A DNA stretch of 36,651 nucleotides, from positions 1-36,651 of the forward strand of contig NZ_NFGZ01000031.1 in NCBI RefSeq assembly GCF_002159175.1. The letters run 5' to 3'. Below, in pieces: positions 1 through 36,651 of the stretch (the stretch's first letter is position 1; every line of letters starts with the position of its first letter). Under the pieces are notes generated by a model. It worked only from the letters and a program-made list of their open reading frames with translations, was not told the DNA's origin and did no database searches. The position numbers and the translations under genes are program-made. This DNA is from Flavonifractor sp. An92. Lineage in GTDB: Bacteria > Bacillota > Clostridia > Oscillospirales > Oscillospiraceae.

Positions 1-563
1 GGAGTGGGGGTAGGCGTGGGGGTGGGAGTCACGGCCTGGGTGGTGATGGAGGCGGTAAAGGTGTCGTTGTCCCAGCCCACATCGGCGCCCAGGGCCTCCG
101 AGACGAAGCGGAGGGGAACCATGGTGCTCTCCAGGCCGTTGTACTTCACCGCGCCGGCGGGGACGCCGCCGGGCAGGTCGGTGGTCACACCGTTGATGGT
201 GGCCTTGGAGGAGCCCAGCGTGAGGACGATGGTGTCGCTGTCCTTGAGGACGATGACCTGCCGGGTCTCCGCCACCCAGAGCACCTCCGCATCCAGTGCC
301 TCGGACACCAGCCGGACCGGCACCAGGGTACGCCCGTCGCCGTTCACATACTGGATGAGAGCGGGGACGCCGTCGGGGACCAGGTCCTCACCGTTGAGGG
401 TGAGGAGCACCCGGTCGGTGGTGGTTTCGCCGGAGTAGGCGCCGGTGGTCTCGTTGTAAAAGCGGACCGAGAGGGTCCCGGCGGGGCCGGCGGCCTGAGC
501 GGTGACGGCCAGGGCGCTGAAGAGAGCAAACAGGAGGAAGAGGAAGAGGCAGGTACGTTTCAT
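1..563 (-). CDS. Secreted protein with copper-amine-oxidase-N-like stalk domain (partial)
   Basis: The reading frame is open to the left edge, so the C-terminal part is missing. The visible 187 residues begin with a signal peptide (MKRT, a Leu/Phe-rich core, likely cleavage after TAQA near residue 24). Two stalk-type repeats follow. The motifs LVPVRLVSEALDAEVLW and MVPLRFVSEALGADVGW are diagnostic of the copper amine oxidase N-terminal (stalk) family, which in Firmicutes usually tethers cell-wall hydrolases or peptidases. The last visible residues are a Pro-Thr repeat (PTPTPTPT), a typical wall-spanning linker, so a catalytic domain such as an amidase probably lies beyond the edge; that part is inference. 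The ATG at 563 is preceded by AAGGAG about 7 nt upstream. Confidence 0.85.
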   Translation of the reverse strand, partial: MKRTCLFLFLLFALFSALAVTAQAAGPAGTLSVRFYNETTGAYSGETTTDRVLLTLNGEDLVPDGVPALIQYVNGDGRTLVPVRLVSEALDAEVLWVAETRQVIVLKDSDTIVLTLGSSKATINGVTTDLPGGVPAGAVKYNGLESTMVPLRFVSEALGADVGWDNDTFTASITTQAVTPTPTPTPT

Positions 564-707
564 GGCAGGGCTCCTTTGGTTCTTGAGAATGGGAATCGAC
601 CTTATTTTACCCTACCCCCGGGCTTTCGTCAACCGAACGGCGCAAAAATAGTTAACATAAATTTAGCACGCAAAAGGCCTCAAAACGAAAGAGTTGACAA
701 GGGGACT

Positions 708-735
708 TGCGTTTGGCGGCACAAATTGGTACAAT
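708..735 (+). promoter_or_regulatory. Possible promoter of the hydratase gene
   Basis: TTGCGT (708-713) and TACAAT (730-735) are 16 bp apart, about 80 nt before the hydratase start. The -35 is weak. A perfect TTGACA lies at 694-699 but is 30 bp from the same -10, too far to pair with it. A 6-bp inverted repeat (GCGGAG/CTCCGC, 771-789) sits in the leader just before the Shine-Dalgarno GGAGG. Nothing else is evident in the 564-813 intergenic stretch. Confidence 0.4.
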
Positions 736-813
736 AAACAAGAAATAACCTGCTGCTGCGGCAAGACCACGCGGAGTGTCATGCTCCGCTGATAGTATGG
801 AGGTATCCGACCT

Positions 814-3045
814 ATGATCCAGATCCAGCGCTCCGGCGCTTACTACAAGGACGGCGCGTTCCTCTCCACGGAGGCGGGGGCGGCCGCCGGGCTCCCCGCT
901 CCGGAGGAGGCCAAGTCCGGCACCATGGCCTACGGCATCCTGAAGGCCCACAACACCCTGGACGGCATGGACCGCCTGGCCATCCGCTTTGACGCCATGG
1001 CCTCCCACGACATCACCTACGTGGGCATCATCCAGACCGCCCGGGCCTCCGGCCTGAAGGAGTTCCCGCTGCCCTACGTGCTCACCAACTGCCACAACTC
1101 CCTGTGCGCCGTGGGCGGCACCATCAACGAGGACGACCATGTGTTCGGCCTCTCGGCGGCCAAGAAGTACGGCGGCGAGTTCGTCCCCGCCCACCAGGCG
1201 GTCATCCACTCCTACATGCGTGAGCGGTACGCCGCCCCGGGGAAGATGATCCTGGGCTCCGACTCCCACACCCGCTACGGCGCCTACGGCACCATGGCCA
1301 TCGGCGAGGGCGGCCCCGAGCTGGCCCGGCAGCTGCTGTGCAAGACCTACGACATCGCCTACCCCAAGGTGATCGCCATTTACCTCACTGGCGCGCCCCG
1401 CCCCGGCGTGGGCCCCCAGGACGTGGCCCTGGCCCTCATCGGCGCCACCTTCAAGGAGGGCGTGGTGAAGAACTCCGTCATGGAGTTCTTCGGCCCCGGC
1501 GTGGCCAATCTCTCCATGGACTACCGCTCCGGCATCGACGTCATGACCACCGAGACGGCCTGCCTCTCCTCCGTGTGGTCCACCGACGAGTACACCAAGG
1601 CCCACCTGACCGCTCTGGGCCGCGGAGACCAGTACAAGGCTCAGGCTCCCGCCGACGGCGCTTACTATGACGGCGTGGTGGAGGTGGACCTCTCCACCGT
1701 GGAGCCCATGATCGCTCTGCCGTTCCACCCCTCCAACGCCTACACCATCAAGGAGTTCAAGGCCAACATGGCTGACCTTCTCCACCAAGTGGACGTGGAC
1801 GCGGCGGAGCAGCTGGGCGTGAAGAACGCCGCTCCTCTCGCCAATAAGATCGTGGACGGGCAGTTCCATGTGGACCAGGGCGTCATCGCCGGCTGCTCCG
1901 GCGGCATCTATCAGAACCTGGTCCGGGCCGCCGAGATCCTGAAGGGCCAGCCCATCGGATCCGACGCCTTCTGGCTGTCCTGTTACCCCGGCTCCATGCC
2001 CATCAACCTGGAGCTGACCAAGAAGGGCTACATCGCCTCCCTGATGGCCGCCGGCGCGTCCATCCGCTCCTGCTTCTGCGGACCCTGCTTCGGCGCGGGT
2101 GACGTGCCCGCCAACGGGGCCTTCTCCATCCGCCACTCCACCCGCAACTTCCCCAACCGGGAGGGGAGCAAGCCTGGCGACAACCAGATCTCCTACGTGG
2201 CCCTCATGGACGCCCGGAGCATCGCCGCCACCGCCCTCAACCACGGCGTCCTCACCGCCGCCGACGAGCTGCCCGACGTGCCCGCCGACCGGCCCGAGGA
2301 GAACTGGGCCTATGACGATTCGGCCTACAAGGCCCGGGTCTACTTCGGCGCGGGCAAGCCCCAGCCGGACACCGAGCTGGTCTACGGTCCCAACATCGCC
2401 GACTGGCCGGAGCAGATCGCCCTGCCCGAGAACCTGCTCCTCACTGCAGCCGCGGCCATCTACGACCCCGTCACCACCACCGACGAGCTGATCCCCTCCG
2501 GTGAGACCTCGTCCTACCGCTCCAACCCCCTGCGCCTGAGCGAGTTCGCCCTGTCCCGGAAGGACCCCCAGTACGTGCCCCGTGCCAAGGCCGTCCTGGC
2601 TGAGGAGAAGAAGCGCCGCGCCGGGGAGGGGACCGAGGCCCTGATGGGCCACGACCCCAAGACCACGGGTCTCGGCTCCTTCGTCATGGCCCTGAAGCCC
2701 GGCGACGGCTCCGCCCGGGAGCAGGCCGCCTCCTGCCAGCGGGTGCTGGGCGGCTGCGCCAACGTGTGTGCCGAGTTTGCCACCAAGCGCTACCGCTCCA
2801 ACGTGGTCAACTGGGGCATGCTGCCCTTCCAGGCCGCTGACGTGAAGGACTGGAACATCCAGCCCGGCGACCAGCTGTACATCCCCGGCGTCCGCGCCGC
2901 CCTGGAGCGGGGGGACGAGTCCATCCCCGCCACCCTCATCCAGAACGGGGAGGAGAAGAACGTCACCCTCACTCTGCCCGGCATCACCAAGGAAGAGCGG
3001 GACATTATCCTGGCCGGATGCCTCATCAATTACTACGCGAAATAA
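814..3045 (+). CDS. Aconitase-superfamily hydratase (YbhJ-like)
   Basis: This 743-residue protein has the aconitase architecture: a large cluster domain followed by a C-terminal swivel domain. The substrate motif SDSHT is at 149-153. Three cysteines for the [4Fe-4S] cluster are at 361 (AGCSGG), 422 and 425 (CFCGPC), spaced as in classical aconitases. The swivel keeps a GSAREQ-type loop near 632-637 and a [13 protein letters not shown] segment. The sequence differs from AcnA/AcnB and looks closest to the YbhJ-type putative hydratases, so citrate/isocitrate is possible but not assured. ATG 814 has GGAGG 10 nt upstream. No TCA-cycle partner lies nearby. The last 16 residues are duplicated downstream (3189-3239), which is unusual. 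Confidence 0.8.
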
Positions 3046-3063
3046 GATGGCCCGCTCTTCCAC

Positions 3064-3183
3064 CGCCGTGAGTACGGCGTACCAAGCGTTTTGACCTGGG
3101 GTCAAAACCTTGATGCCGGGCGAATTCATTTCGCCCGAGCAGATGAAAGAAGAAGGGGCCCCCACAGGGCCGGCCCTGTGGGG
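3064..3183. repeat. Array of four consecutive perfect hairpins
   Basis: Four separate inverted repeats stand end to end after the hydratase. They are 3064-3079 (6-bp stem, 4-nt loop), 3088-3108 (GTTTTGACC/GGTCAAAAC, 9-bp stem, 3-nt loop), 3117-3137 (CGGGCGAA/TTCGCCCG, 8-bp stem) and 3160-3183 (a 24-nt uninterrupted palindrome). None is followed by a T-tract, so they do not look like ordinary terminators. They may be a REP-like or other structured intergenic repeat, or an mRNA-stabilising 3' region. Confidence 0.7.
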
Positions 3184-3188
3184 AAGCA

Positions 3189-3239
3189 GAGAGAGACATT
3201 ATTTTGGCCGGGTGTCTCATCAACTATTACGCCAAGTAA
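3189..3239 (+). pseudogene. Orphan 3' tail of a second hydratase gene copy
   Basis: Translating this stretch to the TAA at 3237 gives [16 protein letters not shown], identical to the last 16 residues of the intact hydratase that ends at 3045. Ten nucleotides differ between the two copies and every change is synonymous. The upstream similarity stops after one more codon. This is therefore a remnant of a homologous gene that diverged under protein-level selection, not a recent direct duplication. Gene replacement with a scar, or a former integration event at the gene's 3' end, could explain it. Confidence 0.8.
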
Positions 3240-3280
3240 GCATAGACTGAACCGATTCGGGTAAAAAGGAGGAAGCAAGC

Positions 3281-3865
3281 ATGAAACAACTTGTCATCAC
3301 CATCAGCCGCCAGTACGGTTCCGGCGGGCGCATCATCGCCCGGCGTCTCTCGGAGGAGCTGGGTGTGCCCTTTTATGACAAGGAGATCATTCAGAAGGTG
3401 TCGGAGCAGACCGGCCTGACGGAGCACTACATCCGCCAGACGGAGGCCCGCCCCACCGGGAGCTTCCTGTTTGACCTGTATAATATGACCCAGACCATGC
3501 CGCTGCCCGACCAGGTGTTTGTGGCCCAGGCCAAGTACATCCAGGACGTGACCAAGCAGCCCTGCGTCATCGTGGGCCGGTGCGCGGACTATGTGCTGGA
3601 CGAGCACCGCTGCTGCCTGCGGGTCTTTGTCCAGGCTCCGCTGGAGCAGCGGGTGCGCCGCGCCCGGGAGGAGTACCAGGTGGAGGCTCCCCACATGGAG
3701 AGCTTTGTCAAGCAGCAGGACCGCTATCGCGCCTCCTATTACAGCCACTTTGTGGGCCGTAAATGGGGCGATATGGGCAATTATGATCTGTGCATCAACA
3801 GCCGTATCGGCATTGAACAGGCCGTGGCCGCCATCAAGGCCGCGGCGCTGGCCATGGACGGCTGA
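3281..3865 (+). CDS. Cytidylate kinase-like P-loop protein
   Basis: The 194-residue protein matches the cytidylate-kinase-like (AAA_26/Cytidylate_kin2) family common in Firmicutes. Its N-terminal loop, SRQYGSGGRIIA (residues 9-20), is the family's form of Walker A, where an Arg follows GSGG instead of the usual Lys-Ser/Thr. VIVGRCADYVL (around 95-105) and an Arg-rich lid region (VRRAREEY) follow. True CMP kinase is normally a separate gene, so the substrate is unknown. ATG 3281 has AAGGAGG 8 nt upstream. No promoter is visible in the 41 nt before it, so it may be co-transcribed with the hydratase. A strong hairpin follows the stop. Confidence 0.8.
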   Translation: MKQLVITISRQYGSGGRIIARRLSEELGVPFYDKEIIQKVSEQTGLTEHYIRQTEARPTGSFLFDLYNMTQTMPLPDQVFVAQAKYIQDVTKQPCVIVGRCADYVLDEHRCCLRVFVQAPLEQRVRRAREEYQVEAPHMESFVKQQDRYRASYYSHFVGRKWGDMGNYDLCINSRIGIEQAVAAIKAAALAMDG

Positions 3866-3880
3866 CGGGGCGTGCTGTCC

Positions 3881-3957
3881 CGACGCCGGGCGCGCCGCCA
3901 CCCAGACCGGGACGGCGCGCCCGGCGTCGTGTTCCCGGCTGGAAAAAGGGCGCTTTT
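3881..3957 (+). terminator. Terminator after the kinase-like gene
   Basis: A 17-bp perfect stem (3881-3897 with 3913-3929, 15-nt loop) is followed about 20 nt later by AAAAAG/CTTTTT and a run of six T. The long GC stem and the downstream T-run suggest termination, although the T-run is not directly attached. Confidence 0.6.
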
Positions 3958-3961
3958 TTCA

Positions 3962-3990
3962 TTGTGTATTGTGTCGGGGTATGCTATAAT
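3962..3990 (+). promoter_or_regulatory. Sigma-A-type promoter for ddl-murF
   Basis: TTGTGT (3962-3967), a 17-bp spacer, and a perfect TATAAT (3985-3990) with an extended -10 TGC immediately upstream. The predicted transcript start, near 3997, is about 50 nt before the ddl ATG. Confidence 0.85.
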
Positions 3991-4049
3991 GAACGATACA
4001 TGCATATTTTGCTATGTCGGAACAAACCGTTTTGCAGAGGTGCGAAAAT

Positions 4050-5105
4050 ATGAAGATCGTTGTTTTGGCCGGCGGGCTGAGCACGGAGCGGAATGTCTCC
4101 TTCTCCACCGGCGCCATGGTGTGTGAGGCCCTGCGCCGTCAGGGCCACGACGCAGTGGTGGTGGACCTGTTCCTGGGCCTGGAGGCGTATCCCCATCCGG
4201 TCGAGGACCTGTTCCGTCTGCCGCCGCCCCTGCCCGACCCCAACAGCAAGGAGCAGGAGCCGGATCTGGCGGCGGTGCGCGCCGCCCGAAAGGATCAGAG
4301 CCGGAGCCTGTTCGGGCCGGGCGTGCTGGAGGCCTGCCGTATGGCGGACCTGGTGTTCATCGCCCTGCACGGGGCCAATGGAGAGGATGGACGGCTCCAG
4401 GCAGCCTTCGATATGCTGGGCATCCCCTACACCGGCTCGGGCTATCTGGGCAGCGCCATCGCCATGGATAAGTGCTTCACCAAGGCCGTGCTGGCCGGGA
4501 CTGGGGTACTCACCCCCAAGTGGCAGACCGTCCGCCTGACCGAGGAGCGCATGGCCGCGCTGGAGGCGGAGGAGCCCGCCCCCTGTGTGGTGAAGGTGCC
4601 CAACGGCGGCTCGTCGGTGGGCGTGTACCTGTGCCACACCGGCGCGGAGCTGCACCAGGCGCTCACCGCCTGTGTTGGCGTCACCGATCAGGTGCTGGTG
4701 GAGCAGTTCGTGGAGGGCCGGGACTTCTCCTGCGGCGTGCTGGAGGGGGAGAGCTTACCCCCCATCGAGATCATCCCCAACGTGGGCTTCTACGACTACA
4801 AGAACAAGTACCTGGCCGGCGCGTCCCGGGAGATCTGCCCGGCGGACATCGACGGGGAGTCCGACGCCAAGATGCGCGCCGCCGCCCGTCGGGTCCACGA
4901 GCTGCTGGGCCTGGTGGCCTACTCCCGCAGCGACTTCATCCTGGACAAAGAGGGCAATGTGTGGTTCCTGGAGGTCAACACCCTGCCGGGCATGACTGCC
5001 ACCAGCCTGCTGCCCCAGGAGGCCGCCGCCGTGGGCGTGGATTACGACACCCTGTGTCAGAGGATCGTGGACGCCTCGCTGGCGGCCCGGAATCAGGGGA
5101 AATAA
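4050..5105 (+). CDS. ddl: D-alanine--D-alanine ligase
   Basis: Joins two D-alanines with ATP in the cytoplasm for the peptidoglycan stem peptide. The 351-residue protein has the ATP-grasp layout. VLAGGLSTERNVS is the N-terminal signature, LHGANGEDG lies near 106-114, VVKVPNGGSSVGVYL is the glycine-rich loop, and the metal-site motif EVNTLPGMT lies near 308-316. The omega loop reads FYDYKNKY (Tyr248), the D-Ala-D-Ala form rather than the D-Ala-D-Lac resistance form. ATG 4050 is chosen over 4014 because AGAGGTG lies 7 nt upstream and the protein then starts MKIVVLAGG, as in the family. murF follows after 19 nt, so the two form an operon. Confidence 0.95.
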   Translation: MKIVVLAGGLSTERNVSFSTGAMVCEALRRQGHDAVVVDLFLGLEAYPHPVEDLFRLPPPLPDPNSKEQEPDLAAVRAARKDQSRSLFGPGVLEACRMADLVFIALHGANGEDGRLQAAFDMLGIPYTGSGYLGSAIAMDKCFTKAVLAGTGVLTPKWQTVRLTEERMAALEAEEPAPCVVKVPNGGSSVGVYLCHTGAELHQALTACVGVTDQVLVEQFVEGRDFSCGVLEGESLPPIEIIPNVGFYDYKNKYLAGASREICPADIDGESDAKMRAAARRVHELLGLVAYSRSDFILDKEGNVWFLEVNTLPGMTATSLLPQEAAAVGVDYDTLCQRIVDASLAARNQGK

Positions 5106-5124
5106 CAAAGGAGAGAGTTGCTGC

Positions 5125-6513
5125 ATGGAGCCGATGACCATACGCGAGATCCTGGACGTGGTGGGAGGCCGGATGCTGGGCGAGTTTGACGACCTGGACC
5201 GGACCATCGCCCGGGTGGAGACCGACAGCCGCACCATCCATGAGGGGTCTCTGTTCGTGCCCCTGTCCGGGGAGCGCTTTGACGGCCACGCCTATATCAA
5301 TTCCGCCCTGGAGGGGGGCGCCGCCGGGTGCTTCACCCAGCGGGAGCGGGAGAGCTATCTGCCCGGCAAGTTCTATATCAAGGTGCCCAACACCACCCGG
5401 GCCCTGCGGGACCTGGCCAAGCACTACAAGAACAAATTCCACATTCCGGTGGTAGCCATCACCGGCTCGGTGGGCAAGACCACCACCAAGGACATGGTGG
5501 CCGCCGTGCTGGGGGAGAAGTACAAGGTCCTCAAGACCGAGGGGAACCTGAACAACGACATCGGCGTGCCTATGACGCTGCTGCGGCTGAACCATGAATA
5601 TGAGATCGCCGTGCTGGAGCTGGGCATGAACCACGCCGGGGAGATCGACTACCTCTCCGACATCGTGGAGCCCGACGTGGCCCTCATCACCAACGTGGGC
5701 GACTCCCACATCGAGTTTTTCGGCTCCCGGGAGAAGATCCTGGATGCCAAGAGCGAGATCTTCCACCACGCCAAGGAGCACTGCCTGGCCATCCTCAACG
5801 GGGATGACCCGCTGGTGCGCACCCTGGACCAGCTGCCCTTTACCACAGTGTGGTGCGGCATGGGGGAGGGGAACGACTACCGGGCCACCGGCGTCCACAG
5901 CGACGGCGGTAGCCACATGCTCTGTGAGGCCAAGACGCCCCGCATGACCTGTTCTCTGGAGATCCCTGCCATGGGCGAGCACATGGTGTACCCCACCCTG
6001 ATGGCCCTGGCGGTGGGCGAGCACTTCGGGCTCACCGAGCAGGAGATGGTGGACGGTGTGCTCCACTTCGCCCCCACCAAGATGCGCATGAACATCCTCC
6101 ACCGGGGGAACGGCATCACCATTCTCAACGACACCTACAACGCCAACCCCCAGTCCATGCGGGCGGCAGTGGAGGTGCTGGCCAGCACCAAGGCTCAGCA
6201 TAAGGTTGCGGTGCTGGGCGACATGTTCGAGCTGGGCCCCCTGGCCCCGGTGCTCCACGCCGGCGTGGGCGAGTACCTGGGCAAGGCCGGCATCCACTGC
6301 CTGGTGGCGGTGGGCGAGCTGGCCCGGCACATTGCAGAGGCCGCCCGTCAGAGCGGCGTGGAGACGGTGTACGACTGCCCGGATAAGGAGTCGGCCCGCC
6401 CGGTGCTGGAGCAGGTGATCGGGCCCAACACCACGGTGCTGGTGAAGGCCTCCCGGGGCATGGCCTTTGAAGAGCTGGTGGAGTACCTGAAGAGTATCAC
6501 CACCGAGGCGTAA
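5125..6513 (+). CDS. murF: UDP-MurNAc-tripeptide--D-alanyl-D-alanine ligase
   Basis: Adds the D-Ala-D-Ala made by Ddl to UDP-MurNAc-tripeptide, the last cytoplasmic step of the precursor. The 462 residues are family length. The Mur-ligase ATP loop GSVGKTTTK lies near 115-123, followed by TEGNLNNDIGVP, ELGMNHAGEI and the C-terminal-domain motif LNDTYNANPQSM. ATG 5125 has AAGGAGAG 9 nt upstream. It is 19 nt behind ddl and ahead of a strong terminator, so ddl-murF is a two-gene unit that makes and then uses the dipeptide. Confidence 0.95.
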   Translation: MEPMTIREILDVVGGRMLGEFDDLDRTIARVETDSRTIHEGSLFVPLSGERFDGHAYINSALEGGAAGCFTQRERESYLPGKFYIKVPNTTRALRDLAKHYKNKFHIPVVAITGSVGKTTTKDMVAAVLGEKYKVLKTEGNLNNDIGVPMTLLRLNHEYEIAVLELGMNHAGEIDYLSDIVEPDVALITNVGDSHIEFFGSREKILDAKSEIFHHAKEHCLAILNGDDPLVRTLDQLPFTTVWCGMGEGNDYRATGVHSDGGSHMLCEAKTPRMTCSLEIPAMGEHMVYPTLMALAVGEHFGLTEQEMVDGVLHFAPTKMRMNILHRGNGITILNDTYNANPQSMRAAVEVLASTKAQHKVAVLGDMFELGPLAPVLHAGVGEYLGKAGIHCLVAVGELARHIAEAARQSGVETVYDCPDKESARPVLEQVIGPNTTVLVKASRGMAFEELVEYLKSITTEA

Positions 6514-6517
6514 GCAC

Positions 6518-6556
6518 AAAAAGCCGCGGATGCCCCCCGGGGCCCGCGGCTTTTTT
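6518..6556 (+). terminator. Intrinsic terminator of ddl-murF
   Basis: Stem AAAAAGCCGCGG/CCGCGGCTTTTT (6518-6529 with 6544-6555), extended inside by GCCCC/GGGGC and followed by T's. It begins 5 nt after the murF stop. Confidence 0.9.
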
Positions 6557-6592
6557 CACGCAGCGGCCAGACCAACAAACAGGAGAAGAGAC

Positions 6593-8515
6593 ATGATCGA
6601 TATCGCAGTATCCGGCCTGGTGAAGGAATTCGAGGTCGGCACAAAGATCCTGGACGGTCTCACCTTTCAGATCGACCAGGGGGAGCGGGTGGGCCTGCTG
6701 GGCCGCAACGGCGCGGGCAAGACCACCTTCTTAAAAATCCTCACCGGCGAGCTGGACTACGACGAGGGCGAGGTGGTGGTGGCCCCGGGCAAGACCATGG
6801 GCCTCATCTCCCAGATCCCGGTCTATCCGCCGGAGTACACGGTGGACGACGTGCTGCGCACCGCCTTTGAGCGGTTGAGGCGCATGGAGGAGGAGATGGG
6901 GGAGCTCACCGAGCGCATGGCCCACGACAGCGACCCGGCCATCCTCCGCCGGTACGACCAGCTCTCCGCCGCCTTCGAGGCGGGGGGAGGCTACGACACC
7001 GAGACGGAACTCAGCAAGGTCTGTAACGGCCTTCTCATTTCCCAGGACATGCGCAAGCAGGCCTTTTCCTCCCTCTCCGGCGGAGAAAAGACCCGGGTGA
7101 ACCTGGGCCGCCTCATTCTGGAGAACACCGACATCCTGCTGCTGGACGAGCCCACCAACCACCTGGACCTGCGGGCCACCGAGTGGCTGGAGGACTACCT
7201 GGACAAGTTCAAGGGCACCGTGCTGGCCATCTCCCACGACCGCTGGTTCCTGGACCGGGTGGTCCAGCGGGTCATCGAGATTCAGGACGGCAAGGCGGAG
7301 TTCTATGCGGGCAATTACAGCTTCTACGCCGAGGAGAAGGAGCGCCGCTACGCCGAGCGTCTCAAGCAGTACGAGAAGGAGCAGGCCAAGATCGCCCAGC
7401 TGGAGAAGTCGGCCGAGCAGCTGCGCATCTGGGCCTATTCCGGCATGGACAAGACCTTCAAGCGGGCCCAGTCCATGGAAAAGCGCATCGAGCGCCTGCG
7501 CAAGACCGAGAAGCCCAAGAAGGAGCGCAAGCTGGAGCTGCGCTTCGGAGAGAGAGACTTTCAGGGCGACGAGGTGCTGCTCATCAAGGACCTGGAGAAG
7601 GGCTTCGACGGGCGCACCCTCTTCCACGACGTGGACCTGCTCATTGAGGGCGGGGAGCGCATCGCCCTCCTGGGGGACAACGGCACCGGCAAGTCCACCT
7701 TCCTCAAACTGCTCCTGGACGAGGAGCTGCCCGACGGGGGCAAGATCCGCTTCGGTCCCACGGTGAAGATCGGGTATCTGCCCCAGATCATCCACTTCGA
7801 CCACCCGGAGCGCAATCTGGTGGATACCATGCTCTACGACCAGAACTGCACCACCCAGGAGGCCCGGGACCGTCTGGCCGCCTTCAACTTCCGGGGAGAG
7901 GACGTATTCAAGCCGGTGTCCGCCCTGTCCGGCGGCGAGCAGAGCCGCCTGCGGCTGTGCATGCTCATGGACAGCAAGATCAACCTCCTCATCCTGGACG
8001 AGCCCACCAACCACCTGGACATCGCCTCCCGGGAGTGGATCGAAGAGGCGGTCACCGACTACGAGGGGACCCTTCTCTTCGTGTCCCACGACCGCTACTT
8101 CATCAACCAGTTTGCCAGCCGCATCTGGATGATTGAAAACGGCCAGATCACTGACTTCCGGGGAACCTTTGAGGCCTTCCGGGCCTGGCAGGAGCGCCAG
8201 AAGCAGCTGGAGCAGGCCAATAAGCCCGCTGCTCCCACCAAGGCGCCCAAGACGGAGGCCCAGGCCAAACCGGCCAAGCGCACCGGCGGCACCAAGATGC
8301 TGGAAAAGCAGGTGACCGCCGCCGAGCGGGCGGTGGCCAAGGCTGAGGAGCGGCTGGAGGCCCTGGATGCGGCCATGGTGGAGGCCGCCACCGACTACGT
8401 GCGCCTCCAGGAGCTGGGGACCGAGAAGGCTGCCCTGGAGGAGGAGCTGGCCGGGCTCTACGAGCAGTGGGAGACCCTCTCCGCCGCGCTGGAAGAGGCG
8501 GGAGGCACCCTGTGA
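6593..8515 (+). CDS. ABC-F family ATPase with Uup-like C-terminal coiled coil
   Basis: A soluble, 640-residue twin-ABC protein without membrane segments, of the ABC-F group that acts on ribosomes (translation factors or target-protection proteins). ABC1 has Walker A GRNGAGKTT (37-45), signature SLSGGEKTR (around 160) and LLLDEPTNHLD. The linker (about 240-330) is rich in charged helices. ABC2 has GDNGTGKST (about 361-369), LSGGEQSRL and LILDEPTNHLD. After a Pro/Ala/Lys-rich hinge, about 75 C-terminal residues form a Uup/YfmR-type coiled coil. ATG 6593 is preferred to an upstream start because AGGAG lies 7 nt before it and the upstream start would lie inside the murF terminator. Housekeeping function is more likely than resistance; this is inference. 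Confidence 0.9.
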   Translation: MIDIAVSGLVKEFEVGTKILDGLTFQIDQGERVGLLGRNGAGKTTFLKILTGELDYDEGEVVVAPGKTMGLISQIPVYPPEYTVDDVLRTAFERLRRMEEEMGELTERMAHDSDPAILRRYDQLSAAFEAGGGYDTETELSKVCNGLLISQDMRKQAFSSLSGGEKTRVNLGRLILENTDILLLDEPTNHLDLRATEWLEDYLDKFKGTVLAISHDRWFLDRVVQRVIEIQDGKAEFYAGNYSFYAEEKERRYAERLKQYEKEQAKIAQLEKSAEQLRIWAYSGMDKTFKRAQSMEKRIERLRKTEKPKKERKLELRFGERDFQGDEVLLIKDLEKGFDGRTLFHDVDLLIEGGERIALLGDNGTGKSTFLKLLLDEELPDGGKIRFGPTVKIGYLPQIIHFDHPERNLVDTMLYDQNCTTQEARDRLAAFNFRGEDVFKPVSALSGGEQSRLRLCMLMDSKINLLILDEPTNHLDIASREWIEEAVTDYEGTLLFVSHDRYFINQFASRIWMIENGQITDFRGTFEAFRAWQERQKQLEQANKPAAPTKAPKTEAQAKPAKRTGGTKMLEKQVTAAERAVAKAEERLEALDAAMVEAATDYVRLQELGTEKAALEEELAGLYEQWETLSAALEEAGGTL

Positions 8516-9141
8516 GCCGGGCCTATACCCCCTACGGAGGGAAGAAGAAGCACCGCTGGCTCCGGGTGCTGCTGGTCCTCCTTCTGCTGGGCGCTCTGTG
8601 CTTCGGGGGGCTCTTTGGGGCGGTGCTCTACGGCTCCTACGACCACATCCAGGGGAATCCCCAGGTCATGGTGATCCTGGGCTGTCAGGTGAAGCCCTGG
8701 GGGCCGTCGATCCTCCTCCAGGACCGGCTGGACAAGGCCCTCTCCTATCTGGAGGAACACCCGGACCTGACCATTGTGGTGTCCGGCGGGCAGGGCCCCG
8801 ACGAGCACATCAGCGAGGCCCAGTGTATGTACGACTACCTCACCGACCACGGCGTGGACGGGGAACAGATTTTGATGGAGGACCAGTCCTCCAATACCGT
8901 GGAGAACCTGCGCAACTCGGCGGCGCTGCTGGCCGAGGAGGGGTATGACACGTCAGAGGGCGTGGTGGTGGTCTCCAACGGCTTCCACCTGACCCGGGTG
9001 CGGATGCTGTGGGGCCGGGTGTGGGATGGCGACGCGCCTCTCTCCACCCTGGCCGCCCCCAGCTCCCACGTGCCCTCCCGGCTGAAAATGTACCTGCGGG
9101 AGCCGCTGGCACTGGTGAAATCCTTTCTCTTTGACAGGTGA
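8512..9141 (+). CDS. YdcF/SanA-like DUF218 membrane protein
   Basis: This 209-residue protein has a basic N-terminus (GGKKKHRW), one hydrophobic segment (about 18-38) and an outside DUF218/YdcF domain. The family motifs are VILGCQV, VVSGGQGPDEHISEA, MEDQSSNTVEN and VVSNGFHLTR. Members have been linked to envelope barrier function, but the reaction is not established. The start is GTG 8512, four bases before the end of the ABC-F gene (GTGA overlap), with GGAGG 6 nt upstream. That implies translational coupling. prfA begins 4 nt after its stop. Confidence 0.85.
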   Translation: MSRAYTPYGGKKKHRWLRVLLVLLLLGALCFGGLFGAVLYGSYDHIQGNPQVMVILGCQVKPWGPSILLQDRLDKALSYLEEHPDLTIVVSGGQGPDEHISEAQCMYDYLTDHGVDGEQILMEDQSSNTVENLRNSAALLAEEGYDTSEGVVVVSNGFHLTRVRMLWGRVWDGDAPLSTLAAPSSHVPSRLKMYLREPLALVKSFLFDR

Positions 9142-9145
9142 TACG

Positions 9146-10216
9146 ATGGAAATGCTGGATAAACTGAAGGAGCTGGACCTGCGCGCCCAGGCGCTGGAGG
9201 CCCAGCTCAGCGCGCCAGAGACCTACAACGACCCGGCGCTGGTGACCCGTCTGAACCGGGAACAGCGGGAGCTGGAGCCGGTGGTCACCGCCTACCGGAA
9301 CCTGGAGCGCCGGAAGGCCGACCTGACTGGGGCCGAGGAACTGATGGGCGACCCGGAGCTGGCCGACATGGCCAAGGAGGAGTACGCCCAGGCCAAGAAG
9401 GACATCGAGGCCCTGGAGCAGGAGCTGAAGATCCTCCTCCTGCCCAAGGACCCCAACGACGGCAAGAACGTCATCGTGGAGATCCGCGCCGGCGTGGGCG
9501 GGGAGGAGGCGGCGCTGTTTGCCCACTCCCTCCACCGGATGTACTCCATGTACGCCGAGAGCAAGGGCTGGAAGGTGGACCTGGTCAGCCTCAGCGAGAC
9601 CGAGCTGGGGGGCGTAAAGGAGCTCTCCATGGTCATCGAGGGGGACGGGGTCTACTCCCGCCTGAAATTCGAGAGCGGCGTCCACCGGGTGCAGCGGGTG
9701 CCCGAGACCGAGAGCGGCGGGCGCATCCACACCTCCACCGCCACCGTGGCGGTGCTCCCCGAGATGGAAGAGGTGGACGTGCAGCTGAACCCCGCCGACA
9801 TCGAGATGCAGGTGTTCCGCTCCTCCGGCGCGGGCGGCCAGCACGTCAACAAGACCTCCTCCGCCGTCCGCCTCATCCACAAGCCCACCGGCACCGTGGT
9901 GGAGTGCCAGCAGGAGCGCAGCCAGTTCCAGAACCGGGACAAGGCCATGCGTATCCTGGCCTCCAAGCTCTACGAGGCGGAGCAGGAGCGGGTCAACAGC
10001 GAATTTGAGAACCAGCGCCGCAGCCAGGTGGGCTCCGGCATGCGCAACGAGCGCATCCGCACCTACAACTTCCCCCAGGGCCGGGTCACCGACCACCGCA
10101 TCGGCCTGACGCTCTACAAGATCGAGGCCATTATGGACGGCGACCTGGACGAGCTCATCGACTCTCTGGTCACCGCCAACCAGGCGGAGCGGCTCAAGGC
10201 CGGGGAAGAGGCGTAA
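9146..10216 (+). CDS. prfA: Peptide chain release factor 1
   Basis: Recognises UAA and UAG stop codons and triggers peptide release. The 356-residue protein carries the catalytic GGQ motif (230-232, in SSGAGGQHVNK) and the RF1-type codon-recognition tripeptide PET (186-188, in VQRVPETESGGR), which separates it from RF2. ATG 9146 has AGGTG 5 nt upstream; an in-frame TTG at 9131 lies inside the previous gene. In many Firmicutes prfA is followed by prmC, the methyltransferase for the GGQ glutamine. Here the next gene is a small unknown protein instead. Confidence 0.95.
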   Translation: MEMLDKLKELDLRAQALEAQLSAPETYNDPALVTRLNREQRELEPVVTAYRNLERRKADLTGAEELMGDPELADMAKEEYAQAKKDIEALEQELKILLLPKDPNDGKNVIVEIRAGVGGEEAALFAHSLHRMYSMYAESKGWKVDLVSLSETELGGVKELSMVIEGDGVYSRLKFESGVHRVQRVPETESGGRIHTSTATVAVLPEMEEVDVQLNPADIEMQVFRSSGAGGQHVNKTSSAVRLIHKPTGTVVECQQERSQFQNRDKAMRILASKLYEAEQERVNSEFENQRRSQVGSGMRNERIRTYNFPQGRVTDHRIGLTLYKIEAIMDGDLDELIDSLVTANQAERLKAGEEA

Positions 10217-10263
10217 GGTAAATTCCCTTTACAGAAATTAACCCAAGAAACGAGGTTTTAACC

Positions 10264-10521
10264 ATGGAACTGTGCATCCATTTTGACACCCTTCCGGAGG
10301 GCCTGGACCTGCTGGGCCTGCGTACCGAGCTGGCCGACGTGCTGGAAGAGGACGGCTGGCTCACCGGTTCCGGCCCCAACTTCCTGGAGCTGGAGCTGGA
10401 GGACGAGCGGGTGAATCCCAAATACGGCATCCTGGCGGTGAAAAACTACCTCCAGCAGCGCAAATTTGCCCCCGAGACCACCATTGAGCTGGCGGGCACC
10501 CCGGTGGGCATTTACGAGTGA
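10264..10521 (+). CDS. Small acidic protein of unknown function
   Basis: Encodes 85 residues, acidic overall, with no signal peptide, membrane segment or Cys cluster. It starts MELCIHFDTLP, contains a very acidic middle (LELELEDERVNP) and ends TPVGIYE. The family was not recognised. A GAGG lies about 8 nt before ATG 10264, and the reading frame shows the same GC-rich codon use as its neighbours, so it is probably real. It sits between prfA and tsaC, where prmC is often found, but is far too short to be a methyltransferase. Its length and predicted alpha/beta mix suggest a small cytosolic protein. Confidence 0.7.
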   Translation: MELCIHFDTLPEGLDLLGLRTELADVLEEDGWLTGSGPNFLELELEDERVNPKYGILAVKNYLQQRKFAPETTIELAGTPVGIYE

Positions 10522-10545
10522 TCCGGAAAGCCAGGTGAACACACT

Positions 10546-11559
10546 GTGAAGACAAAACGCTTTACAGCAGATCAGGTGGAAGAGGCGGCCGAGATCCTGA
10601 AAAACGGCGGGCTTCTGGGCATCCCCACTGAGACGGTGTACGGCCTGGGGGCCAACGGTCTGGACGCGGCGGCGGTAGGCCACATCTTCGAGGCCAAGGG
10701 CCGCCCCCAGGACAACCCCCTCATCCTCCACATCCCCTCAGCCCTCTGGCTGGAGCGCTACTGCGACCACATCCCCGCCGCGGCCTACGCCCTGGCCCGG
10801 CGGTTCTGGCCGGGCCCCCTCACCATGATCCTGGAGCACAAGGACATCGTGCCCGACGCGGTGACGGCGGGCCTTGCCACGGTGGGTATGCGCTGCCCGT
10901 CCCACCCGGTGTGCCGGGCCATCATTCAGGCGGCGGACCTGCCGGTGGCCGCCCCGTCGGGGAACACCTCCGGCCGGCCCAGCCCCACTAACATGGCCGA
11001 CATGCTGGAGGACATGGACGGGAAGATCGACGGAATCGTGGACGGCGGCCCCTGCTCGGTGGGGGTGGAGTCCACCATCATCGACCTGACGGTCACGCCC
11101 CCCCGGCTGCTGCGGCCCGGCGGAGTGACGCTGGAGGAGCTGCGGGAGGTTCTGGGGGAAGTGGCGGTGGACGAGGCCGTCACCCGTCTGATGGCGGCGG
11201 GGGAGCACCCCCGGGCCCCCGGCATGAAATACCGTCACTACGCCCCCAAGGCCCCGGTCACCGTGGTGCGGGGCGCGCCGGAGCAGAGCGCCCGCTACAT
11301 CCGGGAGCACCTGGAGGAGGGAGACGGGGTCATCTGCTTCGCGGAGTTCCTGCCCCTCTTTGAGGGCTATCCCACCGAATCCATGGGTCCGGCGTCCGAC
11401 CAGGCCGAGCAGGCCCGGCGGGTGTTCGACGCCTTGCGGTACTTTGACGGCACTGACGTACAGCGCATCTGGGCCCAGGGCCCCGACCCCACAGGCATCG
11501 GCCTGGCGGTGTCCAACCGGCTGAACAAAGCGGCGGGCTTCCACATCGTGGAGGTCTGA
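10546..11559 (+). CDS. tsaC: L-threonylcarbamoyladenylate synthase (Sua5/YwlC type)
   Basis: Makes threonylcarbamoyl-AMP from Thr, bicarbonate and ATP, the first step of the t6A37 tRNA modification. The 337-residue length shows the two-domain Sua5/YwlC form. The YrdC domain (about 1-200) has GIPTETVYGLG, GRPQDNPLI, PSGNTSGRPSPT and STIID motifs. The C-terminal Sua5 domain starts after PGMKYRHYAPKAP, the usual interdomain sequence. The start codon is GTG 10546, with AGGTGA about 7 nt upstream. A tcdA gene, which acts later on the same nucleotide, is also in this window (17431). Confidence 0.93.
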   Translation: MKTKRFTADQVEEAAEILKNGGLLGIPTETVYGLGANGLDAAAVGHIFEAKGRPQDNPLILHIPSALWLERYCDHIPAAAYALARRFWPGPLTMILEHKDIVPDAVTAGLATVGMRCPSHPVCRAIIQAADLPVAAPSGNTSGRPSPTNMADMLEDMDGKIDGIVDGGPCSVGVESTIIDLTVTPPRLLRPGGVTLEELREVLGEVAVDEAVTRLMAAGEHPRAPGMKYRHYAPKAPVTVVRGAPEQSARYIREHLEEGDGVICFAEFLPLFEGYPTESMGPASDQAEQARRVFDALRYFDGTDVQRIWAQGPDPTGIGLAVSNRLNKAAGFHIVEV

Positions 11560-11579
11560 GCCCGCGAGGAGGGAGAAGC

Positions 11580-12314
11580 ATGGCGATCCTGTTGGTCTGT
11601 GTGGCTGTGGTGGTGCTCGTGGCGCTGGATCTCACCAAGCGCATCGAGTTGGGGCACCCGGTGTGGGTGCTCCTCACCGCGGCGGGCTATTTCTGCTCGG
11701 TGCTGTGGACGGCGGCTCTGGCCTTTCTGGCGCTGGCGCAGGCGGTGTCGGGGGCCAACTCTCTGCTGGCCTGGGGCCAGGCGGCCCTGGCGGCTCTGCC
11801 GGGGACCCTGTTTGGCCTCTATGTGCTCATCAAGGCCAATTTCTTCCCACTGGCCCGCCATCCCGGGGCCTCCCGGGCCCAGAAAGCCGCGCGCCTTCTG
11901 GATGACGGCCTGTTTTTGGGCCTTCCGCTCCAGCTTCTGCTGGTGGGCGGCTATGGATACGCGGCGCTGAGCCTTCACGGGGCCTTTCAGGGCCCGCTGT
12001 GGATGCTGCCCTTTTACCCTCTGGTGCTGGCGGTCCTCTGGCCCATGCTGCACCTGGTGTTTCATGTGGCCATCGTGGCCATAGTTCTGGACCCCCTGAT
12101 CCTGCTGGCGGCCTTCCTCATCGGCGTGCTGTGGACCGTACAGGAGATCTTTCTGCTCCACGGTCTGATCCGGGGGTGTCTTGTGACCAAGAAAAGCCCC
12201 GGCATGTTGGTCCTCCATATCCTGCTGGGCCTGGTGCCGGTGGTGAATCTGATCCTGGCTCTGCGCCTGCGCTGGAAGCTGCGGGCAGCGGCGCGGGAGG
12301 AGGCATTTGTATGA
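11580..12314 (+). CDS. Polytopic membrane protein of unknown function
   Basis: This 244-residue protein is hydrophobic almost throughout, with about six predicted membrane spans (near 2-16, 25-60, 70-88, 110-135, 140-190 and 215-235). A short basic loop (HPGASRAQKAARLLDD) and a basic C-terminus suggest inside-positive orientation. The family was not recognised and no catalytic motif is visible. A strong GAGGAGG Shine-Dalgarno precedes ATG 11580. Its stop overlaps the coaE start by 4 bp (ATGA), so the two are translationally coupled. The fixed spacing supports a real gene. Confidence 0.75.
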   Translation: MAILLVCVAVVVLVALDLTKRIELGHPVWVLLTAAGYFCSVLWTAALAFLALAQAVSGANSLLAWGQAALAALPGTLFGLYVLIKANFFPLARHPGASRAQKAARLLDDGLFLGLPLQLLLVGGYGYAALSLHGAFQGPLWMLPFYPLVLAVLWPMLHLVFHVAIVAIVLDPLILLAAFLIGVLWTVQEIFLLHGLIRGCLVTKKSPGMLVLHILLGLVPVVNLILALRLRWKLRAAAREEAFV

Positions 12315-12913
12315 AGCTCATCGGGATCACCGGCCCCACTGGGGCGGGTAAGACCACGGCGCTGCGGGCGCTGGAGGTGCTGGGCGCCCACATCATTGAC
12401 GCCGATCAGGTGTACCACCGCCTGCTGGAGGAGAGCGAGGCGCTGAAAGCGGCCCTGGTGGGGCGCTTTGGCCCCGGCATTCTGGACCAGACAGGCGCGG
12501 TGGACCGGAAGGCGCTGGGCAGCGCGGTGTTCGGCAACGGCCGGGACCTGGAGGACCTGAACGCCATCACCCATCGGTTCATCCTCTCGGACATCCAGCG
12601 CCAGCGGGCTGCGGCCCGGGCGGAGGGCTGCCCCGCCGTGGCGGTGGACGCCATTTCCCTCATCGAGAGCGGCCTGGGGGAGGAGTGCGACACCGTGGTG
12701 GCGGTGCTGGCCCCGCTGGAGACCCGCATCCAGCGCATCATGGCCCGGGAGGGCATTTCCGAGGACTACGCCCGCCGCCGGGCCATGGCCCAGAAGGGGG
12801 ACGACTTTTTCCGGGCCCACGCCGACCATGTGCTGGAAAACGGCCCCGGAGAGGACCGGGGACAGTTCGCGGCCCGGGCGCTGGTGTTGTTCCGCTCGAT
12901 CCTGGCGGAGTGA
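12311..12913 (+). CDS. coaE: Dephospho-CoA kinase
   Basis: Phosphorylates the 3'-hydroxyl of dephospho-CoA in the last step of coenzyme A synthesis. The 200-residue length is typical. The Walker A loop is GPTGAGKTT (8-16), followed by the family motif HIIDADQVYHRLL. A conserved lid region with IQRIMAREGISEDYARRR lies near 135-155. ATG 12311 overlaps the preceding membrane-protein stop by 4 bp, with GGGAGGAGG upstream. A start far upstream at 11999 would run through the previous gene in another frame and is rejected. Confidence 0.93.
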   Translation: MKLIGITGPTGAGKTTALRALEVLGAHIIDADQVYHRLLEESEALKAALVGRFGPGILDQTGAVDRKALGSAVFGNGRDLEDLNAITHRFILSDIQRQRAAARAEGCPAVAVDAISLIESGLGEECDTVVAVLAPLETRIQRIMAREGISEDYARRRAMAQKGDDFFRAHADHVLENGPGEDRGQFAARALVLFRSILAE

Positions 12914-12929
12914 ATTTTCTCCTTGTGGC

Positions 12930-12998
12930 TGGAAAAAATCCATACCCTGTGGTATGATAAAGGGCAGATCATCCTCCGGATACGGACCCCGTATCCGG
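12930..12998 (+). promoter_or_regulatory. Promoter and leader hairpin of the M18 peptidase gene
   Basis: The -10 TATGAT (12953-12958) carries an extended TGG in front, with a poor -35 TGGAAA (12930-12935) 17 bp away. The transcript would begin with a 10-bp perfect hairpin (12976-12985 with 12989-12998, 3-nt loop), ending 10 nt before the Shine-Dalgarno AAGGAGGT. The hairpin does not cover the ribosome binding site, so mRNA protection is more likely than a switch. Confidence 0.6.
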
Positions 12999-13024
12999 GA
13001 GCCTAAGATAAGGAGGTCCCTTTT

Positions 13025-14434
13025 ATGGAAGATAAAGTGAAAACCCCGGGCGAGCTGCGCCGCGAGGCGCTGTGCTACGCACCGAAGAACGGATACGACC
13101 GCCTGTCCCAGGAGGACGAGGCGGCCATGCAGGACTACTGCGAGCACTACAAGCATTTCCTGGACGTTGGCAAGACCGAGCGGGAGTGCGTGGACGAGGC
13201 CATTCGTCAGGCCGAGGAGCACGGCTTCCGTCCTCTGGAGCGGGGCATGGAGCTCAAGCCCGGCGATAAGGTCTACCGCTCCAACCGGGGCAAGGGCCTG
13301 ATGCTGGCCGTCATCGGCAAGAAGTCTCTGGCCGAGGGCGTCAACATCGGCGCGGCCCACATCGACTCCCCCCGCCTGGACCTGAAGCCCAATCCGCTGT
13401 ACGAGGACAGCGAGATGGCGTTCCTCAAGACCCACTACTACGGCGGCATCCGCAAGTACCAGTGGGTGACCATCCCCCTGGAGCTGCGGGGCGTGGTGGC
13501 CCTGAAGGACGGCAGCGTGGTGAAGGTGTCCGTGGGCGGCGGCGAGAACGACCCCATGTTCACCGTGGACGACCTGCTGCCCCACCTGGGCGTGGAGCAG
13601 TCCAAGAAGCCCCTCAGTGAGGCCATCCCCGCCGAGAGCCTGAACATCCTGGTGGGCAGCCGTCCCTTCAAGGACGACGAGGGCTCTGACCGGGTGAAGC
13701 TGGCGGTGCTGGATTTGCTGAACCAGAAGTACGGCATCGTGGAGGAGGACTTCATCTCCGCCGAGCTGGAGGCCGTGCCCGCCTTCCGCGCCTGTGATAT
13801 TGGCTTTGACCGCTCTCTCATTGGCTCCTACGGCCACGACGACCGGGTGTGCGCCTATGCGGAATTCGCCGCTCTGCTGGAGATTGAGGTCCCCACCCGC
13901 ACCGCCGTGTGCATCCTGGCCGACAAGGAGGAGATCGGCTCCGAGGGCGTGTCCGGCATGCAGTCGGCGGCCTTCGACACCTTCATGTCCGACCTGTGCG
14001 ACGCCCAGAAGGTGCCCCTGAAGGCCTGCTATGAGAAGTCCTTCTGCCTGTCCGCCGACGTGACGGCGGCCTATGACCCCAACTTCCCCGACGTGTACGA
14101 GAAGCGCAACAGCGCCCGGGTGAACTACGGCATGGGTCTGTCCAAGTACACCGGCGCCCGGGGCAAGTCCGGCTCCTCCGACGCCTCGGCTGAGGTGGTG
14201 GCCTACGTCCGCCGTGTGCTGGACGAGGGCGGCGTGTTCTGGCAGATGGCGGAGCTTGGCAAGGTGGACGCCGGCGGCGGCGGCACCGTGGCCTGCTATA
14301 TGGCCAACCGGGACATCGACACCATCGACGCGGGCGTGCCGGTGCTGTCCATGCACGCCCCCTTCGAGACGGTGGCCAAGCTGGACTGCTATATGACCTA
14401 CAAGGGCATGAAGGCCATCTATCTGGCCGAGTAA
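13025..14434 (+). CDS. M18 family aminopeptidase (aspartyl-aminopeptidase type)
   Basis: A cytosolic zinc metallopeptidase that removes N-terminal, usually acidic, residues from peptides. The 469 residues match the M18 family. Metal-binding motifs are visible in order: AAHIDSPRLDLKP (His-x-Asp, about 108-120), the catalytic pair in DKEEIGSEG (about 300-308), and a late His in VLSMHAPFE (about 440-448). An extra dimer-forming domain sits between the first two. ATG 13025 has AAGGAGGT upstream. It is a single-gene unit with its own promoter and a strong terminator. Confidence 0.92.
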   Translation: MEDKVKTPGELRREALCYAPKNGYDRLSQEDEAAMQDYCEHYKHFLDVGKTERECVDEAIRQAEEHGFRPLERGMELKPGDKVYRSNRGKGLMLAVIGKKSLAEGVNIGAAHIDSPRLDLKPNPLYEDSEMAFLKTHYYGGIRKYQWVTIPLELRGVVALKDGSVVKVSVGGGENDPMFTVDDLLPHLGVEQSKKPLSEAIPAESLNILVGSRPFKDDEGSDRVKLAVLDLLNQKYGIVEEDFISAELEAVPAFRACDIGFDRSLIGSYGHDDRVCAYAEFAALLEIEVPTRTAVCILADKEEIGSEGVSGMQSAAFDTFMSDLCDAQKVPLKACYEKSFCLSADVTAAYDPNFPDVYEKRNSARVNYGMGLSKYTGARGKSGSSDASAEVVAYVRRVLDEGGVFWQMAELGKVDAGGGGTVACYMANRDIDTIDAGVPVLSMHAPFETVAKLDCYMTYKGMKAIYLAE

Positions 14435-14449
14435 GCCAACGAACCAACG

Positions 14450-14485
14450 GGGAGCGCCGCGGAATCTCCGCGGCGCTCCCTTTTT
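14450..14485 (+). terminator. Intrinsic terminator after M18 peptidase
   Basis: A 13-bp perfect stem GGGAGCGCCGCGG/CCGCGGCGCTCCC (14450-14462 with 14468-14480), a 5-nt loop and then TTTTT. It starts 16 nt after the stop. Confidence 0.95.
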
Positions 14486-14502
14486 GAGCGGGAGGGACCC
14501 AT

Positions 14503-15681
14503 ATGACAGAGCGTATCTATGACCGGGACAGCCATCAAAAGACCTTTCAGGCCGCCGTGCTCCGGTGCGAGGCGGTAGGGGAGGGGTGGCGCGTTGCCCT
14601 GGACCGGACCTGCTTTTTCCCCGAGGGCGGCGGACAGTTCGGCGACCGGGGCACCCTGACCCCGGCGGGGGGAGCCCCCATCCCGGTGACCGACACCCAG
14701 GAGGAGGGGGACCTGGTCTGGCATAATGTGACGGCCCCCATCCCGGCGGGGACTGAAGTAACGGGAGAGCTGGACTGGGCCCTCCGCTTCGCCCGGATGC
14801 AGTGCCACTCGGGGGAGCACATCGTCTCCGGCCTCTTCCACGCCCGGGACGGGGTGGACAACGTGGGCTTCCACCTGGGGGACGAGGAGGTCATCCTGGA
14901 CCTGAGCGGCCCGGTGAGCTGGGAGGAGGTCCAGGAGGTGGAACGCCTGGCCAATGAGGCGGTGTCCATGGACCTGCCGGTCTCCTGCGAATATCCCCCG
15001 GAGGAGGAGCTGAAAACCCTCACCTACCGCAGCAAGCTGGACCTCACGGAGCATGTGCGCATCGTCACCATCCCCGGATACGACGTGTGCGCCTGCTGCG
15101 CGCCCCACGTGAACCGCACCGGCGAGATCGGCCTTATCCACTTCCTCTCCAGCCAGAACTGGAAGGGAGGCGTCCGCCTGCGCATGCTCTGCGGCAGCCG
15201 GGCTGTGGCCGATGTGATGGCAAAGCAGAACAGCGTGGCGGCCATCTCGGCTCGGCTTTCGGCCCACCAGAGCCAGGTGGCCCAGGCGGTGGAGCGGCAG
15301 AGCGGAGAGCTGGAGGCGGTGAAGCAGGAAAATGCCCGCCTGGGCAAGCTGGCCGCCCAGGCGCTGGCGGAGACCCTCCCGGCGGGGGAGGAGGCCCTGT
15401 GCTTCGCGGAACTCCCCACCCCGGCCCTCCGGGCCCTGGTGAATGCCGCAGTGGAGAAGGGCGTGCCCCTCTGCGCCGCCTTCGCCCCGGAGGGAGAGCG
15501 TTTTGCCTACATCCTGGGCGCCGGAGAAGGGCTGGACCTGCGCCCGCTGGTCAAGGAAATGAACGCCGCTCTGAGCGGACGGGGCGGCGGCTCGGCGGCC
15601 ATGGTGCAGGGGAGCGTGGCCGCATCCCGGCAGGACATAGAGGCCTGGTGGGCGGCGCGCAAAACCGTGAACAAATCGTAA
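14503..15681 (+). CDS. Alanyl-tRNA editing protein, long AlaX form with DHHA1-like tail
   Basis: A free-standing relative of the AlaRS editing half that hydrolyses mischarged tRNA-Ala. The 392 residues comprise a short beta-barrel part with FFPEGGGQFGD (36-46), then the editing core. Its zinc-ligand pattern is HSGEH (102-106) and C198-x3-H202 (in CACCAPH), followed by a helical coiled stretch (about 250-290). The C-terminal DHHA1-like domain has a glycine-rich GRGGGSAAMVQG (about 362-373). No aminoacylation domain is present. ATG 14503 has GGGAGG upstream. It follows the M18 terminator by 17 nt, so its own promoter is unclear. Confidence 0.9.
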   Translation: MTERIYDRDSHQKTFQAAVLRCEAVGEGWRVALDRTCFFPEGGGQFGDRGTLTPAGGAPIPVTDTQEEGDLVWHNVTAPIPAGTEVTGELDWALRFARMQCHSGEHIVSGLFHARDGVDNVGFHLGDEEVILDLSGPVSWEEVQEVERLANEAVSMDLPVSCEYPPEEELKTLTYRSKLDLTEHVRIVTIPGYDVCACCAPHVNRTGEIGLIHFLSSQNWKGGVRLRMLCGSRAVADVMAKQNSVAAISARLSAHQSQVAQAVERQSGELEAVKQENARLGKLAAQALAETLPAGEEALCFAELPTPALRALVNAAVEKGVPLCAAFAPEGERFAYILGAGEGLDLRPLVKEMNAALSGRGGGSAAMVQGSVAASRQDIEAWWAARKTVNKS

Positions 15682-15707
15682 AGGTTGAGCATATCCCGGT
15701 TTAGCAC

Positions 15708-15736
15708 TTGAAATTCCAGGCATTTTCCGGTATAAT
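15708..15736 (+). promoter_or_regulatory. Strong sigma-A-type promoter of the foldase gene
   Basis: TTGAAA (15708-15713), 17 bp, then TATAAT (15731-15736). The start point near 15743 places the in-frame ATGs at 15745 and 15775 at or near the 5' end, which favours ATG 15799 as the true start. Confidence 0.9.
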
Positions 15737-15798
15737 GCTTCGGTATGTATGCGAAACTAAGTTCGCAAGCAATTATGACGAGAGGACTGAAGATCAAA

Positions 15799-17352
15799 AT
15801 GAGCGCATCCAGAGAAAAGAAGCAGCGCCAGAGTGATCCGGTGGGCGGCCTGACGCAGAAGCAGATTCAGGACCGCAAGGAGGCCCAGATCAAGAAACGC
15901 AACATGACGATCTATACGATCATCGGCGTGATCGTGGCCGTGCTTGTGGTGGCCCTGCTGGTGTGGCACTCCGGCTTTTTCCAGAGCCGTACCACTGCCA
16001 TGACGGTGGACGGACGGAACTACACCCCCGGTGAGGTATCCTACTACTACAACAGCGTCAAGCAGCAGAACGCCTATTATCTGGCGATGATGGGCATGTA
16101 CGACACCTCCAAGTCCGCCCAGGAGCAGTACTATGACGAAGAGGCGGGCACCACTTATTACGACTACTTCATGGATACCGCCAAGAGCCAGATGATCCAG
16201 GTGAAGACTCTGGCCGACGCCGCCAAGGAGGAGGGCATGACCCTCTCCGAGGATAGCCAGGCCAGTGTGGAGAGCTCCATCGAGAGCTACAAGTCTCAGG
16301 CTACCCAGTCCGGCTATCCCAGCCTGAACTCCTTCCTGAAGGCCTATTTCGGTCAGTATATGGACCAGAAGGTCCTCCGCTCCTGCCTGGAGGAGAGCTA
16401 TCTGGCTCAGCAGTACTACCAGGCTCACTCCGACTCCCTGACCTACGACGACAGCGCGCTCCAGAGCTACTATGAGGAGAACAAGGACAGCCTGGACACC
16501 TTCGACTACCGGTCCATCTACTTCTCCGGCGCTGCCGCCAGCACCACCGATGAGGACGGCAACACCGTGGAGGCTACCGAGGAGGAGAAGACCGCCGCCA
16601 TGGACGCCGCCAAGGAGAAGGCTGACGCCCTCCTGGCCCAGGTGCAGGGCGGTGAGAGCTTCGACAACGCCGCCAACGACGCCCTGGCCGACGACAGCAA
16701 CCTGACCTATGACGGCCAGCAGAGCGTCGTGGGCAGCAGCCTCAACAGCGCCATCAAGACCTGGCTCACCGACGCCGCCCGCCAGCCCGGCGATGTGGAT
16801 GTGGTGGAGTCCGAGGGCAACGGCTACTATGTGGTCCAGTTCGATGGCCGCGCTCTGGATGAGGAGTCCATCGGCCAGGCCGATGTGCGCCACATCCTGG
16901 TGAAGGCCGAGGTGGCTGAGGACGCCGAGGAACCCACCGATGAGGCCATGGAGGCCGCCAAGGAGAAGGCTCAGTCCATCCTGGACGAGTTCGAGGCCGG
17001 CGATAAGACCGCCGCTTCCTTCGGCGTGCTGGCCAACGAGTACTCTGAGGACCCCGGCTCCAACACCACCGGCGGCCTCTATGAGGACGTGACCCGGAAC
17101 AGCAGCTTCTTCACCGGCTTCCTGGACTGGATCTTCGCCGACGGCCGCAAGGCCGGCGACACCGGTCTGGTGGAGAACACCCAGGAGGACCAGTGGGGTT
17201 GGCATGTGATGTACCTGGACACTGTGGACCAGGTGCAGTGGAAGTACACCGCTGAGAACGCCCTGCGCAGCAGCGACATGAGCGCCTGGGTGGAGGAGAT
17301 GACCAGCGGCATCGAGGCCGTGGACGGCAGCGGTCTGAAGTACGTGGAGTAA
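15799..17352 (+). CDS. Membrane-anchored peptidyl-prolyl isomerase (SurA_N/PpiC, PrsA-like)
   Basis: Likely assists folding of secreted proteins outside the membrane. The 517-residue protein starts with a 35-residue Lys/Arg/Gln-rich cytosolic tail and a single membrane span (about 37-57). It has no lipobox, so it is a type II membrane protein, unlike lipoprotein PrsA. An acidic chaperone-like region with SurA_N character (about 60-330) follows. The parvulin domain (about 360-475) has DVRHILVKAEV, a long helical insertion, FGVLANEYSEDPGS, TGGLYEDV and WGWHVMYLD. ATG 15799 has AGAGGA about 12 nt upstream and is the first start well inside the predicted transcript. Confidence 0.88.
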   Translation: MSASREKKQRQSDPVGGLTQKQIQDRKEAQIKKRNMTIYTIIGVIVAVLVVALLVWHSGFFQSRTTAMTVDGRNYTPGEVSYYYNSVKQQNAYYLAMMGMYDTSKSAQEQYYDEEAGTTYYDYFMDTAKSQMIQVKTLADAAKEEGMTLSEDSQASVESSIESYKSQATQSGYPSLNSFLKAYFGQYMDQKVLRSCLEESYLAQQYYQAHSDSLTYDDSALQSYYEENKDSLDTFDYRSIYFSGAAASTTDEDGNTVEATEEEKTAAMDAAKEKADALLAQVQGGESFDNAANDALADDSNLTYDGQQSVVGSSLNSAIKTWLTDAARQPGDVDVVESEGNGYYVVQFDGRALDEESIGQADVRHILVKAEVAEDAEEPTDEAMEAAKEKAQSILDEFEAGDKTAASFGVLANEYSEDPGSNTTGGLYEDVTRNSSFFTGFLDWIFADGRKAGDTGLVENTQEDQWGWHVMYLDTVDQVQWKYTAENALRSSDMSAWVEEMTSGIEAVDGSGLKYVE

Positions 17353-17377
17353 TTCCGCGACCAATCGCAATCGAACA

Positions 17378-17414
17378 GGGGGGCGGGGCAGTGGCCCCGT
17401 CCCCCTTGCCTTTT
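17378..17414 (+). terminator. Intrinsic terminator after the foldase gene
   Basis: A 12-bp GC-rich stem with one G-T pair (17378-17389 with 17394-17405) and a 4-nt loop, followed by the T-rich TTGCCTTTT. It lies 25 nt after the stop. Confidence 0.7.
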
Positions 17415-17430
17415 GGGAGGTATCAAGCGT

Positions 17431-18144
17431 ATGGATGAACAATTTGCCCGTGCCGCCATGTTGCTGGGGGCGGAGGGAATGGAGAAGCTGTGGCACAGCC
17501 ATGTGGCGGTCTTTGGACTGGGGGGCGTGGGCAGCTGGTGCGCCGAGGCTCTGGCCCGGTCGGGCGTGGGGGCCCTCACCCTCATTGACCACGACGACGT
17601 GGGGCTCACCAATCTGAATCGCCAGGCGGAGGCCCTCCACTCCACCCTGGGCCAGCCCAAGGCGGAGGCCATGGCCGCCCGTATCCGGGACATCAGCCCC
17701 AAGTGCGCCGTGACGCCGGTGGTGGCCAAATACGACGCCGAGCACCGGGACGAGATCTTTTCCCCCGACTGGGACTATATCGTGGACGCCATTGATCTGG
17801 TGTCCTGCAAGCTGGACCTCATCGAGACGGCCCGGAGCCGGGGTATCCCGATGATCTCGGCCCTAGGCACGGGGAACAAGCTGGACCCCACCCTGTTCCG
17901 CATCAGCTCCATCGCGGAGACTGAGGGCTGTCCGTTGGCCCGGGTCATGCGCAAGGAGCTGCGCAAGCGGGGCATCACCGACCACCGGGTGATTTGGTCC
18001 CCGGAGTTGCCCGCCGCCACCGGGGACAGCGGGGAGGCCCCCCCGCCGGGCCGTCGCTCCATCCCCGCCAGCGTGGTGTGGGTGCCCGCCTGTGCGGGCC
18101 TGATGATGGCGGGCGATGTGATCCGTACCCTGACGGGAAAATAA
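17431..18144 (+). CDS. tcdA: tRNA threonylcarbamoyladenosine dehydratase (TcdA/CsdL family)
   Basis: An E1-like (ThiF/MoeB) ATP-dependent enzyme that converts t6A37 of tRNA to its cyclic form. The 237-residue protein has the nucleotide loop VFGLGGVGSW (27-36), the family Asp/Asn-Arg motif IDHDDVGLTNLNRQ, VDAIDLVSCK, and the C-terminal stretch GSIPASVVWVP-like (here RSIPASVVWVPACAG). No CxxC zinc pair is visible, as in TcdA and unlike MoeB. ATG 17431 has GGGAGG 10 nt upstream. Together with tsaC at 10546 this fits a complete t6A-to-ct6A route in the organism. Another ThiF-family role is the alternative. Confidence 0.88.
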   Translation: MDEQFARAAMLLGAEGMEKLWHSHVAVFGLGGVGSWCAEALARSGVGALTLIDHDDVGLTNLNRQAEALHSTLGQPKAEAMAARIRDISPKCAVTPVVAKYDAEHRDEIFSPDWDYIVDAIDLVSCKLDLIETARSRGIPMISALGTGNKLDPTLFRISSIAETEGCPLARVMRKELRKRGITDHRVIWSPELPAATGDSGEAPPPGRRSIPASVVWVPACAGLMMAGDVIRTLTGK

Positions 18145-18153
18145 GGTATAAAA

Positions 18154-18193
18154 ACATCCCTCCATTGGCATCCTAAGACCAATGGAGGGATGT
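18154..18193 (+). promoter_or_regulatory. 15-bp hairpin enclosing the Shine-Dalgarno of the TauE gene
   Basis: A perfect 15-bp stem (18154-18168 with 18179-18193, 10-nt loop) whose 3' arm contains GGAGGG (18184-18189), the only ribosome binding site for ATG 18197. Folding would block initiation. There is no T-tract on the + strand. Read on the - strand it is followed by TTTT, so a role as a reverse-direction terminator is possible, though no gene on that strand ends here. Confidence 0.75.
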
Positions 18194-18196
18194 GCT

Positions 18197-18562
18197 ATGT
18201 CTGAGCAAAAATCCTGGCTCCGGCCCGCCCTGGCCGGAGCGGCGGCGGGGCTGGTGAACGGCCTGTTCGGTGGGGGAGGGGGGATGGTGCTGGTGCCCCT
18301 GCTGGCGGGGTACTGCCATCTGGAGGAGCGCAAGGCCTTCGCCACGTCGGTGGCCATTATCCTGCCCCTGTGCGTCCTCTCGGCGGTGCTGTACGCCCTC
18401 CGGGGAGCGCTGGATGTGGTGCAGGCCCTTCCGTATCTGGCGGGAGGACTGATCGGCGGCTTTCTGGGCGGCCGGTTTTTCAAGGGCGTCAAGCTGGTGT
18501 GGCTGCGCCGGGGGTTCGGGCTTCTGCTGCTGTACGGCGGCATCCGGGCTCTGCTGCGGTGA
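18197..18562 (+). CDS. TauE/SafE family permease, N-terminal half-protein
   Basis: Encodes 121 residues with about four membrane spans and the family's first repeat motif, GLVNGLFGGGGGMVLVPLL (about 15-33). TauE/SafE proteins are usually about 250 residues, made of two such halves, and are annotated as sulfite or organosulfonate exporters. Here the halves are two genes, and the stop of this one overlaps the start of the next (TGATG). ATG 18197 is preferred to ATG 18182, which lies inside the Shine-Dalgarno. The ribosome binding site sits in a strong hairpin. Substrate unknown. Confidence 0.85.
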   Translation: MSEQKSWLRPALAGAAAGLVNGLFGGGGGMVLVPLLAGYCHLEERKAFATSVAIILPLCVLSAVLYALRGALDVVQALPYLAGGLIGGFLGGRFFKGVKLVWLRRGFGLLLLYGGIRALLR

Positions 18563-18918
18563 TGGGCTGGCTCATGGCCCTGGCGGTGGGGGCGGCCACC
18601 GGCGTGCTCTCCGCCTTCGGGGTGGGGGGTGGAAGTCTCCTGCTGGTCTACCTCACAGCCTTCGCGGGTGTGGAGCAGACAACGGCCCAGGGGATCAATC
18701 TTCTCTATTTTCTCCCCGCCGCCGCTATGGCCCTCCCGGCCCACTGGAAAAACGGTTACCTGGACTGGAAAGCCGCCCGGCCGGCCATCGCGGCGGGCTT
18801 ACTATCTGCGGCACTGGGGGCCTGGGTGGCCACCGGAGTGGATGTGGCCCTCCTGCGGAAGGGGTTCGGGGTGTTCCTCCTTGCCGTGGGGTGTAAGGAA
18901 TTGTTTTCCCGGTCCTGA
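18562..18918 (+). CDS. TauE/SafE family permease, C-terminal half-protein
   Basis: Encodes 118 residues with about four membrane spans and the second-repeat motif GVLSAFGVGGGSLLLVYL (about 13-30), which mirrors the motif in the preceding gene. It starts one base inside the upstream stop (TGATG), with no good Shine-Dalgarno of its own, so translation probably depends on termination-reinitiation and yields a 1:1 pair. The two products most likely assemble as a heterodimer equal to one ordinary TauE. A frameshifted single gene is less likely, because each half starts and ends cleanly at a domain boundary. Confidence 0.85.
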   Translation: MGWLMALAVGAATGVLSAFGVGGGSLLLVYLTAFAGVEQTTAQGINLLYFLPAAAMALPAHWKNGYLDWKAARPAIAAGLLSAALGAWVATGVDVALLRKGFGVFLLAVGCKELFSRS

Positions 18919-18941
18919 ACCGGGGAACGCGCCTACTCGGC

Positions 18942-19234
18942 GGGAGCCCCATTTCTTTTTGCGAAAAGAAATGGGGGAAAGAAAAGGCGGAGAGGGGAAC
19001 TTCTCGTTCCCCTCTCCACTCCCCTCCAAAAGGGCGGCCTTTTAGGGGGGCGCCCCAAGCAGCAGGGTACAACGCTTTCCGGATAGGCAGTAAGCCCGGA
19101 ATTGGCCACGCCAGGGTGAGGAAATCCCTCCGCAGCCGGATGGAGACCGGGGTGCGCCTTGGGGGAGTCCAGAGGGGGTATCCCCCCTCTGGGCTTTCTT
19201 TCCCACCGCTTTCTTTGCAAAGAAAGCGGTGCCC
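18942..19234. repeat. MITE-like palindromic element with mirrored hairpin ends
   Basis: This fills most of the gene-free stretch between the TauE half-gene and ruvX. Left end: hairpin 18947-18976 (CCCCATTTCTTTT stem, 13 bp), then GGGAAAGAAA, then hairpin 18989-19017 (GGAGAGGGGAAC stem, 12 bp). Right end, read inward on the - strand: a 26-nt perfect palindrome 19205-19230 (ACCGCTTTCTTTG half), then GGGAAAGAAA, then hairpin 19169-19192 (CCAGAGGGGG stem, 10 bp). The ends are imperfect inverted repeats of about 75-85 nt. Smaller stems lie inside (19028-19043). There is no ORF with support and no transposase. Confidence 0.6.
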
Positions 19235-19297
19235 TGTCCGGGCAGGACGCCCGTCCGGCGAGGACAAACCCTCCGGGCCCCCGGAATAGAACAGCAC

Positions 19298-19717
19298 TTA
19301 CCCTCTGACTTTTTTAAAGGTGAGATACCCCTCCAGGATAAGGGTAGCGGCCACAGCGTCCACGTTCTTCTTATGCTGCTTCATCTTCTTGCCGCTGGCG
19401 TGGAGGATGTTGTGGGCCTCCACGGTGGTGCGCCGCTCGTCCCAGAGAACAGGGGAGAGGCCGGTGGCGGCCTCCACCTGCCCGGCGAACTCCTTATAAA
19501 GGGCCGCCCGGGGCCCCTCGGTGCCGTCCATGTTCCGGGGGAAGCCCATCACCATCTCCTCCACACCGTGCTGGGCGATGAGCTTCCGGATCTCTTCCAC
19601 CACCACGTCGCTCTTCCGGCTGTGGATGACCGTGGTAAAACCGGCCAGCAGGCCGGTGGCGTCGGAAATGGCGATGCCGGTACGGGCATCGCCGTAGTCG
19701 ATGGCCATAATGCGCAT
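19298..19717 (-). CDS. ruvX: Putative Holliday junction resolvase RuvX/YqgF
   Basis: A 139-residue RNase H-fold protein of the YqgF family, implicated in Holliday junction resolution and in pre-16S rRNA 5' end processing. The first acidic motif is AIDYGDARTGIA (5-16). The others are MVMGFPRNMDGTEG and LWDERRTTVEA, with a final Asp in KNVDAVAA. ATG 19717 is chosen because AGGAGG lies 9 nt upstream and the length then matches the family; an upstream in-frame start at 19774 would overlap the promoter. It is transcribed towards the TauE genes, with the palindromic element between them. Confidence 0.92.
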   Translation of the reverse strand: MRIMAIDYGDARTGIAISDATGLLAGFTTVIHSRKSDVVVEEIRKLIAQHGVEEMVMGFPRNMDGTEGPRAALYKEFAGQVEAATGLSPVLWDERRTTVEAHNILHASGKKMKQHKKNVDAVAATLILEGYLTFKKVRG

Positions 19718-19745
19718 AATACTGTTCCTCCTCTGCGATGCTCCT

Positions 19746-19774
19746 ATTATCCGGTGGTACAGAGGGAAAGTCAA
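19746..19774 (-). promoter_or_regulatory. Promoter of ruvX
   Basis: On the - strand TTGACT (19774-19769), a 17-bp spacer and GATAAT (19751-19746) precede ruvX. It is divergent from the rpmG promoter 20 bp away. Confidence 0.7.
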
Positions 19775-19792
19775 TCTTTTTTTAAAAAGCGC

Positions 19793-19821
19793 TTGACATT
19801 CCCGTTCCGCCGTGCTATGCT
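19793..19821 (+). promoter_or_regulatory. Promoter of the rpmG-secE-nusG leader transcript
   Basis: A perfect TTGACA (19793-19798), 17 bp, and TATGCT (19816-19821) with an extended TGC. The predicted start near 19828 lies about 210 nt before rpmG. Confidence 0.85.
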
Positions 19822-19861
19822 AAACCCACCTATGAAAAAGGGCTTACTTTTCGTGCGCGTT

Positions 19862-19997
19862 TTACGGTGTGACGGGCATGGAACCCTTCCCCCAACGAGG
19901 ACATAGGGAGGCAGACATGCCGAGTCCGCACCGTGACGATAGGGCGCATTGCGCCCGCGTCGCTGGATTCGGCCGCGGCTGTGTCCGGCGTTTTTTT
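19862..19997 (+). ncRNA. Structured leader RNA with intrinsic terminator before rpmG
   Basis: The transcript folds by eye into a long rod. TTACGGTGT (19862-19870) pairs with 19928-19936, GAC with 19924-19926, GGCATG (19875-19880) with CATGCC (19916-19921), and a CC-T-CCC stem closes a 14-nt loop (19892-19905). A small hairpin GGGCGC/GCGCCC (19941-19955) follows. The last stem, CGCTGGAT with GTCCGGCG, ends at a run of seven T (19991-19997), which is a terminator. The loop GGACATA is complementary to TATGTCC just after the T-run (19997-20003). It could be an attenuator for the ribosomal/nusG operon or a separate small RNA. No family was recognised. Confidence 0.6.
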
Positions 19998-20039
19998 ATG
20001 TCCAGGACATGGCCAACTATTGAAGGAGGTGCCGAACAC

Positions 20040-20204
20040 ATGGCAAAGGCTGGTTCCCGGGTGAAGATCACCCTGCGCTGCTCTGAGTGCAAGCAGCGGA
20101 ACTACAACACCAACAAGAACAAGAAGAATACGCCTGACCGTCTGGAGCTGAACAAGTACTGCCCCTTCTGCAGGAAGCATACCGTTCACAACGAGACCAA
20201 GTAA
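20040..20204 (+). CDS. rpmG: 50S ribosomal protein L33
   Basis: A 54-residue basic protein of the large ribosomal subunit, near the E site. It is the zinc-binding form, with cysteine pairs C14-x2-C17 (CSEC) and C41-x2-C44 (CPFC). ATG 20040 has AAGGAGGT upstream. It opens the conserved rpmG-secE-nusG-rplK-rplA order of Firmicutes; the tRNA-Trp gene often found between rpmG and secE is absent. Expression probably depends on read-through of the terminator at 19966-19997. Confidence 0.95.
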
Positions 20205-20240
20205 TGAACGCAGGTAGCGTAAGAAAGAAGGGTGTACTGA

Positions 20241-20507
20241 ATGCCTGAGAACGAGAAACTCGAGCAGACCACCGCTAAGGCGGCCAAGAAGGACAAGAAG
20301 TCCAAGCCCGGGTTCTTCGCCCGCAGCGGTAAGTGGCTGCGGGAAATGAAGGCCGAGCTGAAGAAGGTTCAGTGGCCCACCAAGAAGCAGACATTTAACA
20401 ACACCGTGGTCGTCATTGTTTGCTGTATCGTTGTGGGCATCTGCATCTGGGCGTTTGACTGGCTGGCCCAGTCCGTTATCGGCGCTCTGCTGGACCTGTT
20501 CCAGTAA
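20241..20507 (+). CDS. secE: Preprotein translocase subunit SecE
   Basis: The small essential subunit that clamps SecY in the protein-export channel. The 88-residue protein has a Lys-rich N-terminus, the amphipathic helix with the conserved REMKAELKKVQWPTKKQ motif (about 34-50), and a single membrane span (about 54-76). That is the short, one-span form usual in Gram-positives. A weak Shine-Dalgarno (AGAAGGGTG) precedes ATG 20241. nusG follows after 10 nt. Confidence 0.95.
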   Translation: MPENEKLEQTTAKAAKKDKKSKPGFFARSGKWLREMKAELKKVQWPTKKQTFNNTVVVIVCCIVVGICIWAFDWLAQSVIGALLDLFQ

Positions 20508-20517
20508 GGAGCGAGCC

Positions 20518-21036
20518 ATGGCGGAGAATGCGATGTGGTATGTCGCGCACACCTATTCCGGCTATGAGAATACCGTGGCCAGCTCCATCGAGAAGGCTGT
20601 GGAGAACCGGAACATGCGCGACCTCATCCATGAGGTGAACATCCCCATGGAGACCGTGACCGAGCTCACGGAGAACGGTCCCAAGACCGTGGAGCGCAAG
20701 ACCTACCCCGGCTACGTGCTGGTAAAGATGATCATGACCGACGAGACCTGGCATCTGGTGCGCAACGTGCGCGGTGTGACCGGGTTCGTGGGCACCGACA
20801 AACCCATTCCCCTCACCGATGCGGAAGTGGCCGCCATGGGTGTGGAGAAGAAGGAAGTCGTGGTTGGCTACGAGGTCGGTGACAGCGTGAAGATCACGGA
20901 GGGCGCACTGGAGTCCTTCCTGGGCGTCGTCGAAGAGATCGACCTGGAGCGGAGCAAGGTCCGCGTGGTGGTCGAGATGTTCGGCCGCGAGACTCCCGTC
21001 GAGCTGGAGCTCGACCAGGTGGAGCCGGTCGAATGA
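20518..21036 (+). CDS. nusG: Transcription elongation/antitermination factor NusG
   Basis: Binds RNA polymerase and affects pausing, termination and coupling. The 172-residue protein has an NGN domain starting MWYVAHTYSGYE (6-17) and including the YPGYVLVKM motif. A C-terminal KOW domain has VGDSVKITEGALESFLG (about 121-137). ATG 20518 with AAGGAGCG upstream gives the standard start. It lies 10 nt behind secE, as in most bacteria. An in-frame upstream start at 20416 is inside secE and is rejected. Confidence 0.96.
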   Translation: MAENAMWYVAHTYSGYENTVASSIEKAVENRNMRDLIHEVNIPMETVTELTENGPKTVERKTYPGYVLVKMIMTDETWHLVRNVRGVTGFVGTDKPIPLTDAEVAAMGVEKKEVVVGYEVGDSVKITEGALESFLGVVEEIDLERSKVRVVVEMFGRETPVELELDQVEPVE

Positions 21037-21068
21037 GCAGCGGGCTGCGGGGCCCGGTAACTCCGCAC

Positions 21069-21103
21069 GTGGGAGGAATGCACCGTCATTCCGTCTCAAC
21101 CAC
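21069..21103 (+). promoter_or_regulatory. Candidate L1-binding autoregulatory site in the rplK leader
   Basis: GTGG (21069-21072) pairs with CCAC (21100-21103), and GGAATG (21075-21080) with CATTCC (21087-21092). Between the two helices is a lopsided internal loop of 2 and 7 nt. Two short helices joined by an asymmetric loop resemble ribosomal L1 target sites in rplKA leaders. The assignment is inferred from shape and position, 10 nt before the rplK Shine-Dalgarno. Confidence 0.4.
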
Positions 21104-21128
21104 ATTTCAGTAGGAGGTGCTGTTTCAA

Positions 21129-21554
21129 ATGGCACAGAAAATCACTGGTTATATCAAGCTTCAGATCCCGGCCGGCAAGGCAACTCCCGCCCCCCCTGTG
21201 GGCCCCGCCCTCGGCCAGCACGGCGTGAATATCCCCGCCTTCACCAAGGAGTTCAACGAGCGCACCAAGAATGAGGCCGGCATGATCATCCCGGTCATCA
21301 TCACCGTGTACGCTGACCGCTCCTTCAGCTTTGTTACCAAGACCCCTCCCGCCGCGGTCCTCATCAAGAAGGCCTGCAACATCGAGTCCGGCTCCGGTGT
21401 GCCCAACAAGACCAAGGTGGCCACCATCAGCAAGGAGGATGTGCGCAAGATCGCGGAGACCAAGATGCCCGACCTGAACGCGTCCAGCATCGAGTCCGCC
21501 ATGAGCATGATCGCCGGCACCGCCCGCTCCATGGGCGTCGTGGTGGGCGACTAA
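21129..21554 (+). CDS. rplK: 50S ribosomal protein L11
   Basis: A 141-residue protein of the GTPase-associated centre. The N-terminal domain contains [20 protein letters not shown] and GQHGVNIP. The C-terminal rRNA-binding domain includes [13 protein letters not shown] and ends in [15 protein letters not shown] 21129 has AGGAGGT 9 nt upstream; a start at 21117 would lie on the Shine-Dalgarno. rplA follows after 18 nt. Confidence 0.97.
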
Positions 21555-21572
21555 GCGAAGGAGGGATAAGCA

Positions 21573-22265
21573 ATGTTTAGAGGTAAGAAGTACGTCGAGA
21601 GCGCCAAGAAGATCGAGAAGGGCGTTCTCTATGATGCCCCTGAGGCCATGGACCTGGTCGTGAAGACCGCTACCGCCAAGTTCGACGAGACCGTCGAGCT
21701 GCACGTGAAGCTGGGCGTTGACTCCCGTCACGCTGACCAGCAGGTCCGCGGCGCCATCGTGCTGCCCCACGGCACCGGCAAGACCCAGCGCGTGCTGGTC
21801 TTCGCCAAGGGCGACAAGGCTGAGGCTGCCAAGGAGGCCGGCGCCGACTTCGTGGGCGAGATGGACCTGGTGCAGAAGATCCAGCAGGAGAACTGGTTCG
21901 ACTACGACGTGGTCGTGGCCAGCCCTGACATGATGGGCGTTGTGGGCCGTCTGGGTAAGGTCCTGGGCCCCAAGGGCCTGATGCCCTCCCCCAAGGCCGG
22001 CACCGTCACCCCCGACGTGGCCAAGGCTGTCAAGGAGATCAAGGCCGGTAAGGTCGAGTATCGTCTGGACAAGACCAACATCATCCACTGCCCCATCGGC
22101 AAGGTGTCCTTCGGCGCTGAGAAGCTGACCGAGAACTTCAACGCTCTCATGGGCGCGATCATCAAGGCCAAGCCCTCCGCCGCTAAGGGCCAGTATATCC
22201 GCAGCTGTGTCACCGCCACCACCATGGGTCCTGGCGTGAAGATCAACAGCGCGAAGCTGGTGTAA
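21573..22265 (+). CDS. rplA: 50S ribosomal protein L1
   Basis: A 230-residue L1-stalk protein that binds 23S rRNA and often represses its own rplKA message. The recognised stretches are [28 protein letters not shown], the [18 protein letters not shown] signature (about 126-143) and [13 protein letters not shown] at the C-terminus. ATG 21573 has GAAGGAGGG upstream. A possible L1 target hairpin lies before rplK. Confidence 0.97.
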
Positions 22266-22329
22266 GAAGCGCGTAACACCCGGAGCAGGCGCACAGTGTG
22301 CCGTAGCGGAGGGTGTGGAGCGTGACAGG

Positions 22330-22359
22330 GCGGAATGCACCTCTTCGGCGCAATTCCGC
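22330..22359 (+). other. Hairpin at the end of the rplKA transcript
   Basis: GCGGAATGC pairs with GCAATTCCGC (one bulged A) around a loop containing CUUCGG. It is followed by seven A's rather than T's, so it is not a standard + strand terminator. It may be a processing or mRNA-end structure. Confidence 0.4.
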
Positions 22360-22374
22360 AAAAAAAGATCATTT

Positions 22375-22418
22375 CCGGACAGGTTGTGCTTGACACAGCC
22401 TGTCCGGGGTGATATAAT
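22375..22418 (+). promoter_or_regulatory. Consensus promoter of rplJL embedded in a long dyad
   Basis: Perfect TTGACA (22390-22395), 17 bp, perfect TATAAT (22413-22418). The -35 box lies across the centre of a 14-bp inverted repeat: CCGGACAGG-T-TGTG (22375-22388) against CACA-G-CCTGTCCGG (22394-22407), with a 5-bp centre. The overlap could be an operator or a hairpin ending the upstream transcript. Confidence 0.85.
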
Positions 22419-22425
22419 AATTCGC

Positions 22426-22528
22426 GTGTTCAAAGACAGTGGGCATCCGTAAGACCCGCCGAGAATGCAGCAAGTGAAGAGTTTCTCTGTGCTGTTTTCG
22501 TGCTTTGGGCATGAGAAGAGCATTTTTT
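22426..22528 (+). promoter_or_regulatory. L10 leader (rplJL autoregulatory RNA) with attenuator
   Basis: The transcript begins with the conserved L10-leader block TTCAAAGACAGTGGG (22429-22443), followed by a loop and CCCGCCGAG, as in Firmicutes leaders bound by the L10(L12)4 complex. Downstream, TGCTTT/AAGAGCA (22501-22522) forms a stem ahead of TTTTTT (22523-22528), a terminator-like attenuator. Binding of excess L10 is expected to favour termination; that mechanism comes from knowledge of the family. Confidence 0.85.
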
Positions 22529-22550
22529 ATTTTCTGGAGGTGAATCCCAC

Positions 22551-23093
22551 ATGCCTAACGCAAAGGTTCTGAGCGAGAAGCAGGCCATCGTCGCCGAGCT
22601 GACCGAGAAGCTGCAGACCGCTTCCAGCGGCGTCCTGGTGGACTATAAGGGCATCACCGTGGCCGAGGATACCGCGCTGCGCGCCGAGTGCCGCAAGAAC
22701 GAGCTGGACTATGCGGTTGTGAAGAACACTCTGGTGCGCTTCGCTATCGACAACGTGGGGCTGAAGGAAATGGACTCCGTTCTGAACGGTACCACTTCTA
22801 TGGCCCTGAGCCACGGCGATCCCATCGCGCCCATGCGCGTCATCGCCAAGTTCGCCAAGCAGTTCAATGGCGCCAAGTTCACCATCAAGGCCGGCTTCAT
22901 GGACGGCAAGGTGCTGAGCCTGGACGAGATCAACGCTCTGGCTGAGCTGCCCTCCAAGGAGGTTCTGCAGGCTCAGGTTCTGGGCACCATGCTGGCTCCC
23001 ATCACCAGCCTGGCCATCGTCCTGAAGGCCATCTGCGAGCAGAAGGGCGGCTCCGTGGACGCCGCTCCTGCCGAGGAGGCTACCGCCGAATAA
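22551..23093 (+). CDS. rplJ: 50S ribosomal protein L10
   Basis: A 180-residue protein at the base of the L7/L12 stalk, which also represses its own operon. The N-terminal domain has LTEKLQTASSGVLVDYKGIT and YAVVKNTLVRFAI. The C-terminal helix region that carries L12 dimers contains LGTMLAPITSLAIVLKAI and ends in an acidic, Ala-rich tail. ATG 22551 has TGGAGGTG 8 nt upstream. It has its own promoter and leader, separate from rplKA. Confidence 0.97.
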   Translation: MPNAKVLSEKQAIVAELTEKLQTASSGVLVDYKGITVAEDTALRAECRKNELDYAVVKNTLVRFAIDNVGLKEMDSVLNGTTSMALSHGDPIAPMRVIAKFAKQFNGAKFTIKAGFMDGKVLSLDEINALAELPSKEVLQAQVLGTMLAPITSLAIVLKAICEQKGGSVDAAPAEEATAE

Positions 23094-23181
23094 GGCGGAC
23101 ACCCGCGATCCCGGGGCTGAGGCCCCAACCCCGTAAGGGAACATATTTTTTGATACTATTGAATTTAGGAGGTATCTTATC

Positions 23182-23559
23182 ATGGCTAGCGAGAAGATCA
23201 CTGCTTTGATTGAGGAAGTTAAGGGCCTGACCGTTCTGGAGCTGAGCGAGCTCGTTCACGCTCTGGAGGAGGAGTTCGGCGTTTCCGCCGCCGCTATGGC
23301 CGCTCCCGCCGCTGGCGGCGCTGCTGCTCCCGCTGCTGAGGAGAAGACCGAGTTCGACGTGGTCCTGGCCGGCTTCGACGCTGCTGCTAAGATCAAGGTC
23401 ATCAAGGTTGTCCGTGAGATCACCGGCCTGGGCCTGGCTGACGCCAAGGCTATGGTCGAGGGCGCTCCCAAGGCTCTGAAGGAGGGTGTCTCCAAGGACG
23501 AGGCCGAGGAGCTGAAGAAGAAGCTGGAAGAGGCCGGCGCCAAGGTGGAGCTGAAGTAA
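23182..23559 (+). CDS. rplL: 50S ribosomal protein L7/L12
   Basis: A 125-residue acidic stalk protein that recruits translational GTPases. The N-terminal dimerisation domain (about 1-38), an Ala/Pro hinge ([13 protein letters not shown], about 39-52) and the C-terminal domain with [13 protein letters not shown] and [16 protein letters not shown] are all present. ATG 23182 has TAGGAGGT upstream. The gap after rplJ is 88 nt and holds a small GGGGC/GCCCC hairpin, which may tune the L10:L12 ratio; that last point is inference. Confidence 0.97.
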
Positions 23560-23584
23560 GCTCTTTCCGCTGGATACAGCTGAG

Positions 23585-23619
23585 AAAAGGACCCGGGGCA
23601 AATGCCCCGGGTCCTTTTT
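23585..23619 (+). terminator. Intrinsic terminator of rplJL
   Basis: A 15-bp perfect stem (AAAAGGACCCGGGGC, 23585-23599, with 23604-23618), a 4-nt loop, and T's at the end of the 3' arm. Confidence 0.95.
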
Positions 23620-23641
23620 GCATTTTGGCGCGAGAGAGAAG

Positions 23642-23687
23642 AACCGGCGTCGGAGCTTCGCCCATTCGGGCGGCTCCGACGCCGGTT
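23642..23687 (-). terminator. Large hairpin, probable gltX terminator
   Basis: A 15-bp perfect outer stem (23642-23656 with 23673-23687) continues into an inner 5-bp stem (CGCCC/GGGCG). In the gltX direction it is followed by a CT-rich stretch rather than a pure T-run. It faces the rplJL terminator, so the two operons converge between paired hairpins. Confidence 0.6.
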
Positions 23688-23708
23688 GTCGTTCAGTCAG
23701 GCAGGGAA

Positions 23709-25196
23709 TCAGGCAGAGAGCTGCTCCAGACCCTTGTGGATGCGGCGGAGGGTCTCCTCCTTGCCCAGGATGTGGCACAGCTCCACCGCGCCGCCGGGGG
23801 TGACGGCCTTGCCGGACAGGGCGGTGCGCACCGGCCACATGATGCGGCCGTTTTTCAGCTCGTGGGCGGCGGCCAGGTTGATGAGGGCGTCGTGGATAGC
23901 GTCGTAGGTCCAGTCGGTGATGCCCTCCAGCACGGGCAGCACCAGCTCCAGGGCCTCCTTGGAGTTCTCCACGTTGGTCTTCATCTTCTTGTGGCAGTAG
24001 AGCTCGTTGGAGTACTCGGGCAGAGCGTCGAAGAAGTCCACCTGGGGCGCGATGTCCAGCCAGGTGTCGCACCGGGGCTGCACCAGGGGCGCGATGAGCT
24101 TCAGGTCAATACCGGGGGTCTTGACGGCCTCCTTCAGGTAGGGCTCGGCGCCCTCGTAGAAGGCCTCGGGGGAGAGGGCCCGCAGATAGTTGGCATTGAA
24201 GTACTTCAGCTTCTCAATGTCGAAGATGGCGGGGGACTTGGAGATGCCGCCGATGTCGAACACCTCGGCCAGCTCCTGGAGGGTGAAGAACTCCCGCTCG
24301 GCGTACTCGCCCCGGGGAGACCAGCCCAGCAGGGTGACATAGTTCACCACGGCCTCGGACAGGTAGCCCATGGCCAGCAGGTCCTCGTAGGAGGGATCGC
24401 CCTTGCGCTTGCTCATCTTGTTGTGCTGATCCCGCATGACGGGGGAGCAGTGGATGTAGGTGGGCACGGTCCAGCCGAAGGCCTCATAGAGAAGGTTGTA
24501 CTTGGGGGCGGAGGACAGGTACTCGGACCCGCGGACCACATGAGTGATGCCCATCAGGTGGTCGTCGATGACGTTGGCGAAGTTGTAGGTGGGCAGGCCG
24601 TCCCGCTTGATGAGCACCTGGTCATCCAGGGTGGAGTTCTCCACGGTGATGTCGCCGAACACGGCGTCGGAGAAGGTGGTGGAGCCCTCGGCGGGGATTT
24701 TCTGGCGGATGACGTAGGGCTCACCGGCGGCCACACGGGCCTTGGCCTCCTCCGGGCTCAGGGCGCGGCAGGGGTCGGCGGCACGGTTGAAGTCGCCGGA
24801 GTCCTCCTCGGACTGGGTCTTTTCACAGAAGCAGTAGTAGGCGTGGCCCTTCTCCACCAGGAGCTCGGCGTACTTGCCGTAAAAATCCCGGCGCTCAGTC
24901 TGGATGTAGGGGCCCACGGGGCCGCCCACGTCGGGACCCTCGTCCCAGTTCAGGCCGCACTTGCGCATGGTGTTGTAGATGACGTCCACCGCATCCTCCA
25001 CCAGACGGCCCTGGTCGGTGTCCTCGATGCGCAGGAGGAACTTACCGCCGTTGTGGCGGGCAATGAGCCAGGTGTACAGGGCGGTGCGCAGGTTGCCCAC
25101 GTGCATGTAGCCGGTGGGGGAGGGGGCAAAGCGGGTGCGCACCTCGCCGGTGGGGATGCGCGCCTCCATCTCGTCGAACCATTTCATGTCCAGCAT
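23709..25196 (-). CDS. gltX: Glutamate--tRNA ligase
   Basis: Charges tRNA-Glu (and, where GatCAB is used, tRNA-Gln) with glutamate. The 495-residue class I synthetase has the HIGH-region APSPTGYMHVGN (HVGN at 32-35), RIEDTDQGR, a CxC pair (YCFCEK), and NKMSKRKGD as the KMSKS loop near residue 250. The C-terminal anticodon-binding helices end in GKEETLRRIHKGLEQL. ATG 25196 is chosen because GAAGGAG lies 8 nt upstream; the in-frame TTG at 25202 is only 3 nt from it. It lies alone between convergent rplJL and the aromatic-acid operon. Confidence 0.95.
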   Translation of the reverse strand: MLDMKWFDEMEARIPTGEVRTRFAPSPTGYMHVGNLRTALYTWLIARHNGGKFLLRIEDTDQGRLVEDAVDVIYNTMRKCGLNWDEGPDVGGPVGPYIQTERRDFYGKYAELLVEKGHAYYCFCEKTQSEEDSGDFNRAADPCRALSPEEAKARVAAGEPYVIRQKIPAEGSTTFSDAVFGDITVENSTLDDQVLIKRDGLPTYNFANVIDDHLMGITHVVRGSEYLSSAPKYNLLYEAFGWTVPTYIHCSPVMRDQHNKMSKRKGDPSYEDLLAMGYLSEAVVNYVTLLGWSPRGEYAEREFFTLQELAEVFDIGGISKSPAIFDIEKLKYFNANYLRALSPEAFYEGAEPYLKEAVKTPGIDLKLIAPLVQPRCDTWLDIAPQVDFFDALPEYSNELYCHKKMKTNVENSKEALELVLPVLEGITDWTYDAIHDALINLAAAHELKNGRIMWPVRTALSGKAVTPGGAVELCHILGKEETLRRIHKGLEQLSA

Positions 25197-25283
25197 TTCC
25201 AAAACTCCTTCAAGCCGCGGTGCGGCGTGTTTTCAACCACACATTATAGAGCCTTTTTGCTCCTTTTACAAGGGGGAGAGCCG

Positions 25284-25319
25284 AAAAAGCGGGGAGCGAT
25301 GAGAACCATCGCCCCCCGC
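25284..25319 (-). terminator. Intrinsic terminator of the iorAB-paaK-ACT-aminotransferase operon
   Basis: On the - strand a 13-bp stem (25319-25307 with 25301-25289, one G-T pair) is followed by five T's (25288-25284). It begins 8 nt after the aminotransferase stop. Confidence 0.93.
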
Positions 25320-25326
25320 GGAGGAT

Positions 25327-26493
25327 TTAGGCCATTTTGGCCTTGATGTCGGAGAGGCGGTTGAGGGCCTCGTACAGGGTCTCGTCCTTCTTGGCGAAGT
25401 GGAGGCGCACGATGTTCTGCACGTTCTCCTTGAAGAAGGAGGTGCCGGGCACGGCGGCCACGCCCACCTTGCGGGTCATCTCCTCGCAGAACTCCACGTC
25501 GGTCTGCCCCTTCTTGAGGTAGGGCCCGATGTCGGCCAGGACGAAGTAGGTGCCCTGGGGGTCGGTGTAGGGGATGCCGATGTCGTCCAGACCCTTGGTG
25601 AAGAGAGCCTTCATGTGGGCGTAGTGGGCGGAGAATTCCTCATAGTAGGAGTCGGGCATCTCCAGACCCACCACGGCGGCCTCCATCAGGGGGGAGGGGG
25701 CGCCCACGGTGTTGAAGTCGTGGAACTGCTTGATCTTATCCATGATGGGCTGGGGGGCCAGGGCGTAGCCCAGACGCCAGCCGGTGACCGAGTAGGTCTT
25801 GGACAGGGAGGAGCAGGAGATGGTGCGCTCCCGCATGCCGGGCAGGGTGCTCATGTAGACGTGCTCGTGGGGGGCGTAGACGATGTGCTCGTACACCTCG
25901 TCCATGATGGCGTACACGTCGTACTTGATACACAGGGAGGCGATGAACTCCAGCTCCTGGCGGGTGAACACCTTGCCGCTGGGGTTGGAGGGGTTGCAGA
26001 TGAGGATGGCCTTCACGCCCTGCTTGAAGGCGTCCTCCAGCACCGCCCCGTCGAAGTGGAAGTCGGGGGGCGTCAGGGGGACAAAGATCGGCTCGCACCC
26101 GGCGAAGAGGATCTGGGCCTGGTAGTTCTCAAAGTAGGGGGAGAAGAGGACCACCTTGTCCCCGGGGTTGGTGACGGCGAAGAGGGTGTCCACCATGGCC
26201 TCGGTGGAGCCGATGGTGACCACCATCTCGGTGTCCGGGTCGGGGGCGTAGCCCATGAAGCGCTGGCACTTGCGGGACAGGGCCTGGCGGAAGTTGGGAG
26301 CGCCCATGGTGATGGGGTACTGGTGGGGGCCTTCAGAGACCACCTGGGCCAGCCGGTCCAGCATCTCCTTGGGGGGATCGAAGTCAGGGAAGCCCTGGGC
26401 CAGGTTGATGGCGTTGTTGGCGATGGCGATGCGGGTCATCCGGCGGATGACGGAATCGGTGAAATACTGGGTAACTTTGCTCAGTTCCTGCAT
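25327..26493 (-). CDS. PLP-dependent class I/II aminotransferase (probable aromatic amino acid aminotransferase)
   Basis: A 388-residue fold-type I aminotransferase. The PLP lysine is Lys232 in SSLSKTYSVTGWRLGY. NPSNPSG (about 168-174) and DEVYEH are the cofactor-ring motifs, and the late Arg in NIVRLHFA binds the substrate carboxylate. It is the last gene of the operon with iorAB, paaK and ACT. Context suggests it swaps arylpyruvates and aromatic amino acids, so it would be the final step if the operon makes Phe or Tyr. Substrate is inferred from context, not from sequence. ATG 26493 has GAGGTG 5 nt upstream. Confidence 0.85.
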   Translation of the reverse strand: MQELSKVTQYFTDSVIRRMTRIAIANNAINLAQGFPDFDPPKEMLDRLAQVVSEGPHQYPITMGAPNFRQALSRKCQRFMGYAPDPDTEMVVTIGSTEAMVDTLFAVTNPGDKVVLFSPYFENYQAQILFAGCEPIFVPLTPPDFHFDGAVLEDAFKQGVKAILICNPSNPSGKVFTRQELEFIASLCIKYDVYAIMDEVYEHIVYAPHEHVYMSTLPGMRERTISCSSLSKTYSVTGWRLGYALAPQPIMDKIKQFHDFNTVGAPSPLMEAAVVGLEMPDSYYEEFSAHYAHMKALFTKGLDDIGIPYTDPQGTYFVLADIGPYLKKGQTDVEFCEEMTRKVGVAAVPGTSFFKENVQNIVRLHFAKKDETLYEALNRLSDIKAKMA

Positions 26494-26512
26494 GACGCAC
26501 CTCGTAGTTTCA

Positions 26513-26947
26513 TTAGGAGTGGATGCCGAGCTCTTCGCCGGTGGCGGGGGCCATACCGGCGGCGGTGAGCACGGCGGTGAGCCGCTCGATGTCGTGGACC
26601 CGGAAGATCATGCAGGCGCGGCTGCTGACCTGTCCAAAGACGGAGTACATGTACTCCACGTCCATCTGCTCCTTTGCCAGCACGGCCAGGACCTTGGCCA
26701 GGGCGCCGGGCTCATCGGGGACCACCACGGCCACCACCGGCGTCATGGACAGGACGAACCCGTGCTCCAATAGCACGGTGGCCGCCTGCTGGGGCTGGTC
26801 CACGATGATGCGCAGCACGCCGTAGTCGCTGGTCTCGGCGATGTGGATGGCCCGCATGTTGATGCCGTTCTGGGACAGGACGGCGGTGATGTCGGCCAGC
26901 TGGCCGGCACGGTTCTCCAAAAAGACGGAAATCTGCTGAATGGCCAT
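26513..26947 (-). CDS. Tandem ACT-domain protein
   Basis: Encodes 144 residues made only of two ACT domains. The first starts ISVFLENRAGQLADI (about 6-20) with GINMRAIHIAE. The second starts VVVPDEPGALAKVL (about 74-87) with MDVEYMYS. ACT domains bind amino acids, so this is probably a feedback sensor or partner subunit for the neighbouring ligase, not an enzyme. Small ACT proteins beside paaK/iorAB are a recurrent arrangement in anaerobes. It lies between paaK (15-nt gap) and the aminotransferase (19-nt gap), with GAGGAGAAGG before ATG 26947. Confidence 0.88.
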   Translation of the reverse strand: MAIQQISVFLENRAGQLADITAVLSQNGINMRAIHIAETSDYGVLRIIVDQPQQAATVLLEHGFVLSMTPVVAVVVPDEPGALAKVLAVLAKEQMDVEYMYSVFGQVSSRACMIFRVHDIERLTAVLTAAGMAPATGEELGIHS

Positions 26948-26962
26948 AATCCTTCTCCTCTC

Positions 26963-28264
26963 TCAGATCTTGCGCTTGTCGATGACGCGGACCGCCTTGC
27001 CCTCGGAGCGGGTGATGGACTTGGGGGCCACCAGGCGCACCTTGGCGTAGATGCCCAGCATGGCCTTGAGGGCGGCGACCATCTGCTTCTCCCGCTGGGC
27101 CACCTGGCTCAGCTGGTCGGAGAACATCTCGGGGGTCATCTCCACCTGGACCTCCAGGGTGTCGGAGTTGTTGACCCGGTCCACGATAATCTGGTAGTTG
27201 GCCGAGTAGCCCTGCTCCAGCAGCACCGTCTCGATCTGGGACGGGAAGACGTTGACGCCCTTGATGATGAGCATGTCGTCGCTGCGGCCCATGGGCTTGC
27301 TCATCTTGATGTGGGTGCGCCCGCAGGGGCAGTCCTCGTGGTGGAGGACGCAGATGTCCCGGGTGCGGTAGCGCAGCAGGGGGAAGGCCTCCTTGGTGAT
27401 GGAGGTGAACACCAGCTCGCCCTTGGAGCCCTCGGGGAGGACCTCGCCGGTCTCGGGGTCGATGATCTCGGCGATGAAGTGGTCCTCGTTGATGTGCATG
27501 CCGTTCTGGGCGGAGCACTCGAAGGCCACGCCGGGGCCGGAGAGCTCGGTGAGGCCGTAGATGTCATAGGCCTTGATGCCCAGGGTGTTCTGGATGTCCC
27601 GGCGCATCTCCTGGCTCCAGGCCTCTGCGCCGAAGATGCCGGCTTTCAGGGGGATTTCATCCGGGGTGAGGCCCATCTCCTTCATGGTCTCGCCCAGGTA
27701 CGCGGCGTAGGAGGGCGTGCAGCACAGAATGGTGGCGTTCAGGTCCCGGATGAACATGATCTGCCGCTCGGTGTTGCCGGAGGAGGTGGGGATGGTGAGA
27801 CAGCCCACCTTGTGGGACCCGCCGTTGAGGCCTGGGCCGCCGGTGAAGAGGCCGTAGCCGTAGGACACCTGGCACACGTCCTCGTCGGTGCCGCCGGCGG
27901 CCACGATGGCCCGGGCGCAGCAGTCCTCCCACAGGTCGATGTCGTGCTGGGTGTAGAAGGCCACCACCCGCTTGCCGGTGGTGCCGGAGGTGGACTGGAT
28001 GCGCACACAGTCCTTCAGGGGCCGGGCCACCAGGCCGTAGGGGTAGGCCTCCCGCAGGTCGGCCTTGGTGACAAAGGGCAGCTTGTGGAGGTCGTCCACG
28101 CCCTTGATGTCCTCGGGGGTGAGGCCTTTCTCCTCCATCTTCTTGCGGTAATAGGGCACGTTGTCCCAGACGTTGCGCACCTGCTTGACCAGGCGCTCAT
28201 CCTGCCAGGCCCGGATCTGCTCCCGGCTGGCGCACTCGATATCCTTCTGATAATAACGCTCCAT
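26963..28264 (-). CDS. paaK: Phenylacetate--CoA ligase family protein
   Basis: Activates an arylacetate with ATP and CoA to the arylacetyl-CoA. The 433-residue length and the ANL motifs fit PaaK: STSGTTGKR is the phosphate loop (about 90-98), followed by YGLTELSGPG and RTRDICVL, with the C-terminal catalytic Lys in EGKAVRVIDKR. It is in one transcription unit with iorAB, whose substrate or product is the same arylacetyl-CoA. Run forward, it feeds IorAB for reductive carboxylation. Phenylacetate or indoleacetate specificity cannot be read from the sequence; the Phe T-box at the operon head favours phenylacetate. ATG 28264 has AAGGAG 10 nt upstream. Confidence 0.88.
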   Translation of the reverse strand: MERYYQKDIECASREQIRAWQDERLVKQVRNVWDNVPYYRKKMEEKGLTPEDIKGVDDLHKLPFVTKADLREAYPYGLVARPLKDCVRIQSTSGTTGKRVVAFYTQHDIDLWEDCCARAIVAAGGTDEDVCQVSYGYGLFTGGPGLNGGSHKVGCLTIPTSSGNTERQIMFIRDLNATILCCTPSYAAYLGETMKEMGLTPDEIPLKAGIFGAEAWSQEMRRDIQNTLGIKAYDIYGLTELSGPGVAFECSAQNGMHINEDHFIAEIIDPETGEVLPEGSKGELVFTSITKEAFPLLRYRTRDICVLHHEDCPCGRTHIKMSKPMGRSDDMLIIKGVNVFPSQIETVLLEQGYSANYQIIVDRVNNSDTLEVQVEMTPEMFSDQLSQVAQREKQMVAALKAMLGIYAKVRLVAPKSITRSEGKAVRVIDKRKI

Positions 28265-28286
28265 GGTTTACCAACTCCTTCTGCGC

Positions 28287-28862
28287 TCAGGCGTTGCGGC
28301 CCAGGTGAAAGGCCTTCCGGTTGAGCTCCAGGTATTTTTCCGGTACGCTGTGGGTGATGGCCTCCTGCCAGTCCTCCTCGGTCAGGTCCTCAAAGTAGCG
28401 GGACAGACGGCCCATGAGGACCAGGTTGACGGCCTTGGGGCTCCCGGCCTCCTCGGCCAGGGCCAGGGCGTCGATGGCGTCCACGTTCAGACCCACCCGC
28501 TCCATAATGGCGTCCAGATGGTCGGGGTAGTCGGCGGCGCCGGTGATGACGGGCATGGGGTTGATCTGCTGCTGGTTGGTGATGATGCGCCCGCCGGGCT
28601 TGAGGAAGGAGGTATAGCGGGCGGCCTCCATCAGCTCGAAGGAGACGATGAAGTCGGCCTGGCCCTCGTCAATGATGGGGGAGTAGACCTTGTCGCCGAA
28701 GCGGACGTAGGTGACCACGCTGCCGCCGCGCTGGCTCATGCCGTGGACCTCGGACACCTTGGTGTCGTAGCCCTTAGTGAGGAGGAGACGGCCCAGGAGC
28801 TTGCTGGCCAGCAGGGAGCCCTGTCCGCCCACGCCTACGATCATGATGTTTTTCGTCTCCAT
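28287..28862 (-). CDS. iorB: Indolepyruvate:ferredoxin oxidoreductase, beta subunit
   Basis: The gamma-type (POR-like) domain that completes the IorAB enzyme and binds the CoA/2-oxoacid side. The 191 residues start METKNIMIVGVGGQG, with the family's GVGGQGSLLASKLLG loop (about 10-24). SEVHGMSQRGGSVVTYVRFG (about 47-66) is the other hallmark. The start lies 2 nt after the iorA stop, with AGGAGG inside the iorA end, so the subunits are translationally coupled. An upstream start at 28931 would overlap iorA and lacks support. Confidence 0.94.
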   Translation of the reverse strand: METKNIMIVGVGGQGSLLASKLLGRLLLTKGYDTKVSEVHGMSQRGGSVVTYVRFGDKVYSPIIDEGQADFIVSFELMEAARYTSFLKPGGRIITNQQQINPMPVITGAADYPDHLDAIMERVGLNVDAIDALALAEEAGSPKAVNLVLMGRLSRYFEDLTEEDWQEAITHSVPEKYLELNRKAFHLGRNA

Positions 28863-28864
28863 GT

Positions 28865-30604
28865 TCAGCCCTCCTGGCCCCGCAGGGCGTCGAATTTGCA
28901 CAGCTGCTCGCACACGCCGCAGCCCACGCACAGGGTGTCGTCCACCTGCGCCTTGCCGTCCTTAACCGCGATGGCGGGGCAGCCGATCTGCATGCAGGCC
29001 TTGCAGCCCACGCACTTGTCCGCATTCACCTTCAAAGGCGGATTGTGCTTGACGTATTTCAGCAGCGCACAGGGACGGCGGGAGATGACCACCGAGGGCT
29101 CGTCGGCGGCGAGCTCCTCCTGGATGACCTTCCGGCAGGCGGCCAGGTCATAGGGGTCCACCACCGCCACACGGCGGATGCCCACGGCGTGGCACAGGCT
29201 CTCCAGGTCGATCTTGGTGCAGGGGTCGCCCTTCAGGTTGAAGCCGGTGGTGGGGTTCTGCTGGTGGCCGGTCATGCCGGTGATGGAGTTATCCAGAATG
29301 ATGACGGTGGCGTTGGACTCGTTGTAGGCGATGTTCACCAGGCCCGTGATGCCCGAGTGCATGAAGGTGGAGTCGCCGATGACGGCCACGGTCTTGTGGT
29401 CCCACTCATGCCCGGCGGCTTTCAGGAAGCCGTGGATGCCGGACACCGACGCGCCCATGCACAGGGTGGAGTCGATGGCGGCCAGAGGCGGGACCGCGCC
29501 CAGGGTGTAGCAGCCGATGTCGCCCAGCACGGTGAGACCCAGCTTGTGCAGGGTGTAGAAGAGGCCGCGGTGGGGGCATCCGGCGCACATCACAGGGGGA
29601 CGAGCGGGGATGGCCTCGTCCAAAGAGATGGTGGGCACGGGGGCGGCGCCCATGGCCTGGGCCACCTGATTCTGGCTCAGCTCGCCTAGGGGGGAGAAGT
29701 GCTCCTTGCCCTCCACGGTGAGGCCCAGATTGCGGCACTCGCCCTCCAGGAAGCCGTCCAGCTCCTCCACCACCACCAGGCGGTCCACAGCGGCGGCGAA
29801 ATCCCGGACGAGCTTGGCGGGGAGGGGCCAGACCATACCCAGCTTGAGGACCGGGTAGGTGTCGCCCAGGGCCTCCTTCACATACTGGTAGCTGGTGGAG
29901 GAGGTGAGGATGCCCACGCTGTGGTCCCGGCCGGGCTCCAGGCGGTTGACGGGCGCGGTCTCAGCCCAAGCGGCCAGATGGGCGGTGCGCTCCTCCACCA
30001 CGGGGTGGCGGCGCTTGGCGTTGCCGGGCATCATGATGTACTTGGCCCCATCCTTCTCATAGGGCTTGGGGGTGGGTTCCACCCGCTCGCCGGGCTCCAC
30101 CACGCTCTGGGAGTGGGCGATGCGGGTACACATTTTCAGCAGCACCGGGGTGTCGAACTGCTCGGAGAGGGTGTAGGCCAGCTTGGTAAACTGGAGCGCC
30201 TCGGCGCTGTCGCTGGGCTCCAGCATGGGGAGCTTGGCGGCCCGGGCATAGTGGCGGGAGTCCTGCTCGTTCTGGGAGCTGTGCATCCCCGCGTCGTCGG
30301 CCACGGCGATGACCAGACCGCCGTTGACGCCGGTGTAGGACAGGGTAAAGAGGGGGTCGGCCGCCACATTGAGCCCCACGTGCTTCATGCCGCAGAAGGA
30401 GCGCTTGCCCGCCAGGGACGCGCCGAAGGCGGTCTCCATGGCCACCTTCTCGTTGGGGGCCCACTCGGCGTAGAGCTCGGGGTATTTGGCGGCGTACTCG
30501 GTGATTTCAGTACTGGGAGTGCCGGGGTAGCTGGAGACAACGGAGCAGCCGGCCTCATAGAGGCCGCGGGCTACCGCTTCGTTGCCGAGCATGAGAGTTT
30601 TCAT
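28865..30604 (-). CDS. iorA: Indolepyruvate:ferredoxin oxidoreductase, alpha subunit
   Basis: The catalytic subunit for reversible interconversion of arylpyruvate + CoA + oxidised ferredoxin with arylacetyl-CoA + CO2 + reduced ferredoxin. The 579 residues contain the pyrimidine-binding part (LMLGNEAVARGLYEAG, SYPGTPSTEI) and the TPP site GDIGCYTLG with GDSTFMHSGITGL and an Asn-rich Mg loop. The C-terminus has two [4Fe-4S] motifs: CVGCKACMQIGCP (from 531) and CVGCGVCEQLC (from 559). ATG 30604 has AAGGAGGAG upstream. It is the first gene behind T-box 1. Confidence 0.95.
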   Translation of the reverse strand: MKTLMLGNEAVARGLYEAGCSVVSSYPGTPSTEITEYAAKYPELYAEWAPNEKVAMETAFGASLAGKRSFCGMKHVGLNVAADPLFTLSYTGVNGGLVIAVADDAGMHSSQNEQDSRHYARAAKLPMLEPSDSAEALQFTKLAYTLSEQFDTPVLLKMCTRIAHSQSVVEPGERVEPTPKPYEKDGAKYIMMPGNAKRRHPVVEERTAHLAAWAETAPVNRLEPGRDHSVGILTSSTSYQYVKEALGDTYPVLKLGMVWPLPAKLVRDFAAAVDRLVVVEELDGFLEGECRNLGLTVEGKEHFSPLGELSQNQVAQAMGAAPVPTISLDEAIPARPPVMCAGCPHRGLFYTLHKLGLTVLGDIGCYTLGAVPPLAAIDSTLCMGASVSGIHGFLKAAGHEWDHKTVAVIGDSTFMHSGITGLVNIAYNESNATVIILDNSITGMTGHQQNPTTGFNLKGDPCTKIDLESLCHAVGIRRVAVVDPYDLAACRKVIQEELAADEPSVVISRRPCALLKYVKHNPPLKVNADKCVGCKACMQIGCPAIAVKDGKAQVDDTLCVGCGVCEQLCKFDALRGQEG

Positions 30605-30633
30605 ACATTCTCCTCCTTGTGGGGGCGGGAAAG

Positions 30634-30912
30634 AAAAAATCCTCTGCAAGAACCGAAGCTCTTGCAGAGGACGAGAATTTCCCGTGGTACCACCTCAATT
30701 TGCCGCGCAAGCGCGGCCTCACGGGGTACGGACATACCCCAGGCGCTGTATCGGGCGCGCCCGTCGCTGCTTACTTGGGAGGATCTCCCGTTGGGCAGGC
30801 CGCTCGGGAAGGAATTCGAAACGGGGCTCCGCCTGCCTCACACCAGCCGACAGGTCTCTGAAACGGAAGGGGCGTTTCTACTTGGTTCCGTCATCGCGTT
30901 GTGTTATGATAC
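30634..30912 (-). promoter_or_regulatory. T-box riboswitch 1, specifier UUC (Phe), upstream of iorA
   Basis: Read on the - strand. The Stem I loop-E motif AAGTA is opposite GAA (30817-30815), followed by specifier TTC (30814-30812), between the helices GAAACG/CGTTTC and GGAA/TTCC. AGAGA and GCTGGTG blocks follow the expected order. The T-box core GGTGGTACCACGG is at 30694-30682; its UGGU would pair with a discriminator A, as in tRNA-Phe. The terminator is a 12-bp stem (30671-30660 with 30651-30640) plus six T's (30639-30634). Uncharged tRNA-Phe should allow read-through into iorA. Confidence 0.92.
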
Positions 30913-30918
30913 CCCTCA

Positions 30919-30947
30919 ACTCTACCACTTTTGTCTGCTAAAGTCAA
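30919..30947 (-). promoter_or_regulatory. Promoter of the iorAB operon (T-box 1)
   Basis: TTGACT (30947-30942), 17 bp, TAGAGT (30924-30919) on the - strand. Both boxes and the spacing are identical to those of the T-box 2 promoter. Confidence 0.85.
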
Positions 30948-31010
30948 GGGAGCTTTGTGAAATTTACACGACTCCGGACGATACAGGGGAGCGCGCCTTG
31001 TGTCCGGTGT

Positions 31011-32648
31011 TCAGTTGGAGATCTGCACCTCCACCAGGCGGCCCTGGCAATAGCGCTCCCGGAGCGCGGGCTTTTCGATCTTTCCGGTGGGATTGCGGGG
31101 GACAGAGGCGAAGATGATGCGGCGGGGGCGCTTGTAGCGGGGTAGCTCCTGACAGAAGTCGTTGATCTCCTCGGCGGTGCAGGAGGCGCCCTCCTTGAGC
31201 TCGATGATAGCGGCGGCGATCTCGCCCAGACGGTGGTCGGGCAGGCCGATGACCGCCACATCCTTGATCTTGTCGTGCCGGCGGAGGAAGTCCTCGATCT
31301 GCACGGGGTAGAGGTTCTCGCCGCCGGAGATGATGACGTCCTTTTTGCGGTCCACCAGGTAGTAGAAGCCATCCTCATCCACCTCGGCCATGTCGCCGGT
31401 AAAGAGCCAGTCGTCCTTCAGAACCTCGCTGGTGGCCTCGGGGTTCTTGTAGTAGCACAGCATCACGCCGGGGCCCCGGACGCACAGCTCGCCCACCTGG
31501 CCCTGGGGGACTTCATCGCCGTGCTCGTCCACCACCTTGGCCTCCCAGAGGTAGCCGGGCTTGCCGATGGCGCCCACCTTGTCGATGTGCTCCACCCCCA
31601 GATGGACGCAGCCCGGGCCGATGGACTCGGAGAGGCCGTAGTTGGTGTCATAGGCGTGGTGGGGGAAGATCTTCTTCCAGCGGTGGATGAGGGAGGGGGG
31701 CACCGGCTGGGCGCCGATGTGCATGAGCCGCCACTGGTCCAGGTAGTACTCGTTCAGGTCCACCCGTCCGCTCTCGATGGCGTCCAGGATGTCCTGGGCC
31801 CAGGGGACCAGGAGCCAGACGATGGTACATTTCTCCTCAGTGACGGTGCGGAGGATCCACTCCGGTGACACGCCCCGGAGGAGCACCGCCTTGCTGCCGC
31901 TGAGGAGGGAGCCAAACCAGTGCATCTTGGCGCCCGTGTGGTAGAGGGGCGGGATGCAGAGGAATACGTCGTCCCGGGTCTGGCCGTGGTGGTGCTGCTC
32001 GGTGAGGCACGAGGCGAAGAGGGCCCGGTGGTTGTGCAGAATGGCCTTGGGGAAGCCGGTGGTGCCGGAGGAGAAATAAATGGCGGCGTGGTCGTGGGGC
32101 TCCAGCAGCACCGGAGGGGCCTCGCAGGAGCAGTAGCTCACCATCTGCCGGTAGTCCTCCGCGAAGGCGGGGAGGGGATTGCCCACGAAGAAGAAGTACT
32201 TCACCGCCGTCAGCTGGGGGAGGATGGGCTCCAACCGCCCGGTGAACTCGGGACCGAACACCAGCACCTCCACGTCGGCCAGGTCCAGACAATAGGAGAT
32301 CTCGTCGGAGGAGTAGCGGAAGTTGAGGGGCACGGCCAGACACCCGGCCTTCAGGATGCCGAAGTAGATGGGCAGCCACTCCAGGCAGTTCATCAGGAGA
32401 ATGCCCACCTTGGCGCCCCGCTTGATCCCCCGGCTGAGCAGGAGATTGGCGAAACGGTTGGCTTTCTTGTCAAAGTGGCCCCAGCTCATCTCCCGGCGAT
32501 AGGGGGCGTCGGGGCGGCTGCGCTCGATGAGGCTGAAATCCCGCCAGGTCTTGGCCTCGTCCCGCTCCCGGGAGGGGTTGATCTCCACCAGGGCGATCTC
32601 ATCCCGGTAGAGGCGTGCATTGCGCTCCAGAAGTTCCGTAATGACCAT
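31011..32648 (-). CDS. AMP-forming acyl/aryl-CoA ligase (candidate 4-hydroxyphenylacetate-CoA ligase)
   Basis: A 545-residue ANL-superfamily acid-CoA ligase, larger than and unlike the PaaK next door. The phosphate loop is YFSSGTTGFPKA (191-202). YGLSESIG, YLVDRKKDVIISGGENLYP and the C-terminal catalytic Lys in PRNPTGKIEKP are all present. It is a single-gene unit behind T-box 2, whose specifier reads Tyr. On that ground the substrate is proposed to be 4-hydroxyphenylacetate; sequence alone would allow a medium- or long-chain acid. ATG 32648 has AAAGGAG 9 nt upstream. The start at 32957 would run through the T-box and is rejected. Confidence 0.85.
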   Translation of the reverse strand: MVITELLERNARLYRDEIALVEINPSRERDEAKTWRDFSLIERSRPDAPYRREMSWGHFDKKANRFANLLLSRGIKRGAKVGILLMNCLEWLPIYFGILKAGCLAVPLNFRYSSDEISYCLDLADVEVLVFGPEFTGRLEPILPQLTAVKYFFFVGNPLPAFAEDYRQMVSYCSCEAPPVLLEPHDHAAIYFSSGTTGFPKAILHNHRALFASCLTEQHHHGQTRDDVFLCIPPLYHTGAKMHWFGSLLSGSKAVLLRGVSPEWILRTVTEEKCTIVWLLVPWAQDILDAIESGRVDLNEYYLDQWRLMHIGAQPVPPSLIHRWKKIFPHHAYDTNYGLSESIGPGCVHLGVEHIDKVGAIGKPGYLWEAKVVDEHGDEVPQGQVGELCVRGPGVMLCYYKNPEATSEVLKDDWLFTGDMAEVDEDGFYYLVDRKKDVIISGGENLYPVQIEDFLRRHDKIKDVAVIGLPDHRLGEIAAAIIELKEGASCTAEEINDFCQELPRYKRPRRIIFASVPRNPTGKIEKPALRERYCQGRLVEVQISN

Positions 32649-32687
32649 CGTGATTGGCTCCTTTCTCCGGCTTGCTGCCGCTGCGGC

Positions 32688-32975
32688 AAAAAAAGAAGTC
32701 CTCCGCGGAACGAACGTTCCAGCAGAGGACGAGAAATTCCCGTGGTACCACCTCAGTTTGCCGCCTGCGGCGGCCTCACGGGGCACGGACATGCCCCAGG
32801 CGCGGTATCGGGCGCACCCGTCGCTGCCTACTTGGGATTTTGGAAAACCCCGTTGGGCAGGCCGCTCGGGAGGGTATTGGGCCGCCGCACCGCTCCTGCC
32901 TTGCACCGTCCGGCAGGTCTCTGAAAGCGGGGAGCGGGGCCTACTTGGCTCCGTCATCGCGTTGCTCCTGTGTTG
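32688..32975 (-). promoter_or_regulatory. T-box riboswitch 2, specifier UAC (Tyr), upstream of the acyl-CoA ligase
   Basis: Read on the - strand. The layout is the same as T-box 1. AAGTA lies opposite CAA and specifier TAC (32876-32874). The lower helix is GGAG/CTCC, where T-box 1 has GGAA/TTCC, a compensatory change. The T-box core GGTGGTACCACGG is at 32752-32740. The terminator stem GTCCTC/GAGGAC, continuing through GGAAC/GTTCC (32730-32698), ends with seven T's (32694-32688) after a short spacer. The UGGU core suits a discriminator A, as in tRNA-Tyr. Confidence 0.92.
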
Positions 32976-32981
32976 CCATAC

Positions 32982-33010
32982 ACTCTAGCACTTTTAAGCG
33001 CTAAAGTCAA
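32982..33010 (-). promoter_or_regulatory. Promoter of the acyl-CoA ligase gene (T-box 2)
   Basis: TTGACT (33010-33005), 17 bp, TAGAGT (32987-32982) on the - strand. Confidence 0.85.
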
Positions 33011-33032
33011 GAGCCGTTTTGTGGCCTTTCAC

Positions 33033-33072
33033 AAAAAAACTGCCGCCCCCTTCAAAAGGGGACGGCAGTTTG
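33033..33072 (-). terminator. Intrinsic terminator of the nitroreductase gene
   Basis: On the - strand AAACTGCCG and the following bases (33072-33056) pair with 33052-33037, with one mismatch and a short loop. Seven T's run from the end of the stem (33039-33033). It lies 11 nt after the stop and about 22 nt before the next promoter. Confidence 0.92.
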
Positions 33073-33083
33073 CCGGATGGGGC

Positions 33084-33623
33084 TCAGCGGTAGGAGAGCA
33101 GATCCTCCACGCCCTTGCGCTTGGGAGCGGCGCCGTTGGGGGCGGCGGGGAAGCCCACGGGGATGAGGGCCATGATCTCCTGGCCCTCGGGGATCTGGAG
33201 GTATTCTTCCAGGCCCTTGCGGTCGAAGATACCCAGGATGACACTGCCCAGGCCCAGGTCGTGGGCGGCCAGGGCAAAGGTCTGGGCGGCGATGCCGCAG
33301 TCATAGTGCTGCCAGCCGTCCTCGCGGTCGGTGGAGAAGGAGCCGTCCCGCTCGAAGCCGGAGCGGGCCTTCACGAAGGTCTGGACCACCAGGGTCTTGC
33401 ATCCGCCGATGATGCGGGCGTTGAACTCAGGGACATAGTGGGCGCAGATCTCCGCCAGGACCGCCGGGTCCTCGATGGCGATGTAGCGGCTGATCTGGGT
33501 ATTTTTCCACGACGGGGCCCAGGACGCCAGCTCCACCACCTGCTCCAGCAGGGCGTGGGGGACCTTCTCGTCGGTGAACTGACGGACGCTGCGGCGCGTC
33601 CGGATGGCTTCCTGCAATTCCAT
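33084..33623 (-). CDS. Nitroreductase family protein
   Basis: A 179-residue FMN-dependent oxidoreductase of the nitroreductase superfamily. MELQEAIRTRRSVRQFTDEK is the N-terminal FMN-phosphate motif (Arg9, Arg10 and Ser11 region). ASWAPSWKNTQ (about 33-43) matches the family's AP-S--N-Q element. GIAAQTFALAAHDLGLGSVILG is the central helix near the flavin, and a late Lys-Arg region closes the fold. The physiological substrate is unknown; members reduce quinones, nitro compounds or enones. ATG 33623 has AGGAGG 8 nt upstream. It is a single gene with its own promoter and terminator. Confidence 0.9.
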   Translation of the reverse strand: MELQEAIRTRRSVRQFTDEKVPHALLEQVVELASWAPSWKNTQISRYIAIEDPAVLAEICAHYVPEFNARIIGGCKTLVVQTFVKARSGFERDGSFSTDREDGWQHYDCGIAAQTFALAAHDLGLGSVILGIFDRKGLEEYLQIPEGQEIMALIPVGFPAAPNGAAPKRKGVEDLLSYR

Positions 33624-33657
33624 AGGAAAAACCTCCTGACATGAGATATACGCTGTA

Positions 33658-33686
33658 ATGGTAATGCCCCGGAGAAAAAAAGTCAA
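33658..33686 (-). promoter_or_regulatory. Promoter of the nitroreductase gene
   Basis: TTGACT (33686-33681), 17 bp, TACCAT (33663-33658) on the - strand. Confidence 0.65.
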
Positions 33687-33693
33687 GGTGGCC

Positions 33694-33723
33694 GTCATAA
33701 CGGGGGACGGGCCCTCATAGGAT
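33694..33723 (+). promoter_or_regulatory. Plausible sigma-E promoter of spoIIIA
   Basis: GTCATAA (33694-33700) and CATAGGAT (33716-33723), 15 bp apart, resemble the sporulation sigma-E boxes (-35 GTCATATT, -10 CATACAAT). spoIIIA operons are under mother-cell sigma-E control in known spore formers, which supports this reading. Confidence 0.5.
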
Positions 33724-33760
33724 GTGCCAGTGATTTCCAAAAGACAGGAGCGTGAAGGGC

Positions 33761-34696
33761 ATGACGAAAGAGAAGGACGAACGGCGGGGAGCCTTTCTGC
33801 AGGCGGCGGCGCTGCTGCCCCGGCGTCTGCGGGAGCCGTTGGAGGGGCTGGACGGAGCCATCCAGGCCGACGCGGAGGAGGTGCGCCTCCGGGCGGGCTG
33901 GGCCATGACGGTGCTCCTTCCGGACGGGGAGCGGAACGTGCCGGGGGCGGAGGAGGCGCTGCTGCCGGGGGATCTGTCCCTGGTGCTGGAGGTGGCCACC
34001 CATGCCTCGGCCCACACGGCCCTGAGCCGGGTGTGCCAGGGCTTTTTCACCCTGGAGGGGGGCCACCGCATGGGCCTGTGCGGCAGTACGGTGGTGGAGA
34101 ACGGCGAAGTGCGCAATCTGCGCCAGCTCTCCTCCCTGGCCCTGCGGGTGGCCCGGCAGCGCCGGGGGGTGTGTGCGCCGGTGCTGGACGAGCTGCGGCA
34201 GGGGGGAGGGCTCCACAGCACCCTCATCCTCTCGCCGCCGGGGGGCGGAAAGACCACCCTCCTGCGGGACCTGATCCGGGCCTGCTCCTCCGGGGAGGGG
34301 GGAGCGCCCCTGCGCATGGCGGTGGCCGACGAGCGGGGTGAGGTGGCCGCCCTGTGGGAGGGCATCCCCCAGCTGGACGTGGGGCCCTGTACCGACGTGC
34401 TGGAGGGCTGCCCCAAGGCCGAGGGCCTGATGATGCTCCTGCGGGGCATGAATCCCCAGGTGCTCTGCGCCGACGAGATCACCGCCCCGGCGGACCTTGC
34501 CGCGCTGGAGACGGCGGCCAACTGCGGGGTGTCCCTGCTGGCCACCGCCCACGGCAGCTCTTTGGATGATCTGTGTCGCCGCCCCCTGTACCGGGATCTC
34601 CTGGCGATGGGCATCTTTCAGCGCCTGGTCACCATTTCGGGCCGGGGAACGGCGCGGAAATACGCCGTCACGGACCTGGAGGGTGCACCATGCTGA
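33761..34696 (+). CDS. spoIIIAA: Stage III sporulation protein AA, ATPase
   Basis: The secretion-type ATPase of the SpoIIIA-SpoIIQ channel between mother cell and forespore. The 311 residues have Walker A LSPPGGGKTTLLRD (about 162-175), a Walker-B-like LRGMNPQVLCADEIT, and the family's ALSRVCQGFFTLEGGHRMGLCG block. ATG 33761 is preferred to GTG 33752 because AGGAG (33746-33750) is 10 nt from the ATG and only 1 nt from the GTG. Its end overlaps spoIIIAB by 7 bp. Confidence 0.93.
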   Translation: MTKEKDERRGAFLQAAALLPRRLREPLEGLDGAIQADAEEVRLRAGWAMTVLLPDGERNVPGAEEALLPGDLSLVLEVATHASAHTALSRVCQGFFTLEGGHRMGLCGSTVVENGEVRNLRQLSSLALRVARQRRGVCAPVLDELRQGGGLHSTLILSPPGGGKTTLLRDLIRACSSGEGGAPLRMAVADERGEVAALWEGIPQLDVGPCTDVLEGCPKAEGLMMLLRGMNPQVLCADEITAPADLAALETAANCGVSLLATAHGSSLDDLCRRPLYRDLLAMGIFQRLVTISGRGTARKYAVTDLEGAPC

Positions 34697-35202
34697 AGAT
34701 TCTGGGGGTGCTGCTGCTGGTGGGAAGTGCCGGGACCCTGGGGGTGCTGGCGGCGGCCAAGCTGCAGCGGCGGGTCCATACGCTCCGCGCCGTCATCGGG
34801 GCGCTGGAGCTGGCCGAGCGGGAGCTCTCCTTCCGCCTGACCCCCATCCCGGAGCTCTTTGCATCGCTGGAGCGCCGGGCGCAGCCGCCCGCCAGTGTTT
34901 GCTTCGGCCGCTGCCTGGGGGAGCTGGACCGGCTGGGGGAGGAGAGCCTGGGAGCGCTCTGGAAGGGCGCGGTGGAGGAGACGCTGGTGGACCTCGCGCC
35001 CCGGGACCGGGAGACGCTCTCCGCGCTGGGAGAGGTACTGGGTCGCTACGACGGCGCGGGGCAGCGGGAGGCGCTCTCCCTCGCCCGGGCGGAGCTCAGC
35101 CGGGCACTGGAGGGGGCGGAGGCCTACCGGGACAGCCGGGGCCGGATGTACACCGCGCTGGGCCTCACGGCGGGGGCGTTCTGCGCCGTGCTGCTGCTGT
35201 GA
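34690..35202 (+). CDS. spoIIIAB: Stage III sporulation protein AB
   Basis: A 170-residue membrane protein with a hydrophobic N-terminal anchor (about 3-22), a helical domain rich in Glu/Arg (RAVIGALELAERELSFRLTPIPELF is the family block, about residues 37-61) and a C-terminal hydrophobic segment (about 155-170). It resembles GspF-type platform proteins of secretion machines. ATG 34690 overlaps the spoIIIAA stop by 7 bp. Both terminal spans point to the mother-cell-side engulfing membrane. Confidence 0.9.
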   Translation: MLKILGVLLLVGSAGTLGVLAAAKLQRRVHTLRAVIGALELAERELSFRLTPIPELFASLERRAQPPASVCFGRCLGELDRLGEESLGALWKGAVEETLVDLAPRDRETLSALGEVLGRYDGAGQREALSLARAELSRALEGAEAYRDSRGRMYTALGLTAGAFCAVLLL

Positions 35203-35226
35203 GGCCGGGAAAGGGGGAAAACGCAC

Positions 35227-35421
35227 ATGGACGTGGATCTCATCTTCAAGATCGCCGCCATCGGTATTTTGGTCTCGGTGCTCAACCAGGTCCTCTCCCG
35301 CTCGGGCCGGGACGAGCAGGCCACCATGGTCACCCTGACGGGGCTGGTGGTGGTGCTAATGATGGTGGTGCAGGAGATCAGCGCGCTCTTCACCATGGTC
35401 AAGGACCTGTTCGGGCTGTGA
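35227..35421 (+). CDS. spoIIIAC: Stage III sporulation protein AC
   Basis: A 64-residue protein with two membrane helices (about 4-24 and 33-58), the expected size for SpoIIIAC. IGILVSVLNQVLSRSGRDEQA joins the first helix and the loop. A purine-rich AAAGGGGG lies before ATG 35227. It sits in the standard AA-AB-AC-AD-AE order. Confidence 0.93.
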   Translation: MDVDLIFKIAAIGILVSVLNQVLSRSGRDEQATMVTLTGLVVVLMMVVQEISALFTMVKDLFGL

Positions 35422-35427
35422 GCGGCT

Positions 35428-35814
35428 ATGATCGGCATGGAACAGGTGGCGGTGGTGGCGATCGTCGGGGCGCTGTGCGCGGTGGTCATCAAGCCGCACG
35501 CCCGGGAGATCGCCCTGGCGGTGTCCCTGTGCGCCGGCGCGGTGATCCTGCTGGGGGTGCTCCAGGCGGCGGGGGAGATCCGGGAGCTCTTTTCCGCCCT
35601 GGCGGAGGCGGCGGGACTGGCCCCGGCGGTGCTCTCGCCCATGCTCAAAACGGTGGGCATCTCCATCCTGACCCGCATCACCGCCGCCCTGTGCCGGGAC
35701 GCGGGGGAGGGGGGCGTGGCCTCCTTCGTGGAGGTGGCGGGCGCCGCTCTGGCCCTGGTGGTCACCGCACCGCTGCTGCGGGCGGTGCTGGACACCCTCT
35801 CGGCGCTGCTGTGA
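35428..35814 (+). CDS. spoIIIAD: Stage III sporulation protein AD
   Basis: A 128-residue protein with four hydrophobic segments, the usual length and order for SpoIIIAD. KPHAREIALAVSLCAG and LKTVGISILTRITAALCRDAGEGG are the recognised family stretches. The Shine-Dalgarno is weak; either ATG 35428 or ATG 35437 could start it, and coupling to spoIIIAC is likely. The stop overlaps the next GTG start by 4 bp. Confidence 0.92.
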   Translation: MIGMEQVAVVAIVGALCAVVIKPHAREIALAVSLCAGAVILLGVLQAAGEIRELFSALAEAAGLAPAVLSPMLKTVGISILTRITAALCRDAGEGGVASFVEVAGAALALVVTAPLLRAVLDTLSALL

Positions 35815-36651
35815 AGCTGGCGCTGCTGGTGGCACTGGCTCTTCTGCTGGGTGGACAGGCCCTGGCGGCCTCCCCCGATGCGGTGCAGGAGGCCCAGGCC
35901 GAGGCCCTGGATCTGGACGGCCTGGAGCAGGCGGCCCGGGAGCAGTCGGTGGACCTGGCGGTGGGCACCGGACTGGAGGAGGGCCTGGAGAGCCTTCTGG
36001 AGCGCTTCGGCAGCCTCATCGGCGGCAGCGTGGGACGGGCGGTGCGCAGCGGGGTACTGCTGCTGGTGACGGCGGCGCTGTGCGGCCTGGCCCGTGAGGT
36101 GGGGGAGAGCCTGGGCCAGCCGGGTGGGCTGGACGCGGCGGCCCTCACGGCGGCGGTGGCGGTGACGGCAGTAGCGGTGAGCGATGTGCGCTCCATGGTG
36201 GGGCTGGGCCGGGAGGCGCTGGACGGCATGAACCAGTTCTCCCAGGTACTCCTCCCCACCATGGCGGCGGCCGCGGCAGCGGGGGGCGCACCCAGTACGG
36301 CGGCAGCCCGGCAGCTGGCCACGGTGCTCTTTTCCGATCTGCTCCTCACCGCCATCGACGAGGTGCTGCTGCCCATGGTGTACGCCTATGTGGCGGTCTG
36401 TGCCGCCCACGCGGCCCTGGGTAACGACGGCCTCAAGCGCCTGGCCTCCCTTCTGAAGTGGGGGGTGACCACCGCGCTGACCGCCATTTTGCTGGTGTTC
36501 GTGGGCTATCTCACGGTGAGTGGGGCCATCGCGGGCACCGCCGATGCCATGGCCCTCAAGGCGGCGAAGATGACCATCTCCGGCATGGTGCCGGTGGTGG
36601 GCGGCATCCTCTCCGACGCGGCGGGGACCCTCCTGGCGGGGGCGGGGGAAG
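35811..36651 (+). CDS. spoIIIAE: Stage III sporulation protein AE (partial)
   Basis: The reading frame is open to the right edge, and 280 of about 390 expected residues are visible. It starts with GTG 35811 in a GTGA overlap with spoIIIAD. A signal peptide (hydrophobic core LALLVALALLLGG, cleavage near residue 20 after ALA) precedes a mainly acidic stretch. Several membrane helices follow, with the family blocks VLLPTMAAAAAAGG and KWGVTTALTAILLVFVGYLTVSG. SpoIIIAE is a multi-span subunit of the mother-cell-side channel. Confidence 0.92.
   Translation, partial: MKLALLVALALLLGGQALAASPDAVQEAQAEALDLDGLEQAAREQSVDLAVGTGLEEGLESLLERFGSLIGGSVGRAVRSGVLLLVTAALCGLAREVGESLGQPGGLDAAALTAAVAVTAVAVSDVRSMVGLGREALDGMNQFSQVLLPTMAAAAAAGGAPSTAAARQLATVLFSDLLLTAIDEVLLPMVYAYVAVCAAHAALGNDGLKRLASLLKWGVTTALTAILLVFVGYLTVSGAIAGTADAMALKAAKMTISGMVPVVGGILSDAAGTLLAGAGE

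Follow-up and report, generated by a model that had tools for sequence, protein, structure and literature searches.

In which direction do an arylpyruvate:ferredoxin oxidoreductase (IorAB) and an arylacetate-CoA ligase work when their genes lie together in a gut anaerobe? The IorAB reaction is reversible, and the direction of IorAB with an aryl-CoA ligase in these organisms is usually guessed from chemistry. Arylacetate assimilation into aromatic amino acids is known from the physiology of rumen bacteria, and phenylacetate and 4-hydroxyphenylacetate are precursors of host uremic metabolites. Uncharged tRNA is the signal that opens a T-box, and such a starvation-sensing RNA ahead of the genes offers a genetic reading of their direction. 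The cluster analyzed in this study lies in a stretch of 36,651 nt (the window), positions 1 to 36,651 of contig NZ_NFGZ01000031.1 of Flavonifractor sp. An92 (GCF_002159175.1). Our analysis suggests, with a probability of roughly 0.82, that it is a dual-gated arylacetate-salvage branch of aromatic amino acid supply; we infer the direction, the substrates, the role of an ACT-domain protein and a palindrome-binding protein from sequence.

Organization of the gene cluster

All cluster genes, leaders and sites described here are located on the (-) strand, the genes and leaders within 25327..33010. The upstream gene, lig2 (31011..32648), encodes an AMP-forming acid-CoA ligase with domains PF00501 and PF13193, and its orthologues adjoin iorAB. 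The ATG at 32648 was taken as the start codon, and the lig2 protein queries started one codon upstream of it. Its top-scoring families in the profile search were generic acyl-CoA or fatty-acyl ligases; judging from its setting, it is probably an arylacetate-CoA ligase. The downstream unit opens with iorA (28865..30604), the alpha subunit of indolepyruvate/arylpyruvate:ferredoxin oxidoreductase (TIGR03336, above cut-off), and iorB (28287..28856), the beta subunit (NF005325, above cut-off). These are followed by a PaaK-type, AMP-forming phenylacetate-CoA ligase (26963..28264) that matched PDB 4r1l at E 6.2e-127 and TIGR02155 at 512 bits (1e-153), below the curated cut-off of 646. A tandem ACT-domain protein (26513..26947; PF19571; PDB 2f06, E 1e-25) is possibly a Phe/Tyr feedback sensor, and the last gene, a class I/II aminotransferase (25327..26493; PF00155), is a putative arylpyruvate aminotransferase.

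Intergenic gaps in the unit from iorA to the aminotransferase are 8-22 nt, and a terminator-like site identified by pattern scan (25289..25319) follows it. Since this terminator (25319-25289) closes the unit, gltX is probably a separate unit. The profile matches, short gaps and terminator thus bear out the original prediction of an iorAB-paaK-ACT-aminotransferase operon with a second ligase just upstream. The gene set for arylacetate assimilation (aryl-acid:CoA ligase, IorAB and aminotransferase) is complete here, with PaaK below its curated cut-off. No sodium:solute symporter was found in the window's own cluster.

Tyr and Phe T-box leaders

Both units are headed by T-boxes, as had been predicted, and each exceeds the Rfam RF00230 gathering score of 93. 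The leader ahead of lig2 (32722..32966) scored 97.0 bits and the leader ahead of the iorAB operon (30664..30903) scored 109.9 bits. A Stem I model that we built from 13 of the genome's other T-boxes recovered both (E 1.9e-10 and 3.9e-10, respectively). Both leaders have a complete Stem I, antiterminator and terminator. The terminator hairpin of the lig2 leader (32698..32730) was identified from sequence and fold and is absent from the pattern-scan list, and that of the iorA leader (30639..30672) was identified by pattern scan and fold. Both antiterminators contain UGGU, which fits an A73 discriminator.

Taking the specifier as the three bases ending five bases before NGAGC, the lig2 leader reads UAC (Tyr; 32876-32874) and the iorA leader UUC (Phe; 30814-30812). 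Rfam found 15 further T-boxes in the genome, and 14 of them give the codon expected from the downstream gene, the gene names being assigned by eye. The rule was read by script for valS, asnB, ileS, ilvB, tyrS, glyS, leuA, a metQ-like gene, pheS, thrS, cysE and alaS; the leaders of trpB and a Trp-type ABC transporter have NGAGG instead and were therefore read by eye. No specifier could be read in the fifteenth, which lies near hisS and scores weakly (27.5 bits). The predicted Phe and Tyr specifiers were therefore confirmed with a rule that also holds for 14 further T-boxes in the same genome, and these head synthetase, biosynthesis or uptake genes.

Conservation of the leaders in relatives

A total of 47 T-boxes were found ahead of lig2 or iorA, 45 of them in relatives: 28 in 26 of the 80 named loci (the top 80 among at least 592), 17 in 15 of the 74 lig2 loci fetched from a sample of the order, and two in the window. 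Counts were taken from model searches, since hand-made patterns missed or misread some leaders; two loci are duplicates with identical lig2 (L114 repeats L050 and L113 repeats L061). Under the strict rule, 36 of the 47 specifiers read Tyr or Phe, as UAC (20) or UUC (16). The remaining 11 read ACA (5), ACG (1) or UCA (3) or lacked the motif (2), and the same 11 give UAC (8) or UUU/UUC (3) when the spacer is varied by a base. The Rfam alignment agreed with the looser-spacer reading in the four leaders checked (L098, L131, L142 and L151).

Mapping of specifiers on the lig2 tree revealed at least five Tyr/Phe switches, three of them forced by strong branches, with the same result for 37 rows and for the 29 strictly read rows. 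In all five loci with two T-boxes (the window, L021, L022, L109 and L111), lig2 carries Tyr and iorA carries Phe. The predicted combination of T-box with iorA and ligase genes thus recurs in related genomes with specifiers that stay Phe/Tyr, 11 of the 47 via the looser spacer. Loci with T-boxes are a minority, which tells against a simple account: they make up 26 of the 80 named loci and, in the order sample with the window included, 16 of 75 lig2 loci, both frequencies being lower bounds since some loci are cut. The aminotransferase is present in only 12 of the 80 named loci. Rfam at E 0.01 found no T-box in the five T-box-free loci given to it (L024-L027 and L107).

A palindrome in the promoters

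Identical promoter-like sites, TTGACT-17-TAGAGT, precede lig2 (32982..33010) and iorA (30919..30947), each with a palindromic operator-like site (33005-32984 and 30942-30921, respectively), at lig2 between the hexamers. Exact copies of this 22-bp palindrome occur just four times in the genome, at lig2, iorA, a DAHP synthase-tyrA operon and a TrpX-like ABC transporter, against 0.0065 expected (15 fixed bases, equal base frequencies). Sites with two mismatches were as frequent as for the reversed control (8 vs 8), so only the four exact sites carry weight. Because the palindrome is common to DAHP synthase-tyrA and the TrpX-like transporter, the cluster looks part of aromatic amino acid supply. 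The palindrome is presumably bound by a protein and may mark an aromatic regulon; its presence at lig2 and iorA, in common with these two other targets, is new here.

Analysis of 46 chosen genomes revealed 64 palindrome sites, whereas the reversed pattern gave one. Of the 64, 11 precede tyrA or DAHP synthase-tyrA, and 58 are distinct, because G011/G239 and G015/G280 share identical coordinates. In the fetched loci, 47 of 54 strong sites lie less than 900 nt upstream of module genes. Only 41 of 154 loci have an operator score of at least 15 near a module gene (17 of the 41 loci that carry a T-box and 24 of the 113 that do not). Among 18 sites opened, five precede tyrA or DAHP synthase-tyrA and one each a lone aminotransferase, a lyase-like gene and yerC-his; the other ten precede unrelated genes, each with three mismatches. 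No palindrome was found upstream of the genome's sole yerC/hisR (C8:22993-23253). A three-mismatch site lies ahead of a yerC-like gene in G016, possibly by chance.

Proposed pathway and its direction

The leaders, specifiers, terminators, palindromes, gene content and conservation are established by sequence. In the pathway that we propose, phenylacetate and 4-hydroxyphenylacetate made by neighbours would be taken up, and PaaK and lig2 would activate them with ATP and CoA. IorAB with reduced ferredoxin would then carry out reductive carboxylation to phenylpyruvate or 4-hydroxyphenylpyruvate, and transamination would yield Phe or Tyr. Two gates are predicted: at the promoters, a putative palindrome-binding regulator common with DAHP synthase-tyrA and the TrpX-like ABC transporter; in the leaders, T-boxes that would terminate transcription when no uncharged tRNA is bound, tRNA-Tyr being the ligand at lig2 and tRNA-Phe at the iorAB operon. 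Allosteric feedback may come in addition from the tandem ACT protein.

The evidence strongly favours biosynthesis over fermentation as the direction of the pathway. The original prediction had argued that induction by Phe/Tyr shortage makes sense only if the enzymes run reductively, and this logic gains support from specifiers confined to Phe/Tyr that nevertheless switch, from the palindrome common with DAHP synthase-tyrA, from a sodium:solute symporter gene that separates lig2 from iorA in 30 of the 80 named loci, and from profile searches in which no acyl kinase or phosphotransacylase was found among the six cluster proteins. IorAB is often discussed as fermentative (e.g. PMC5817080), and the IOR of Bacteroides thetaiotaomicron takes part in the conversion of Phe to phenylacetate, according to work cited in PMC13285125. 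Oxidation of Phe and Tyr to arylacetates, yielding reduced ferredoxin and energy with the T-boxes incidental, is unlikely here. Uncharged tRNA marks the wrong moment for burning Phe and Tyr, yet it opens the T-box; the palindrome joins the cluster to a biosynthetic operon; and the oxidative cluster described in PMC13285125 has the phosphotransferase and kinase that are missing among the six proteins.

A still less probable reading is that arylacetyl-CoA or the arylpyruvates feed another product, such as a cofactor, signal or secondary metabolite, that is supplied according to Phe/Tyr status. The absence of a visible iorA from 35 of the 74 fetched lig2 stretches and a PaaI-like thioesterase gene that precedes lig2 at some Lachnospiraceae loci without a T-box would fit it, but no genes for such a product were seen in the window's cluster. 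An aminotransferase sits in the operon, and a protein 78% identical to it is encoded elsewhere in genome G239 behind an exact operator match. That the T-boxes are inactive relics, or lig2 an unrelated fatty-acid ligase merely adjoining the operon, is very improbable despite the generic families that lig2 matches best and the many lig2/iorA loci without a T-box, since both leaders are structurally complete, the specifiers stay with Phe/Tyr, and a T-box heads lig2 even where iorA is missing, in five of the fetched stretches (L123, L124, L126, L127 and L131; UAC there needs the looser spacer).

Relation to pheA and tyrA

Presence or absence of pheA and tyrA, put forward in the original prediction as a check, was of no help to the salvage reading. 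Both genes are present in this genome. We sampled 248 genomes of the order, defining module-bearing as a lig2 match at E 1e-150 and tallying absences partly by hand. Prephenate dehydratase was missing from 10 of the 75 genomes with the module and from 21 of the 173 others (p = 0.84); the corresponding counts were 11 of 75 and 20 of 173 for the tyrA domain (p = 0.53) and 6 of 75 and 18 of 173 for both together. The module as a replacement for pheA/tyrA was not supported, there being no excess loss in module-bearing genomes of this sample. Exactly one of the two was lost more often with the module, in 9 of the 75 genomes and in 5 of the 173 others (Fisher p = 0.013; 6 vs 5 genera), a post hoc comparison of little weight. 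Among 50 genomes from the listing of at least 592 loci, 11 are without prephenate dehydratase, 10 without a tyrA domain and three without chorismate synthase. Three genomes (G013, G039 and G040) are without prephenate dehydratase and tyrA and keep chorismate synthase, in stretches uncut by a contig end; their other aro genes were named by eye, and they may be simple auxotrophs or incomplete bins.

Comparison with known systems

T-boxes are known and arylacetate assimilation is known; our literature search found no paper joining both. In Firmicutes, the T-boxes (RF00230) that precede tyrS, pheST and genes for aromatic biosynthesis or transport have the same RNA architecture, Phe/Tyr specifiers and terminator, with induction by uncharged tRNA predicted here. 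The genes controlled here, acid-CoA ligases and IorAB, are unlike known Phe/Tyr T-box targets. If the proposed direction is true, these bacteria would use up phenylacetate and 4-hydroxyphenylacetate for protein, the genome-based assignment of arylacetate production versus use would change, and the cluster would supply candidate bacterial genes for the physiology known from rumen work. We see an about even chance of a wider, undescribed aromatic regulon in gut Clostridia, in which the 22-bp operator acts together with Phe/Tyr T-boxes or Tyr-rich leader peptides and cross-fed arylacetates (perhaps also phenol, in a sister species with a Tyr-T-box tyrosine phenol-lyase-like enzyme) are regular Phe/Tyr precursors beside the shikimate route.

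The proposed pathway resembles arylacetate assimilation in methanogens and rumen bacteria in its aryl-acid:CoA ligase and IorAB, here presumably also run reductively, followed by transamination. It differs in its two ligases, tandem ACT protein, T-boxes and palindrome common with DAHP synthase-tyrA, and in its occurrence in gut Clostridia. Unlike the oxidative aromatic Stickland cluster of the HpdDEFG-HpdJ-HpdK type, it has no acyl phosphotransferase or kinase among its six proteins. Reductive IOR assimilation of arylacetates is proposed for methanogens and Bacteroides in PMC13285125. In the Bacillus cereus group, T-boxes precede a tyrosine biosynthesis operon and phenylalanine-4-hydroxylase (PMC2494555), and the main text of that paper gave no match for phenylacet-, indolepyruvate, iorA or paaK. 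PMC2700814 counts iorAB-paaK of Geobacter as a biosynthetic operon with a conserved 5' sequence; the operon is listed there under tryptophan, and its 5' sequence of about 90-100 bases is not called a T-box, the T-box of that table being at leuA. Operators of HisR (YerC, TrpR family) are palindromes in promoters of amino-acid genes (PMC9413887). The candidate palindrome resembles the HisR/TrpR-family operator (consensus cacTTTAnnnnnnTAAAgtg) in part, its inner TTTA-N6-nAAAgtg being similar to the cacTTTA-N6-TAAAgtg of HisR; it is unlike the HisR site of PMC9413887 in its length of 22 bp and in its targets, which are mostly aromatic rather than histidine genes.

Organization and T-boxes of the cluster

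The genome carrying the window (as contig C25) is 3.49 Mb in size and 99% complete, and the closest named match of its IorA, among the matches listed, is from Candidatus Flavonifractor merdigallinarum (88% identity). Two units follow one another on the minus strand. In transcription order, the first comprises a promoter, a Tyr T-box, a terminator and lig2, the gene for a second AMP-forming acid-CoA ligase, whose substrate we infer from context alone; the second comprises a promoter, a Phe T-box, a terminator, iorA, iorB, paaK, a tandem ACT gene, an aminotransferase gene and a closing terminator. Beyond this terminator sits gltX, probably a unit apart from the iorA operon. A promoter-like site (10/12 match) was seen between the operon terminator and gltX, at window positions 25243-25271.

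Both leaders exceed the Rfam gathering score and read UAC and UUC under a strict rule, in which the specifier is the three bases ending five bases before the NGAGC motif. Calibration was possible within the genome, where the Rfam family identifies 17 T-boxes, the lig2 and iorA leaders included. Among the other 15, 14 yield the codon expected from the downstream gene (12 with a script, the two Trp leaders by visual reading; gene names were assigned by eye), and the last, near hisS, is a weak leader with no readable specifier. The original prediction was right in describing lig2 and iorA units headed by T-boxes, and its Tyr and Phe specifiers are confirmed by a rule that fits 14 T-boxes of the genome. 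The two leaders look like copies differing in specifier, since they share 84% identity (201/239 aligned bases).

T-boxes at related loci

A Stem I model, built from 13 other T-boxes of the genome, was run on two partly overlapping sets. One comprised 80 named loci carrying a related iorA, the best of at least 592. The other, an order set, comprised the 75 genomes with lig2 (the window and 74 fetched loci) out of 248 in the order that are at least 95% complete. Of these best 80 named loci, 26 have a T-box ahead of lig2 or iorA, as do 15 of the 74 fetched loci; the arrangement that the original prediction proposed to look for in related genomes exists there, in a minority of loci in both sets. 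At loci L127 and L142 the T-box heads a symporter-lig2 unit. Rfam recognized nine module leaders at the submitted loci, eight above the gathering score and that of L151 below it, and found no T-box at L024-L027 and L107.

Window included, module T-boxes total 47, and 36 of them read UAC (20) or UUC (16) under the strict rule. The remaining 11 gave ACA (five), UCA (three) or ACG (one), or were missing the NGAGC motif (two); the bases adjoining their conserved GAA/AA are UAC in eight and UUU/UUC in three (L093, L098 and L151). The Rfam alignment places the specifier beside GAA/AA in all four of these 11 that were submitted (L098, L131, L142 and L151), the other seven being our own reading. Other T-box matches in the same stretches included some for other amino acids (Val in L089, Trp in L074 and L148) and some with UAC.

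A Tyr T-box (UAC) was observed ahead of tyrS (by eye) at L042:11242-11554, directly downstream of the module, and the T-boxes of L051 and L067 at the corresponding position also read UAC. The module, a Tyr T-box included, also occurs in two rumen MAGs labelled Chloroflexi (L092 and L097), which reflects either transfer or mislabelled bins.

For the 37 lig2 proteins whose genes have a T-box (Tyr in 28, Phe in 9), the tree requires at least five specifier changes, three of them forced by strong branches; restriction to the 29 strictly read rows gave the same figures. Because the specifier switches often yet stays within these two amino acids, it says that the pathway products would be Phe and Tyr. 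The iorA leaders of L093, L098 and L151, located 619-828 nt ahead of iorA, form a separate group that hints at a second T-box recruitment, which is uncertain because of long branches.

Gene content of related loci

Analysis of the same best 80 of at least 592 named loci, some of which end at contig ends, revealed iorB in 80, paaK in 67, lig2 in 62 (52 of these upstream on the same strand), the ACT protein in 56 and the aminotransferase in 12. A sodium:solute symporter occurs between lig2 and iorA in 30 of them, its family (PF00474) checked on the L025 copy and the others assigned by similarity to it; the window's own cluster has none. Phenylacetate permeases exist within this family. The presence of an uptake gene within the operon is more in line with consuming a substrate than with disposing of a product, although such carriers can be reversible. 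PaaI matches occur in 20 of these best 80 loci; L025 is an example of Lachnospiraceae loci in which the gene directly upstream of lig2 (L025:3229-3702) encodes a PaaI-like hotdog thioesterase, with the palindrome described below ahead of it and no T-box.

A palindrome shared with DAHP synthase-tyrA

Both window promoters carry a 22-bp operator-like palindrome between the -35 and -10 hexamers. Sites scoring at least 15 of 22 number 54 across the fetched loci, and 47 of them are located less than 900 nt upstream of module genes, at T-box and T-box-free loci alike. The palindrome is not universal, such a site near a module gene being present in 17/41 T-box loci versus 24/113 other loci, and at some loci the palindrome occurs without a T-box.

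The own genome contains four exact matches against 0.0065 expected by chance. Two are the lig2 and iorA promoters; the third is a promoter followed by genes for DAHP synthase, a carboxypeptidase-like protein and TyrA; the fourth precedes an ABC transporter with a binding protein closest to TrpX, under the family cut-off. Only the third and fourth are independent, because the window and its relatives supplied the pattern. Sites with two mismatches number eight, the same as for the reversed control. A longer pattern found 64 sites (58 distinct) in 46 other genomes of our choosing versus one for the reversed pattern. In 11 of these genomes a site lies ahead of tyrA or DAHP synthase-tyrA (five were read, at L239-L243, with genes named by eye, and the other six were deduced from coordinates), and four of the 11 (G113, G139, G157 and G163) have no lig2 match. 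In genome G239 an aminotransferase copy (78% identical) located elsewhere is preceded by an exact site. Shared by the DAHP synthase-tyrA, transporter and aminotransferase-copy sites, the palindrome links the cluster with the supply of aromatic amino acids by evidence separate from the T-boxes.

In the own genome (contig C8, L193:1124-1198), the region from the palindrome to DAHP synthase-tyrA encodes a short leader peptide of 24 residues (6 Tyr and 2 Phe) followed by hairpins, a candidate Tyr attenuator. Similar Tyr/Phe-rich peptides and hairpins occur in L239, L240 and L242; none was seen before DAHP synthase-tyrA in L241. At L227 (G163, same genus), a T-box at 3005-2761 on the minus strand (87 bits, below the gathering score) has a UAC specifier and a palindrome-like site with three mismatches. 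The gene behind it encodes a beta-eliminating lyase nearest tyrosine phenol-lyase/tryptophanase, which perhaps makes Tyr from phenol.

Direction of the pathway

Uncharged tRNA opens a T-box, as described in PMC7778990, and Phe/Tyr shortage should therefore switch the module genes on. According to PMC13285125, AMP-forming ligases favour acyl-CoA synthesis, on which ground a Bacteroides IOR was suggested to act, like that of methanogens, possibly in biosynthesis. The oxidative cluster described in that paper employs a phosphotransferase and a kinase, whereas the window cluster has neither. Together with the palindrome, these features make the reductive (biosynthetic) direction of IorAB appear much the likelier. 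They fall short of proof, because the enzyme is reversible and PMC13285125 also cites a Phe-to-phenylacetate conversion involving a Bacteroides IOR. The main inference of the original prediction, a starvation-induced module running in reverse, is well supported.

Relation to known systems and to the shikimate pathway

The open-access literature searched yielded nothing joining a T-box with iorA, paaK or phenylacetate; supplements and the surveys PMC2650889 and PMC2271356 lay outside this scope, so a table entry is possible. Among titles of a broader search, none joined T-box and arylacetate genes. PMC2700814 assigns T-box and iorAB-paaK to separate operons; PMC12786550 concerns, by its title, T-box inhibitors; and phenylacetate was not found by term search in PMC2494555, PMC3766115 or PMC7778990 (main texts). 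On the literature searched, T-boxes and arylacetate assimilation are each known, and their combination, with a palindrome common to DAHP synthase-tyrA, is new.

Loss of pheA or tyrA alongside the module, a check proposed earlier, was not borne out: module-bearing genomes in the sample of 248 genomes of the order do not lose either gene more often. Since pheA and tyrA are both present in the own genome, the module adds to the shikimate pathway and does not replace it. In genome G040, which gave no prephenate dehydratase or tyrA matches, ORFs resembling a second iorA and iorB (by eye) were seen beside an aro cluster at L102:30-2341.
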